Source: an uncultured bacterium (GTDB lineage Bacteria; Verrucomicrobiota; Kiritimatiellia; RFP12; CAIWXQ01). From it: a stretch of DNA of 55,796 bases. Both the position numbers and the translations under genes were made by a program. The stretch spans positions 1 to 55,796 of the forward strand of contig CAIOST010000120.1 in assembly GCA_903861045.1 (NCBI GenBank), read 5' to 3'. The notes beneath the pieces were generated by a model. That model saw nothing but the letters and a program-made list of their open reading frames with translations. It did not search any database and was not told where the DNA came from. Shown here one piece after another: positions 1-55,796 of this stretch (positions within the stretch are counted from its first letter, which is position 1; every line of letters starts with the position of its first letter).

Positions 1-13
1 AGGCCTGCATATA

Positions 14-650
14 TTGATACGGCGTCGAAATGTACTGGTTATGTGGGTTGCACTTATGGGAGGTTTCGCGATGAACGGTTTATCCGCGGATGTTAGCGTC
101 GAGCCGAAAGAGAATCAGGCCTATCTTCTGAATCCGGGTAAAGGGTGGATCATCTATTCGGGATTCGCCAACGCGAGTACGGCCGCCTGGACCAAAGCGT
201 CGGTCGGGTATGCGCGCTACATGTGGCAGGATATCCACACGAACGATGGGGTACTGGTTCAAGCTGACGCTGGCGTCCTACCCGGCGGACCTCGCCAACG
301 GCACCACCGGGAAGCTCTCCTTTCGGATGCGGAATGACGGCGTGGCGCCTATCTACATCAAGGGTCACCGCGCGGTCGTGAAAGTGGCGCTGATGGACAA
401 CGCCACGAACGTCCTCAGCACCGTGACCTTGAAAGGGGTGAATCCGTTCGCTTGGAAACCCGGCGAGACGATCGCGCAAGCGGCCGAGTTCACCTTCCCC
501 AAGAACGCCAAGGGGTCGAAGCTGGCGCTGGGGGTGTTCACCAGGGAGTCCCTCGCCAATCCGGATATCAAGTTGGGGATTGATAACGGGACGCCCTTCT
601 TTGTTCGACCAGATAGCCACGCCCCAAACGCGCGACCGCTCTGGCGGTGA
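14..650 (+). pseudogene. DUF4832-type secreted protein, internally deleted remnant
   Basis: The 5' part (to about 245) reads as a signal peptide followed by an NPGKGW motif, the usual opening of DUF4874/DUF4832 proteins. The 3' part (about 250-648, in another frame) reads YWFKLTLASYPADLANG and then an immunoglobulin-like region with RNDGVAPIY, which resembles the C-terminal DUF4832 domain. The two parts meet near 245-252 with a frame change, and the several hundred residues expected between them are missing. I therefore read it as a gene that lost its catalytic-type middle. The first usable start is a TTG at 14; an ATG at 41 also leaves a signal peptide. Family assignment is by pattern recognition. 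An assembly or sequencing error could explain the frameshift but not the missing length. Confidence 0.6.
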
Positions 651-827
651 AATCCGGCCTGAACCCTGAACCCTTCCCTCCTGAGCAGTTACTTTTCAGA
701 AATGTACATTGTCATGGCAGCCAAGATCGGCGATAAATATCGCGCGAATGCCAGTCCAAGGATTCCGCAGCCGATCGCGCACAGCCGCCGGAGCTGGATC
801 CCGCCAGGGAAAAGGGAGGCCGTGACC

Positions 828-3800
828 ATGAGCAGATTGATGGACATCGTGAGCCGTCTGACCAAGGCAGCCAAGGCGGGGCGGTTCCGCCGTGCGCGCG
901 CTGCCAGCCATACCCTCCGCCCGCAACCCTCCGTCCTTCGCCATTTGCTCCCGCTGCTCCTGCTCGCGGCGTGGGGCGGCTTGGCCGCCGACGCGCCGGC
1001 GGCCACCCCGCCGGCGAGTGCGACCGCACCCACACAGACCGTCGGCAAGTTAACGCTGAATGGCGCTAAGTATGAGGGCGAGATCCACAATGGCCAAGCC
1101 AACGGCAAAGGCAAGTTGACGCTTGACGATGGCCGGAGGTACGTCGGCGAGTTCAAGGACAATCAGCGGCATGGGCAAGGAACCTGGACCGTCGAGGGCT
1201 TTAAGTACACGGGCGGTTGGCAGAACGACAGCTATCACGGGCAAGGGACCGAGACCTACCCCCGGGGGCGGAAGTATGTGGGCGAGTTCAAGGACGGCTT
1301 CCGCAACGGACAAGGGATCATGACCTTGCCCGATGGCCGGAAGTTCGAGGGCGAGTGGCAGCGGAACAACTATGTGGGGCCGGTCGGGACGAAGCCGGCC
1401 GAAGGCGGGAGCACCGGCCTGCCGTCCGCCGTGCCGAAACCGGGTTCGGCGCATCCCGGGGCGGCAAGCACCGTACGCGGGGTGTCCGATCCAAGCCTCG
1501 TCGTCTGGTACAAGTTCGACGAGGGCGCCCGGGACTCTTCGGGTAACGGATTGCACGGCGGCATCGAGGGTACCGTACCGTGGGAGCCAGGGTGCATCGG
1601 CTCAGGCGCGGCGGCCTGCCGGGAGGGGTACATCCGCCTGCCGGACCTCAGCGGCAGGTTTACCACCGAAGCGACCTTGTCGGTGTGGATCAAAATGGAT
1701 AGCGCGGCGCCCTTGGGGCAGAGCATATTCAATTTCGGCGAGGGCGGCGCGGATCACTATCCGTGGACCGATGGGAAGATCTATGTCGACGCGCTTAGGA
1801 ACGGCGGGGTGTCATTCCCGGCGCCCGCCACGGTGGACCGGACGAAATGGCACCATCTGGCCGTAACGCACAAGCCCGGCCCCGATACTTGGAAGTGCTA
1901 CATCAACGGCACGCTGGCAGGCTGCTTCGCAGGTCAGGACGCGATCACCTTGCCGGCGGGCTCCAACTTGGGGAACGGCGGCTATGGCTACGCAGCAGCC
2001 GCGTTTGACGACTTCCGTCTCTACAGTCGGGCGCTCTCCTCTAACGAGGTGCAGGCCCTTTACGGTCAGGGGCTTGAGCCGACCGCGCAGGCTGCGACGC
2101 CACCACCGGTTGGCAGCGACGCGGCCGTACTGGTAAACGAGGACACGGTCTGGCGGCACCTGCACCTAGAGGGGCCCTCCTACTTCCTGCTCGACGATCC
2201 GGCGCCGGAAGTCAATTTTGGGGGAACCCCGGAGATCGTCCAGACGGCCTTGGGTCCCATGGCCAAGGTGGGCACCTCGCATGGCTTCAGTCAGGCCGGG
2301 GTGAGGGTGTGGCGACCGGAGGCGACCTCGCCGGCGCCATCGCCCGACTGGGCCGGCCCGACGTTTGACGATAGCCTGTGGCTGCGCGCTAGCTGGCCGC
2401 AGCCGGTCCCCGATCTGAGCCGGGGGGTGGTCGAGAAAGAGGCCGCTTCCTTTCTCAAGAAGGCCAATCCGTTCGACACGGTGGTGGTGCTGGCGCGCAG
2501 TCGCTTCGAGATCAAGGACCCGCAGCGCGTGAAGACCTGCCGTTTTTCGCTGGATTATTGGGGGGGCGTGGTGGTGTATGTGAACGGCAAGGAAGCCGCG
2601 CGTGGTCACCTGCCCGGCCAGGAGACCAACCTGCTGGCGCGACTGGCCGAGCCATACCCGGAGAAGGTCCTACCCTTTAAGAGCCCCTTCGCTGCCGCAG
2701 GTTGTCTCCGGCAGTTACGCGAAGTGGAGATTCCTGCGTCCCTGCTGCGGCCGGGCGTGAACGTGCTGGCTGTGGAGGCGCATCCCGCACCGATCCTATA
2801 CTCCACCTGGAAGCGCTACGACGAATACTACGCGTGGCCCGCCATCGGCGTGGCGCGGGCGCAACTGACCGTGGCGCCGGTGAGCGCCGCCGTAACGAAC
2901 GGACTACGTCGGCAGGGGGTGCAAGTATGGAATTGCGCGGCGAGCGACACGCTGACTTTCGGCAACGACTTGCGCGAGACGGGGCCTGTTCAGCCGGTGC
3001 TGATCCGCGCGGCCCGCAACAGCGTCTTCTCCGGCCGCTTGGTGGTGGGGTCCGATCAGACGATCAAGGGGTTGACGGTGAGCGTGGGGGATCTGGTCAA
3101 GGTTGCGGCCGGGGTGGAACCCGGTTCTCCCAAGGTGGCGTCTGCCGGTGCCGCTAAGATCCCCGCTGCGGCAGTCCGCGTGCGCTGCGCCGTACCCGCC
3201 ACCCCCGGTAAATCCTGGGTGCCGGCGGTGCGGTTCGATGGTCTGCTCGATCAGATTCCGGCGGAGATTCCGGCCTACGTGGCAAGTACGGCAACCAAGG
3301 CCCTGGCACCGTTGTGGTTCACGGTGCGGGTGCCCGCCACCGTGCCGGCCGGCCGGTACGAGGGCCGGATCACGATCGCAGCGCAGGGCTTTCCGCCCCA
3401 GACCGTGCCGCTACACGTGCAGGTGTGCGACTGGGCCATGCCCGATGTACAGGACTGGCGCATGCAGAACTTCATCTACCATGCGGAAGAGCTGGAAGCG
3501 AAGTACTACGGAGTGACGAACTACTCCGCCAGGCATCTCGAGTTGGTGGGTAAGACGCTGGCCGCGCTGGCCGAGTTGAACTCGCGGCAGGTGATGGCCA
3601 ACCTGGTGTGTGACTTCTTCGCCTGCGGCTATGGCGGGGGCAGCTCCAACCCGGAGTCGCTGGTGAGGTGGGTCAAGCAGCCGGACGGCACCTTTAAGCA
3701 CGACTTCACGAACTTCGACCGCTATTTGGACATGGTGGCCAAGACCATCGGCAAGCCCCGGACCCTGCGGCTGAATTGTTGGGGCGAATATAATCCCAAA

Positions 3801-4811
3801 CGTACCAATACGACTTGGATTGACCCGGGCTTCGACAACACCGGGGAGCGGCCGGTGACCGTCTTCGATCCGGCGACCGGCCAGCTCAGCCGCATGAAGC
3901 AACCGCCGCTGGGTACTGAGGAGAACTATCGCTTCTGGAAACCGGTGTTCGACGAGGTGCGCAAGAAGATCAAGGCCCGCGGCTGGCTGGATGAGACCAC
4001 CCTGGGCTACAGCGCCTGGTTTGCCTCGTCCTTCCCGGCGCTGGTGGACGTGGCCAACCGGCTCTGGCCCGGCGCCGAGTGGAGCTTCACCGGCCACAAC
4101 GGCTCGCAGGACATGCTCTTCCGCGGATCGGATACCAACCTCGCCATGATCGTGCGTCACAGCGACACGGTGTATGTGTCCCCGCGCATGGGCGTTCAAA
4201 CCGCACCGAAGGAAGTGAAGATCGGCTGGGCCGAGGAGGCACAAAGTAAGATCTACATGCGCGCCGAGGACCGACAACCGCTCTGGCTACTGGATGGGCC
4301 ACGGCGCAACACCTTCACCTTCGGCTGCCGCATGTATCAGCGCGACGATTTTCCGTTGAGCGATATGCGCCTCTTGGCCGAAAACTACGTGCTTCTGAAC
4401 GGGTTTGATGGCTTGGGCGATTTCGGCGCGAATCTCTTCCCGATGAAGAAACCAGCGGGCGGCTATTACATCCCGGCCGCCGGCGCCGGCACAGGGTGGG
4501 CCGGGGACTACCGCAGCACGCTCGCGCTGCTCTATCCCGGCCCTGACGGCCCGGTGGCGACCGAGCGCTTTGAGGCGCTGCGCGAGGGGCTGGAGCTGTG
4601 CGAGGCCGTCATGTTTGTTAAAAACGCGCTGGCAAAGCAACGCACGCTGCTTTCGTCCGACCTGCAGCAGCGGGCCGAGCGCTATCTAAGCGAACGCGAT
4701 TTCCACTACCCCCGGCTCGATTTCCACGTGCGGTACCTTCAGGCCGCGGAAGACGCGCGCCTGCTCGACCTGGCTGGCGAGCTGGCTAAGGAGTTGGCGA
4801 AGAAGAAATGA
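828..4811 (+). CDS. Secreted MORN-repeat / LamG / DUF4091 glycoside-hydrolase-like protein
   Basis: This is a large exported protein of about 1327 residues, probably acting on polysaccharide or at the cell surface. I chose the ATG at 828 because GGGAGG lies 8 bases upstream and a basic stretch plus LPLLLLAAWGGLAA (residues 41-54) gives a signal peptide. An open frame extends back to 702 but lacks those signals. Domains in order are five MORN repeats (about residues 80-185; YEGE, YVGEFKD, GQG units), a LamG/concanavalin-like domain (about 224-410; begins VVWYKFDEGARDSSGNG), a middle region with beta-sandwich character, and a C-terminal DUF4091/GH123-like TIM-barrel region (about 790-1327) ending with the LREGLELCEAV helix usual for that family. 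MORN repeats on an exported hydrolase-like protein are unusual. The substrate is unknown. It sits next to a DUF4832 remnant. Confidence 0.8.
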   Translation: MSRLMDIVSRLTKAAKAGRFRRARAASHTLRPQPSVLRHLLPLLLLAAWGGLAADAPAATPPASATAPTQTVGKLTLNGAKYEGEIHNGQANGKGKLTLDDGRRYVGEFKDNQRHGQGTWTVEGFKYTGGWQNDSYHGQGTETYPRGRKYVGEFKDGFRNGQGIMTLPDGRKFEGEWQRNNYVGPVGTKPAEGGSTGLPSAVPKPGSAHPGAASTVRGVSDPSLVVWYKFDEGARDSSGNGLHGGIEGTVPWEPGCIGSGAAACREGYIRLPDLSGRFTTEATLSVWIKMDSAAPLGQSIFNFGEGGADHYPWTDGKIYVDALRNGGVSFPAPATVDRTKWHHLAVTHKPGPDTWKCYINGTLAGCFAGQDAITLPAGSNLGNGGYGYAAAAFDDFRLYSRALSSNEVQALYGQGLEPTAQAATPPPVGSDAAVLVNEDTVWRHLHLEGPSYFLLDDPAPEVNFGGTPEIVQTALGPMAKVGTSHGFSQAGVRVWRPEATSPAPSPDWAGPTFDDSLWLRASWPQPVPDLSRGVVEKEAASFLKKANPFDTVVVLARSRFEIKDPQRVKTCRFSLDYWGGVVVYVNGKEAARGHLPGQETNLLARLAEPYPEKVLPFKSPFAAAGCLRQLREVEIPASLLRPGVNVLAVEAHPAPILYSTWKRYDEYYAWPAIGVARAQLTVAPVSAAVTNGLRRQGVQVWNCAASDTLTFGNDLRETGPVQPVLIRAARNSVFSGRLVVGSDQTIKGLTVSVGDLVKVAAGVEPGSPKVASAGAAKIPAAAVRVRCAVPATPGKSWVPAVRFDGLLDQIPAEIPAYVASTATKALAPLWFTVRVPATVPAGRYEGRITIAAQGFPPQTVPLHVQVCDWAMPDVQDWRMQNFIYHAEELEAKYYGVTNYSARHLELVGKTLAALAELNSRQVMANLVCDFFACGYGGGSSNPESLVRWVKQPDGTFKHDFTNFDRYLDMVAKTIGKPRTLRLNCWGEYNPKRTNTTWIDPGFDNTGERPVTVFDPATGQLSRMKQPPLGTEENYRFWKPVFDEVRKKIKARGWLDETTLGYSAWFASSFPALVDVANRLWPGAEWSFTGHNGSQDMLFRGSDTNLAMIVRHSDTVYVSPRMGVQTAPKEVKIGWAEEAQSKIYMRAEDRQPLWLLDGPRRNTFTFGCRMYQRDDFPLSDMRLLAENYVLLNGFDGLGDFGANLFPMKKPAGGYYIPAAGAGTGWAGDYRSTLALLYPGPDGPVATERFEALREGLELCEAVMFVKNALAKQRTLLSSDLQQRAERYLSERDFHYPRLDFHVRYLQAAEDARLLDLAGELAKELAKKK

Positions 4812-4834
4812 TCGGCAATGTAAGGAACAAATGT

Positions 4835-5653
4835 ATGTTAGCTGACTATCACATGCACACGACGCTCTGCCGGCACGCGCACGGCACGCCTGAGGAGTAT
4901 GCCGCGGCAGCGGTGCGCAGGGGGCTGGCGGAGATCTGCTTCACGGATCACGTTCCGCTCGACGACCAGAAGTTCGGGCCGACCATGCTGCGGAGCGAGT
5001 TTCCCGTCTATCAGGAGATGATTGCCCGCTGCCGTGCCACGGCGGGCCTGCCGGTCCTGTTCGGCATTGAAGCGGATTTCTGGCCGGAGCAGGAGTTCAT
5101 GGATCTCTTCCGGGAGTGGCTGCCCGCCCAGCCGTTCGACGTGGTGTTGGGTTCCGTGCACGCCATCCGGGGGTGGGTCTACACCAACGGCGGGGCGGAC
5201 CTGGAAAAGTGGAAAACCGTGGATGTGGCGGCGGCCTGGCAGGAGTATTTCGACCTGGTGGGGCAGATGGCCGACACCGGGCTCTTCGACATCGTGACGC
5301 ATCTCGACGCACCCAAGCATTCCGGCTACTGGCCGCCCGCCGCGCAGATCCCGGAGATCGTACAGCCGGCCCTGGATCGCATTGCCGCCGCCGGTATGGG
5401 GATCGAGCTCAATACGTCCGGCCTAATCCGCCCCTGTAAGGAGATCTATCCGTCGCTGCCGATCCTCGTCATGGCGCGGGAGCGCGGCATTCCCATCAGT
5501 TTCGGTTCCGACTCGCACGGTCCCGCGGATCTTGGTCGCTACTTCGACCAAGCCCTGAAACTGGCGAAGGCTGCCGGTTACACGCACTGCCTGCGCATGC
5601 GTGGCAGGAAGAAGCAACTCGTGCCGCTGCCGCACGATTTCGCCGTCGCGTAG
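4835..5653 (+). CDS. PHP-domain phosphoesterase, histidinol-phosphatase (HisK) family
   Basis: A 272-residue cytoplasmic metal-dependent phosphatase of the polymerase-and-histidinol-phosphatase superfamily. Visible metal-ligand motifs are DYHMHTTLCRHA near the N terminus, FTDHVPL about 40 residues later, GIEADFW, a central VLGSVHAI, VTHLDAPK and the C-terminal FGSDSHGP. These correspond to the PHP His/Asp ligand set. I chose the ATG at 4835 because AAGGA lies 8 bases upstream and the protein then begins directly with the PHP strand; an upstream ATG at 4808 overlaps the previous stop. It could be the histidinol phosphatase of histidine synthesis or a general phosphoesterase; no his genes are nearby, so the substrate is open. 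Confidence 0.85.
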   Translation: MLADYHMHTTLCRHAHGTPEEYAAAAVRRGLAEICFTDHVPLDDQKFGPTMLRSEFPVYQEMIARCRATAGLPVLFGIEADFWPEQEFMDLFREWLPAQPFDVVLGSVHAIRGWVYTNGGADLEKWKTVDVAAAWQEYFDLVGQMADTGLFDIVTHLDAPKHSGYWPPAAQIPEIVQPALDRIAAAGMGIELNTSGLIRPCKEIYPSLPILVMARERGIPISFGSDSHGPADLGRYFDQALKLAKAAGYTHCLRMRGRKKQLVPLPHDFAVA

Positions 5654-5823
5654 TACCTGATTTCTGAAGAAGCGCGAGGGCCGCAGTTTGGGGGGGCAGA
5701 CACTTGCCTTGACGGTAGTTGGTTAATTGTAATTACCTTCGACTTTTGGAACCAGTCTTGGCCGGGCATGATCCGGTATTCCTGCCGGACGATGGTGCGG
5801 CCGGACGGGATGGTGGTTGTTCG

Positions 5824-7610
5824 TAGGGCTGTGGCCTGCGGGGAGGGAATGGGACGCTATTTTGTCCAGTCGGCGCGATCACACCGAAGCAGTTTTATGG
5901 GCCGCGCCAGCGTATTCGCGCGAAGGATGTCGAGAAGACGACCCGGACGACGTGCCCTTATTGTGGCGTGGGGTGCCAGTTGGAGATTGCCACGTGCAAG
6001 ACGATGGTGGATGGCAAGCCCACCGATACCGTGGTGCAGGTGACGGGGGCCGAGGCGATCCCGAACAACGGCCGAACCTGCGTCAAGGGCCGTTTTGGAT
6101 TGGATTTTGCCAACCGGCCGGACCGGCTGCGGCAGCCGATGATCCGCAAGGATGACCAGTTGGTTGAGGTGGCGTGGCCGGAGGCCCTGGCGTATGCGGC
6201 GCGCCGGCTGCAGGAGATCAGCTCCGCGCATGGCCCGGATGCAATTGCCGGTCTGGCCTCCGCACGCTGCACCAACGAAGAGAACTACCTCTTCCAAAAG
6301 TTTATGCGCTCGGTGATCGGCACCAACAACGTCGATCATTGTGCGCGCCTGTGCCATGCATCCACGGTAGCGGGCTTGGCGATCTCGTTCGGTTCGGGTG
6401 CCATGACGAATTCCATCGCCGAGCTGGAGTCGGCCCAGGTGATCTTGGTCACGGGTTCGAACACGACCGAAGCTCATCCGGTGATCGCCACCTTCATCAA
6501 GCGTGCCGTGGAGGCCAACGGTGCCAAGCTGATCGTGGTGGACCCGCGGAACATTGACCTGGTCCGCCATGCGGCGGTGTGGCTGCGGCAGAAAAACGGC
6601 ACGGACATCGCCTGGATCAACGGGATGGTGCACGTTATCCTGGCCAACGGCTGGGAAAACAAGGCCTTCATCGAGAAGCACTGCGAGAACTTCGAAGCCC
6701 TGCGGGCGTCGGTCCAGTCGTTCACCCCGGCCCTCGTCGAGGAGCTTTGCGGCATCGCGCCGGCGGATCGGGCCGAGGCCGCCCGGCTCTTCGCACAGAC
6801 CGACCGCGGGTCCATTGTGTACTCGATGGGCATCACCCAGCATGCGCACGGCACCGACAATGTGAAAGCCCTGGCGAACCTGGCCATGGTGACGGGTAAT
6901 ATCGGTCGGGAAGGCACCGGCGTCAACCCGCTGCGCGGCCAGAACAATGTGCAGGGTGCCTGCGACATGGGCGCCCTGCCCAACGTCTACGCCGGCTATC
7001 AGAAGGTGGACGACGCGGCGGCCCGCGAGAAGTTCGCCCAAGCCTGGGGTGCCTCGCAGCTTTCCAGCAAGCCCGGCCTGACGGTGGTGGAGGTCATGCA
7101 CGCGGCGCATGCGGGGCAGATCAAGGGGCTCTACATCATGGGCGAAAACCCCATGGTTTCCGATCCGAACCTCAACCATGTGCGGGAAGCGCTGGAACAC
7201 GTGGATTTCCTGATGGTGCAGGATATCTTTCTCACGGCGACGGCGCAGTTGGCCGATGTCGTGCTGCCGGCCTGTTCCTTTCTTGAGAAGGATGGCACCT
7301 ATGTCAACGGATCGTCGCGTATTGCCAATCCGGAAGGTCATCGCGGCACCGGGCGAGGCGCGGGATGACTGGAGCATGATCCATGAGTTGGCGCGCGCAT
7401 TGGGGCACAAGTGGGGCTACGACACCACCGAGGACATCCTCCGAGCTGCCGGTGTTTGTGACGAAGCGGGTGGCGCAGGGGAGCGTGTTCATCCCGTTCC
7501 ACTTTGCGGAAGCGGCTGCCAATGTTCTGACGATTGACGCGATTGCCCCAACGGCAAAAATTCCGGAGCTGAAGGTGTGCGCCGTGAAGATTGAGCGTGT
7601 GGCACCTTGA
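5824..7610 (+). pseudogene. Cysteine-type formate dehydrogenase alpha subunit, decayed copy
   Basis: The central part (about 5932-7310) is a good FdhA: CPYCGVGC binds the 4Fe-4S cluster, VDHCARLCHAST carries Cys (codon 6352) where the intact paralogue at 32172 has selenocysteine, and GQNNVQGACDMG is conserved. Three lesions are visible. The N-terminal ferredoxin region keeps only a CPVGAIT-like trace and sits behind a TAG at 5824-5826. A frameshift at about 7303-7310 moves the reading from GTYVN to TDRRVLPIRKVIAAPGEARDD. Finally about 200 residues are missing between DTTEDIL and a short end piece VFIPFHFAEAAANVLT that stops at 7608-7610. The encoded enzyme lacks part of the MGD-binding C-terminal domain and is very unlikely to work. 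Confidence 0.85.
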
Positions 7611-7678
7611 TGGCGTTGGGTTGCCGTGGGCACGGTCCGCCGTGGGGTGATTGTCCCTGCCCCTGCACCAGGATGGAC

Positions 7679-8350
7679 TTACCGCAAGACGCCAGGCACG
7701 GCTAGAGCCCCTCCCGGCCGGCCGGCTTGTTCCTTCTCCGCGCGCCACAGGTGCACCATCGAGAAGAGTTTTTCGATCTCCATGCGGATATCAATGCTTT
7801 GCACCAGACAATGATGATCGCTGCGCAGCGGAGCTCGCGTGAAATTCAGCACCCCCTGTACGGCCGAGCGGCGCAAGGTGTTCATGATGCTGGCTGTAGC
7901 TTCCTCTGGCACCGCCAGGATGGCCACGCGAATCTGGTTCTTTTCAAGAAAAGGCAGCAGTTCATGCACGTCCAGGATCGGCACCTCAGCCTGGGGTGCC
8001 AGTGTCTGCGGGTTTATATCAAAGCCCGCCACTACCCGGATGCCATCGCGCTTGCCGCCGTAGGTGTGTAGCAAGGCCGTGCCGATATTGCCGCAGCCAA
8101 TCACCACCACCGGTAGGGTCTCTGCCATGCCCAGCAGTTCCGAGAGCCGCTCCAGCAGATCCGCCACCCGGTATCCGCCGCGTTTCACCCCGTGCATGCC
8201 GAACGCCACGAAATCCTTGCGCACCTGCGAGGCGGAAACACCCAGCGCATCCGCCAGGTTGTCGGAAAAAACCTTCACAAAGCCCAGCCCCATCAACCGC
8301 AATAACACGCCGCGATAGCGTGACAACCGCTCAATGGCTTCTCTCGTCAT
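7679..8350 (-). CDS. rex: Redox-sensing transcriptional repressor Rex (copy 1)
   Basis: Rex represses fermentation and hydrogen genes when NADH is low and leaves DNA when NADH binds. This copy has about 223 residues: an N-terminal winged helix with LADALGVSASQVRKDF (recognition helix) and GVKRGGYRV (wing), then a Rossmann domain with the VVVIGCGNIG dinucleotide motif and the usual GVLNFT segment. The ATG at 8350 is preceded by GAGGGG; the open frame continues upstream to 8410 without a better site. It is encoded opposite the following MFS gene and directly after the decayed Cys-type fdh, so it may once have controlled that locus. I see no clear Rex operator in its own upstream region, unlike copy 2 at 47272. 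Confidence 0.92.
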   Translation of the reverse strand: MTREAIERLSRYRGVLLRLMGLGFVKVFSDNLADALGVSASQVRKDFVAFGMHGVKRGGYRVADLLERLSELLGMAETLPVVVIGCGNIGTALLHTYGGKRDGIRVVAGFDINPQTLAPQAEVPILDVHELLPFLEKNQIRVAILAVPEEATASIMNTLRRSAVQGVLNFTRAPLRSDHHCLVQSIDIRMEIEKLFSMVHLWRAEKEQAGRPGGALAVPGVLR

Positions 8351-8721
8351 GTGGCGACCCCTCGTTAGACTTATGCCATAATAAGTCACCCTAGTGTCAT
8401 GAATCAACATAATTGTAGCATAAGTGTCCTGTATATTAGCTTTGATAGGGGTCGTTAGTTCTTGTTTTATGGATAATGTTGCGATTATTAGCTTTTAATA
8501 TCGTATGATAACGACTCCGTACTTTTTTTGTTGCAGACAAAGACGAATGTTGGAACAATAGGACTTCTTTCGGGCAAAAGGCGTATGCTGCCTAGGGCTG
8601 CATGGATGGAAGTTGGAATAGCGGGAAAGTTATTTCATGATGCCAGCCATCGCCGGTTGCGTTCAGCCGGCTGATTTTGGCGATGAAGGACTCGTAGTTG
8701 GCTAAAGGAAGGTAGGGCGCG
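8351..8721. other. Intergenic region between divergent rex and MFS genes
   Basis: The 371 bp are AT-rich from about 8380 to 8570, consistent with promoters for both genes, but I cannot assign confident -35/-10 pairs. A stem-loop at 8648-8685 (arms CATCGCC and GGCGATG, with an inner CCGG/CCGG pair) lies in the probable 5' leader of the MFS transcript. No match to the Rex operator TTGTGA-N6-TCACAA was found here, and I see no small gene. Confidence 0.5.
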
Positions 8722-10041
8722 ATGAGTGCTGTTTCGAACGGGATGAAGGCGGCGGACGGAAAATTGCCGAATCGGTGGTTGATTGCAATCATGGGGACCC
8801 TGCTGCAGGTGTGCCTGGGGACCGTCTATGCCTGGAGCTTCTTCCAGAAACCGATCATGACCGGTTTTCATTGGAATAACACCCAGGTCATGTGGATCTT
8901 CAGTCTCGCCATCTGTTTCCTGGGTCTGGCCGCGGCATGGGGCGGCATCAATCTGGCCAAGTTCGGTCCCCGTATGCTGGCCATGGGGGGCGGTCTGCTG
9001 TACGGGTTGGGCTATCTCCTGGCAGCGTTCGCCATGCAGCAGAAGAGCCTGCCGCTCTTCTACGTCTCTTTTGGTGTGATTGGTGGCATCGGACTGGGCC
9101 TCGGATATGTCACGCCGGTGGCCACGTCGGCGAAGTGGTTCCCTGATAAGAAAGGGTTCATTACCGGCATGGTGGTCATGGGGTTTGGTCTGGGCGCGCT
9201 CTTCATGTCTAAGGTGCTCGCCCCCATTCTGATGAAATCGTTTGACGGCAACCTGATCTCGGTCTTTGTAACGATCGGCCTGGTGATGATCGTGCTCGCC
9301 ACCTCCGCCGGCGCGTTCATGCAGAACCCGCCGGCTGGCTATGTTCCGGCCGGATATACCCCGCCGGTCATGTCAGCATCCGGCAAAGCGGCGGACGAGG
9401 CGGTGACCGCTAGAGATTGCATTCTCTCCGGCCGGTTCCTCGTGATCTGGTTGTTCTTCTTTGCGAACATCTGTGCCGGTATTATGTTCATCGGGATGCA
9501 GTCGCCGATGCTGCAGGATCTGCTTAAGACGGGCGAGAAATATGCGGGCATGACGCCGGATGCAGCCAAGGCCGCGCTGGCGGCGGCGGGTGCAACCCTG
9601 ATTGCGATCAGCTCGATCTTCAACGGTGTCGGGCGTTTCTTCTGGGGTGGGCTCTCGGATAAGATCGGCCGCGTGAATACGTTCCGGATCATCCTGGCGT
9701 CGCAGGTCCTGGTCTTTGTGGCCTTGATCTTTGTGAAGAGCCCGCTCCTGTTTGGCGTGCTGGTGTGCTATGTGCTGCTTTGCTATGGCGGCGGCTTCGG
9801 GACGGCGCCGTCCACCGTGCTCACCGTCTTCGGGTCGCGCCTGATGCCGGTGGTGTATGGTGCCATCCTCACGGCGTGGTCTACGGCTGGCATTATCGGG
9901 CCGCAAGTGGCGGCCCTCATCAAGGACAAGGCGCCGGACAAGGCGTCGCTCTATACATTCTCCGTGGGCGCAGTCATCCTGCTGGGCGGGCTATTGCTCA
10001 CATTCCTGGTGAACGACAAGCCGTTCCACAAGAAGGTGTAG
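8722..10041 (+). CDS. MFS transporter, oxalate/formate antiporter (OFA) family
   Basis: A 439-residue inner-membrane carrier with about 12 hydrophobic segments. The N terminus (LLQVCLGTVYAWSFFQKPI) and the VMGFGLGALFMSKVLAPIL and LLCYGGGFGTAPS segments are typical of the OFA branch of the major facilitator superfamily, which moves small monocarboxylates or dicarboxylates. ATG 8722 follows AAAGGAAGG at a suitable distance. A central cytoplasmic loop separates the two six-helix halves. The neighbouring decayed formate dehydrogenase and rex make formate a reasonable substrate, but this is context only; oxalate, lactate or pyruvate exchange are alternatives. It converges on the endonuclease Q gene through a hairpin at 10049-10089. 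Confidence 0.85.
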   Translation: MSAVSNGMKAADGKLPNRWLIAIMGTLLQVCLGTVYAWSFFQKPIMTGFHWNNTQVMWIFSLAICFLGLAAAWGGINLAKFGPRMLAMGGGLLYGLGYLLAAFAMQQKSLPLFYVSFGVIGGIGLGLGYVTPVATSAKWFPDKKGFITGMVVMGFGLGALFMSKVLAPILMKSFDGNLISVFVTIGLVMIVLATSAGAFMQNPPAGYVPAGYTPPVMSASGKAADEAVTARDCILSGRFLVIWLFFFANICAGIMFIGMQSPMLQDLLKTGEKYAGMTPDAAKAALAAAGATLIAISSIFNGVGRFFWGGLSDKIGRVNTFRIILASQVLVFVALIFVKSPLLFGVLVCYVLLCYGGGFGTAPSTVLTVFGSRLMPVVYGAILTAWSTAGIIGPQVAALIKDKAPDKASLYTFSVGAVILLGGLLLTFLVNDKPFHKKV

Positions 10042-10048
10042 GCGCAAG

Positions 10049-10089
10049 CCAGCCGAAGCGTAGGCGTGCTACGCTGACACTTCGGCTGG
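10049..10089. terminator. Hairpin between convergent genes, possible terminator
   Basis: Arms CCAGCCGAAG (10049-10058) and CTTCGGCTGG (10080-10089) pair perfectly, with an inner CGTAG/CTACG pair. It lies 8 bases after the MFS stop and overlaps the last codons of the minus-strand gene. There is no U-tract on either side, so intrinsic termination is uncertain. Confidence 0.4.
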
Positions 10090-11331
10090 AAAGACGGTGA
10101 TGGCGCCGTATTCACCATCATAGCCGCCCTGGCGAAAGACCTGGCCGGCGCGCAGGCGGCGGATGGCCTCTCCCAGACGTTCCGGGGCGTGGGCGTCGAG
10201 TTGGGCCGGTGGCAGGTGTAGTAGGATGGCCAGTTCCGGGCCGCAGGCGGCCAATAGCTGGTCGTAGGCGGTGCGCACCTGCTTGCTTCCTGCGCCGACG
10301 CCCAGTAGTTCTGCCAGTATTTCATCCAAGGGGATGATGTATTGATGGGGGAGTGCCTGCCTGGGTCGCTCGCCGGCCGGCCGGTCGGCTAGGGCCAGCA
10401 CACGGTGCAGCACCCCCAGTGTGAGCGGTTTGCCGCAGACCGGACAGCGGTCGTGTCGTTGCTGGCTCTCTGACGGCTCGCATACGAAATGGCAGGCGCG
10501 GTGGCCGTCGAGATGATATTTCCCCTCTTCCGGAAAGAGATCCACCGTGCCGCCGCATACCGCCGGGTCTTTGCGCCGCAGGCCGTCGAGCAGGGTGAAA
10601 TAGTCCGGTGTGCCGAGGAAGATGTTGGCATTGCGGCCGAGGTTGGCAGGGGAGTGCAGGTCGGAGTTGGAGACCAGCGCCACGCGATCCAGCCCGCGCA
10701 CCCGCCAGTTCATAGGCGGGTCCGAGGAGAGCCCGGTCTCGACCGCAAAGATTTGCGGCGCAAGCTCGCCGAAGCACGCGTCGATGGAGTCGAAGCCGGA
10801 TTGTGAGCCAAACATCGCAAACCAGGGGGTCCAGATGTGTGCGGGGATCAGGGCGCAGGCCGGGTTAGCTTCCAGCAGGATGGTCAGCAGGTCGCGCGGA
10901 TCCAGGCCGAGAATGGGGCGACCGTCCGAGTGAAGATTGCCGATGGCCGCAAGGCGGGTGTTGATGTTGGCCACGGTGGCCAGGTCCGGTGCCAGCACGA
11001 GGCTGTGGACCTTGCGGACGCGGCCGTCGCGTTTATAGATGCTGCTGATCTCGCCTGTTAGCATAAACCGCACCGGCGCACGGCAGCTCTCGGGCAGCGC
11101 TTGGTCAGCCACCGCGGCAGCTTCCGGTCGCAGTTGGTAGAGGCCTGGTTCGGCAGGCAGCAGCTTGGTGCTTAGTTCTTGGAACCAGGCGGGGTGGGTG
11201 AAGTCGCCGGTGCCCACTACGCTTACCCCTTTGCGCTGCGCCCAATGGTGCAGCCCTGCCAGCGTGCATGCCTGACTGGTGGCGCGGGAGAAGTGCGAAT
11301 GGATGTGCAGGTCGGCGAAGTAAGTGCGCAT
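10069..11331 (-). CDS. Endonuclease Q family protein (PHP domain, zinc-binding)
   Basis: This 420-residue protein matches the COG1379 architecture, now known as endonuclease Q, which nicks DNA 5' of deaminated bases (uracil, hypoxanthine, xanthine) and abasic sites. The N-terminal PHP motifs ADLHIHSHFSRA, VGTGDFTHP and IPAHIWTPWF are visible, as is the SNSDLHSP segment that completes the metal site. A zinc-finger-like region follows (HACHFVCEP then CPVCGKPLTLG), and then a helical C terminus. Length fits the family. It is the last gene of a minus-strand run, 15 bases after a hexokinase-like gene and near dinB, which suits a repair role. EndoQ is best known from Thermococcales and a limited set of bacteria. 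Confidence 0.82.
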   Translation of the reverse strand: MRTYFADLHIHSHFSRATSQACTLAGLHHWAQRKGVSVVGTGDFTHPAWFQELSTKLLPAEPGLYQLRPEAAAVADQALPESCRAPVRFMLTGEISSIYKRDGRVRKVHSLVLAPDLATVANINTRLAAIGNLHSDGRPILGLDPRDLLTILLEANPACALIPAHIWTPWFAMFGSQSGFDSIDACFGELAPQIFAVETGLSSDPPMNWRVRGLDRVALVSNSDLHSPANLGRNANIFLGTPDYFTLLDGLRRKDPAVCGGTVDLFPEEGKYHLDGHRACHFVCEPSESQQRHDRCPVCGKPLTLGVLHRVLALADRPAGERPRQALPHQYIIPLDEILAELLGVGAGSKQVRTAYDQLLAACGPELAILLHLPPAQLDAHAPERLGEAIRRLRAGQVFRQGGYDGEYGAITVFPAEVSA

Positions 11332-11346
11332 GGTGGCGGTCTTGGA

Positions 11347-12639
11347 TCACCGGGTCAGGCCGGCGACGGCGGCGCCGATGATGGGCGATTCTTCCACGGC
11401 GAGGAGCTCGTAGTGGATGCCACGAGGCGCCAGGATGTCGCGCAGATGCCCCTGCACCCGCGCGGCGAAGGCGATGGCCTTGGTGCGGTGATAGGTGGAG
11501 CCATCCATGTTGATGGCCACCGGGTGGAGTGGATCCGCGCCGGTGCCGGTGCGGATCACGGCGGCGGCGATGTTGATGGCGGTCAGGCGCGCGGCACGTT
11601 CGTAGACGGGCGTACAGAGCTCCAGCGCGGTGCGACGGTCAGCCTCGGTTAGCGGGAGCGTTGCGAAGTGGCCGGGGGAGAGGAACGGGTTGTGGCAGAA
11701 GGCCGCGAGTTCCTGATTGCTCGGGAGTGGCATGGCCAGCAGGGCTTGCGCCGTGGCCGGTGTGAAGAGGCCGGCTCGGGCGGCCTCGTGCAGGATGATG
11801 CCGCCTAGACCGCCGAGATAGGCGCCGGCGATCATCTTCTCGAAGGAATAGGACCCGCAGTCGGCGGTGGTGGCGTCGAATAGCTTGTCAAAACGGCTGA
11901 CGGGTGCCTGGGCGAAGCTGCCGGATTCGATGTTGATGGCCATGGACTCAGCCGGGTTCAGCCCCTGGCATTTGCGGATATGGTCGTTGCGCTCGACATA
12001 GGCGGTGTTGGTGCCGGTACCGAGGATGAACCCCACGTAACTGGCATAGTGGCGTGCCACGCCGGCGCTCTTGCCGGCAAGGAGCGTGGCCACCGTATCA
12101 TTGAGTACCGCGATCGGGCGGTCGCAGCCGCGCCGGGCCAACTGCTGGCGCAAGCTGGAGCCGACCATGGTGCCCACTACGGCCGGCGCTTTGATTTGCT
12201 TGGTCCAGCGGAGCAGCTGCGCGTCGCAGTCGGGGGTGATGGCCGCAGGGTAAGAGAAGCAGAAGCCGACGGCGGAGGTTTTGGCGGCAAGTGGTGCGAG
12301 GAACTCGGCGAGGGCCTCGTAAAACTCCCCGGCGCTGAGCTCGCCTTGGGTGCCTGGCATGGGAGAGCGGGCGAAGTTTTCCATGTGAGGCTTGCCATGT
12401 GCATCAAACCACACGGTGGCCACGCGCAGGTTGGTACCGCCGGCGTCAAGCACCGCCACACGCGTGTTAATCGGCACAGGACGCGTGATGGTCAGGTAGG
12501 CGGGGATCATGGGGAGCGCGTCGGCCGCCCCCGCCAGGCCGCGCGTCATCGCGTCGTCAAACTGGCGCAGCAGCGCGGCGGGGTCTATCCCTGCCACCTG
12601 GAAGTCGTTGTCCGCCAAAAACTGTTTTACTCGTTGCAT
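11347..12639 (-). CDS. Hexokinase-type sugar kinase
   Basis: A 430-residue cytoplasmic kinase of the hexokinase fold (actin-like ATPase). VAVLDAGGTNLRVATV is the phosphate-1 motif, FCFSYPAAI corresponds to the sugar-contacting segment, VLNDTVATLLAG carries the catalytic Asp, and GFILGTGTNTAYVE is phosphate-2. INIESGSF and GSYSFEKMIAGAYLGGL match the eukaryotic-type hexokinase large domain rather than the bacterial ROK or glucokinase families. ATG 12639 has no overlap with dinB. It probably phosphorylates glucose or another hexose with ATP; specificity cannot be read from sequence alone. Its position between dinB and an EndoQ-like gene is probably only operon sharing. Confidence 0.82.
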   Translation of the reverse strand: MQRVKQFLADNDFQVAGIDPAALLRQFDDAMTRGLAGAADALPMIPAYLTITRPVPINTRVAVLDAGGTNLRVATVWFDAHGKPHMENFARSPMPGTQGELSAGEFYEALAEFLAPLAAKTSAVGFCFSYPAAITPDCDAQLLRWTKQIKAPAVVGTMVGSSLRQQLARRGCDRPIAVLNDTVATLLAGKSAGVARHYASYVGFILGTGTNTAYVERNDHIRKCQGLNPAESMAINIESGSFAQAPVSRFDKLFDATTADCGSYSFEKMIAGAYLGGLGGIILHEAARAGLFTPATAQALLAMPLPSNQELAAFCHNPFLSPGHFATLPLTEADRRTALELCTPVYERAARLTAINIAAAVIRTGTGADPLHPVAINMDGSTYHRTKAIAFAARVQGHLRDILAPRGIHYELLAVEESPIIGAAVAGLTR

Positions 12640-12661
12640 GGTTGGTCTCGCGTAGGGTTGG

Positions 12662-13846
12662 CTAGGGGTGGCGCATTTCGTCGGCCCGGACGAGCTGTTC
12701 GCGCCCGAGGGTGTTGCGCAGGTGGTCCACGGTGCGGCAAAGTTTCTCGTCGCGCGCGCGGCGATCGGCCGGATCTTCGAACAGGTTCATCTGCTCTTGT
12801 CGTTCGGCGGTGAGTCCGCTGACACCAAACCCGATCAGGCGTACGGGCTGGATCAGCGGTTCGGCGGCGAACAGCTCCAGGGCCATGCGGCGCAAGGTGA
12901 AGTCATCGCAGACGGGTGCGGGCAGCGCGCGTTGGCGGGTCAGGGTCTGGAAATCGGACCAGCGCAACTTAAGGCGCGCGACGCTGGCAAATTTGTCGCC
13001 GGCGCGCAACCGGTGGCCGACATCATCCACCAGGTCGCGCAGCACGGTGCGCAGTTCTTCCGGGTTGCGGCAATCGGTGAGAAAGGTGTGTTCGCGGGAG
13101 ATGCTCTTCTCGGCGAACTCGGTCTCCACGCTGCGTTCATCTTCGCCAAAAGCAAGGCGCAGCAGGTGACCGGCGCTATGGTGGCCGATGACGGCGGCCA
13201 AGGCGGTTTCCGACGTGCGCTGGATGTCGCCGATCGTCCGGTAGCTGTGACGTTCCAGCAGTTCGCAGGTCACCTTGCCCACACCCCAGAGGCGGTTGAC
13301 GGGCAACGGTGCCAGAAAGGCCAGCACCGCCGCGCGTTCCCGTGGGACCACGGTCAGACCGTCTGGTTTCTGGATTTCACTGGCCAGTTTGGCCAGAAAT
13401 TTGTTGCCGGCCACACCAGCCGAGGCGGTCAGGCCGGTCTCGGCCCGGATGGCCGCGCGGATGGCGACGGCTATGGCTTCCGGTTCGCCGAAAAGCCGGC
13501 GCGAACCGGTGACGTCGAGAAAGGCTTCGTCAATCGAGACCGGTTCCACCAGCGGCGTAAACCGCTCGAAAATAACCATAACCTGCCGCGAGACGGCGGC
13601 ATAGCGGGGCATGTCCGGCGGGAGAAAGGTCGCCGCGGGACAACGCCGGAAGGCCTCGCGTGACGGCATGGACGAGCGTACGCCGAAGGCCCGGGCCTCA
13701 TAGGAGCAGGTGGCGACCACGCCGCGCTGGTCCGGTGGTGAACCGATGATCACCGGTTTGCCGCGTAGTTCCGGATGGTCGCGTTGCTCCACAGCGGCGA
13801 AGAACGCATCCATGTCAAGATGAAGGATGTCGCGGGCGTTTGACAT
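12662..13846 (-). CDS. dinB: DNA polymerase IV (Y-family translesion polymerase)
   Basis: About 394 residues. ILHLDMDAFFAAVEQRD begins the palm and contains the first catalytic Asp; SYEARAFGVRSSMP is the finger segment that contacts the incoming nucleotide; SIDEAFLDVT carries the catalytic Asp-Glu pair; GVAGNKFLAKLAS and the HhH region LWGVGKVT follow. The C-terminal little-finger domain is present. I chose the ATG at 13846 because it starts just before the conserved first strand. A GTG at 13906 would add 20 residues that do not resemble the family. It follows yidC by 63 bases and precedes the hexokinase gene. Confidence 0.93.
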   Translation of the reverse strand: MSNARDILHLDMDAFFAAVEQRDHPELRGKPVIIGSPPDQRGVVATCSYEARAFGVRSSMPSREAFRRCPAATFLPPDMPRYAAVSRQVMVIFERFTPLVEPVSIDEAFLDVTGSRRLFGEPEAIAVAIRAAIRAETGLTASAGVAGNKFLAKLASEIQKPDGLTVVPRERAAVLAFLAPLPVNRLWGVGKVTCELLERHSYRTIGDIQRTSETALAAVIGHHSAGHLLRLAFGEDERSVETEFAEKSISREHTFLTDCRNPEELRTVLRDLVDDVGHRLRAGDKFASVARLKLRWSDFQTLTRQRALPAPVCDDFTLRRMALELFAAEPLIQPVRLIGFGVSGLTAERQEQMNLFEDPADRRARDEKLCRTVDHLRNTLGREQLVRADEMRHP

Positions 13847-13909
13847 GCTGGTAATGCGAAGCAACGCGCGCGACGTGCGGAGCGCTGCGCCGCCGCTTTC
13901 TACCACGCC

Positions 13910-15691
13910 CTAGCGCTCCATGCGCCGGCGCATCTGTCGTGTCATTTTCTCGGGTTCCGGGACCAGGATGGCCTCGGCTTCGGTGCGTGGGGTACGTTGC
14001 TGCCACCAGAGTTGCGCGATGGCCAGGATGGTGCTGATCGTCCAGTAGAGCGACAGCGCTGCCGGCATGCTGTAGAAGAAGAAGAGCATCATCAGCGGCA
14101 TCATCCAGGTCATCATCTTCTGTTGCATGGGGTCGCCCATGGCAGGCGTCAGCTTGCTCTGGACAATGGTGACGGCCGCCATGGCCAGCGGTAGGATGTT
14201 CAGCGAGAAGGGGAGCACGCCGGCGAACAGATTTTCGGGCTCGCTCAGGTCGGCCACCCAGAGGAAGGGGGCGAAGCGCAGTTCTACGGCGCTGCGTAGC
14301 ACGGTGTAGAGCGCGATGAAAACGGGAATCTGTACCAGCATGGGGAGGCAACTGGAGAACGGATTCACTTTGTGCTCCTTGTAGACGCGCCAGATCTCAT
14401 GCTGCAATTTGTGCGGCTCGTCCTTGAACTGCTCCTGAATGGCCTTGATCTTCGGCTGTACATCCCGCATGCGCTTGGCGCTCTCGGTGCTCTTGTGGGT
14501 GAGCGGCCAGAAGATAATGCGCACCAGCAGCGTCAGCAGGATGATCGCCACGCCGTAGTTGGGTATGACGCGGTAGAAGAAGTTCAGCAGCGGCACCAGC
14601 GGCTTGCAGAACCAGGCGAAGAAGCCGAACTCCATGATTTCGTCGCGGCGTTGCCCCAGTTCCTGCAGATAGGAGAGCTTTTTTGGGCCGATGTAGAGTT
14701 CATAGCGGCGTTCGATGGACTCCCCCTGCGTCAGCAGGGCGCCGGGGAAGGAGACGGCCGCCTGGATGTTGGAGAGGGCAAAGGGGGCTGCCAGCGGATC
14801 ACGGGCCGCCTCGATGCGCATGGCGGTGGTGGCGCTGTCGGGCGCAAAGGTCTGCACGAAGAAGCGCGACTTGAGCGCCACCCAATGCTGGGCGCCGGTC
14901 ACGCTCTGCTGGATCGTATCGGCTAAGGGACGTCCCGCGCCGCAGCCAAAAGAGCTCACGCCGAACAGCGCGGGCAGTTCGCCGCTCCAGTGACGCACCT
15001 TCCCCTCCGGGGCGATGGCGAACGTGTCGGCGGAGAGTTCATCATTCTTGGAATGGCCGCGATACATGGTGCCCAAGGAGAGCCAGTGGGGGGCGATCTT
15101 GATCGGCAGTTCGGCGGTGTTGGCGAAGCGGTCCGTGACCAGCACTTGGTGATGTTGCCGCAGCGTGATCGTGCGTTCGACGCGCAGGCCGAGCGGCGTG
15201 ACAAAGGTCAGGACCAGGGAGTTGTTGCTGCCGGGCGTCATGCTGTAGTCGGCATCGGCCGGCACGTCCGGTAACCCGGTGAGGGCGAGGGCCGATTGGG
15301 GCGCGAAGTCGAGGACCACCGGGTCGATCAGCTTGTTGGGGTGCGCGTGGGCGCGGTAGGTAGGTAGGGTGGCCGATCGCAGGGTGGCGCCGCGCGAGGA
15401 GATTTGCAGATGCATCTCGGCGGATTGCAGCGTACGGGTCTCTTCCGGCAGCAGGTGTAAGGCGGGCGCCACGGGGGCGGGCGCGACGGTTGACAGCTCG
15501 GCTTGGGCGGTGGGCAGGAGATTTTTGGCTGCCTCAGCGGTCGCGACGGCCATGGTGGTGTTGGTTGCGGCGGCCCGCCGGGCGGCGGCGGCTTGGGCCT
15601 GCTCCTTGCTGTTGATGTTATTGGAGTGCCAGAGCCAAGCCAGCAGCGTGAAGAACAGCAAACCAACGATCAGTTTCTCAGTGCGATTCAT
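13910..15691 (-). CDS. yidC: Membrane protein insertase YidC
   Basis: This 593-residue protein inserts and folds inner-membrane proteins with or without SecYEG. The N terminus has a membrane anchor (KLIVGLLFFTLLAWLW), then a large periplasmic beta-sandwich domain as in Gram-negative YidC (about residues 80-350), then the conserved core: TLLVRIIFWPLTHKSTESAK with the hydrophilic-groove Arg, the cytoplasmic helical hairpin, and the last membrane helices. The C-terminal tail is basic (MTRQMRRRMER). The ATG at 15691 overlaps the yidD stop by four bases. It is the fourth gene of the conserved rpmH-rnpA-yidD-yidC order. The periplasmic domain supports a diderm cell. Confidence 0.96.
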   Translation of the reverse strand: MNRTEKLIVGLLFFTLLAWLWHSNNINSKEQAQAAAARRAAATNTTMAVATAEAAKNLLPTAQAELSTVAPAPVAPALHLLPEETRTLQSAEMHLQISSRGATLRSATLPTYRAHAHPNKLIDPVVLDFAPQSALALTGLPDVPADADYSMTPGSNNSLVLTFVTPLGLRVERTITLRQHHQVLVTDRFANTAELPIKIAPHWLSLGTMYRGHSKNDELSADTFAIAPEGKVRHWSGELPALFGVSSFGCGAGRPLADTIQQSVTGAQHWVALKSRFFVQTFAPDSATTAMRIEAARDPLAAPFALSNIQAAVSFPGALLTQGESIERRYELYIGPKKLSYLQELGQRRDEIMEFGFFAWFCKPLVPLLNFFYRVIPNYGVAIILLTLLVRIIFWPLTHKSTESAKRMRDVQPKIKAIQEQFKDEPHKLQHEIWRVYKEHKVNPFSSCLPMLVQIPVFIALYTVLRSAVELRFAPFLWVADLSEPENLFAGVLPFSLNILPLAMAAVTIVQSKLTPAMGDPMQQKMMTWMMPLMMLFFFYSMPAALSLYWTISTILAIAQLWWQQRTPRTEAEAILVPEPEKMTRQMRRRMER

Positions 15692-15942
15692 GATGCTTGT
15701 CTTCCTATGGAGGAGTGACCGCCGGATCTCGGCGGAACAGGGTCATAGCCGCAGGGGCCGAAGGGGTGGCAGCGCAGCAGGCGCCGACCCGTGAGCCAGA
15801 GGCCGCGCCAGGCCCCGTGCTGGCGCAGGGCCTCCAGGCTGTAGTGTGAACAAGAGGGCTCAAACCGGCAGCAGTTGCCCATATGGGGCCCCAGCACCCC
15901 TTGGTAGATCCGTACGCCCAAGATCAGCAGCTTGCTCAGCAT
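15688..15942 (-). CDS. yidD: Membrane protein insertion efficiency factor YidD
   Basis: An 84-residue amphipathic protein associated with YidC. The family signature is visible: LLILGVRIYQGVLGPHMGNCCRFEPSCSHYSLEALRQ is its conserved core, of which the key residues are the Cys triplet (CCRFEPSC) and the SHYS motif, followed by GCHPF-like RCHPFGPCGYDPVP. It overlaps rnpA by a few bases at its start and yidC by four bases at its stop, indicating translational coupling. Confidence 0.95.
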   Translation of the reverse strand: MLSKLLILGVRIYQGVLGPHMGNCCRFEPSCSHYSLEALRQHGAWRGLWLTGRRLLRCHPFGPCGYDPVPPRSGGHSSIGRQAS

Positions 15943-16358
15943 GGGGCTTCCCGCCAGATGCCCGCGCGACGGCAGGTCGTGCGGAGGTCCGCTTCCACGT
16001 CCTGCCGCTGCACGTGTTCAATCCGGCCCCGCGCCAGCAACAAAATATCCACATCGGGACGCAGGTTACCCCGGTTCAGACGGAAGGCTTCGCGCAGCAA
16101 CCGGCGCGCCCGGTTGCGTGACACCGCGCTCGGCAAGGTGCGGCGGCTGGTTACCACGCCCAAGCGTCGATCCGCATCCGGCGCGACACGCAGCCAAACA
16201 ACCAGAAAACGACCCGCCACCGAACGCTCCTGTGCAAAGGCGTCGCGATATAAGGCGGGCCACATGCGCCGGGCGCGCGTCAAACAATAATCCGGCGTAA
16301 TAGCTAGGATTTCCGGCGATTGGGCGCCGGGGGAGGCGATTTTCGGCTCCCGGCCCAT
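15936..16358 (-). CDS. rnpA: Ribonuclease P protein component
   Basis: The protein subunit of RNase P, which with the M1 RNA removes 5' leaders from pre-tRNA. It is about 140 residues, slightly long because of a non-conserved N-terminal extension. GVVTSRRTLPSAVSRNRARR carries the RNR signature, followed by LLREAFR and the DILLLAR segment. ATG 16358 has CGGAG a short distance upstream and lies 19 bases after rpmH. The 3' end overlaps yidD. Confidence 0.94.
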   Translation of the reverse strand: MGREPKIASPGAQSPEILAITPDYCLTRARRMWPALYRDAFAQERSVAGRFLVVWLRVAPDADRRLGVVTSRRTLPSAVSRNRARRLLREAFRLNRGNLRPDVDILLLARGRIEHVQRQDVEADLRTTCRRAGIWREAPC

Positions 16359-16377
16359 GGGATCGCTCCGTGCGTCG

Positions 16378-16512
16378 TTAGATCGTAAGACGCGCGCGCC
16401 CTTTACGGCGGCGGTTGGCGATCACTTTACGACCACCCTTGGTGGCCATGCGTGCGCGAAAGCCAAGCTTGCGTCTGCGTTTGATCTTGGACGGCTGGTA
16501 CAGCATCTTCAT
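16378..16512 (-). CDS. rpmH: 50S ribosomal protein L34
   Basis: A 44-residue basic ribosomal protein too short for most ORF filters. The translation starts [18 protein letters not shown] and continues [19 protein letters not shown] to RARLTI, the complete L34 pattern. It is the first gene of the rpmH-rnpA-yidD-yidC unit, which in many bacteria lies next to dnaA and the origin; no dnaA or clear DnaA-box cluster is present here. Confidence 0.95.
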
Positions 16513-16600
16513 GACAATCGTTACTCCTGCGTCGCTCGTGAAAAGAGCCCATTAGAATACCATTTTTGCGGCGCGAGTCAATGACATCGCGCAATTAATG

Positions 16601-16894
16601 CTTTCTTGGCCATGGTCTTTTCCTGAAGACCTGGTTCTGTGGACTCCCCGCCGGGCGGAATCTAGCCACAAAAAGCACAAAAGACACAAAAGAAAGCGGT
16701 TTTTTGTGATTTATGTGCTTTTTGTGGCCAACATGAATGGTCTGCACCGATCCTGCCCGTGTCCAAATCCTCTGCCAACCAACACCTCGCCACTGCTAGC
16801 ATACACAAAAGCGGCTTCTGCGGTTACCACAAAGCCCTTGCTACAGCCAACCTGCGTTAGGTGGCGCTTCAGGAAAAGACCATGCTTTCTTGGC
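16601..16894. mobile_element. MITE-like element with 18-bp inverted ends and 10-bp target duplication
   Basis: CTTTCTTGGC occurs at 16601-16610 and again at 16885-16894. Immediately inside are perfect 18-bp inverted repeats: CATGGTCTTTTCCTGAAG (16611-16628) and its complement CTTCAGGAAAAGACCATG (16867-16884). The 274-bp body has no transposase. It contains a 15-bp perfect inverted repeat (GCCACAAAAAGCACA at 16665-16679 and its complement at 16714-16728). The target-repeat plus terminal-repeat geometry is that of a non-autonomous transposon. It lies upstream of rpmH and could affect its promoter. No second copy is visible in this window. Confidence 0.7.
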
Positions 16895-17006
16895 TGCCTG
16901 GGGCCTGGCACTTCCGTAGCTGCCCGACGGAATGCTTTGACAGGATGTACAAGATTTCGCAGGATTGGTCTTCGTTATGCACCCCTTGCGACGCCCTCTG
17001 TATGCG

Positions 17007-17822
17007 ATGAATGACGATCAACCCTCCCAGGAGGCCCCAATCAACGCCGCCGCGCTGACGGCCCATTTGCGCACGCGCGTCCTGGGGCGCACGCTGCGTT
17101 GGTTGCCGGAGGTGGACTCGACGAATCGTCTGCTGGCGGAGGAGGGGGGCGAGGCGGCCGAGGGGCTGGTGGTGCTGGCGGATCGGCAGACGGCCGGCCG
17201 CGGCCGCATGGGGCGCACTTGGTTCTCGCCGGCGGGCGTAAATGTCTACCTTTCGGTGTTGCTGCAGCCGCGTGTGAGTGTGGCTTGGTTGCCGACCCTG
17301 CCGCTGATGGTCGGGTGCGCCGTCGCGCGTGCGGTGGCGGCGCTGGCCCCTGCGGTCCCCGTCCGCCTCAAATGGCCTAATGACCTGCTTGTGCATGGCC
17401 GAAAATTGGGCGGCGTACTGTGCGAGGTGCTGACCACCGCGGAGCATGAGTCCCGGGTGATCGTGGGCGTGGGGTGCAACATCAATCTGGTCCCCGCGAT
17501 GGTGCCGACGGAGTTGGCTGCCATCGTCACGTCCCTCGCGAGGGAGACCGGGCAGCGTTTTGACCGCTCCGTGGTGGTGGCGGAATGGTTGAATCAGCTC
17601 GAGACGGCCTACGCTGTCTGGTGCGAACAGGGGTTGGCCCCCTTTCTTCCGGAATGGGCGGCGCTGGATGCGTTGCACGGGCGGTGGGTACGGGTCGAGC
17701 AGCTTGGCCAGCCGCCAGCCGAGGGCGTGGCGGAGGGCGTGGACAGCGATGGGCTGCTGCGGCTACGGCAACCGGATGGTTCTCGGCGCTTGGTCTGCTC
17801 CGGCGATGCGCATCTAGTTTGA
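17007..17822 (+). CDS. birA: Biotin--[acetyl-CoA-carboxylase] ligase
   Basis: About 271 residues. It activates biotin with ATP and attaches it to the biotin carrier protein of carboxylases. The catalytic signature GRGRMGRTWFSPAG, the biotin-site segment LKWPNDLLVHGRKLGGVL and the adenylate region VGVGCNINL are all present, with the small C-terminal domain after about residue 225. There is no N-terminal helix-turn-helix, so this is a class I ligase that does not repress biotin genes. ATG 17007 starts near the conserved VDSTNR region; in-frame starts at 16965 and 16977 would only add a non-conserved tail. Confidence 0.9.
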   Translation: MNDDQPSQEAPINAAALTAHLRTRVLGRTLRWLPEVDSTNRLLAEEGGEAAEGLVVLADRQTAGRGRMGRTWFSPAGVNVYLSVLLQPRVSVAWLPTLPLMVGCAVARAVAALAPAVPVRLKWPNDLLVHGRKLGGVLCEVLTTAEHESRVIVGVGCNINLVPAMVPTELAAIVTSLARETGQRFDRSVVVAEWLNQLETAYAVWCEQGLAPFLPEWAALDALHGRWVRVEQLGQPPAEGVAEGVDSDGLLRLRQPDGSRRLVCSGDAHLV

Positions 17823-17923
17823 TACGGTTGCACGTTGCTCCGACCCGTGGCTTGCGTTAGAATGCGCGCCGTTAAAACGATCTTTTGCCGGCTAACCGGC
17901 CAGATAGTGAAGGACAACTTACT

Positions 17924-18928
17924 ATGGACCATAAGACGGATACCACAGGCAAGCAGTCGCATGGCGCACAGAAAAAAGGGTCCTGGTTGACGTACCGACC
18001 CGACATCAAGGTGCTGGACTGCACCATCCGCGACGGCGGACTGATGAACAACTCGAAGTTCGAGGACAGCTTTGTCAAGGCCGTCTATGATACCTGCGTG
18101 GCGGCGGGCGTGGATTATATGGAGATCGGCTACAAAGGATCGCGGCGTCTCTATGCGGCCGATGAGTATGGTAGCTGGAAGTTCTGCGACGAGGAAGACG
18201 TGCGCCGGATCGTCGGCGATGGACCGGCGAGCCTGAAGCTTTCCGTCATGGCCGACGTGGATCGCACCGATTGCGCCGACATCCCGCCCAAGGCGCAGAG
18301 CGTCATCGATCTCTATCGCGTGGCCACCTATATCCATCAGATCCCGGCCGCAGCGGAGATGATCAAGACGCTGCATGGTCTGGGCTACGAGACGACGGTC
18401 AATCTCATGGCCATTTCCGTGGTGCAGGAGCGCGAACTGGACGAGGCGCTCGAGTACCTCTGCCGTACCGAGGTGGATGTGATCTATCTCGTGGATAGCT
18501 ATGGCTCGCTCTACTCCGAGGAGATCCAGGCGCTGACGCGTAAATACCGCCAGTTTGCCGAGGCCGCGGGGAAAAAGATCGGTATTCATACCCACAACAA
18601 TCAGCAGTTGGCCTATGCCAACACCATCGAATCGCTCATCCTGGGGACGAGTTTCCTGGATGTCACCATGGGCGGCCTGGGACGCGGTGCCGGCAACTGT
18701 CCGACTGAACTGCTGCTCGGGTTCCTTAAGAATCCTAAGTATCACCTGCGTCCGGTGGTGCAGTGCCTGCGGGATTATATCGAGCCGATGCGCGAGAAGA
18801 TCACCTGGGGGTATGACATTCCGTACATGCTCACCGGGCAGCGCAATCTGCATCCGAAGGCCGCCATGGACTTCATCGATGGCGAACAGCGCAAGGACTA
18901 CCTGCAGTTTTTCGATTCGCTGACGTAA
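17924..18928 (+). CDS. HMG-CoA-lyase-like aldolase domain protein (4-hydroxy-2-oxovalerate aldolase type)
   Basis: A 334-residue TIM-barrel protein of the DRE-TIM metallolyase family. KVLDCTIRDGGLMNNS is the family's DxTxRDGG metal-site motif, GIHTHNNQQLAYANT gives the two metal-binding His residues, and TMGGLGRGAGNCPTE is the conserved barrel closure. ATG 17924 follows AAGGA. Homologues include 4-hydroxy-2-oxovalerate aldolases and many uncharacterised 'aldolase catalytic domain' proteins. No catabolic pathway genes lie nearby, so the reaction (probably aldol cleavage or condensation involving a 2-oxo acid) is not determined. It ends just before a strong terminator. Confidence 0.75.
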   Translation: MDHKTDTTGKQSHGAQKKGSWLTYRPDIKVLDCTIRDGGLMNNSKFEDSFVKAVYDTCVAAGVDYMEIGYKGSRRLYAADEYGSWKFCDEEDVRRIVGDGPASLKLSVMADVDRTDCADIPPKAQSVIDLYRVATYIHQIPAAAEMIKTLHGLGYETTVNLMAISVVQERELDEALEYLCRTEVDVIYLVDSYGSLYSEEIQALTRKYRQFAEAAGKKIGIHTHNNQQLAYANTIESLILGTSFLDVTMGGLGRGAGNCPTELLLGFLKNPKYHLRPVVQCLRDYIEPMREKITWGYDIPYMLTGQRNLHPKAAMDFIDGEQRKDYLQFFDSLT

Positions 18929-18950
18929 ACGGCGGCGGAGATCGCGTAGA

Positions 18951-18987
18951 GGGCGGCGGGCCGGCTTGGCCCGCCGCCCCTTTTTTT
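18951..18987 (+). terminator. Strong intrinsic terminator
   Basis: A perfect 12-bp GC stem (GGGCGGCGGGCC at 18951-18962 with its complement at 18968-18979), a GGCTT loop, and seven T residues at 18981-18987. It ends the aldolase transcript and separates it from the convergent hydrogenase maturation operon. Confidence 0.93.
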
Positions 18988-19084
18988 GTTAGAGCGACTG
19001 GAGCGGCACGAAGGATCGCGAGGGGGGAGCGGCAGGTGGTAGCGCCGACCATCCGCCAGCCAGCGTGACCTTGACCGCTGCGCG

Positions 19085-20191
19085 CTAGTGAGGCGCGGGG
19101 GCTCGCGACTGCGCATGCGGCGCGTCACCCCAGCGCTGGTAGCCGATGGTGCGACCCACCGAGCGGATGCGGCCAGCCAGACACGCGGCACACTGTTCGG
19201 CCGATTCGTCCATGCACGGTTTGCCGGTGTAGAGTTGATAGTGGGTACGCACGCGTGTGGGGGTCAGTTGCGGCATAATAACGTTGGCGCCATAGGTTAG
19301 CCCCTCTTCGCGTCCGGTGGGCTTCATGGCCTGCAGCGCGGTGGTGGCGGCAATGTTTACGTCCCGCAACACCAGCCGCACCACCGCGATCATCAGCAGA
19401 GCCTGCTGGTAGATTTCCTGCTGTTGGGCCGCCAGCGTGGCGGTATGCACGGCCAGCGGCGTTTGGGGGTGGACGATAAAAGGCCCCATGCCGATCATGT
19501 CCACATCCATGTCGCGAAAGAAGAGCACATCGTCCGCCAGATCGGCCACGGTCTGACCGGGGAAGCCGATCATGACGCCGGTACCGACTTGGAAGCCGAC
19601 TTCCTGCAGGGTGCGCAGGCATTGTTGGCGGTTGGCCAGCGTCTGGTGGGCGGGGTGCAAGGTAGCAAAGAGGCGCGGCGAGGAGGTTTCGATGCGCAAC
19701 AGATAGCGGTGGGCACCGGCCTGGCGCCAGCGCGCATACGTTTCGCGGGGCTGCTCGCCCACGCAGAGAGTGATGCCCAGACCGTGGGGGAGTTCAGCAG
19801 AAACGCTCCCCGCCTTAATCCGCGAGACGACCTCGGTCACCAGCTCCACAAACGCCGCATCGCGCCGCTCGCCAGACTGCAGGACTACGGAGCCATAGCC
19901 TTTATCCGCACACCAGAGCGCGGCCTGTACGCTCTCGTCCGCACTCAGCGTATAGCGTTCCACGCTGGGGTTGCCGGCGCGGATGCCACAGTAGTGGCAG
20001 TCACAGCTACAGACATTGGAGAATTCCACCAGGCCGCGAAAAAAGACCTCATCCCCGCATTCGCGCTGGCGCATGGCATCCGCGGCCGCCCGGATGGTTT
20101 CGATCCCGGCGGGGTCACGGACGCTCAGTAGCGCGCAAATCTCATCGCGCGTCCAGCTTGTTTGCTGGAGCAACGTGTCGATCGTAGGCAT
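19085..20191 (-). CDS. hydE: [FeFe]-hydrogenase H-cluster maturase HydE (radical SAM)
   Basis: A 368-residue radical-SAM enzyme that takes part in assembling the diiron subcluster of the H-cluster, acting on the organometallic product of HydG. CSCDCHYCGIRAGN gives the CX3CX2C cluster that binds SAM; LQSGERRDAAFVELV and GTGVMIGFPGQTVADLADD are characteristic HydE segments. Length matches the family. Its start overlaps the hydG stop (TGATG), so the two are translationally coupled. It is the last gene of the hyd operon. Confidence 0.93.
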   Translation of the reverse strand: MPTIDTLLQQTSWTRDEICALLSVRDPAGIETIRAAADAMRQRECGDEVFFRGLVEFSNVCSCDCHYCGIRAGNPSVERYTLSADESVQAALWCADKGYGSVVLQSGERRDAAFVELVTEVVSRIKAGSVSAELPHGLGITLCVGEQPRETYARWRQAGAHRYLLRIETSSPRLFATLHPAHQTLANRQQCLRTLQEVGFQVGTGVMIGFPGQTVADLADDVLFFRDMDVDMIGMGPFIVHPQTPLAVHTATLAAQQQEIYQQALLMIAVVRLVLRDVNIAATTALQAMKPTGREEGLTYGANVIMPQLTPTRVRTHYQLYTGKPCMDESAEQCAACLAGRIRSVGRTIGYQRWGDAPHAQSRAPAPH

Positions 20192-21696
20192 CAGAAGTAG
20201 ATGTCTCTTTCGCCCGCGCTGGTGCGCTGGTAGTTTTGGTAGAAGGCGTCAAACGCCTGCGGATTACGGGCGCGGATCTGATCGATTTCCATTGCGATCA
20301 CGCGTTCGCCCACGGCCTTGGTCGCGGGCGTGGCGAAGTCGTCGAGCCATTCGCGGAAGGTGAGCACGGCATTGAGCTTGCAGAACTTTCCTTCCTGGCC
20401 GGTGCGCAGCAGGTCCATGATGCACTTGCCGGTGCGTCCGCAGCGGTAACCGGCGGTACAGAACGAGGTGATGAGTCCGCGTTCCGCCAGCTCGCGAATG
20501 ACCTCGTCGAGGCTGCGCGGATCGCCCAGGAGAAACTGCTGGCGGTCACTCTGTTGTTCGCCATAGGCGGCGCCATCGGCGTAGGCGCCAACGCCAATGC
20601 GCGTGGACGCGTCCATCTGCGTGATGCCCAGCGGCAGGAGGCAGCGGCGCAAGGACGCACTTTCACGGGCGGTGAGGATCATGCCCGTGTAGGGGACAGC
20701 CAGACGGATCACCGTGATGGCGCGGCGGAAGTCGGCATCACTGACGTGGTAGCGCGATTGCGCGATGAAGGGGGTGTTCTCCGCCGGTTCGAGGCGCGGG
20801 AACGAGATGGTGTGCGGGCCGATGCCGCAATCCTGCTCCAGGGCCTGCGCGTGGTAGACCAACCCCATGACCTCGAAGCGCCAGTCGTAGAGGCCGAAGA
20901 GCGCGCCGATGCCGGCGTCATCAATGTCGGCCGCCATGGCGCGGTGCATGGCGTAGAGGCGCCAGCGATAGTCGGCCTTGAGGGTGCCAGCGGGATGAAC
21001 GGCGGCATACGTTTTGTGGTGATAGGTTTCCTGGAAGACCTGATAGGTGCCCAGCCCGCTATCGCGTAGCACCTGTAGCTCTTCGATGGCGAGGGGTGCC
21101 GCGTTGACATTTACCCGCCGGATTTGACCGCGGGCGCGCGCATTGCTTTTGACCGGGGTGTTGACCTGGTAGATGGTGCGAATGGAATCCACCATGTAGG
21201 AGAGGTCGGACGAGGCGTGCTCACCATAGACCACGATCAGGCGTTTGTGGCCGATTTCCCCCGCCAGCATCTGCACTTCGCGCTGCACATCCGCCATGGA
21301 GAGGGTGCGGCGTTGCACGGCGCGATTTTCGCGACGCAAGCCGCAGTATAGGCAATTATTCACGCAGTCGTTGCTCAGGTAGAGCGGCGCAAAGGTGACG
21401 ATCCGGTTGTCGTAGACATGGCGCTTAATACGCCCGGCCGCCTCTTCCATCTCCGCAAGCAGACCGGGGTCCGTGACATGTAGGAGCGTGGCGGTCTCGG
21501 TCGGCGAGAGCGATTGGATGGCCAACGCTTTCTGGATCAGGTCGCGCACGCGCGTGGGGTCGGGGGCGGCATGCTCGCGTAATTGGCGTTCGATCAGGTC
21601 GTCATCGATGAAGTCGCGGCCGTCTTTCAGGTAGCGTGTAACCTGATCGGGCTTGATGCGGTCCTGGTACCAACGCTCGGACTCTTCTGTTTTCAT
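20191..21696 (-). CDS. hydG: [FeFe]-hydrogenase H-cluster maturase HydG (tyrosine lyase, radical SAM)
   Basis: HydG splits tyrosine into CO, cyanide and p-cresol to make an Fe(CO)(CN) unit for the H-cluster. This 501-residue protein has the radical-SAM triplet in LSNDCVNNCLYCGLRR (CX3CX2C) and the C-terminal auxiliary cluster motif (CGRTGKC, then GKFCKLNAVLTF), as in HydG and not in the related ThiH. HGTARE-type substrate residues lie in the central barrel. It overlaps hydF by four bases and hydE by one base. Confidence 0.95.
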   Translation of the reverse strand: MKTEESERWYQDRIKPDQVTRYLKDGRDFIDDDLIERQLREHAAPDPTRVRDLIQKALAIQSLSPTETATLLHVTDPGLLAEMEEAAGRIKRHVYDNRIVTFAPLYLSNDCVNNCLYCGLRRENRAVQRRTLSMADVQREVQMLAGEIGHKRLIVVYGEHASSDLSYMVDSIRTIYQVNTPVKSNARARGQIRRVNVNAAPLAIEELQVLRDSGLGTYQVFQETYHHKTYAAVHPAGTLKADYRWRLYAMHRAMAADIDDAGIGALFGLYDWRFEVMGLVYHAQALEQDCGIGPHTISFPRLEPAENTPFIAQSRYHVSDADFRRAITVIRLAVPYTGMILTARESASLRRCLLPLGITQMDASTRIGVGAYADGAAYGEQQSDRQQFLLGDPRSLDEVIRELAERGLITSFCTAGYRCGRTGKCIMDLLRTGQEGKFCKLNAVLTFREWLDDFATPATKAVGERVIAMEIDQIRARNPQAFDAFYQNYQRTSAGERDIYF

Positions 21697-22979
21697 GGTG
21701 TTTTCTCTGGGTAAGTCGCGCGTGGGGCGGGGTGCATTTCCGCGTGGGCGCGGTCAAAGGCCTCCCAGGCGGAGGGAAAGGGAGATAGTACGCGACGGAG
21801 CACGCCTTGCACCAACGAAATGGCCAAGCCATAGTTGGTGATCGGCACGCCGGCTTCCCGGCACTGGGCGATGCGTACGAGCATCTCGCGCCGTGTGAGC
21901 ATGCAGGCGCCGCAGTGGACCACCAGTTTGTAGCTGGCCAGATTCGCGGGGTAGTCGCGGCCGGCCACGACGTCCACGGCTAGATCGGCGCCGGCATATT
22001 GTCGCAGCCAGCGCGGGATTTTTACGCGGCCGATGTCATCGGCCAGGGCATGGTGACTGCAGGCCTCGCCGATCAGCACGCGGTCGCCGGGTTGCAAGCT
22101 GTCGAGCGCGGCGGCCCCTTCAGCGGCCGCCACGAGGTCACCCTTCCAGCGCGCAAATAGAATGGAGAAGGTGGTGCAGGGGACGTTGGTCGGCGTGTCG
22201 GCTACGACTTTCAACACCACTTGCGAGTCGCAGACCACGAGGTTGGGCGGTTCGCGCAGGCGTCGCAGCAGGGTGGCGTATTCGCGTTCCTTGACTATCA
22301 CCACGGCGGCATCGTTATCGATGGCATCGCGGATGGTCTGCACCTGTGGCAGGATTAGCCGTCCTTGGGGCGCTTGCAGATCGATCGGCACCACCAGCAC
22401 GATCAGGCCGCCGGAGGGGACCAAATCGCCGATCAGGGGGAGATGACCGCTGCCACTCGCTTGCAAGGCCTGCGCAAGGAGTTGGCGAAACTCCGTCCGG
22501 CGTGCCTCCCGTTGTGACTGATCACGGCTGGAGAGGGGGAAGAGATAGGGCGTTTTCTGGCTCAATTCGGTTAGCCAGGTCTCGGCGCAGGGGCGCAGGT
22601 CGATCTTGTTGACGATCACGATCACCGGGACCTGCCGGCGGCGGGCATCCTGCCAGACCGCCTCTTCCACGGGGGTCCAGACGCCGGGTTCGGTGAGCAG
22701 GAGGCAGACGTCGGCCCGGTCCAGGGCTTGGCGTGTGCGCGCCATACGCGCCGCGCCCAGGGCGCTTTCATCATCCAGGCCGCCGGTATCGAGAAAGACC
22801 ACCGGCCCGATAGGGGCAAGTTCCATGCTCTTTTCTACCACGTCCGTGGTGGTGCCAGGGAGCGGGGAGGTAATGGCCACGTCCTGGCCGACCACCCAGT
22901 TCAAAAAGGTAGACTTCCCGACATTGGTTCGGCCGGCAAGCACGAGGTGCGGACGTATGGCTTTGGGTGCTGTTTCCAC
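21693..22979 (-). CDS. hydF: [FeFe]-hydrogenase maturation GTPase HydF
   Basis: HydF is the GTPase scaffold on which the 2Fe subcluster is completed before transfer to HydA. In this 428-residue copy GRTNVGKSTFLNWVVG is the P-loop, PGTTTD the switch I region, DTGGLDD the Walker B/G3 site and NKID the G4 motif. The C-terminal cluster domain has C-S-H-H near residue 300 and HCGACMLTRRE near 370, the HydF Cys/His ligands. It sits 12 bases after the ammonia-lyase gene and overlaps hydG. Confidence 0.94.
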   Translation of the reverse strand: METAPKAIRPHLVLAGRTNVGKSTFLNWVVGQDVAITSPLPGTTTDVVEKSMELAPIGPVVFLDTGGLDDESALGAARMARTRQALDRADVCLLLTEPGVWTPVEEAVWQDARRRQVPVIVIVNKIDLRPCAETWLTELSQKTPYLFPLSSRDQSQREARRTEFRQLLAQALQASGSGHLPLIGDLVPSGGLIVLVVPIDLQAPQGRLILPQVQTIRDAIDNDAAVVIVKEREYATLLRRLREPPNLVVCDSQVVLKVVADTPTNVPCTTFSILFARWKGDLVAAAEGAAALDSLQPGDRVLIGEACSHHALADDIGRVKIPRWLRQYAGADLAVDVVAGRDYPANLASYKLVVHCGACMLTRREMLVRIAQCREAGVPITNYGLAISLVQGVLRRVLSPFPSAWEAFDRAHAEMHPAPRATYPEKTP

Positions 22980-22991
22980 AGGGTTCTCCCA

Positions 22992-24362
22992 CTAGCGCGT
23001 GTTGGGCTGTAGCAAGGCGGCGGGGGCCAACGCGCGATCGACCAGTTCCTGGCCAAGTTCAGCGATCAGGAAGGTGCGCCAGTTGGTTTGGTGGGTGGCC
23101 GCGAAGCGCTGGACCAGTGCCTCACAACGTTCGTAGCCGAGATGCGGCACAAACGCGGTCACCAGGGCCGGGCTCTCCTCCAGATGCCGGGCGCAGACGG
23201 CGGGGAGCGCCACGACGCCGGGGAGATGGGCCGCCAGCATGCGCGCGGCTTGCAGCAGTTCCTCCATGGCCTGCAGGGTTTCGTCGGCGATCAGGGGGAG
23301 CCACTCGTTGAGTTGTAGCGAGCCGCGTGCTACGGCTTCGTTGATCAGGGAAATACGCGCCCGGACTTTCAGGGAGGTGGCCACTACGGCTTCTGCGATG
23401 ACCGGGTTGACCTTGCCGGGCATGAGCGAAGAGCCGGCTTGCACGGCGGGAAGCTGGATTTCGCCGAGTAGATGCAAGCGGCGCAGGTCCTCCCCGATGC
23501 GCCCCAGATTGGCAGCGGCAGCAGCCAACGAGCCGCCAACCTCGCCGAAGACATCGGCGTTCGCGGTCTGCTCGATCATGTTTTCCGCGCGCGCCAGACC
23601 GTAGCCGGTGAGTTCGCGCAGATGATCCACGACACGGAAGACATAGCGGCGCGGGGCGCCCAGGCCGGTGCCAATGGCCGTGCCGCCGAGGTTCACCACG
23701 CGCAAACGCTCTTCACATTTGAATGTCCGCCAGCGATCGCGACTGATCGGCTCGGCAAAGGAGGCAAACTGGGCACCCAGGGTCATGGGGACCGCGGGCA
23801 TGAGTTCCGTGCGCCCCACGGTCAGCACGCCGGCCTGTTGGCGTTCCTGGTCCTGCAAGAGCTGCTGCAAACTTTCCAGGGCCTGGCTGAGTTCGCGCAG
23901 GCTCGTAATGCACGCCACCTTGACGGCCGTGGGAAAGACGTCGTTGGTGGACTGGTGCAGGTTGACGTGATCGAGGGGCGAGACGCGGGCGTAGTCGCCA
24001 CGCGGCGCGCCGAGGCTGGTCAAGGCCAGATTGGCCAGCACTTCGTTCATATTCATGTTGAACGAAGTGCCCGCGCCGCCTTGCAGCGCGGGGAGCGGAA
24101 AGGCGTCCGTGTGCTCCCCGGTCGCCACGCTCACGGCGGCCCTAACAATGGCAGCGCCGACCTCCGGGGGGAGGGCGCCAATCTCAAGGTTCGTCACGGC
24201 GCAGGCCTGCTTTACCAACGCTAAGGCACGGCAGAGACGTACTGAAACGCGGCGGCCCGTGAACGGGAAATTGCACAAAGCCCGGTGGGTATGGATCCCC
24301 CAGAGTTCATCCGGGATATCCAGAGATCCCAGCAAGTCATGTTCCCGTCGCATGGCCATCAT
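22992..24362 (-). CDS. aspA: Aspartate ammonia-lyase (aspartase/fumarase superfamily)
   Basis: About 456 residues. The superfamily signature GSSLMPGKVNPV is present, as are GAGTSFNMNMNEVLAN and LHQSTNDVFPT, which form the composite active site. The HDLLGSLDIPDELWGIHTHRA start is typical of aspartases rather than of class II fumarases. It would deaminate aspartate to fumarate and ammonia. It lies inside the hyd operon between hydC and hydF, where similar genes are seen in other bacteria. A role supplying ammonia for the dithiomethylamine bridge of the H-cluster has been suggested for such neighbours, but this is inference here. A TTG at 24374 overlaps the hydC stop; I chose ATG 24362 as the first ATG. 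Confidence 0.82.
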   Translation of the reverse strand: MMAMRREHDLLGSLDIPDELWGIHTHRALCNFPFTGRRVSVRLCRALALVKQACAVTNLEIGALPPEVGAAIVRAAVSVATGEHTDAFPLPALQGGAGTSFNMNMNEVLANLALTSLGAPRGDYARVSPLDHVNLHQSTNDVFPTAVKVACITSLRELSQALESLQQLLQDQERQQAGVLTVGRTELMPAVPMTLGAQFASFAEPISRDRWRTFKCEERLRVVNLGGTAIGTGLGAPRRYVFRVVDHLRELTGYGLARAENMIEQTANADVFGEVGGSLAAAAANLGRIGEDLRRLHLLGEIQLPAVQAGSSLMPGKVNPVIAEAVVATSLKVRARISLINEAVARGSLQLNEWLPLIADETLQAMEELLQAARMLAAHLPGVVALPAVCARHLEESPALVTAFVPHLGYERCEALVQRFAATHQTNWRTFLIAELGQELVDRALAPAALLQPNTR

Positions 24363-24370
24363 TCTACAGG

Positions 24371-24895
24371 TCAACTGGCGGGGGCGCTAGCTTTGCCTTT
24401 GGGCTTGGCGGCAAAGCCGTGTTCCTCCAGAATCTTACGCACATCGCCGGTCTTGACGTTCGGATAGACACGTCCGCTGACCACGACCACCGGCGCCAAC
24501 GCGCAGGCACCCAGGCAGCGGGCGCATTCGATCGAGAAGGCGCCATCCGGCGTGGTTTGCCCTTCTTTGATCTGCAGCAGTTCCTTGAATCGTTCCAGGA
24601 CCTTGCCGGCGCCTTTGACGAAACAGGCCGTGCCCATGCAGACCACGATTTCGCAGCGGCCACGCGGCTGGAAGCAGAAGAAGTGGTAGAAAGTCGCCAC
24701 GCCCGTCACCCGCGCAGAGGGGATCTGCATGCGGGTGGAGACTTCATCCATGGCTTCCCGTGAGAGATAGCCCATCTCCTTCTGTACTTTTTGCAGAACA
24801 GAGATCAGGTAGCTTTCGCTGTGCTCTTTCTTTTGGCACTGCTCGATATAGGCCACCACCATGGGCGGCAGGACTGGCTTCTTTTCCGTAATCAT
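24371..24895 (-). CDS. hydC: Bifurcating-type [FeFe] hydrogenase, NuoE-like subunit HydC
   Basis: A 174-residue thioredoxin-fold 2Fe-2S protein, the small subunit of the trimeric NAD(H)-linked hydrogenase. After a helical N terminus (about residues 1-75) the cluster ligands are CMGTACFVKGA (CX4C) and CARCLGACALAP (CX3C), as in NuoE. The C-terminal tail has GRVYPNVKTGDVRKILEE. It relays electrons between the HydB flavin subunit and HydA. It starts inside the hydA stop (four-base overlap). Confidence 0.93.
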   Translation of the reverse strand: MITEKKPVLPPMVVAYIEQCQKKEHSESYLISVLQKVQKEMGYLSREAMDEVSTRMQIPSARVTGVATFYHFFCFQPRGRCEIVVCMGTACFVKGAGKVLERFKELLQIKEGQTTPDGAFSIECARCLGACALAPVVVVSGRVYPNVKTGDVRKILEEHGFAAKPKGKASAPAS

Positions 24896-26655
24896 TTCAC
24901 ACCTCTCGGCTCGCGTGGCGTATAGGTTGTATGCAGTAGTTCGTGTGATTTGTGCCCGTTGGGTTCGCCCAGGAACTCCTTGTAGAGTTGTTGCAGCTCC
25001 GGGTTCTCATGCGATTTGCGCATCTTCTTAGCGGAATCAATGGAGTACAAGGCCCGGGCACGCAACTTCGCCAATTCGGGGTCCATCACATCCATCCCTT
25101 CGGGGGGGAAGGGCTGGCCACCACCGGCCACGCAGCCGCCGGGACAGGCCATGATTTCGACCAAGTGCAGGTGTTTTTCGCCGCTGATGATCGCATCCAA
25201 CAACTGTTTGGCATTGCTCAGCCCATTGGCTACGGCGATGTTGATCTTCGTCCCTTTGATGTCTACGGACGTTTCCTTGATCCCCTGTACGCCGCGCACG
25301 TCCCGGAATTCGATCTCCGGGCATTGCTCGCCGGTGACGGTTTCATAGGCGGTACGCAAGGCCGCCTCCATGACGCCCCCCGTGGCACCAAAGATATCGG
25401 CGGCACCAGAGGATGAGCCGAGCAGGGAATCGAATTGACCGTCTGGCAGATTCTGATAGTCCACGCCGGAGGTTTTGGCCAGCCAGATTAACTCGCGGGT
25501 GGTGAGGACGGCATCGGTCAGTTGCGTACCCCAGGCCGTGCGGTGCTCCGGCCGCTGGCATTCGAACTTCTTCGCCGTACACGGCATGATGGCCACGACA
25601 AAGATCCTTTTCGGGTCGAGTTTCATCTTCTCGGCGTAATAGGTCTTGAGGAGCGCCGAGGTCATGGTCATGGGCGAGCGGCAGGTGGAGGCCAGCGGGA
25701 TCAGTTCCGGGTAGAACTTCTCCATGAAGCAGACCCAGCCTGGCGAGCAGCTCGTAATCAGCGGCAGCTTCTCTTTGTTCTGCAAGCGGCGGATGAACTC
25801 GGTCGATTCCTCCATGATCGTGAGGTCGGCGCCGAAGTTGGTATCCACCACGGCATCAAAGCCGATGTGGCGCAGCGCCGTGATCATCTTGCCCGTGGTC
25901 GGTGTGCCGGGAGGGTAGCCGAACCCTTCGCCGACGGCCGCACGAATGGAGGGGGCGGTTTGCACAACCACATAGGTGTCCGGATCTTCCAAGGCCTGCA
26001 AGACGCGCTCGGCATCGTTGTGCTCCACCAGGGCCGCGGTGGGGCAGACATTGATGCACTGCCCGCAGTGGATGCAGACCGAGTCCGCCATGTCCTGCTG
26101 GTGGGCGGGCGCGGGGACCGTATGGAAGCCGCGGCCTTGCGGATAGAGGTTGTGCACACCCTGAACCTCAGAGCAGACCCGCACGCAGCGGCCGCAGAGG
26201 ATGCACTTCTCCGGGTTGCGGTGAACGGATGGAGAGGACTTGTCCAGCGGGAAGTGCTTGCGTTCGCCAGCGAACTGGCGTTCGCGCACCCCCATGCTGT
26301 AGGCGAGTTCCTGCAATTCGCAGTTGCCGTTGCGCTCACAGGTCTGGCAATCCTGCGGGTGGTTATCGAGAATCAGTTCGACAATGTCGCGCCGTAAGCG
26401 CCGCAGCATCGGCGAAGAGGTCTTCACCTTCATGCCATTGGCAACCGGATAGGCGCAGGAGGCCACGGGGTTGCGCATCCCTTCCACCTCCACGATACAG
26501 ACGCGGCAGGCGCCCACCACGCTCAGGCGGGGATGGTAGCAAAGCCGCGGGATGTGAATGCCCAAGGCATCCGCCGCCTGCAGGATGGTGGTTCCTTCGG
26601 CGACCTCGATCTCCAGCTCGTCAATCGTCAGTCGGACTTTATTGGTTTCGCTCAT
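24892..26655 (-). CDS. hydA: [FeFe] hydrogenase catalytic subunit HydA
   Basis: This 587-residue protein reversibly reduces protons at the H-cluster. The order is an N-terminal 2Fe-2S domain (residues about 20-75; CYHPRLSVVGACRVC), a His-Cys cluster (HPQDCQTCERNGNCELQ), two 4Fe-4S clusters (CILCGRCVRVC and CIHCGQCINVCPT), and then the H domain with TSCSPGW, MPCTAKKFE and MACPGGCVAGGGQP, the three H-cluster motifs, all intact. ATG 26655 follows AGGGG and lies just after the hydB stop; an open frame runs further up to 26709 but overlaps hydB. The domain set is that of group A trimeric or tetrameric, often electron-bifurcating, enzymes. Confidence 0.96.
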   Translation of the reverse strand: MSETNKVRLTIDELEIEVAEGTTILQAADALGIHIPRLCYHPRLSVVGACRVCIVEVEGMRNPVASCAYPVANGMKVKTSSPMLRRLRRDIVELILDNHPQDCQTCERNGNCELQELAYSMGVRERQFAGERKHFPLDKSSPSVHRNPEKCILCGRCVRVCSEVQGVHNLYPQGRGFHTVPAPAHQQDMADSVCIHCGQCINVCPTAALVEHNDAERVLQALEDPDTYVVVQTAPSIRAAVGEGFGYPPGTPTTGKMITALRHIGFDAVVDTNFGADLTIMEESTEFIRRLQNKEKLPLITSCSPGWVCFMEKFYPELIPLASTCRSPMTMTSALLKTYYAEKMKLDPKRIFVVAIMPCTAKKFECQRPEHRTAWGTQLTDAVLTTRELIWLAKTSGVDYQNLPDGQFDSLLGSSSGAADIFGATGGVMEAALRTAYETVTGEQCPEIEFRDVRGVQGIKETSVDIKGTKINIAVANGLSNAKQLLDAIISGEKHLHLVEIMACPGGCVAGGGQPFPPEGMDVMDPELAKLRARALYSIDSAKKMRKSHENPELQQLYKEFLGEPNGHKSHELLHTTYTPREPRGVK

Positions 26656-26657
26656 GA

Positions 26658-28559
26658 TTAGCCCCTTTTCACCGCGTGGAATTTGCAAATGTCTACGCAC
26701 GAACCGCATTTAATGCAGCGGTTGGCATCAATCACATGCCGCTTTTTGGTTTCGCCGCTGATGCAGGCCACCGGACAGACCTTGCGGCAGGCGCCACAGC
26801 CGACGCAGAGTTCCGCGTCGATGCTGTAGTTCAGCAGCTTGGCACACGCCCCGGCCGGGCACTTTTTCTCGCGAATGTGGGCGTCGTACTCCGCACGGAA
26901 ATGCTTGATCGTGCTGATGACCGGGTTCGGACAGGCCTGGCCCAGGCCGCAGAGGGAGGTCTTCTTCACGACCTCCGCCAGACGCAAGAGCTTGTCGACA
27001 TCGCCTTCCACGCCCTGGCCCTCGGTCAGCCGTGTGAGAATCTCCAGCATGCGCTTGGTGCCTTCGCGGCAGGGCGTACACTTGCCGCACGATTCATCCT
27101 GTGTAAACTCCAGGAAGAAGCGCGCCACATTGACCATGCAGGAGCCCTCGTCCATGACGATCATGCCGCCGGAACCCATGATGCTGCCGGCCGCCATGAG
27201 CGTATCGTAGTCGATCGGCGTGTCGAGCATGCTTTCCGGCAGGCAGCCGCCCGCCGGGCCACCGGTTTGGACGGCTTTGAGCTTCTTGCCGCCCTTGATG
27301 CCGCCGCCCACGCCATAGACCACGTCGCGCAGCGTGGTGCCCATGGGGATTTCCAGCAATCCCGTGTTCTCGATATCGCCAGCCAGAGCAAATACCTTGG
27401 TCCCCTTGCTCTTGGCTGTGCCGATGGATGCCATGAAGTCCCCGCCATCGAGGATGACGACCGGGACGTTGGCCAGCGTTTCCACATTGTTGATGACCGT
27501 GGGTTTGCCCCAGAGGCCGCGGGTGGCCGGGTAGGGGGGGCGCGGACGCGGCATGCCGCGCACGCCTTCGATGGAGTGCATCAGCGCCGTTTCCTCGCCG
27601 CAGACAAAGGCACCGGCTCCCAGACGGATTTCGACGTCAAAGGAGAAGTCCGAGCCGAGAATCATTTTGCCTAGCAGGCCGGCCTTGCGTGCCGCTTCAA
27701 TCGCGATTTCCAGGCGCTCGACCGCCAGCGGATACTCCGCGCGGATATAGAAATATCCCTTGGAAGCGCCGATGGCGTAGCCGGCAATCAAGAGACCCTC
27801 CAACACGGTGTGCGGATCGCCCTCGATGTTGCTGCGATCCATGAAGGCGCCGGGGTCGCCTTCATCGGCGTTGCAGATCATGTACTTCTGGTCGGCCTTG
27901 ACCTGTAGCGCCAGGCCCCACTTGATGCCCGTGGAGAAGCCGCCGCCGCCGCGGCCGCGCAATCCCGATTTCTTCATTTCATCGACCACACCCTGCGGCG
28001 AGTCGCCTTGCAGGACCTTGGCCAAGGCTTCGTAGCCGCGCACAGCCAGATACTCGTCGAGGCTTTCCGGGTCAATCACGCCGCAGTTACGCAACGCCAT
28101 GCGCGTCTGATGGCTGAAGTACGCGGCATCGCCGAAGACCGGGAGAAAGCGGTTGGTAACCGGGCCGTCGGCCCACAAGGGCGCCGGCCGCCCCTGATCC
28201 GTGGATGGCAGTCGGAACTGCTCCGCCACACGGCCGCCCAGAATATGGGTCTGGAAAATTTCCTCGGCGGTTTGTGCGGTGACGGAGACATACTTGACGG
28301 GCATCTCCTGGCCGGTATAGACCGTCACGATCGGCTCCGAGCCGCACTTCCCCGTACACCCCACACGACTGAGGTCGATGTCGGTCTTCCCGGAGGCGCC
28401 CAGCAGGGCACGGAACTTCTCGAAGACCTCATTAGCGCCGGCGGCATTTTCGCACGTGGCCGAACCCACGGTGATGCGCAGCCGTTTCTGGAACTTCCCT
28501 TCGGTCAGGCGCTGAATCGCCGCCTGCCGCATGTCGCCAATTTTTTCCAAAGGTTTCAT
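26658..28559 (-). CDS. hydB: [FeFe] hydrogenase flavin subunit HydB (NuoF-like)
   Basis: The 633-residue NAD(H)- and FMN-binding subunit. An N-terminal thioredoxin-like 2Fe-2S domain (C-x-N-A start, then DLSRVGCTGKCG) is followed by the NuoF core with GLRGRGGGGFSTGIKWG (FMN/NADH site), NADEGDPGAFMDRS and an SLBB domain. Next come the 4Fe-4S motif ESCGKCTPCREG and a C-terminal two-cluster ferredoxin (CVGCGACRKVCPVAC and CIKCGSCVDICKF). ATG 28559 follows AAGGA. It is the promoter-proximal gene of the hyd operon; a Rex-type operator lies 114 bases upstream (28673-28690). The HydB subunit with extra ferredoxin domains is the form found in electron-bifurcating hydrogenases that couple NADH and ferredoxin. 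Confidence 0.95.
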   Translation of the reverse strand: MKPLEKIGDMRQAAIQRLTEGKFQKRLRITVGSATCENAAGANEVFEKFRALLGASGKTDIDLSRVGCTGKCGSEPIVTVYTGQEMPVKYVSVTAQTAEEIFQTHILGGRVAEQFRLPSTDQGRPAPLWADGPVTNRFLPVFGDAAYFSHQTRMALRNCGVIDPESLDEYLAVRGYEALAKVLQGDSPQGVVDEMKKSGLRGRGGGGFSTGIKWGLALQVKADQKYMICNADEGDPGAFMDRSNIEGDPHTVLEGLLIAGYAIGASKGYFYIRAEYPLAVERLEIAIEAARKAGLLGKMILGSDFSFDVEIRLGAGAFVCGEETALMHSIEGVRGMPRPRPPYPATRGLWGKPTVINNVETLANVPVVILDGGDFMASIGTAKSKGTKVFALAGDIENTGLLEIPMGTTLRDVVYGVGGGIKGGKKLKAVQTGGPAGGCLPESMLDTPIDYDTLMAAGSIMGSGGMIVMDEGSCMVNVARFFLEFTQDESCGKCTPCREGTKRMLEILTRLTEGQGVEGDVDKLLRLAEVVKKTSLCGLGQACPNPVISTIKHFRAEYDAHIREKKCPAGACAKLLNYSIDAELCVGCGACRKVCPVACISGETKKRHVIDANRCIKCGSCVDICKFHAVKRG

Positions 28560-28672
28560 ACGCGTCCTTGGTAGCAGAGCCATTGTCCGGATCACACTGC
28601 AAGTTGTGCTAGCACCTGGCTAGCGGCACCCCATCAGAGTAGGCGAAGGGGGGAGGGGTTTGCAAGAAGTTA

Positions 28673-28690
28673 TTGTGAGATTAGTCACGA
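28673..28690. promoter_or_regulatory. Rex-type operator, hyd-proximal
   Basis: TTGTGA-GATTAG-TCACGA matches the Rex operator TTGTGA-N6-TCACAA at 11 of 12 half-site positions. It lies between AT-rich promoter-like DNA (ATTATA at 28716-28721 gives TATAAT on the minus strand) and hydB, so binding here would block hyd transcription. Confidence 0.75.
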
Positions 28691-28739
28691 TTTGTAGTGT
28701 AGTAAGACGAGTGCAATTATAATTCAATTTTGTATTTAG

Positions 28740-28787
28740 TTGATTATAAACTATTTGCAATTATTTTTATTGTTCTATCTAGGCACA
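28740..28787. promoter_or_regulatory. Conserved two-box module shared with the rex copy 2 promoter
   Basis: TTGATTATAA (28740-28749), 22 bases, then GTTCTATCTAGGCACA (28772-28787). The same two boxes at the same 22-base distance occur at 47136-47183 (TTGACTATAA and GTTCTACCAAGGCACA). The flanking Rex-type operators keep the same distances. The boxes may be promoter elements or an activator site; they do not fit a standard sigma-70 pair, and the GGCACA lacks the -12 GC of sigma-54. Confidence 0.65.
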
Positions 28788-28809
28788 ATTACTTTTTTGA
28801 ATAATCTTA

Positions 28810-28827
28810 TTGCGAGTGTAATCACAA
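28810..28827. promoter_or_regulatory. Rex-type operator, fdh-proximal
   Basis: TTGCGA-GTGTAA-TCACAA matches the Rex consensus at 11 of 12 half-site positions. It lies on the plus-strand side of the divergent promoter region, upstream of the CBS-nuoEF-fdhA operon, and 23 bases after the shared two-box module. Confidence 0.75.
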
Positions 28828-28830
28828 GCA

Positions 28831-29165
28831 AGCGGTTTTGTTTGTTGGTGAAGGTCAGGTGGTCGTGCGCATGATGTGGCGCTAGGGAGTAGGCGGATTG
28901 CGCGGACTATTTATTAGGACTGGCAAGCCCAGCCATGCGCGTGATCCGCGAAGATCCGTACCTCGGATTAGGGCTTGCATTCCGAAGCGACGATTGCTAT
29001 TTTTTTTATTGATTTTCGTTGATTTGTGTCTTTTGGGATGCAGGCAGGAGAAGCTTGGTCCGCAGATAGCACCGGCCTGCTGGCGTGGCGGTTGGTGGCG
29101 GAAATCTGAATTCCGTCGGCGCATACGCTGGTTGTGGTAGGTACAACAAAAGTAAGGAGCGGCAT
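28831..29165. other. Long leader region upstream of the CBS-fdh operon
   Basis: These 335 bases between the Rex-type operator and the first gene hold no convincing ORF. A T-rich stretch at about 28988-29035 (TTTTTTTTATTG, then TTTGTGTCTTTTGGG) resembles the inverse of the CACAAAAG-type intergenic repeats seen elsewhere in the window. I see no recognisable riboswitch. Confidence 0.4.
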
Positions 29166-29603
29166 ATGAAAACAGTTGCAGAGATCCTGGCTAGTAAGGG
29201 CGGAGCGATCTATTCCATTGCCCCTACGGCTATGATGTACGATGCCATCGTTGAGATGGATGCCAAAAATGTGGGCGCGCTGATGGTCATCAGCGACGGG
29301 AAGTTGGTGGGGGTGATCTCGGAGCGAGATTACCTGCGCAAAGTGGCGTTGCACGGCAAGACCTCCAAGACCTTGCCGGTGGCAGAGATCATGACACGAG
29401 CCGTGGTGCATGTTAAACCGTCATGCATGATTACGGAGGCTTTGGGCCTGATGACCGAGAAAAGGATTCGCCATTTGCCAGTCATGGATGACGGCAGGTT
29501 GTGTGGTGTGGTTTCGGTGGGTGATCTGGTCAAGGGGGTCATTGACGATCAGAATTTCACCATTCATAAGTTGGAATATTACATCACGAACGAGAACGGC
29601 TGA
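29166..29603 (+). CDS. Two-CBS-domain protein
   Basis: A 145-residue stand-alone CBS pair, a fold that usually binds AMP, ATP or SAM and senses energy state. The first CBS covers about residues 1-60 (KNVGALMVISDGKLVGVISERDYLRKV) and the second about 75-135 (LMTEKRIRHLPVMDDGRLCGVVSVGDLVKG); the two longer runs are quoted only to mark the repeated VGVxSxRD-like ends. ATG 29166 follows AAGGAG. It is the first gene of the formate dehydrogenase operon, so it may tune that enzyme by nucleotide binding; this is inference from position. Confidence 0.85.
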   Translation: MKTVAEILASKGGAIYSIAPTAMMYDAIVEMDAKNVGALMVISDGKLVGVISERDYLRKVALHGKTSKTLPVAEIMTRAVVHVKPSCMITEALGLMTEKRIRHLPVMDDGRLCGVVSVGDLVKGVIDDQNFTIHKLEYYITNENG

Positions 29604-29686
29604 TCGGCGACGGCACCCGTGAACCCGGTGGTGGGGCCGTGCGGGTGGCTTTGGAGCTGTCGCGGTAGAACGAAACAGGAGTGCGC

Positions 29687-32104
29687 ATGTCGTCACAAAT
29701 ATCTTGTTGTTGTGGTTCCGGCGGGGTTGAAGACTGCTTTGTCACGGAATTGAGAAAACTAGCGGGGACACGGGGCGCGCTGGTGACCGCGCTGCAGTTG
29801 GCACAGCGGTTGTATGGCTATGTTTCGCCGGAAGCCATGCAGGCGATTAGCACTACGCTGAATGAGCCGATGAGCAATGTGTATGGCGTGGTGACCTTCT
29901 ATTCCTTTTTCTCCCTGAAACCGCGAGGCCGGTATTTGGTGCGGATTTGCTTGGGCACGGCTTGCTACGTGCTGGGTGCTAATGAGGTGCTGGACGCGTT
30001 TCGTAAGGAGCTGGGGATCGCGGTGGGTGAAACCACGGCCGACAAGCTGTTCACGCTGGAGGCGGGCCGTTGCTTCGGCGCGTGCGGGCTGGCGCCCGTC
30101 ATCATGGTTAATGATGTGGTGCACCAGCGTGTGACCGTTAAAGAGGTCAAGGGTATCCTGGATGCGTACCGGGCCGAAGCGGCCAGTCAGGCGTCTGATG
30201 CGACGCCCGTGAGTGCCACGGCCACGACCCAGACGGCACCTGCGGAGATTCCGCCGATCACGAGTGTGGCGGCGCTCTATGCGATGGCGGCAGACATCCA
30301 GAAAAATGAAGCGGCCCTGAAGCTGACCGATAAGGAAGCGGTGCTGGTATGCGCGGGCGGCGGGTGTATCGCGGGCGGGGCGCTGAAGATTGTGGCAGCC
30401 TTGGAACTGGGGCTGCAGGCACATGGGCTGGCCGAACGCGTGCGTATCGTTCAAACCGGTTGTCTTGGACCGTGCAGCGGTGGGCCGGTCATCGTCATGG
30501 GGCGGGACAAGACGTTCTATCAGCATGTGACGGTGGCTGACGTGGAGGAGATTGTCACCGCGCACCTGTTGGGCGGAAAGGTCGTGGAGCGCCTCACCTG
30601 GAAAGAGGGCGGGGTGCCGGTGCCCGTGATGACCGACTTGAATTTCTTTAAGCGGCAAACCAAGATTGTGCTGCGCAACTGCGGCATTGTGGACCCCACC
30701 CGGCTGACAGATTATTTGGCGCGCGATGGGTTTCAGGCGTTGGCCAAGGCGTTGGGGTCGATGACGCCGGAGCAGGTGCTGCGCGAGGTGGAGATCTCGG
30801 CGTTGCGCGGGCGTGGGGGCGCCGGGTTTCCCACGTATTTGAAGTGGACGCTCACGCGCGCCAGTGTGAGCGACACGAAATACATCCTTTGTAATGCGGA
30901 CGAGGGCGATCCTGGCGCGTATATGGATCGATCCGTGCTGGAAGGCGACCCCTTCAGCTTGATCGAGGGGATGGCCATTGGTGCGTATGTGATCGGTGCG
31001 CGTCAGGGCTACATCTATGTCCGCGCGGAGTATCCTTTAGCGGTGGAACGTTTGGAGATCGCGCTGGCCAAAGCGCGGCAAGCCGGCTTGCTCGGCCAGA
31101 ATATCATGGGCACCGACTTCTGCTTTGATCTTGAGATCCGCATGGGGTCCGGTGCCTTCGTGTGCGGGGAAGAGACGGCGCTGATCAATTCGATTGAAGG
31201 GAAGCGCGGCGAGCCGCGGCCGCGGCCACCGTTCCCCGCCGCTAAGGGGCTCTGGCAGCGTCCTTCCTCCCTGAACAATGTCGAAACCTTCGCTAACATT
31301 CCGGCGATTGTGTTGCAGGGCGGACAGTGGTTTGCGTCCTACGGGATTGACAATAACCGCGGTACCAAGGTCTTTGCCTTGGCGGGTGCGATCGTGAACT
31401 CCGGCTTGGTCGAGGTGCCGATCGGCACGACGCTGCGCGAGGTGGTTTTTAGCGTGGGCGGTGGGATTCCGAACGGGAAGGAATTTAAGGCGGCGCAAAT
31501 GGGTGGTCCTTCGGGCGGCTGCGTCACGCGTAAAGATCTGGATACCTCGTTGGATTATGAGTCGTTGCAGAAGCTCGGTGCGATTATGGGCTCGGGTGGG
31601 CTGATCGTCATGGATGAGACGGCCTGCATGGTGGACGTGGCGCGCTTCTTCCTGGAGTTCACGCAGGAAGAGTCGTGCGGTAAGTGCGTGCCGTGCCGGG
31701 AAGGGTCCCGACGGATGTTGGATATCCTCGAGCGGATTTGCCATGGCAAGGGGGAAGAGGGCGATATTGAGCAACTCCAGAGTCTGGGCGAGAACATCAA
31801 GAATGCATCGTTGTGCGGGCTGGGGCAGACCGCCCCGAACCCCGTGCTCAGCACGATCGCCAACTTCCGCGACGAATACGAGGAGCACATCCGCGAGCGG
31901 AAGTGTCGCGCGCACGTGTGCACGGCCTTAAAGCGCTATACGATCAATGCCCTGTGTGTCGGGTGCACGGCTTGTGCGAAGGCCTGCCCGGTAGCCTGTA
32001 TCACCGGCGTGAAAAAGGCACCCCATCAGATTGATCAGAAACAGTGCATCAAGTGCGGCAAATGCCATTCTGTTTGTAAGTTTAAGGCGATTGATCTTGG
32101 CTAA
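29687..32104 (+). CDS. NuoE-NuoF fusion diaphorase subunit for formate dehydrogenase
   Basis: An 805-residue fusion that would pass electrons between formate dehydrogenase and NAD (and possibly ferredoxin). Residues 1-165 are a NuoE-like 2Fe-2S domain (Cys 88, 93, 129, 133). After a Thr/Ala-rich linker comes a second thioredoxin-like 2Fe-2S domain (about 215-300; VCAGGGCIAGG, QTGCLGPCSGG). Then the NuoF core with GRGGAGFPTYLKW and NADEGDPGAYMDRS, the cluster motif ESCGKCVPCREG, and a C-terminal two-cluster ferredoxin (CVGCTACAKACPVAC, CIKCGKCHSVCKF). ATG 29687 follows CAGGAG; a GTG at 29681 is less likely. It is equivalent to hydC plus hydB in one chain and precedes fdhA by 67 bases. Confidence 0.9.
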   Translation: MSSQISCCCGSGGVEDCFVTELRKLAGTRGALVTALQLAQRLYGYVSPEAMQAISTTLNEPMSNVYGVVTFYSFFSLKPRGRYLVRICLGTACYVLGANEVLDAFRKELGIAVGETTADKLFTLEAGRCFGACGLAPVIMVNDVVHQRVTVKEVKGILDAYRAEAASQASDATPVSATATTQTAPAEIPPITSVAALYAMAADIQKNEAALKLTDKEAVLVCAGGGCIAGGALKIVAALELGLQAHGLAERVRIVQTGCLGPCSGGPVIVMGRDKTFYQHVTVADVEEIVTAHLLGGKVVERLTWKEGGVPVPVMTDLNFFKRQTKIVLRNCGIVDPTRLTDYLARDGFQALAKALGSMTPEQVLREVEISALRGRGGAGFPTYLKWTLTRASVSDTKYILCNADEGDPGAYMDRSVLEGDPFSLIEGMAIGAYVIGARQGYIYVRAEYPLAVERLEIALAKARQAGLLGQNIMGTDFCFDLEIRMGSGAFVCGEETALINSIEGKRGEPRPRPPFPAAKGLWQRPSSLNNVETFANIPAIVLQGGQWFASYGIDNNRGTKVFALAGAIVNSGLVEVPIGTTLREVVFSVGGGIPNGKEFKAAQMGGPSGGCVTRKDLDTSLDYESLQKLGAIMGSGGLIVMDETACMVDVARFFLEFTQEESCGKCVPCREGSRRMLDILERICHGKGEEGDIEQLQSLGENIKNASLCGLGQTAPNPVLSTIANFRDEYEEHIRERKCRAHVCTALKRYTINALCVGCTACAKACPVACITGVKKAPHQIDQKQCIKCGKCHSVCKFKAIDLG

Positions 32105-32171
32105 GGTGCGGGGCGGGCGGGGGCATACTCCGCGATGCCGACAGTGGACGTGATAAGCGAAGGAAAGCGAT

Positions 32172-34913
32172 ATGCAAATTACCATTGACGGGAAAAGGTG
32201 CGAGGCCAGCCCCGGGCAGACGGTGTTGGCGGTGGCACGGGCGCACGGCTTTTATGTGCCGACCTTGTGTTATCATGCCAAGACCGGCAAGGCCGGTAAG
32301 TGCCGGGCCTGCGTAGCGGAAATTGCGGGGATGCGTGGCCTTCAGACGACCTGCACGGTGGAAGTCAAGGACGGCATGGTGGTACGGCTGGATAGCGAAA
32401 AGGTCCGCAAGGCGCAGCGACTGGTAGTGGACCTTTTGCTCTCGTCGGGCCGGCACGACTGCTTGAGCTGTGAGAAGAATGGCGAGTGCGAATTGCAGGC
32501 GGCGGCTTACTATCTGGGTGTGAAGAAGCCGAGCTTTGCGGTGGCTAATGATGAGGCGGCGAAGTTTGATGATACCTCGCGCTTCGTGGTGCGGGACGAT
32601 GCCAAGTGCATCAAATGCGGACGCTGCGTGGCGGGATGTAAGAACACGGTCTGCAACGATGTGCTGGACTTTGGGTTTCGCAGTGGGCGGACGAAGGTCA
32701 TTTGCGACCATGACCAGCCTATGGGCGCCTCCACCTGTGTGCAATGCGGTGAGTGCGTGCAGTTGTGCCCTGTGGGTGCGTTGGTGGACAAGAAGGCCGT
32801 CGGGCAGGGGCGCGTGTGGGATCTGGCTAAGGTCAACACCACCTGTCCCTATTGCGGCGTGGGTTGTCAGGTAACCATGCATGTGGATCGTCCCCGCAAT
32901 CGGATTGTGAAGGTCACGGGGCGCGAATGCGCACCGAACGAGGGCATGCTGTGTGTCAAGGGGCGCTATGGCTATGATTTCCCGTCCCATCCGGAACGGC
33001 TGAAGTACCCGATGATCAAGCGCGACGGCGTACACGTGCGGGTCTCCTGGGATGAGGCGCTGGACTATACGGCCGACCGGATCCGCACGATTGTCGGCCA
33101 GCACGGCCCGGATGTTTTTTCGGCTTTTGGTTCCGGCCGGATTACCAATGAAAACAACTACGCGCTCGCCAAGTTTACGCGCGCGGTCATACATACGAAC
33201 AACATAGACCATTGTGCTCGAACGTGACACGCTCCTACAGTGGCCGGTCTGGCTGCTTCGTTCGGGTCGGGTGCGATGACCAATTCCATCAAGGAGATCG
33301 GTGACGCGGAGGTGTTGTTCGTAATCGGTTCGAACACCACCGAGGCGCATCCAGTCATCAGTTATTTTATGAAGCGGGCGGTGAAGAAGGGCGGCACGCT
33401 GATCGTGAATGACCCGCGTAAGATTGATCTTACGCGCTGGGCGCAGATGCATGTGCAGCATCGGGTGGGATCCGACGTGGCCTACCTGAATGCTCTGATT
33501 CACGAAATCTTCGCCAATGGCTGGGAAAATCGGGAATTCCTCGCGAACCATACTGAAAATCCTGAGGCGATACGCGAATGGGTCAAGCCGTATACACCCG
33601 AGATGGCTGAGGGGATTTGCGGGGTTCCGGCCGCGACCATTCGCCAGGTGGCGAAAATTCTCGGCACGGCCAAGTCGGTTAGCGTTTGCTATACGCTGGG
33701 GATCACGGAGCACATCTGCGGCACGGACAATGTTAAGACCATTGCCAATCTGCAGATGGTGCTGGGTAATCTGGGCAAGTACGGGGCCGGGGTCAACCCA
33801 TTGCGCGGGCAGAACAACGTGCAGGGGGCCTGCGACATGGGCGCGCTGCCCAATGTCTACCACAACTATCAGGCGGTAGATAATCCGGCCACGATCAAAA
33901 AGTATGAGGAGGCTTGGGGCGTCACCGGCTTGTCGGGGAAGGTGGGCTACAAGATGCCGACCATGCTCCGTAAAGCGCATGATGGCGGGACCCGGATCTT
34001 GTATTGCGTGGGCGACAATACCGTGCAGACGGAACCGCACATGGCGCACACGATCAAGGAGATTCAGGCGCTGGAGTTCTTTATTGTCTGTGACATTTTC
34101 CCGAACATCACCACGCCGTATGCGGATGTGATCTTCCCGGATACGTGCTGGGGCGAGGAGGATGGCACGTACTCCAACACCGAGCGGCGGGTGCAGCGGG
34201 TACGCGCCGCGCTGCAGGCGCCGGGCGAGGCGCGCTCGCATTGGTGGGTGCTGCAAGAACTCGGCAAGCGGCTGGGCTATGACATGGGCTTCACCACGGC
34301 GGAATCCGTATGGGAAGACATGCGCAAGACGGCCACCAGTTATGCGGGCATAACCTATGAGCGCATTGAGCAGCTCGGGCTGCAGTGGCCCTGCCCGACG
34401 CTCACGCATCCGGGCACGGGGTTCCTGCACAAGGACGGGAACTTTACCCGCGGCAAGGGGTTGTTCCACAAGATCGAGTATATTCCGCCGGCGGAACAGG
34501 CCGATGGGCAATACCCGTTCATCCTTTCGACCGGCCGCCGCTTGTGGCACTACCATACAGGCACCCAGACCCGCAACTCGGAGGGGTTGTCGGACCTCTT
34601 TCCTGAAGAACTGCTGGAGCTCAGTCCGGTGGATGCGGCGCGCCTCGGTATTAAGACCGGCGATTGGGTGGCGGCGAGTAGCCGCCGGGGACGGATTGAA
34701 CTGCGCGCGTGGGTGACGGAGCGTTCGCCGGCAGGCGTCTGCTGGTGTGCCTTCCATTTCCACGAGGCCTGCGCCAATGTCCTCACGAACGATGCCTTTG
34801 ATTCGGTGACGGAAACGGCGGAATACAAAGTCTGCGCCATCCGCGTCGAAAAGCTCGCGGATGGGGAGCTCAATACCGCGGCGGGGAGTATGAAGCGTCA
34901 GGCACGTCCCTGA
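32172..34913 (+). CDS. fdhA: Selenocysteine-containing formate dehydrogenase alpha subunit (TGA read as Sec)
   Basis: One 913-residue protein; TGA at 33225-33227 is residue 352 and should be read as selenocysteine. The context IDHCART-U-HAPTVAGL aligns with the Cys of the decayed copy at 6352. It oxidises formate to CO2, or runs in reverse, at a Mo/W-bis-MGD centre with Sec as metal ligand. Domains: 2Fe-2S (residues 30-65; CYHAKTGKAGKCRAC), His-Cys cluster (HDCLSCEKNGECELQ), two 4Fe-4S clusters (CIKCGRCVAGC, CVQCGECVQLCPVGA), CPYCGVGC at about 225, then the catalytic and MGD domains (GQNNVQGACDMG; FHFHEACANVLT near the end). ATG 32172 follows GAAGGA. Ordinary gene callers will split it at the TGA. 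Metal choice (Mo or W) is not decided; modABC lies downstream. Confidence 0.94.
33225..33257 (+). promoter_or_regulatory. Bacterial SECIS element after the Sec codon
   Basis: Eleven bases after the TGA, AGTGGCC (33239-33245) pairs with GGCTGCT (33251-33257), including two G-U pairs, around a GGTCT loop (33246-33250). Size, distance and the GGUCU apical loop match the E. coli fdhF SECIS bound by SelB. Confidence 0.85.
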
Positions 34914-34938
34914 GTACCGCGTAGAAGGAGACAAAACG

Positions 34939-35391
34939 ATGAGCATTTCGATTAAGGAAATCCTGCAGAGTGCCATAGGTCGCGAAGAAGCGGCCTATGT
35001 TTTCTATTTGCAGATTGCCGAACGCAGCGGCAACGCCTATATCCGGCAACTGTTTACCCAGTTGGCCTCCGATGAACTGGGGCATAAGGCCTTCTTAAGC
35101 GGTTGTTTGGCGGATCCGAATCTGCTCACGAAGCTACCGGTTCCGCCGGACTTTCAGGTGGCGGAGGCCACGGAACGTCCGGAGGCGGGGGCCGCCTTGC
35201 GACCGGCGGACGTGATCGCGCTGGCCATGAAGCGGGAACAGGATGCAGTGGAGCACTATCGCCGTTTGGCGGCCATGGCCACCGTCGTGGATTATCGACA
35301 GGCCTTCGAAGGGTTGGCGGCGATGGAGCTGAACCACAAGGGCAAGTTGGAATCAGCGTTTGTTAATATCGGCTATCCGGAAGCGTTCTGA
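34939..35391 (+). CDS. Ferritin-like / rubrerythrin-type diiron protein
   Basis: A 150-residue four-helix protein with the spaced Glu/His pattern of the ferritin-like superfamily: GREEAAYVFYLQIAE, LASDELGHKAF, MKREQDAVEHYRRLA and LAAMELNHKGKLE, each giving a candidate iron ligand on one helix. No rubredoxin tail is present. ATG 34939 follows AAGGAG, 25 bases after fdhA, so it is probably co-transcribed. It may remove peroxide or oxygen and protect the selenoenzyme, or store iron; function is inferred. Confidence 0.75.
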   Translation: MSISIKEILQSAIGREEAAYVFYLQIAERSGNAYIRQLFTQLASDELGHKAFLSGCLADPNLLTKLPVPPDFQVAEATERPEAGAALRPADVIALAMKREQDAVEHYRRLAAMATVVDYRQAFEGLAAMELNHKGKLESAFVNIGYPEAF

Positions 35392-35771
35392 CCGGCTTGT
35401 GATTGTAGTTCGTGGGCTTCGTGGTGGAAACGGATCGCTTGCGCTTTTCCACGAACCAGAATCGCACCCGGTCGGTTGGACCGTGGTACTTTAGTGTGGA
35501 CATGGAAAAGGTGCTTTGATAAAAGTCTTGCCCTTGAGCGCGGCTGGTATGGTACCTGCCGCATGTTGTCGGGGTCTTCCCGGAAAACAACGATAGGATT
35601 TACGCGAGAGGTAACTTTCGTGTCGAGGTGAGGCCGGTCTGGTCGCATTTTCGGCATGCTGTTGGGTAATAAGGCCATGCATCGTTTTCTCATAGCCGCA
35701 CGGTGTCATGGCGACCTGACTGCATGCTTTTCATTGGAACGTCTTTCTTGGCCGTCTGGCAGCCCTGCCGT
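35392..35771. other. Intergenic region before tRNA-Sec, with a CCACGAA-type repeat
   Basis: No gene is supported in these 380 bases. TTCGTGGGCTTCGTGG (within 35409-35430) is the inverse of the CCACGAAG repeats near 55708, and TTTCCACGAA follows about 20 bases later, so the two can form an imperfect hairpin. A promoter for tRNA-Sec should lie here, but I cannot assign one. Confidence 0.45.
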
Positions 35772-35866
35772 GGAGAAGAAGGAACTGGTGTTCCATCTGG
35801 TCTTCAAAACCAGAACCGGACGGATAATACCGTCCGTGGCAGGTTCGATTCCTGCCTTCTCTGCCA
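35772..35866 (+). tRNA. selC: tRNA-Sec (anticodon TCA)
   Basis: A 95-base selenocysteine tRNA including an encoded CCA. The acceptor GGAGAAG pairs with CTTCTCT; the D arm is GGAAC-TGGT-GTTCC; the anticodon loop CTTCAAA gives TCA; the long variable arm CGGACGG/CCGTCCG is typical of tRNA-Sec; the T arm is GCAGG-TTCGATT-CCTGC. The length equals that of E. coli selC. It lies 117 bases before selA. Confidence 0.95.
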
Positions 35867-35983
35867 TTAGCCGCATGGTCGGTGCGGTCTTGTGCCCTAG
35901 ACGAGGCCAATCCGGTATCTTGAGCATTTCTTTCAGGCCGCTCAATTTTCTCCCACTATTGGGGTGCCTCGCCGGAGGGCGCC

Positions 35984-37381
35984 ATGGCTGATGTGCTGCA
36001 AGGTATTCCTGCCATCGGCACGCTCCTTAACCGGCCAGAGCTGGCGGCGGTGGTGCGAGAGCACGGGCGCGATTTGGTTACGTACGCCCTGCGTCGCGCT
36101 ACAGCGGAGGCGCGCGCGACGTTGATCCGCAGTGCAGCGGAGCCTGAGCTCGGGAGGGTCATCGCACGCGCGTTGGAGATCGTATGTGCGGTGATAGAAC
36201 CGTCGCTCCAGCCGGTGATCAATGCCACGGGGGTGATCTTGCATAGCAACTTGGGGCGTGCCGTCCTGGGCCCCCGTTTGCTGGATGATCTGCAGGCGAT
36301 CGGCTGCGGCTACTCCAATCTGGAATTTGATCTAGCACGTGGCGCACGTGGCTGTCGCACCGATCATGTGGCTGAAATCCTGCGGTTCCTGACGGGGGCC
36401 GAGGATGTGGTTGTGGTGAATAACAATGCCGCGGCTTTGGTGCTGATCCTCGGCACGCTGGCCCGGCGCCGACAGGTCATTCTTTCCCGCGGTGAACTGA
36501 TTGAAATCGGCGATTCTTTCCGCCTGCCCGACGTCATGAAAACCTCGGGGGCGCGCTTACTGGAAGTAGGTGCCACCAACCGTACGCGGCTGGCGGACTA
36601 TCGGGAGGCCATCACGCCGCAAACAGCCATGCTGATGAAGGCGCATCGCTCCAATTTCACGATCAGTGGCTTCTGCGAAGAGGTGTCGGTGCGCGAGTTG
36701 GCGGCTTTGGCCCATGGGCTGAACCTGCCGATGGTTTACGATATCGGCTCGGGGTTACTGCGAAAACCGGAGGGGGTCGCCCTGACCGCAGAACCCGATG
36801 TGCGAGGGGCGATTCGCGATGGGGCCGATCTGGTCTGCTTCAGCGGCGATAAACTGCTAGGCGGACCGCAAGCCGGGATCATCGCCGGGCGTGCGGAGTT
36901 GATTCGTAAGCTGGCCCGCGCACCGCTGATGCGCGCCTTGCGTGTGGGTAAATTGACGCTGGCGGCGTTGGGTAGTGCTTGCCGCAGCTATCTGACGCAT
37001 GCGCGCCTAGTGGCTGAGAATCCAACGTTTGCGATGATGGAGCGGTCGGCGGCCGAGTTGGAGCGGCTGGCGCACGGCCTGGCAGAGGCCATGCGGGGTG
37101 CGGGACTGGCAGTGCAAATCGAAGCTAGCGATGGGCAGGCAGGAGGCGGCGCGTTACCGGACGTGGCGCTCCCTGGCCTGGCCGTAGCCTTGATACCCCC
37201 GACAGGGGCGGGGCCGCGGTTTGGCCAGACCGTCTACCGCCGCTTGTTACGGCAGACATGCCCGATTGTCGGGGTCTTACGACAGGGGCAGCTCCTGTTC
37301 GATGTGCGCACGATGGCAGAGCGCAGCTTTGTCGAGGTCGCCCGGGTTGTGGCGGCGGTGGTCAAGGAGCTGGCGCGATGA
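35984..37381 (+). CDS. selA: L-seryl-tRNA(Sec) selenium transferase SelA
   Basis: A 465-residue PLP enzyme that converts Ser-tRNA(Sec) to Sec-tRNA(Sec) with selenophosphate. The N-terminal tRNA-binding region (about 1-75) is followed by the fold-type I core with INATGVILHSNLGRA, EVGATNRTRLADY and the PLP-lysine segment CFSGDKLLGGPQAGI. ATG 35984 follows GGAGG. Its stop overlaps the selB start (ATGA), so the two are coupled. It is about the family's usual length. Confidence 0.96.
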   Translation: MADVLQGIPAIGTLLNRPELAAVVREHGRDLVTYALRRATAEARATLIRSAAEPELGRVIARALEIVCAVIEPSLQPVINATGVILHSNLGRAVLGPRLLDDLQAIGCGYSNLEFDLARGARGCRTDHVAEILRFLTGAEDVVVVNNNAAALVLILGTLARRRQVILSRGELIEIGDSFRLPDVMKTSGARLLEVGATNRTRLADYREAITPQTAMLMKAHRSNFTISGFCEEVSVRELAALAHGLNLPMVYDIGSGLLRKPEGVALTAEPDVRGAIRDGADLVCFSGDKLLGGPQAGIIAGRAELIRKLARAPLMRALRVGKLTLAALGSACRSYLTHARLVAENPTFAMMERSAAELERLAHGLAEAMRGAGLAVQIEASDGQAGGGALPDVALPGLAVALIPPTGAGPRFGQTVYRRLLRQTCPIVGVLRQGQLLFDVRTMAERSFVEVARVVAAVVKELAR

Positions 37382-39333
37382 GTCGCCCCGAGAAACACCT
37401 GCTCCTCGGCACGGCCGGTCATGTTGATCATGGCAAGACCACGTTGGTCAAGGCGCTGACCGGATTCGATTGTGATACGCATCGGGAGGAACAGCAGCGG
37501 GGCATCACCATTCACCTGGGATTCACGCACTTGGACCTGCCGCAGGGTGGCACGATCGGTGTTGTCGATGTGCCTGGTCATGCCGATTTTGTTGGCACCA
37601 TGGTTGCCGGGGCCAGCGGGATGGACATGGTGTTGCTGGTCGTCGCTGCGGATAGCGGTGTCATGCCGCAGACCTTTGAACATCTGCAGATCCTGCAGGC
37701 GCTGGGCGTTAAGAGCGGACTGATTGTCATGACGCGCATGGATCTGGCGGAACCGAATCTCGTTGAAATGGCGCGGGAGGAGATTCGAGAGATGGTGGCG
37801 GGGACGTTTCTGGCGGAGGCGCCCATGGTCGCAGTCTCGGCGACGACCGGAGCCGGGCTGGCTGACCTGCGACAGGCCATCGCCACCCTGGCCGAACAGG
37901 TGCCCGAACGGCCGTTGGGTAGTGTATTTCGCATGTTCATCGACCGGATTTTTTCGGTGGCCGGGATCGGTACGGTGGTGACGGGTTCCGTCTTGAGCGG
38001 CCGGATGCAGGTGGAAGATACCGCCTATCTGTTGCCCGCGGAGCTGGCGTTGCGGGTGCGCCGGCTGGAACGATTTGGTAAGGAGAGCACGGAAGTTCTG
38101 CCGGGTGATCGGGCCGCCCTTAACCTCGTGGGGTTGCGCTACGATCAGTTTGCTCGGGGGATGCTGCTGTCGGACCGTGTCTTGCGCAGTACCCTGATGG
38201 TGGATGCACGCCTGACACTCTTTGGTCACGCCCCGGCGCTTCGCTTATGGACGCAGGCAACCTTGCTGCTGGGGACCTATGAGGCGCAAGCCCGCTTGCA
38301 CCTGCTGGATCATGATCAGGTCACGGGCGGCGAAACGGTGCTGGTGCAGATCCACCTGCCCAAGCCGTGTGCCGTGCAACAGGGGGACCGCTTCGTCATT
38401 CGTAGCACTTCGAGCGATGTGACGTTGGGCGGCGGCGTGATTATTGATGCCTGCCCGTTACATCACCGGCGACGGCCTGAGAAATTGATGCGCCAACTAA
38501 CGGCGATCGCCGAGGGGCGCTTGCCGCAGCGGATCGCTGCGGAATTAGCCAAAGCGTGCCGTGCGATCAGCGCCGTGGTTTTGGCCGATACGCTCAATGT
38601 TAAGGTGGAGGAGCTGGTCGCCGCAGCCGGGCAGGCTGATGAACGGCTGGTCTGTTTTGTGGCGGGGGGGGGCGTCTGCTTAGACACGGAAGCCGGGATG
38701 GCGCGCATTCGGGAGCTGCTGCTGCGTCGTATCCAGGCGTGGCATAAGCGCAACCCGCTGGACCCCAACGGCCCGACGCTGGCGTCCTTACTGGGCACCA
38801 CCGGCCATGTCGGGGATGCTGCGGTAGAGGCGGAATTCAAGCATGTCATCGGGCAGTTGCAGGCGGAGGGGTTGGTCAAGCCCGTCGGCGCATCCTGGGC
38901 GTTGTCCGGGCATAACGTGCAAATCGGCCCGGTCCTGCAGCGTCAGATCGAGGCGGTTGGCTCGTATATTCGCACCTGCGCCTGGAAGACGCCGCTGATG
39001 TCGGAGATGTTGGACCTGGCGCGTAGCACGGGCATGACGGAGATCGAATTGCGGCGCATCCTGCGCCACCTCGTAGGCCGGGGCGAAGTCTGTTTTATCG
39101 ACGATAATTACGTTTGTACCAAGGTGGTGGAGGCGGCGCGCCGTACGTTGCTGGCTGCGCTCCAGAACAAGCCAGAGGGGCTGACGGTGGCGGATTTTCG
39201 CAATCTTACCAATGGCAACCGCAAGATCTGCTTGTTGTTGCTGGGGCATTTTGACGATGAAGGGGTGACGCGGCGCAACGGGGACTTGCGGCTCATTACG
39301 CCCAAGGGGCGTGCGTATCTAGCACAACAGTAG
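37378..39333 (+). CDS. selB: Selenocysteine-specific elongation factor SelB
   Basis: A 651-residue GTPase that brings Sec-tRNA to the ribosome at UGA codons with a SECIS element. [19 protein letters not shown] is the P-loop, [13 protein letters not shown] switch I, DVPGHADF the G3 motif, and MTRMDL replaces NKxD in G4. EF-Tu-like domains 2-3 are followed by a C-terminal winged-helix region (about 400-651) that binds SECIS RNA. ATG 37378 overlaps the selA stop. It provides the decoding factor for the TGA in fdhA. Confidence 0.96.
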
Positions 39334-39343
39334 AACAAGGAGC

Positions 39344-40456
39344 ATGGCTATGATAGCGGGTAAACACACAAGCTGGAAAAACCTGTTCGCCTCCCGGACG
39401 GGGGTGATCATGACGGGGGTAGTCATCGGCATTGTGGCGACGCTGCTGCAGAAGTTTGGCAATCCGCCGAATATGGGGATTTGCGTAGCTTGTTTCACCC
39501 GCGATACGGCCGGCGCCCTGGGGTTACATCGCGCTGAGGTGGTCCAGTATCTGCGTCCGGAAATCCTTGGCATCATCGTGGGTGCGACGCTGGCCGCGCT
39601 GCTGGCAGGCGAATTCAAAGCCCGGGCCGGCTCCGTGTCGTTCATCCGGTTTATGCTGGGTGCTTGGGCCATGATTGGGGCGTTGGTTTTTCTGGGGTGT
39701 CCGTGGCGAACGTTGCTGCGGATCGCTGGCGGCGATCTCAATGCCGTCATTGGTCTAGGCGGCCTGGTGGCCGGGATCTGGTTGGCTACACGGTGCTTTG
39801 TGAGTGGTTATGATCCGGGGCCTTCGCGCCAGAGCAGTCCGATCGTCGGGTGGGCATGGCCGCTGCTGGTGCTGGCCGCGCTAGGTCTGGTCATGGCTTT
39901 TCCGCCGGTGGCCGGTCAGGCGCGCAGCGGGTTGCTATTCTATAGTGTCAAGGGGCCTGGTTCCATGCATGCGCCGTTATGGCTGTCGCTGGCTAGCGGT
40001 GTGGTGATTGGCGGGTTGCTGCAGCGGAGTCGCTTCTGTACGATTGGTGGCTTTCGTGATTGGATCCTGTTCCGGCAGACGCATCTGCTATGGGGCACCT
40101 TGGGTCTGGTCGTGGCGGCCGCAGTGATGAATTTGCTGTTGCGGCAGTGTACGCCGGGTTTTCATGGCCAACCCATTGCGCACACCATGGCGCTTTGGAA
40201 CTTCCTGGGGATGACGCTGGCTGGTCTGGCCTTTACGCTGGCGGGGGGCTGTCCTGGGCGTCAATGCGTTCTGGCGGGTGAAGGCGATGCCGATGCCGCG
40301 ACGGTGGTTTGCGGCATGCTGGTGGGTGCTGCCTTCGCGCACAATTTCGCCTTGGCTGGTTCGCCGCAGGGCGTGGGTACGAATGGACAGATTGCCGTGG
40401 TGGTTGGGTTGATCTTCTGCGGGCTGTTGGGAATCTGCCTGCGTGCAAAAAAATGA
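39344..40456 (+). CDS. yedE: YedE-type putative selenium transporter
   Basis: A 370-residue polytopic membrane protein of the YeeE/YedE family with about ten hydrophobic segments. Repeated motifs include GICVACFTRDTAGALG near the N terminus, SRFCTIGGFRDWILF in the middle and GGCPGRQCVLAGEGD near the C terminus; Cys residues in such motifs guide thio- or seleno-compounds in this family. The selenium-operon version is considered a selenium importer on comparative grounds. ATG 39344 follows AAGGAG, 10 bases after selB. The substrate (selenite, selenide or another form) is not shown. Confidence 0.86.
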   Translation: MAMIAGKHTSWKNLFASRTGVIMTGVVIGIVATLLQKFGNPPNMGICVACFTRDTAGALGLHRAEVVQYLRPEILGIIVGATLAALLAGEFKARAGSVSFIRFMLGAWAMIGALVFLGCPWRTLLRIAGGDLNAVIGLGGLVAGIWLATRCFVSGYDPGPSRQSSPIVGWAWPLLVLAALGLVMAFPPVAGQARSGLLFYSVKGPGSMHAPLWLSLASGVVIGGLLQRSRFCTIGGFRDWILFRQTHLLWGTLGLVVAAAVMNLLLRQCTPGFHGQPIAHTMALWNFLGMTLAGLAFTLAGGCPGRQCVLAGEGDADAATVVCGMLVGAAFAHNFALAGSPQGVGTNGQIAVVVGLIFCGLLGICLRAKK

Positions 40457-40482
40457 TGCTTGGGAAGAAGGGGAGATAAGCG

Positions 40483-40707
40483 ATGAACAAATCCGTAACG
40501 ATTGATGCGTGCGGCTGCCTGTGTCCGCTACCGCTGATGATGATGGTGAAACAGATGAAGGTGCCGGGCTGTGACGCGTTTGAGATGCTGCTTGATAGCG
40601 AAACGGCGCGGGATAACGTCTGTCGGACGGCCGAGAGCCGGGCGTGGTGCATCCAGCAGGTGGTGGCGGCCGGCGGTGTGTGGCGGGTGGCCCTTGCTCG
40701 AAAGTGA
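40483..40707 (+). CDS. TusA/SirA-like small sulfur or selenium carrier
   Basis: A 74-residue protein with the family motif GCLCPLPLMMMVKQMK, where the Cys of CPxP carries persulfide (or selenium) in TusA-type proteins. It corresponds to the N-terminal half of YedF selenium-metabolism proteins; the C-terminal half is absent. ATG 40483 follows GGGGAG. Flanked by yedE and a cysteine desulfurase, it probably passes selenium or sulfur between them and SelD. Confidence 0.82.
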   Translation: MNKSVTIDACGCLCPLPLMMMVKQMKVPGCDAFEMLLDSETARDNVCRTAESRAWCIQQVVAAGGVWRVALARK

Positions 40708-40710
40708 CGG

Positions 40711-41850
40711 ATGATGGCGCATGCTCAAATATATCTGGATCAAGCGGCTACCTCCTGGCCCAAGCCGCCGACGATCTTTGAGGCGATGCGGCGGGTGTTG
40801 GCTGATTGCGGCGCGAATCCAGGCCGGAGCGGGCATGCTATGGCGCTCGATGCCGCGCGGGTGGTATTTGAGGCTCGAGAGGCGGTAGCCGGTTTTTTTG
40901 GTGTGCCCGATGCGGCGCAGGTCGCGTTTACGGCGAATGCCACCCACGCGCTGAATATTGCCCTGCATGGCCTGCTCCAAGCCGGTGATCATGTCATCAC
41001 CACCGCGCTGGAACATAACTCCGTGATGCGCCCCCTGCGGGCCATGGCCGGTGTCACGATCACGGTGCTCCCGGGCGATCCGACGGGCGCGCCGGACCTG
41101 GCGCAACTGGATGCGCTTATGCGCCCGAACACCAAGCTGGTGGTGGTAACCCATGGCTCCAACGTGACCGGTCGTGTGCTGCCGGTGCGCGCAATCGGTG
41201 CGGTCTGTCGGCGGCGCGGCGTGCTGTTCCTGGTGGATGCCGCCCAGACGGCCGGCTGCGTGCCGCTTAACATGACGGATGATCAGATTGATTTGCTGGC
41301 ATTTACGGGGCACAAGGGGCTGCTCGGCCCACAAGGCACGGGCGGCCTTTGCATCAATACCTGCACGCTGCCGACGCCCCTGTATCAAGGTGGCTCCGGT
41401 AGCCATTCGGAGAGTGAGTGCCACCCGATGTTCATGCCTGACCGACTCGAAGCCGGGACGCTCAATACGGTAGGTATTGCTGGGTTGCATGCCGGCATCC
41501 AGTGGGTTGAGCAGGTATCATTGCCGGAGATTGCCCGGCGCGAAGCCCGGTTGCGGACGTTGCTGGTGGAAGGCCTACAGACGATTCCGGGGGTGCGGTT
41601 GTACGCCGGTGACCTGCCGATCGTGTCGCTGACAGTGGACGGGGTGCCGCCAGACCGGGTCGGTTTACGGCTGGAGCGCGATTTTGGCATACTCACCCGG
41701 GTAGGGTTGCATTGTGCGCCCAGTGCGCATCGCGCCATCGGCACCGCCCCGGCGGGTACGGTGCGGTTAAGCCTTGGGTATGCGAATACGGAAGCGGAAG
41801 TGGCGGTGGCCGTGGCGGCGGTGGCAGAGCTGGCCAAGGGTGGCACGTGA
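40711..41850 (+). CDS. Cysteine desulfurase / selenocysteine lyase-like aminotransferase (class V)
   Basis: A 379-residue fold-type I PLP enzyme. IYLDQAATSWPKPP opens the protein; HNSVMRPL and VDAAQTAGCVPL contribute to the PLP site; AFTGHKGLLGPQGTGGL contains the PLP lysine. It resembles the subgroup found in selenium loci rather than IscS. It may release selenium or sulfur from (seleno)cysteine for SelD. ATGs occur at 40711, 40714 and 40720; spacing to the previous stop is 3 bases from the first. Its stop overlaps the GTG of the next gene. Confidence 0.85.
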   Translation: MMAHAQIYLDQAATSWPKPPTIFEAMRRVLADCGANPGRSGHAMALDAARVVFEAREAVAGFFGVPDAAQVAFTANATHALNIALHGLLQAGDHVITTALEHNSVMRPLRAMAGVTITVLPGDPTGAPDLAQLDALMRPNTKLVVVTHGSNVTGRVLPVRAIGAVCRRRGVLFLVDAAQTAGCVPLNMTDDQIDLLAFTGHKGLLGPQGTGGLCINTCTLPTPLYQGGSGSHSESECHPMFMPDRLEAGTLNTVGIAGLHAGIQWVEQVSLPEIARREARLRTLLVEGLQTIPGVRLYAGDLPIVSLTVDGVPPDRVGLRLERDFGILTRVGLHCAPSAHRAIGTAPAGTVRLSLGYANTEAEVAVAVAAVAELAKGGT

Positions 41851-42068
41851 AGCGTGTGTTGATCTTTGAATCCACCTACGCGCTGCTGAAGGCGGAGCGG
41901 GTGCTGAAACGCCACGCCCTGACGTACGAGATTCAACCAACCCCCCGGCATTTCTCTTCGGATTGTGGTATGTGCCTGGTACTTGAGGGCGAGGTGGATG
42001 CGCCGACGAGGGCCCTTTTACAGGGGCAGGGTGTGGCCTGCGAGTGGCAGACGTGGGAGGATGCGTAA
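41847..42068 (+). CDS. DUF3343 small protein of the selenium operon
   Basis: A 73-residue protein starting at GTG 41847, inside the stop of the desulfurase gene (GTGA), and ending at 42068, where the last A of TAA is the A of the selD ATG. It reads KRVLIFESTYALLKAERVLK, then PTPRHFSSDCGMCLVLEGE, the DUF3343 pattern with a CGMC pair. Proteins of this family recur next to selD, yedE and csd genes; the CGMC pair could bind selenium or be redox-active. Function is not established. Confidence 0.78.
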   Translation: MKRVLIFESTYALLKAERVLKRHALTYEIQPTPRHFSSDCGMCLVLEGEVDAPTRALLQGQGVACEWQTWEDA

Positions 42069-43108
42069 TGTCCTTTGATCTGCTGACAACCGTGGAGTAT
42101 GGCGGCTGCTCCGCCAAATTGGCGCCGGCTGAATTGAGCCGGGTGCTTGGTGGCCTGTCCTTCGCCACCGACCCCAACCTGCTGGTCGGCATCAGTACGC
42201 ATGATGATGCGGGCGTCTACCAGTTGACGCCTGATCTGGCGTTGATTCAAACCACCGATTTCTTTCCGCCGGTTTGCTCTGACCCGCGCACGTTTGGCCG
42301 GATCGCGGCGGCTAATGCCCTGAGCGATGTTTATGCCATGGGCGGCGAGGTCACGACCGCCATGAACCTGGCGATGTTTCCCTCGCGCAAGATCCCGCTT
42401 GAGGTGTTGCGCGAGATCCTTCTGGGCGGACAGGAGAAAGTGGAGGAGGCCGGCGGCGTGATTGTGGGCGGGCACACCATCGAGGACGATTCTCCAAAGT
42501 ACGGGTTGGCGGTTTCCGGCCTGGTGCATCCCGACCGAATCATCCGCAATGACCGCGCGACTCCCAACGAGGTACTGATCCTCACGAAGCCGATCGGAGT
42601 CGGTGTGCTGGTGGCCGGGCAACGCATGGGTGTGGCGTGCGCCGGCGACTATGCGGCGGCCCTGGATAGCATGCAGCAGCTCAACCGCGCTGCGGCGGGG
42701 ATCATGCAGGCCCATGGGGTGCGTTGCGCTACCGATGTCACCGGCTTTGGCCTGTTGGGGCATGCGCTGGGCATTGCGCGGGGCAGCGGGGTCACGTTGG
42801 AGATTCGCGCTTCCGCTGTGCCGCTGCTTGCCGGCGTGTATCGATTGCTGAACGACGGATGCATCCCTGGCGGGGTGTTTCGGAACCTTGATTATGTGGC
42901 GGCGCAGGCCCGGTTTGCAGCGGATGTTGATCCGAATCTCAAGCTGGCGTTGGCGGATCCGCAAACGTCGGGCGGGATACTGATGGCGGTGGCACCCGAG
43001 CAGGCGGAGTCCGTGTGCGTGGAATTGCGGCACGCGGGTTGTGCGGTGGCCGCTGTGGTGGGTGCGGTCCGGCCAGCCGGGCCGGTGTTCCTGGATGTGT
43101 GCGCTTGA
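42068..43108 (+). CDS. selD: Selenide, water dikinase (selenophosphate synthetase) SelD
   Basis: A 346-residue enzyme that makes selenophosphate from selenide and ATP. The catalytic segment YGGCSAKLAP has Cys and Lys where some SelD proteins have selenocysteine, so this one is the Cys form. THDDAGVYQL, TTDFFPPVCSDP and ALSDVYAMGG are the ATP/Mg-binding strands, and CATDVTGFGLLGHALG the conserved C-terminal domain. ATG 42068 shares a base with the previous stop. Confidence 0.95.
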   Translation: MSFDLLTTVEYGGCSAKLAPAELSRVLGGLSFATDPNLLVGISTHDDAGVYQLTPDLALIQTTDFFPPVCSDPRTFGRIAAANALSDVYAMGGEVTTAMNLAMFPSRKIPLEVLREILLGGQEKVEEAGGVIVGGHTIEDDSPKYGLAVSGLVHPDRIIRNDRATPNEVLILTKPIGVGVLVAGQRMGVACAGDYAAALDSMQQLNRAAAGIMQAHGVRCATDVTGFGLLGHALGIARGSGVTLEIRASAVPLLAGVYRLLNDGCIPGGVFRNLDYVAAQARFAADVDPNLKLALADPQTSGGILMAVAPEQAESVCVELRHAGCAVAAVVGAVRPAGPVFLDVCA

Positions 43109-43225
43109 GTCTTAGGAGTAGCGGGCGGTGGTGGCGCCAGAGGGAACTGCTGGCGAAGGGTTGAACCGTTTTGCGTCGTTCTGTCGGAAGATGACATCCA
43201 TCACCTGATCTGATAGAGTTGCCGC

Positions 43226-43708
43226 ATGAAGACGGTTTACGTGGAAACATCTATTTTGAGCTACCTGACAGCGCGCCCGTCTCGCGACCTGCTGGCGGCG
43301 GCTCATCAACAGGTCACGCGGGAGTGGTGGGATGGACAGCGGGGCCGGTTTGAGGTCTTCGTCTCGCCGTTGGTAGAGCAGGAAGCGCGACGGGGCGATC
43401 CGGTTGCGGCTCAACGCCGGGTCGAGGCCCTGTGCGGATTGCCCATGCTCGAAATCGTTGAGGATGCCTATGACCTCGCCGCTGCGTTGATCTCAGAGGG
43501 CGCTCTTCCTCTTTCAGCGGAAGACGATGCCACTCATATCGCCATGGCTGCGGTGCATGGCATTGATTATTTGCTGACCTGGAATTGTCGTCACATCGAC
43601 AATGCCGAGACCAAACCGATCGTGCGCTCCATCTGTGCGACGCGAGGCTACACCTGCCCCGAAATCTGTACGCCTGAAGAACTGATGGGAGAAGAGAATG
43701 AAAGCTGA
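43226..43708 (+). CDS. PIN-domain protein, VapC-like toxin
   Basis: A 160-residue PIN ribonuclease-like protein. VYVETSILSYLTARPSRDLL gives the first acidic motif, with E replacing the usual D; the central E (LVEQEARRGD) and the C-terminal DDATHIAMAAVHGIDYLLTWN supply the other acidic residues. The latter motif, ending in LLTWN(C/F), is characteristic. ATG 43226. It overlaps a small downstream gene. It may be a toxin of a type II system or a stand-alone nuclease. Confidence 0.8.
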   Translation: MKTVYVETSILSYLTARPSRDLLAAAHQQVTREWWDGQRGRFEVFVSPLVEQEARRGDPVAAQRRVEALCGLPMLEIVEDAYDLAAALISEGALPLSAEDDATHIAMAAVHGIDYLLTWNCRHIDNAETKPIVRSICATRGYTCPEICTPEELMGEENES

Positions 43709-43904
43709 CCCTATACTCCGGGAACTATGGGACATCAAGGATGGCCTGTCCAAGGAGTGTGGTCACGACCTGCGCCGCCTCTTTGACCGTCTCAAGGAAT
43801 CCCAGAAGAGCCGTACCGACCGCTTGGTCAACCGAACCAACCGGTCAATGAGAGTGGCACAACCAGAGGGTCCAGGTTACGGCTCGCGGGCTCGCCGAAC
43901 CTGA
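43698..43904 (+). CDS. Small partner of the PIN protein, C terminus probably altered
   Basis: Sixty-eight residues overlapping the PIN gene by 11 bases. The first 40 residues (MKADPILRELWDIKDGLSKE, then CGHDLRRLFDRLKESQK) match a small helical family commonly encoded just after PIN genes. The last part (about residues 41-68) is basic and unlike the family, so the end may be frameshifted. It could be the antitoxin, although antitoxins usually precede the toxin. Confidence 0.6.
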   Translation: MKADPILRELWDIKDGLSKECGHDLRRLFDRLKESQKSRTDRLVNRTNRSMRVAQPEGPGYGSRARRT

Positions 43905-44083
43905 CCCTCGGCGTTGGATTTCGGAGAAGCCACCCGGGTCATGGAAGATGAGGGGCTCACCGGCCGCGAGCTATACAACCAGGATCTCACCATCGAGTAT
44001 CTTGCCAATCACCAGGCGGACAAAGGAGTTGGATGCAAGGTTGCGCCGCATAGAGCGGCAACTGGACAAGGAAAGGAGCAATT

Positions 44084-44323
44084 GTGAAAGGCCAGCATGT
44101 GAAACGGTGTGGCGGACGTCAAGGATGTGCGTGCGGTGGCGGTGTGGAGTTGAAGCAAGCTGTGGAGGAGGCTGTTAAGGTCATGCGCGGTGGAGAACGA
44201 CGGTTGACGTGCGCGCAGGCGTTGGCGCTGGCAGAACGGTTCGGGGTTGAGCCGGCGCGGGTTGGGAAGATCTGCGATGCAGCCGGCATCAAACTCCGGC
44301 GTTGTCAGTTGGGTTGTTTCTAG
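44084..44323 (+). CDS. Small CQLGCF-tailed protein preceding modABC
   Basis: A 79-residue protein from GTG 44084, with AAGGAG 7-8 bases upstream. The N terminus is Cys-rich (HVKRCGGRQGCACGGG). A helical part with LTCAQALALAERFGVEPARV looks like a small helix-turn-helix, and the C terminus is KLRRCQLGCF. Similar CQLG-tail modules are seen in anaerobes near molybdenum or formate genes, from my recollection of family patterns. It is 16 bases before modA, so probably co-transcribed. It could be a metal or molybdate-responsive regulator, or a metal-binding accessory; not proven. Confidence 0.6.
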   Translation: MKGQHVKRCGGRQGCACGGGVELKQAVEEAVKVMRGGERRLTCAQALALAERFGVEPARVGKICDAAGIKLRRCQLGCF

Positions 44324-44339
44324 ACGGGAAGCGAGGGCT

Positions 44340-45155
44340 ATGGGTATGCGCAATCGTCTGCTTGGGATGGTTTTGATGGGGCTGTGCGTCTTGTTTTCCT
44401 GTTTCGCCGGGGCGGGAGATTCCGTACCGGTGGCGGCACCGGTGCGGGAGGTGCGGGTTGCGGCGGCAGCTAGTATGACCCATGCCATGGCGGAACTCGT
44501 GCGCCAATTTCAGGGCAAACAACCGGGGATTCGGATCACTCCGGTGTATGGCGCGTCCGGCAGTCTCTATGCGCAATTCGCCAACAAGGCACCCTACGAT
44601 CTGTTCCTGTCTGCCGATACGGAGTACCCGGAGCGCCTGGTCAAGGATGGGCTTGGCGTGAGTGATAGCTTGTTTGTGTATGCCAGAGGGCGGCTCGTCC
44701 TGTGGGCGGCGACGAATGTGCTGAAGGGGGTCACAACGTTGGATTTGGCGACCTTGCGCGACGAGCGCATCCGGAAGATCGCGATCGCGAATCCCAAACT
44801 GGCGCCTTATGGCCGCGCGGCGGAGGATGCCATGAAGCAGGCCGGGGTTTATGAGGCGGTCAAGGCCAAGTTGGTGTTTGGCGAGAACGTGGCGCAGGCG
44901 GCCACGTTTGCGCACACCGGCGCGGCGGATGTCGCTGTCATTCCGGCGTCTCTGGCCGTTGCACCGGCCATGATGGCCAAAGGTCGGTATGCCGAAGTGA
45001 AACTGGACGGTGTAAAGCCGATCGAACAAGCGGCCGTGCTCCTGACTGGCGCCGCGCAACATGAGGCGGCCCGCGCCTTTTTGGGATTTCTCAAGTCACC
45101 TGACGGGGTGCGCATTCTGGAAGCGTCTGGCTTCGCCTGCTCCGGAGGTAAGTAG
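44340..45155 (+). CDS. modA: Molybdate ABC transporter, periplasmic binding protein ModA
   Basis: A 271-residue exported binding protein for molybdate or tungstate. A signal peptide (LLGMVLMGLCVLFSCFAGAG) is followed by VRVAAAASMTHAMAEL, VYGASGSLYAQF and APYDLFLSADTEYPERL, the ModA ligand loops; GAADVAVIPASLAV lies near the end. ATG 44340 follows GAGGG. It supplies the metal for the molybdopterin cofactor of formate dehydrogenase. Confidence 0.94.
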   Translation: MGMRNRLLGMVLMGLCVLFSCFAGAGDSVPVAAPVREVRVAAAASMTHAMAELVRQFQGKQPGIRITPVYGASGSLYAQFANKAPYDLFLSADTEYPERLVKDGLGVSDSLFVYARGRLVLWAATNVLKGVTTLDLATLRDERIRKIAIANPKLAPYGRAAEDAMKQAGVYEAVKAKLVFGENVAQAATFAHTGAADVAVIPASLAVAPAMMAKGRYAEVKLDGVKPIEQAAVLLTGAAQHEAARAFLGFLKSPDGVRILEASGFACSGGK

Positions 45156-45159
45156 ACCC

Positions 45160-45822
45160 ATGGACTGGAAGGCCTTGCTGTTGTCGCTGAAACTGGCGGG
45201 ATGTGCCACGGCCATCCTGTTCTGTCTGGGGTTGCCCGTCGCCTATTGGCTGGCCACGACCCGGCGAAAATGGAAATGCATTCCGGAGGCGTTGTGCTCG
45301 CTGCCGCTGGTCTTGCCGCCGACGGTGTTGGGGTTCTATTTGCTGGTGGCGACTGGGCCGAACAGTTCGATCGGCGCGCTGTTCTACGATGCCACGGGCC
45401 GAGCGCTGCCATTCACCTTTCCCGGCTTGGTGGTCGCGCTAGTCTTGTGCAATCTGCCCTTCGCGATTCGTCCTTTTACGGCGGCCTTTGCAGCGGTGGA
45501 CCCCAGGCTGGTGGAGATGTCGTGGTGTCTCGGGGCTTTACGGGCACGAACGTTCGCGCGGGTGATCCTGCCGCTCGCCTGGCCCGGCATCTTGACCGGC
45601 GTGGTCTTGGCCTTTATCCATTCGATCGGGGAGTTTGGTGTGGTGTTGATGGTCGGCGGGGGCATCCCGGATGTGACGCGGACGATTTCCGTCTCGATTT
45701 ACGACGATATCCAGGCGTTGAACTATGCGGCAGCCCACCGGTCGGCTCTGGCGCTGACCGGCCTGTCGGTGGTGGTTCTGGGTTTCATCTATGCTGTTCA
45801 GCGGAGGGTTTTGCCGCTGTGA
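45160..45822 (+). CDS. modB: Molybdate ABC transporter permease ModB
   Basis: A 220-residue inner-membrane permease with about five to six helices. LPLVLPPTVLGFYLL and the EAA-loop region MSWCLGALRARTFARVILPLAWPG (quoted here only for the A-L-G-A core) are typical of ModB. ATG 45160 lies 4 bases after modA. Its stop overlaps the modC GTG. Confidence 0.93.
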   Translation: MDWKALLLSLKLAGCATAILFCLGLPVAYWLATTRRKWKCIPEALCSLPLVLPPTVLGFYLLVATGPNSSIGALFYDATGRALPFTFPGLVVALVLCNLPFAIRPFTAAFAAVDPRLVEMSWCLGALRARTFARVILPLAWPGILTGVVLAFIHSIGEFGVVLMVGGGIPDVTRTISVSIYDDIQALNYAAAHRSALALTGLSVVVLGFIYAVQRRVLPL

Positions 45823-46916
45823 AACTGCGAGTACGGATGACCAAGCGATTCCCGGCGGCCACGATTCAGGTGGATCTCGAGCTGCCGGCCGACGGATTCA
45901 AGGTGACGGTATTGTTCGGGCCGTCCGGGTGTGGAAAGACGACTGTGTTGCGCGTGCTGGCTGGATTGGAGCGGCCGGAGGTCGGGCATGTGGCACTGGG
46001 GGGCTCGGTTTGGTTGGATGTGCCGGGCAAGGTCTGTTTGACCCCGCAGCGGCGGGGGGTCGGATTTATGCCGCAGGACTATGCCTTGTTTCCGCACATG
46101 GATGTCAGGGGCAATGTCGGCTATGGCTTGAGCAACTTGCCGGCGCAGGAGCGGCAGTCGCGCTTGGCGGATGCTCTCGGAATGTTGGGGTTGGCTGGGT
46201 TGGAAGGACGATATCCGCATCAGTTGTCGGGTGGGCAGAGGCAGCGGGTTGCCCTGGCGCGGGCGGTCGTGGTCCGTCCGTCGATTTTGTTGCTGGATGA
46301 ACCGATGGCTGCGCTGGATCATGTTACCCGTGACAGTGTTCGCAACGAGCTTCAGCGTCACTTGGCCGCGGTGGCGCGGCCGGTGGTGCTGGTGACGCAC
46401 GAGCGCACCGAGGCGCTGGCGCTGGCTGATCATATCGTGGTGATGGAAGACGGCCAGGTTTTGCAGGCCGGATCACCGCAGGAGGTATTCTCGCGGCCGG
46501 TGAGCTTGGCGGTGGCCCGGATCATGGGGGTGGAGACTGTGGAGTACGGGCATGTCCGGGCTGTTGTGGATGGCCTAGCGCATATTGAAATTGCGGGTGT
46601 GGAGGTGTTGGCGGTGGCCTCTGCGTTCTGTCGGGTGGGGGAGCGTGTTTGCGTGGGCATCCGCGGGGAGGATGTGGTGCTCCAGCGAGCGCTCAGCGGG
46701 ATTTCGAGTGTGCGGAACCGCTTCCCGGGAGTGGTGCGTGCGGTATCCTTCGAGGGTGCCCTTGCGCGCGTGGAAGTGGACTGCGGGATGCGTCTGACGG
46801 CGCTGGTGACGCGACCGGCCTGCGCGGAGTTGGGTTTGGCGGTGGGGGTGGCCGTGGTGGCGCTCATCAAAGCGCCCGCTGTGCATCTCATGCCCCGAGC
46901 CTTAGGGCATGATTGA
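45819..46916 (+). CDS. modC: Molybdate ABC transporter ATPase ModC
   Basis: A 365-residue ATPase that powers molybdate uptake. GPSGCGKTT is Walker A, FMPQDYALFPHMDV the Q-loop, LSGGQRQRVALARA the signature and LLLDEPMAALD Walker B, with the H-loop in LVTHERTEAL. The C-terminal region (about 300-365) is a Mop/TOBE molybdate-binding domain. The GTG start at 45819 overlaps the modB stop by four bases; the first residues KLRVRMTKRFP fit the ModC N terminus. Confidence 0.94.
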   Translation: MKLRVRMTKRFPAATIQVDLELPADGFKVTVLFGPSGCGKTTVLRVLAGLERPEVGHVALGGSVWLDVPGKVCLTPQRRGVGFMPQDYALFPHMDVRGNVGYGLSNLPAQERQSRLADALGMLGLAGLEGRYPHQLSGGQRQRVALARAVVVRPSILLLDEPMAALDHVTRDSVRNELQRHLAAVARPVVLVTHERTEALALADHIVVMEDGQVLQAGSPQEVFSRPVSLAVARIMGVETVEYGHVRAVVDGLAHIEIAGVEVLAVASAFCRVGERVCVGIRGEDVVLQRALSGISSVRNRFPGVVRAVSFEGALARVEVDCGMRLTALVTRPACAELGLAVGVAVVALIKAPAVHLMPRALGHD

Positions 46917-47067
46917 GCCCTACTCGGAAACTCGCGCCGTTTCATTTCCTGTTTTTGGCAGCGTCTTCGAGCGTGGCAGCGCCTGCTCACCCTGCTGGCG
47001 GTGGGTGGGTGCCTGTGTCGTTACAGCCAAAGAGCTGTTCGCGTAGCGGTGCCCGGTTTAAGCAAAT

Positions 47068-47085
47068 ATTGCGTTATTATTCACG
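47068..47085. promoter_or_regulatory. Weak Rex-type operator, upstream of rex copy 2
   Basis: TTGCGT-TATTAT-TCACGA matches 9 of 12 consensus half-site positions. On its own it would be weak, but it occupies the same place, 50 bases before the shared two-box module, as the strong operator at 28673-28690, and shares its TCACGA half-site. Confidence 0.5.
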
Positions 47086-47135
47086 ACTCCATAGTATAGC
47101 GTTGCGGTTGTGATTTTGTCTTTCTTTGTAATTTG

Positions 47136-47183
47136 TTGACTATAAGTAATTTATGTATGTCGTTTTTGTTCTACCAAGGCACA
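47136..47183. promoter_or_regulatory. Conserved two-box module before rex copy 2
   Basis: TTGACTATAA (47136-47145), 22 bases, then GTTCTACCAAGGCACA (47168-47183). It is the second copy of the module at 28740-28787. A TATAAT follows directly (47184-47189), which could be a -10 element here, although the other copy has ATTACT at that place. Confidence 0.6.
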
Positions 47184-47206
47184 TATAATTTGTTGTTGCC
47201 TTCTTT

Positions 47207-47224
47207 TTGTGGTTGCAGTCACAA
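47207..47224. promoter_or_regulatory. Rex-type operator of rex copy 2
   Basis: TTGTGG-TTGCAG-TCACAA matches 11 of 12 consensus half-site positions. It lies 47 bases before the rex ATG, which suggests autoregulation. Confidence 0.75.
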
Positions 47225-47271
47225 GAGAAGGATGATACATACAGACGGGCTACCGGGATCCAGGGTTGACT

Positions 47272-47904
47272 ATGGTAACAAGTAAAAACTGCATTATCCG
47301 TCTCTCGCAGTACAAGAACGCCTTGTGTCGTTTTCAGCGGCTGGGGTTTGTGAAGATCTTTTCGGATTACCTCGCGGATGCCGTGGGCGTGACCTCGACG
47401 CAGGTGCGCAAGGACTTCTCCCTCTTCAGCCTTTCGGGGAACAAGCGCGGCGGCTACCAGATTGACGCCTTGTTGGAGAAGCTTAACGAGATCCTGGGGA
47501 AGAACGAGATTCAGAAGGTGGCCCTGGTGGGCGTGGGCAATCTGGGGGCGGCGCTGTTGCGCTACACGGGGTTTGAACGCGAGCGCATCAAGGTCTGTGC
47601 GGCGTTTGAAATTGACCCGTCCAAAATTAACCCCAAGGCGGCCATTCCGATTTTGCCGGTGACGGAAATCGAAGCGTTTTGCAAGAGCCATAGCATTAAG
47701 ATTGGCATCATCTGCGTCCCCGAGATCGGCGCGCAGCAGGTGATGGATTCCCTGGCGAAGGCGGGGATCAAAGGGGTCTTGAATTTTGCGCCGGTTTGCT
47801 TGAAGACGCCGGATGACTGTACCGTCAGCAATGTGAACCTCGAGATTGAACTGGAAAACCTGATCTATTTTGCGAATGCGATGCAACACGCGGCGCACAC
47901 GTGA
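47272..47904 (+). CDS. rex: Redox-sensing transcriptional repressor Rex (copy 2)
   Basis: A 210-residue Rex protein. The winged helix has FSDYLADAVGVTSTQVRKDF and the wing SGNKRGGYQI; the NAD(H) Rossmann motif is VALVGVGNLG; GVLNFAPVCL and a C-terminal helix follow. It differs clearly from copy 1 outside these motifs, so the two are paralogues rather than a recent duplication. ATG 47272 lies 47 bases after a Rex-type operator; a TTG at 47266 is an alternative start. Because the same promoter layout precedes the fdh operon, this copy is the better candidate regulator of the hyd and fdh genes. Confidence 0.93.
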   Translation: MVTSKNCIIRLSQYKNALCRFQRLGFVKIFSDYLADAVGVTSTQVRKDFSLFSLSGNKRGGYQIDALLEKLNEILGKNEIQKVALVGVGNLGAALLRYTGFERERIKVCAAFEIDPSKINPKAAIPILPVTEIEAFCKSHSIKIGIICVPEIGAQQVMDSLAKAGIKGVLNFAPVCLKTPDDCTVSNVNLEIELENLIYFANAMQHAAHT

Positions 47905-47948
47905 CAATCCGGGGTCCCCCGGGGCGGGTCGCATAGATCGGTGTCGTG

Positions 47949-48260
47949 GCAGGCAGCAGAGGAGAGTCACGCGATGCGCAAGTTGAGCAGTCGTACCGAA
48001 CGCATGCCCCAGTCCGAGATCCTGGGAAAACCTGCCGAGACCGCATGCAGGCAGAAGAACATGGTGTTGTTTGGAAGTGAAGAGATGGCGCGAAGAAGAT
48101 CCTACAATTTCAAAACCGCCACGTTCACTACCCTTTCGCTTTGGCGTCCATACCGCCGGACTGGACCTTCGCACTGGCGCAGGTAGAGCCGACGATCCGC
48201 CCGCCATTTTGCTCGTTACGCCGTGTGCTGCGCAAACCATGGCGCGGGGCTAGGGCTGTA
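47949..48260 (+). pseudogene. Truncated duplicate of the downstream aminotransferase gene
   Basis: Positions 47949-48026 repeat 48832-48909 with only a few changes, including the leader, the ribosome site and the first 17 codons (MRKLSSRTER start). After a divergent stretch, 48151-48186 resembles the aminotransferase sequence coding PPDWTFSLAQLE (near 49280), and 48230-48243 may match the next segment. The reading frame breaks soon after the start and most of the gene is missing. Confidence 0.7.
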
Positions 48261-48304
48261 GTATTTCGCTGCCAGACGAAAGCAAACGGGCCAATCTCCC
48301 GGCG

Positions 48305-48330
48305 GTCTCACACTTCCGAAAGTGTGAGAC
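48305..48330. repeat. Palindrome 1 (GTCTCACACTT stem-loop)
   Basis: GTCTCACACTT pairs with AAGTGTGAGAC around a CCGA loop (11-bp perfect stem). It shares the core GTCTCAnACTT with the larger palindrome at 48455-48492, 125 bases downstream, and CAGTCAGTC occurs near both. There is no T-run, so a terminator is less likely than a REP-like element. Confidence 0.7.
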
Positions 48331-48454
48331 AGCCACAGTCAGTCATGGCGCATCGATCCCCGGAGGGGTGTTTTCCTCGCGCACCATCTGCGACCCCGTG
48401 CGCCCACAACGACAAAGGCCGCGCACGCGAAACCTTGCCTAAATGGCCTAACGC

Positions 48455-48492
48455 CAGTCAGTCTCATACTTTTAAAAGTATGAGACTGACTG
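48455..48492. repeat. Perfect 38-bp palindrome
   Basis: Nineteen bases from 48455 (starts CAGTCAGTCTCATAC) are followed directly by their exact reverse complement (48474-48492), with no loop. The core GTCTCATACTT is related to palindrome 1. Such perfect symmetry is either a mobile REP-like unit or a protein-binding site. Confidence 0.8.
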
Positions 48493-48831
48493 GGTCATAA
48501 GCTAGCCGCAATAACTATGGGGATCGGGTTCGAACAGATTTTGGGGCCGGCAACGGGCGCGCTGCCGGTCCGAAAAAAGGATCGGCAGTTCGACCGGCTG
48601 GGCGGGGCGTGGCGTAGCCACTGCCGTGCCCAGTAGCCAAGCACAGGCCGATGCACGTGCTCCCATGCTGCAGGAGCTTGTGAACGTAAACCGGATACCC
48701 CGGCAAAGAATACAGGCAGAAGGGGAACAGGCCGGCCAGACTATGTCCTTGCCTGAACCCTGGCTCCGGCGTATTCGCGCAACCTTTAGCATTTGACAGG
48801 CCGGGGGTCTGTGGCGTAGATAGAACATACA
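48493..48831. other. Intergenic region before the aminotransferase
   Basis: I see no supported gene in these 339 bases. Both strands have open frames of about 110 codons, but none resembles a known family and they overlap each other. The stretch may be a remnant of another gene. Confidence 0.4.
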
Positions 48832-48856
48832 GCAGGCAGCAGAGGAGAGTCACGCG

Positions 48857-50011
48857 ATGCGCAAATTGAGCAGTCGTACCGAACGCATTACCCAGTCCGA
48901 GATCCGGGCTATGACACTGGCCTGTCAGCGGGTACAGGGGATCAACATGGCTCAGGGCGTTTGCAACCTGGGGGTGCCGGAACCGGTCACGCGCGGCGTC
49001 ACCCAGGCCATGGCCGATGGCTTTAATTGCTACACGAAGTACAGCGGGTTGCCCGAGTTGCGACAGGCCCTGGCGCAGAAGCTGGCCGACTATAATCAGC
49101 TACCGGTGGACCCGGAGCAGGAGATCGTGGTCAGCGCCGGCGCCACGGGGGCGTTTTATGCCGCCGGGCTGGCGCTGCTGGAACCCGGCGATGAAGTGCT
49201 CGTCTTCGAGCCGTACTACGGCTACCACGTCAGCCTGCTGCAGGCGCTGGAGACCGTGCCGAAGTTTGTCGCCCTGCAGCCGCCGGACTGGACCTTCTCG
49301 CTGGCGCAGTTGGAAGCCGCGGTTTCGCCGCGCACCCGCGCCATGGTGGTCTGCACCCCTGGCAACCCCTGCGGTAAGGTCTTTACGCGGGAGGAACTGC
49401 TGCAACTGGGCGCCTTTGCCGAACGCCACGACCTGCTGATCTTCTCCGACGAGATTTACGAGTATTTTCTCTATGACGGACGCACGCACGTCAGCCCCGC
49501 CGCGCTCCCCGGGCTGCGCGAACGGACCATCACTATCTCCGGTTATTCCAAGACGTTCAGCATTACCGGCTGGCGCATCGGCTACAGCGTGCAGGACCGG
49601 CGCTTGACCGAAGCCATCGGGTACATGAATGACCTGGTCTATGTCTGTGCCCCTGCGCCACTGCAGATCGGCGTGGCGGCCGGCATCCGGGAACTGGATG
49701 CGTCGTTCTATCAGGGGCTGCTGGTCGAGTTTGCGGCCAAACGGTCGCAGATCTGTACCACGCTGGAGAAAGCCGGGTTGCGGCCGTATGTGCCGCACGG
49801 CGCCTACTATGTGCTGGCGGATGTCTCGCGCCTGCCAGGGCGCACCAGCAAGGAGCGTGCGATGTACCTGCTGGCGCAGACCGGCGTGGCCACGGTGCCG
49901 GGCTCGGCCTTCTACGCCGGGAACGGTGGGGATGGACTGGTGCGCTTCTGCTTTGCCAAGTCCGCCGCGGAACTCGATGAGGCCTGCGCCCGGCTCGCGC
50001 GTCTCGGATGA
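48857..50011 (+). CDS. Class I/II aminotransferase
   Basis: A 384-residue fold-type I PLP enzyme that moves an amino group between an amino acid and a 2-oxo acid. GVCNLGVPEPV and YTKYSGLPELRQALAQ are N-terminal substrate motifs, VSAGATGAFYAA binds the cofactor phosphate, CTPGNPCGKVF and SDEIYEYFLY flank the ring, and ISGYSKTFSITGWRIGY contains the PLP lysine. ATG 48857 follows AGGAGAG. It resembles aspartate or aromatic aminotransferases of the I-gamma group; specificity is unknown. It overlaps the next gene by four bases. Confidence 0.88.
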   Translation: MRKLSSRTERITQSEIRAMTLACQRVQGINMAQGVCNLGVPEPVTRGVTQAMADGFNCYTKYSGLPELRQALAQKLADYNQLPVDPEQEIVVSAGATGAFYAAGLALLEPGDEVLVFEPYYGYHVSLLQALETVPKFVALQPPDWTFSLAQLEAAVSPRTRAMVVCTPGNPCGKVFTREELLQLGAFAERHDLLIFSDEIYEYFLYDGRTHVSPAALPGLRERTITISGYSKTFSITGWRIGYSVQDRRLTEAIGYMNDLVYVCAPAPLQIGVAAGIRELDASFYQGLLVEFAAKRSQICTTLEKAGLRPYVPHGAYYVLADVSRLPGRTSKERAMYLLAQTGVATVPGSAFYAGNGGDGLVRFCFAKSAAELDEACARLARLG

Positions 50012-50955
50012 ACCCCCGCGTCATCTCGGCCAGCCGGCGGACGGATATCCCCGCGTTCTATACCCCCTGGTTCCTGAACCGGCTCCGCGCCGGGTTCTGC
50101 TTCTACCCCAATCCGCGCTTCCCACAGCAGTTTCACCGGGTTTCCCTGCTGCCGCCAGATGTTCTGGGTCTCGTCTTCTGGACCCGCCATGCCGCCCCGC
50201 TGCTGCCGCACCTGGACGAACTCGATCGCGCCGGGTTCCCGTACTATTTCCAGTACACGGTCACGGGCTATCCGCGCACCATCGAGCGGCACACGCCGCC
50301 CACGGACACGGCCGTGCAAACCTTCGCGGAACTCTCCCGCCGCGTGGGCGCCGCGCGCGTGATCTGGCGCTACGACCCCCTGCTGCTGTGCCGCGAGGTG
50401 ACGCCGGCGTGGCAGCACGACAACTTCCGGCGGCTGGCGGACGCCCTGGCGCCGTTCACGCAGCGTGTGGTCGTCAGCGTGGTGGATCCCTATGTCCGCA
50501 CTCAGCGGCGCCTCGGCCGCACGGCTGATGGCGTGCAGTACGCCCTGGAGGCCTACACCGATCTGATAAGCCTGATCGTGGCGGAGGCGCAGGCCCGCAA
50601 CCTGTGTGTGCACGCTTGCGCGGAGAGCGCCTTGTCCATCGCGGGGATCACCCCCAGCCGCTGCGTGGATGCGGAGTTGCTGTATGCCCTGCGTGGCGCC
50701 ACGCCGCCCGCGCGTGTGCGTCTGCACCGGCAACGCGAGGGGTGCCTCTGCCATGCGAGCGTGGACATTGGCGTCAACGATTCCTGCGGGTTTGGCTGCC
50801 GCTACTGCTATGCCACCAACCATCCGGAACAGGCCTTGGCGACGATCCGCCGCCACGACCCGGCGTGGAACTGTCTGACACAGGACGTCGTATTGGATCC
50901 AAGGGGGGAGGGGGACAAGGCCGCCGCTACAATGAACCGGCCCGCAGACGGGTAG
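50008..50955 (+). CDS. DUF1848 family protein with C-terminal Cys cluster
   Basis: A 315-residue protein. VISASRRTDIPAFYTPWFLNR at the N terminus, VFWTRHAAPLLPHL and IWRYDPLLL are DUF1848 landmarks; the C-terminal CGFGCRYCYATN (CX3CX2C) looks like a radical-SAM-type cluster site, and CLCHASVDIG contributes another Cys pair. Function is not known. ATG 50008 overlaps the aminotransferase stop by four bases, so it is coupled to it. Its 3' end overlaps the convergent gltX end by 29 bases. Confidence 0.85.
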   Translation: MNPRVISASRRTDIPAFYTPWFLNRLRAGFCFYPNPRFPQQFHRVSLLPPDVLGLVFWTRHAAPLLPHLDELDRAGFPYYFQYTVTGYPRTIERHTPPTDTAVQTFAELSRRVGAARVIWRYDPLLLCREVTPAWQHDNFRRLADALAPFTQRVVVSVVDPYVRTQRRLGRTADGVQYALEAYTDLISLIVAEAQARNLCVHACAESALSIAGITPSRCVDAELLYALRGATPPARVRLHRQREGCLCHASVDIGVNDSCGFGCRYCYATNHPEQALATIRRHDPAWNCLTQDVVLDPRGEGDKAAATMNRPADG

Positions 50956-52249
50956 CCACGCGGAGCAGGCGGTTGGCCACGCGCTCCCGGCCGAGCAGCA
51001 CCAGCAGTTCAAAGAGACCCGGGCCGTCGCTGAGACCGGAAACAGCTACGCGTACCGGGTGGACCATGCCACCCAGCCCCACCCCGCGCTCGTCGCCCAT
51101 GGCCCGCAGCGCGGCCTCCGTGGCGGCGTGATCAAAAACAGGCAGCGTGGCAAAATGGGCCACCACCGCCTCGAGCAGCTCCGGCACCCCGGGGCCATGT
51201 AAGCGCTTCTCCAGCGACTTGGCGTCAAAGGGGTACTCTTCATGAAAGAAATATGCGCAGTTCCCGGGGATTTCGGCGAAAAACTTGGTCCGCGGCTGCA
51301 CCAGGGCCATGATGCCGACGCGCTCGGCCACGGGCAGCTCGTCCCGCCACCAGCCACCGGCGCGTACCCGCGTCTCGAACTCCGCGGCAAACAACGCCAG
51401 CGGCAGGTGCCGGATATACTCGCCGTTCATCCAGGTCAGCTTCTTTATGTCAAAGCGTGCCGCGCTCGACTTGCACCGGTCGAGCGTGAAGGCCGCCACC
51501 ATCTCGTCGCGCGTCAGCATTTCGCGGTCCTCCCCCGGTGCCCACCCCAGCAGTGCCAGAAAGTTAAAGAGCGCCTCGGGCAGGAAACCTTGATCGCGGA
51601 ACTCGCCGACAAAGGCCGCACCATCGCGTTTGGAATAGGGCTTGCCCATGGCATTGACGATCATGGGGAGGTGGGCGTACTGCGGCGGCTCCACCCCCAT
51701 GGCACGGAAGATCTGAATGTGCTTGAAGGTGTTTTCAACATGATCGTCACCACGGATGATATGCGTGATGCGCATATCGATGTCGTCGAGCACGTTGGCC
51801 AGGTGAAAGACGGGGTTGCCGTCCGAGCGCACAATCACGAAATCCTGGGTATCCTCGGCCTTCTTGCGGATGGGTCCCTTCACCAGATCGTGGTATTCGA
51901 CCTTGCCCTCCTTGGGCATGCGGAAGACGATGCACTCGCCTTTGCCCTCCTTGTTCTCGCGGAACGCATGCCCCTGGCGCACCAACTCCTCGGCGGCCGC
52001 CAGATGACGGGCCCGTTGGGCCGACTGGTAAACAGGCGCTTCGTCATAGGTCAGCCCCAGCCAGGCCATGACATCGAGCAGCGTGCGGATGGCCTCGGGG
52101 GTGGAGCGTTCGCGGTCGGTATCCTCCACCCGCAGCAGAAAGGCGCCGCCGAGATGGCGCGCAAACAGCCAGTTAAAAATGGCCGCGCGGATGTTGCCGA
52201 TATGCACATTACCCGTGGGACTGGGCGCAAAACGAACACGTATAGACAT
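50927..52249 (-). CDS. gltX: Glutamyl-tRNA synthetase
   Basis: A 440-residue class I synthetase. RFAPSPTGNVHIGNIRAA contains the HIGH-like motif (HIGN), RVEDTDRERS the glutamate-binding segment, and YSKRDGAAFVGEF the KMSKS-like motif (YSKRD). The C-terminal anticodon-binding helices follow. ATG 52249 is the first codon before the conserved strand; an open frame to 52267 adds nothing conserved. It charges tRNA-Glu (possibly also tRNA-Gln if a GatCAB is present). Confidence 0.95.
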   Translation of the reverse strand: MSIRVRFAPSPTGNVHIGNIRAAIFNWLFARHLGGAFLLRVEDTDRERSTPEAIRTLLDVMAWLGLTYDEAPVYQSAQRARHLAAAEELVRQGHAFRENKEGKGECIVFRMPKEGKVEYHDLVKGPIRKKAEDTQDFVIVRSDGNPVFHLANVLDDIDMRITHIIRGDDHVENTFKHIQIFRAMGVEPPQYAHLPMIVNAMGKPYSKRDGAAFVGEFRDQGFLPEALFNFLALLGWAPGEDREMLTRDEMVAAFTLDRCKSSAARFDIKKLTWMNGEYIRHLPLALFAAEFETRVRAGGWWRDELPVAERVGIMALVQPRTKFFAEIPGNCAYFFHEEYPFDAKSLEKRLHGPGVPELLEAVVAHFATLPVFDHAATEAALRAMGDERGVGLGGMVHPVRVAVSGLSDGPGLFELLVLLGRERVANRLLRVATRLRAGSL

Positions 52250-52288
52250 AAGCCACCTTGTCAGCAAGAGAGGAAGACGCGCAACCGT

Positions 52289-52642
52289 TTAGGCCGGGCG
52301 TGCGCCGGCCAGCCCCTCAATCGGCACCACGGGCGCGCCTTTCCAGAGGTTTTCGATCGCATAATAGGCGCGTGCTTCCGGCGTGAAGAGATGAATCACG
52401 GCATCAAAGCAGTCCACTACCACCCAGCCACTCTCCGGCAGACCGGAGCGGCGCGCCATCAAGCCGCGCTCTTTCATGTGGTGTTGCACCTCGGTCGTCA
52501 GAGCCTTGAGGTGCGGTGCCGAGGTGCCCGTCGCTACCACGCAGAAATCGGTCAGGTTTGAGATCTCGCGTACATCCAGTACGCAGATATCCTTGCCGAG
52601 TCGTTCTCCCAGTGCCAGCGCTGCTTCGCGTGCGAGTTCCAA
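52289..52642 (-). CDS. rsfS: Ribosomal silencing factor RsfS
   Basis: A 117-residue protein that binds L14 and blocks subunit joining in starvation. DICVLDVREISNLTDFCVVA, SGWVVVDCFDAVIHLF and YYAIENLW are the conserved RsfS segments. The start is TTG at 52642; AAGGAG lies about 14 bases upstream, and an in-frame ATT closer to it is also possible. It follows nadD by 4 bases, the common nadD-rsfS pair. Confidence 0.93.
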   Translation of the reverse strand: MELAREAALALGERLGKDICVLDVREISNLTDFCVVATGTSAPHLKALTTEVQHHMKERGLMARRSGLPESGWVVVDCFDAVIHLFTPEARAYYAIENLWKGAPVVPIEGLAGARPA

Positions 52643-52646
52643 TGAG

Positions 52647-53282
52647 TTAATGACCTTCTCCTTGCCGGGCGTCGGGATGGCTGTAAAGCCCCTTCCGCCG
52701 GATATACTGTTCCACCGTTGGCGTTACAAGATAACGGATTGTCCGGTTTTCGGCAACCCGCCCGCGAATTTCACGCGACGAGACCTCGCATAGCCGTCCC
52801 CGGATCACCCCGGACAGCAGTCGTTCCGGCCACGGAGCCGGTAGCGGCAACTCGGCTGCGCGCACCGGACGGTCAATCCCCGGCCGATCCACCACGATGA
52901 ACGGGCAGATGGCCAGCAGATCCCGGACCCGGCGCCAGAGGTGCAACTCCCGCAGGGAGTCCATGCCAATGATGAAGTGCGGCTCGATCTCCGGATAGCG
53001 CAGGCGGAAGGCGGTCATCGTCTCCACCGCATAGGAGACGCCGCCGCGTTCCAGTTCCAGCGTACAAACGCCCAGTTCGGGATCATCCGCCACCGCGAGC
53101 CGCACCATCGCCAGGCGGTCCGCCGCCGGGGCCAGGTCGGTCAGATGCTTGTGGGGCGGGTTATGGCACGGCATGAGCAGCACCCGCGTCAAGCCGCACG
53201 TTTCTCGCACGGTATGCGCTAGTAGCAAATGACCGGTATGCACCGGATTAAACGTGCCGCCCAATATGCCGATCTTCTCCAC
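52647..53282 (-). CDS. nadD: Nicotinate-nucleotide adenylyltransferase
   Basis: A 211-residue enzyme making NaAD from nicotinate mononucleotide and ATP in NAD synthesis. ILGGTFNPVHTGHLLLA carries the GGTFNP and HxGH nucleotidyl-transferase motifs, MPCHNPPHK follows, FIIGMDSLRELHLW is the substrate loop, and CEVSSREIRGRV the SSTxIR-like motif. ATG 53282. Confidence 0.95.
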   Translation of the reverse strand: MEKIGILGGTFNPVHTGHLLLAHTVRETCGLTRVLLMPCHNPPHKHLTDLAPAADRLAMVRLAVADDPELGVCTLELERGGVSYAVETMTAFRLRYPEIEPHFIIGMDSLRELHLWRRVRDLLAICPFIVVDRPGIDRPVRAAELPLPAPWPERLLSGVIRGRLCEVSSREIRGRVAENRTIRYLVTPTVEQYIRRKGLYSHPDARQGEGH

Positions 53283-53347
53283 GTCGCACCACTCCTACGC
53301 CGCCTGCGGCTCCTGGTGTGGGGAAACGTCCCCCGCCAGGGCTGCCG

Positions 53348-53659
53348 TCACAACACCATCCGCACACCTGCCACGGCGCGCAACTCGCGATCCAGTCGCA
53401 CCATCTCCGCGCGATCCCGTATGCGTGCACTCACCTGCCACGAACGGAACTTGCCGGCGCTGGAGGCCTTCCCAGGCTGCAGTGCGGCGGTAACTTCGGC
53501 CGTCGCCAACACCTGCTGCAACTGCGCCTCCCCCTGAAAATCACCGGCCACAATGATCCGGAAATGGCACTCCGCCGGATAGATCGAGGTTGGATCCACC
53601 GCCGCCCACCCCTCCGCCGGTTCCCCGGACGAACTACTAGCATCGTCGCACGTTTTCAC
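53348..53659 (-). CDS. DUF493 family protein (YbeD-like)
   Basis: About 103 residues. YPAECHFRIIVAGDF and the C-terminal pattern GKFRSWQVSARIRDRAEM match the DUF493/YbeD alpha-beta fold, a small ACT-like domain of unknown role. GTG 53659 is the most likely start, because further upstream the open frame runs into the repeat cluster and loses similarity. No strong ribosome site is seen. The 65 bases before nadD are unassigned. Confidence 0.7.
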   Translation of the reverse strand: MKTCDDASSSSGEPAEGWAAVDPTSIYPAECHFRIIVAGDFQGEAQLQQVLATAEVTAALQPGKASSAGKFRSWQVSARIRDRAEMVRLDRELRAVAGVRMVL

Positions 53660-53825
53660 GGGAGCTACTATACCCCCCCCCTTGCCGGAAAAGCAATCGG
53701 GGAATCGCTGACATAAGAGCCCTCGTGCCACTTCGCGTGAGGGGCGCGCAGGAGGCGCAATAAGAGTGGGTGTACATGAGGGTGTAAGAGTCGTTATCCG
53801 CGATGGCCTACCCCTGGCTAATGGC

Positions 53826-54185
53826 TGACAAACCTTCAATTTGCGGGGACGGCATCCCGGAGGGATGCGCGCAATTAGACGGGGGTCGAGGCGCGCAGCG
53901 CCGACACCCCCGGACCACGTGGCCATGCCGATTGCATCCCGGAGGGATGCCAGCCATTAGCCGGGGGTTGAGGCGCAACGCGCCGACACCCCCGGAACAC
54001 GCGGCACCCCGGCGAACGCGATCCCGGCGGGATCGCAGACCTTGCGGGGAATGCGCGAAACAGGTGGTGGCCGGTGTCGGCTGACATCCCTCCGGGATGC
54101 CATACGTTTTAAAATCCATGTCCGGGGGTGTCGCTGCGCTCGACCACCGGCTAATGGCCGGCAAACCTCCGGTTTGCGGGATGAT
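53826..54185. repeat. Cluster of CATCCCGGAGGGATG / ACACCCCCGG intergenic repeats
   Basis: Two direct copies (about 53851-53920 and 53934-54005) share GGCATCCCGGAGGGATGC-like palindromes, ATTAGnCGGGGGT, GAGGCGC and GACACCCCCGGA, about 83 bases apart. A partial copy starts at about 54011 (GATCCCGGCGGGATC). A copy in the opposite direction spans about 54086-54185, with ATCCCTCCGGGAT and CCGGGGGTGTCG. The repeats can fold on themselves and lack coding function. Apparent peptides in all frames are due to the repeat. The family looks like those spread through many PVC genomes. Confidence 0.8.
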
Positions 54186-54214
54186 ACCGACCTCGGTTTG
54201 TTGGTAGTCGGGGT

Positions 54215-55306
54215 TCATGGTGTTACACCTGACTCTAGGTCTTGGGTGATTTGTTCCAGGCGTGCCTTAAGTTCCTCTCTGGACGGCAGGTAGAGCTGGT
54301 ATTTGGCGGCGAAGATATTGGCATCCTTTGGCAAGGTAAGCTCTACCAGTGCGTCGTTCTTGCGATGGCAGAGCACTATGCCGATTGTAGGAAGTTCGTC
54401 CGCCGTTTTGACGTGGCGGTCGAAGTAGTTCACGTACATTTGCATCTGCCCAAGATCCTGATGGGTGAGCTTGGTGCGTTTGAGGTCAATCAGGACATAG
54501 CAGCGGAGAAGCCGGTTGTAGAAGACGAGATCCACGTAGAAATGGTCGTTATCGAAGGTGAAGCGCTTCTGCCGGGCTTCGAAGAGGAACCCTTTGCCCA
54601 GTTCGAGCAGGAAAGCTTCCAGTTTGTCGATAATGGCGGACTCCAGTTCATCCTCGGAATAGTGCGGACGGTCAGTCAAGCCGAGGAACTCCAGCACCAG
54701 CGGGTTCTTGATCAGATCGGCGGCTTTCTCCACGACCTGCCCCTGCGTGGCAAGTCGCCGGATTTCGTCTTTACTCCGGCTGAGGGCGAGGCGCTGGTAG
54801 AGGGAACTGGCCATCTGCCGCTCCAGTTCCCGGACGCTCCACTGGTTTGCAGCGGCCTCGACCTCGTAGAAACGACGTTCGTCCGGTGAATCAAGGGTCA
54901 GAAGGGTGACGTAGTGCGACCAACCCAGCGTGAAACTCTTGAACAAATCGGCAGACAGTGTCTGCCGAATCTCTAACACGTTGCCGGACAATAAGCTGAG
55001 CGACGGGGCTGATCCGGCAGACGCCGTCTGCCGGATCTCCTTGCGGTCCAGATAGAAGGCGCGAAACTGGCGCAGCGAACGCACAGAGAACCCCTTGCCG
55101 AGGGCTTCTGACAGGCGCTCCAACAATCCGGAACCATAGGCGGCACGGTCCGCACCCTTCTGCTCATATTCGACAACATACCAACCTAACAGCCAGTTGC
55201 GAACGGCAAGGGAGGTGTCTGCCAGCTGTCCAACCCGGGATTGAACAGCCGCATGGGTATTGCGGCAGAGTTCGATCAGCGTGCCAAAATCGAACGGCGT
55301 GCTCAT
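54215..55306 (-). CDS. PDDEXK nuclease domain protein (DUF1016, YhcG type)
   Basis: A 363-residue protein. The N-terminal DUF1016 part (about 1-170) is helical and DNA-binding-like (WYVVEYEQKG, LSEALGKGFSVRSLRQFR). The C-terminal PD-(D/E)XK part has FYVDLVFYNRLLRCYVLIDLK, where D and the IDLK of the second strand are catalytic candidates, and GIVLCHRKND. ATG 55306 overlaps the stop of the hsdM fragment by four bases, the coupling expected in a restriction-modification locus. Genes of this type are often found with type I systems and may be accessory nucleases. Confidence 0.85.
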   Translation of the reverse strand: MSTPFDFGTLIELCRNTHAAVQSRVGQLADTSLAVRNWLLGWYVVEYEQKGADRAAYGSGLLERLSEALGKGFSVRSLRQFRAFYLDRKEIRQTASAGSAPSLSLLSGNVLEIRQTLSADLFKSFTLGWSHYVTLLTLDSPDERRFYEVEAAANQWSVRELERQMASSLYQRLALSRSKDEIRRLATQGQVVEKAADLIKNPLVLEFLGLTDRPHYSEDELESAIIDKLEAFLLELGKGFLFEARQKRFTFDNDHFYVDLVFYNRLLRCYVLIDLKRTKLTHQDLGQMQMYVNYFDRHVKTADELPTIGIVLCHRKNDALVELTLPKDANIFAAKYQLYLPSREELKARLEQITQDLESGVTP

Positions 55307-55566
55307 GCTTTCGCCCCTATCTTCTTCAAATGTCCATTCACTTTGGCCGCCAGAGCTTCCACCTCCTCCACGAGTTGCGGCAGCGGCGTGGCGTAGGTCT
55401 CGGCGAGCTGGCGGATGCGGCCGGTAAGGGTCTGCGAGACGCGGTCCAGCTCGCCCTGCACGGCGGCGGCGATGGTGGCTAGCCATTTGTCGCCCACCAC
55501 AAGGGTCTGGATGTCGGCCTCTGTGAGTTTGGGGTACTTGTCGGAGCCGTACTTGAAGAACAGCAT
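55303..55566 (-). pseudogene. C-terminal fragment of a type I restriction methylase subunit (HsdM)
   Basis: The 87 residues KLTEADIQTLVVGDKWLATI through GRIRQLAETYATPLPQL to AALAAKVNGHLKKIG match the C-terminal helical tail of HsdM. The N-terminal methylase domain with its NPPF motif is absent and the upstream frame breaks near 55566, with LFMLFFKYGSDKYPK being the last methylase-like text. Either the gene is truncated or it is broken by the repeat at the window end. It overlaps the DUF1016 start. Confidence 0.7.
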
Positions 55567-55796
55567 GAACAGGACATAGGGTCAGCAGGTGGTACACGCG
55601 TGACGGCAACGGGCAGGAGCAGGTCAGAAGCTGGTATGCACGTCAAGGTTGGCAGGGCGCAGGACATCGGGTGTGGTTCAAGTTAGTGGAATGAGAAAGG
55701 AAAGATTCACCACGAAGAGCACGAAGACCACGAAGAAGTTGGGAAATTGTGCGTGTATCCTACAACATCCGGCCCTGCCTTGTTGTCTTCACGCGG
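55567..55796. other. End-of-window intergenic with CCACGAAG repeat
   Basis: Upstream of the hsdM fragment I see no gene. CACCACGAAGAGCACGAAG and a further CACGAAGAAG (within 55708-55738) form a short tandem of CCACGAAG-like units, the inverse of the sequence at 35409-35430 and related to the CACAAAAG series inside the element at 16611-16884. Confidence 0.5.

Follow-up and report, generated by a model that had tools for sequence, protein, structure and literature searches.

What kind of element lies between rpmH and a biotin-protein ligase gene in the genome of this uncultured bacterium, what moves it, and what determines its position? The window, meaning the whole stretch of DNA analysed here (55,796 nucleotides), is contig C120 of a fragmented genome assembly of 4.73 Mb in 406 contigs, which is 89.6% complete.

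The element upstream of rpmH and its family

The features of the locus are given below in window coordinates, with L and R denoting the left and right ends of the element.

16378–16512, minus strand: rpmH (ribosomal protein L34), read from the sequence, downstream of the targeted promoter
16554–16559, minus strand: −10 box of the rpmH promoter, TATTCT, separated from the −35 box by a 16-bp spacer; congener G001 has it conserved in the form TATCTT
16576–16581, minus strand: −35 box of the rpmH promoter, TTGACT, at a distance of 29 nt from the left end of the element; conserved in congener G001
16601–16610, no strand: left copy of the 10-bp target duplication, CTTTCTTGGC
16611–16884, plus strand: MITE, 274 bp, L end at 16611 and R end at 16884, with boundaries common to at least 41 genomic body copies
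16611–16628, plus strand: left terminal inverted repeat, 18 bp, CATGGTCTTTTCCTGAAG
16665–16728, no strand: inner hairpin with the perfect arms GCCACAAAAAGCACA (16665–16679) and TGTGCTTTTTGTGGC (16714–16728)
16867–16884, minus strand: right terminal inverted repeat, 18 bp, CTTCAGGAAAAGACCATG, which is CATGGTCTTTTCCTGAAG on the minus strand
16885–16894, no strand: right copy of the 10-bp target duplication, CTTTCTTGGC, of the length typical of the family (18 pairs, see below)
16965–17822, plus strand: biotin-protein ligase gene (birA-like; PF03099, PF02237), on the other side of the element

The original prediction had described a MITE-like element with a 10-bp direct repeat at both flanks, perfect 18-bp inverted ends, a second perfect inverted repeat in the body, and no transposase. 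All of these structures are present at the positions listed, the length of 274 bp is confirmed, and no plausible gene was found in the body. The terminal-repeat pair accounts for two matches in the window, compared with 0.04 expected. On the promoter side, rpmH is followed by rnpA (PF00825), and the left end of the element faces the rpmH promoter TTGACT-16-TATTCT. Congener G001 has the same promoter conserved (ATTGACTGCTTCCGGCAAAATGGTATCTTAATGG), without the element and with a different gene upstream; this conservation supports the promoter as being real. The single-strand fold of the element is strong (z −7.6), which is explained by the terminal and inner inverted repeats, and an Rfam search of the element gave no match above gathering. 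Hence, a structured RNA was rejected.

Two further repeats touch this locus. The inner CACAAAAAGC hairpin is found outside the MITE in three genomes of the order (L039, L040, L041, L043, and L048), and a divergent element of 118 bp in the host genome, which has CATGGTCTTT ends, contains it as well (L217, 5800–5917); the MITE appears to have captured an older repeat here. In addition, the motif GGAATGCTTTGACAGGA, followed by ...CAGGATT, is common to window positions 16933–16970 and the right flank of the copy on contig C229 (L102). It scores as a promoter and may represent another repeat or a shared promoter type.

The genome search that the original prediction had proposed yielded at least 41 body matches with 83–100% identity and the same boundaries as the window element. 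The terminal repeat, allowing up to three mismatches, matches the genome 119 times, compared with zero matches for the reversed control pattern; individual inspection covered all but approximately 15–20 of these 119 end matches. The copies lie in intergenic DNA, and many are 97–99% identical, so the expansion looks recent. Many contigs stop approximately 100–150 bp inside a copy, meaning that the family broke the assembly at those points. Internally deleted derivatives of 52–93 bp keep the ends (C136:8792-8884, L123; C13:4737-4804, L009; C141:312-366, L030; C227:2384-2435, L101). Since the 55-bp derivative on C141 has the same ends and a perfect 10-bp duplication, little besides the ends seems to be needed for movement.

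The target duplication was determined from the sequence directly outside 99 distinct element ends. In 18 pairs of these ends, the first 10 bp are exact reverse complements of each other, with a mean of 0.03 at control offsets; one pair matches at 9 bp and none at 8, 11, or 12 bp. The duplication is thus exactly 10 bp. Many of the 18 pairs re-join two contigs broken at one insertion, and the target carries G or C at its three outermost positions at either edge (SSSNNNNSSS).

Among 345 class-mates, the terminal repeat gave scattered single matches only, of which the one exact match (L128) sits within a long ORF. A search of 84,980 species genomes, with a pattern built to leave out ends that continue into the arms of this MITE, gave 21 scattered single matches; viral contigs gave two and plasmids none. 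An origin outside this genome was rejected on these grounds. The MITE reading stands on a noncoding body, terminal repeats, target duplications, and tens of copies: window positions 16611–16884 are confirmed as a genuine, recently active MITE with dozens of copies, confined to this genome.

Several copies adjoin another dispersed repeat (CAGGGATGCGCCC...; GCGGCCTACAACACTAC...), namely in the flanks on C227, C274, C143, and C136 (L101, L104, L119, and L123). Its GGGCGCATCCC end resembles ISKra4 ends in class-mates (L159: GGGCGCATCCCCGTTCCA), so the repeat may represent a second MITE family derived from ISKra4.

ISAs1 ends in the same genome

The original prediction could not assign the ends of the element to any recognised family. 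They were indeed unnamed at that point, but matching ISAs1-family ends have now been found in the same genome. At the very start of contig C36, the ISAs1 model NF033564 gives the sole NCBIfam match (E = 9e-9, below the curated cut-off), and this match comprises only a C-terminal piece that is truncated by the contig end. The frame stops at position 276, whereas the repeat itself runs to 297 and finishes in ...CCAAAGGGAAAGACCATG. This ISAs1 terminus, CATGGTCTTTCCCTTTGGCG, is identical to the MITE end in the first 10 bases and agrees in 16 of 20 overall; CATGGTCTTT is identical in the MITE and in the host genome's own ISAs1 end. Contig C8 carries the same ISAs1 end (99.3% over 141 bp) next to different flanking DNA, which makes the ISAs1 element a repeated insertion sequence, and both ends finish with ...CATG.

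The ISAs1 family generates target duplications of 8–10 bp. A small comparison set of 13 elements from other hosts, located on public plasmids and having recognisable ends, shows perfect 10-bp duplications and ends starting with CA. These traits of the family (ISRm21, ISAzs12, ISAzs22, ISAs1, and others) are shared by the MITE; compared with them, it is a 274-bp noncoding derivative with CATGG rather than CAGGG ends. Because its ends match the ISAs1 terminus of the genome and ISAs1 makes 10-bp duplications, the element is, judged from its sequence, very probably an ISAs1-mobilised MITE. Against mobilisation by an ISAs1 transposase stand the agreement of MITE and insertion-sequence ends over only approximately 20 bp and the outcome of the assembly searches, which found no complete ISAs1 copy, only at least two 3' ends.

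Other partners were considered. IS231 and MIC231 of the IS4 family have ends starting with CATG, duplications of 10–12 bp, and nonautonomous relatives. They share the CATG ends with the MITE, but the host genome has no PF01609 transposase, with control genomes being positive; an IS4/IS231 origin was dropped once the ISAs1 end had been found. An IS256-type partner was rejected because PF00872 gave no match in the genome, and an ISLre2-type partner because PF06782 was not found, where the PF06782 control was silent too. The copy on C30 was rejected as an autonomous one: in its coding-like flank, no transposase could be recognised among the listed frames.

Promoters at a fixed distance from the element ends

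Outward flanks were scanned with a sigma70 model, whose matrices are of the E. coli type and whose promoters are hence predicted ones. With this model, the −35 hexamer starts 28–31 nt from the element end at 32 promoter sites, compared with 1.2 in shuffles, and the spacer has its mode at 17. Promoters at this peak are found in 26 of 54 right-end flanks and in 4 of 40 left-end flanks (Fisher p = 1e-4). The asymmetry is also seen without any matrix: 63% of right flanks have a T at position 31, compared with 30% of left flanks. Among the 18 insertions verified by their target duplication, 14 have a sigma70-type promoter that points outward with the −35 box at 27–31 nt. It is faced by the R end in 12 cases and by the L end in two, one of which is the window copy. 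Other 5-nt windows average 1.1 of the 36 flanks in this verified set, with a minor excess (five) at 20–24 nt. The closest coding frame is oriented outward on 40 of 47 right sides, compared with 19 of 33 left sides; on the right, the median distance to its start is 113 nt.

The evidence for this fixed-distance, oriented promoter pattern is very strong. MITE insertions at a fixed distance from promoters, mostly with the R end inward, are a new finding of this analysis. The position just upstream of rpmH, as noted in the original prediction, holds and proves to be one case of a genome-wide preference that was overlooked there.

A minor second cluster has the −35 box at 20–23 nt, approximately one helical turn nearer (C141, C149, both ends on C240, C250, and C343).

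Of the two ISAs1 copies found in the genome, the one on C36 supports the mechanism proposed below, with a −35 candidate, TTGCCT, that lies 29 nt out and is paired with TACACT. Against this mechanism stand a second, overlapping candidate at 48 nt on C36 and the copy on C8, whose best promoter is located at 34 instead of 29 nt. For the plasmid-borne ISAs1 elements, no promoter peak was seen in the flanks: one flank only among the 13 verified insertions (L249, AT-rich) scores ≥7 at 26–32 nt, whereas the MITE insertions cluster at a fixed promoter distance. Promoter targeting as a general ISAs1 trait was rejected on this basis, and the preference seems to be particular to this lineage. No precedent for fixed-distance promoter targeting by ISAs1 was found in the part of the open-access literature that was covered.

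Such a pattern could also arise after insertion. An ISAs1-mobilised MITE may have little or no target choice, with insertions elsewhere being lost and those upstream of promoters, R end inward, being tolerated or favoured. The intergenic location of the copies fits this explanation, as does the incomplete orientation bias (12 R and 2 L, with the window copy L-facing at rpmH). However, avoidance of damage should give a broad zone instead of a peak at 28–31 nt with most other windows nearly empty, and the 97–99% identity of many copies marks them as recent. Selection as the full explanation is considered unlikely.

Still less likely, the transposase reads DNA shape or composition, namely a GC-rich 10-bp target with AT-rich DNA 20–30 bp away, as supplied by promoters in a GC-rich genome. 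The target composition SSSNNNNSSS agrees with this, and a parallel exists in the IS4-family element IS231A, whose described target preference is GGGN5CCC flanked by bendable DNA. Shape alone does not readily account for the one-sidedness of the signal, which is seen at the R end, nor for its dependence on the order of the hexamers: the real matrix gives 28 sites, whereas column-permuted matrices average 4.4 and reach 19 at most. It also leaves the required spacer of 16–18 bp: R flanks picked by the −35 box alone have a good −10 box at this spacing in 13 of 23 cases, compared with 0 of 31 flanks picked at five control windows. Both selection and DNA shape are less able to produce a peak that is narrow, one-sided, and hexamer-ordered.

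Proposed mechanism and relation to known systems

The best explanation, which we regard as likely, is a MITE moved by an ISAs1 transposase and positioned upstream of promoters, probably via RNA polymerase. Herein, the ISAs1-family transposase of the same genome would recognise the 18-bp ends, move the MITE in trans, and insert it with a 10-bp staggered cut. Its preferred target would be a GC-flanked 10-bp site (SSSNNNNSSS) approximately 20 bp upstream of a sigma70-type −35 box, so that the insertion would come to lie at about −56 to −65, the right end of the element facing the promoter. The positioning would come from a contact of the transposase, or of the captured target complex, with promoter-bound RNA polymerase (sigma or alpha-CTD), and at that distance the insertion would spare both gene and promoter. 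Because the 18-bp ends are identical, the orientation is presumably set by subterminal differences. Orientation bias and position could partly be due to selection.

The closest known behaviour is that of the Mutator-like elements TnGBS, ISLre2, and ISKra4 (p-MULT 3 and 4). They insert upstream of −35 boxes at a distance of 15–17 nt, with the right end facing the promoter, and duplicate 8–9 bp of the target; by analogy with Ty3, they have been proposed to contact the initiation complex of RNA polymerase (PMC3942029). The MITE resembles these elements in its fixed distance upstream of the −35 box, in having the right end toward the promoter, and in an inverted repeat beginning with C; it differs in the distance of 29–30 nt, the 10-bp duplication, and the ISAs1 partner, a different transposase family, and hence works like them without being a member. 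It is also oriented despite identical 18-bp repeats, whereas promoters flank both ends of those ISKra4 elements whose repeats are near-perfect (PMC3942029).

That a Mutator-like transposase of this promoter-targeting group itself drives the MITE is very improbable: such elements show oriented, fixed-distance insertion of the same kind (PMC3942029), and ISKra4 is common in the class, but this genome holds an ISKra4 fragment only, has no PF06782 or PF00872 match (PF06782 control silent), and differs in duplication and distance, while class-mate ISKra4 elements have the ends GGGCGCATGGCAGTTCTG and GGGCGCATCCCCGTTCCA with 8–9 bp duplications. The ISKra4 ends in related genomes (GGGCGCAT...) are likewise unlike the MITE ends, and ISKra4 was rejected as the mobiliser.

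As a separate observation, genome G345 has ISKra4-type transposases at five loci (L133 and others), each interrupted by one in-frame TAA, which suggests recoding or frameshifting, or shared decay.

Compared with prokaryotic MITEs in general, the element is typical in being short, noncoding, intergenic, and multicopy, and, by the present reading, trans-mobilised, as described for Correia, MITEAba12, BrickBuilt, and others in the portions of a review considered here (PMC10969869). The MITEs treated in those portions carry promoters, and insertion at a set distance from host promoters is not described there (PMC10969869).

Fixed-distance targeting of bacterial promoters has been documented for one superfamily, the Mutator-like p-MULT (PMC3942029). 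If the proposed mechanism is true, the MITE would provide a second case with another transposase family and another distance, so that reading the transcription machinery would be a repeatable route to harmless insertion. Ty3 of yeast offers a parallel for this route. The chances are about even that an ISAs1-lineage transposase independently evolved promoter-guided, oriented insertion via promoter-bound RNA polymerase, approximately 13 bp farther out than TnGBS/ISKra4, in which case the MITE copies would amount to a natural map of the promoters active in this bacterium. The mechanism would be testable in vitro with a small mini-element, and the transposase could serve as a tool to place DNA just upstream of active genes while leaving the genes unbroken. 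Such insertions would, in addition, mark promoters in uncultured bacteria.
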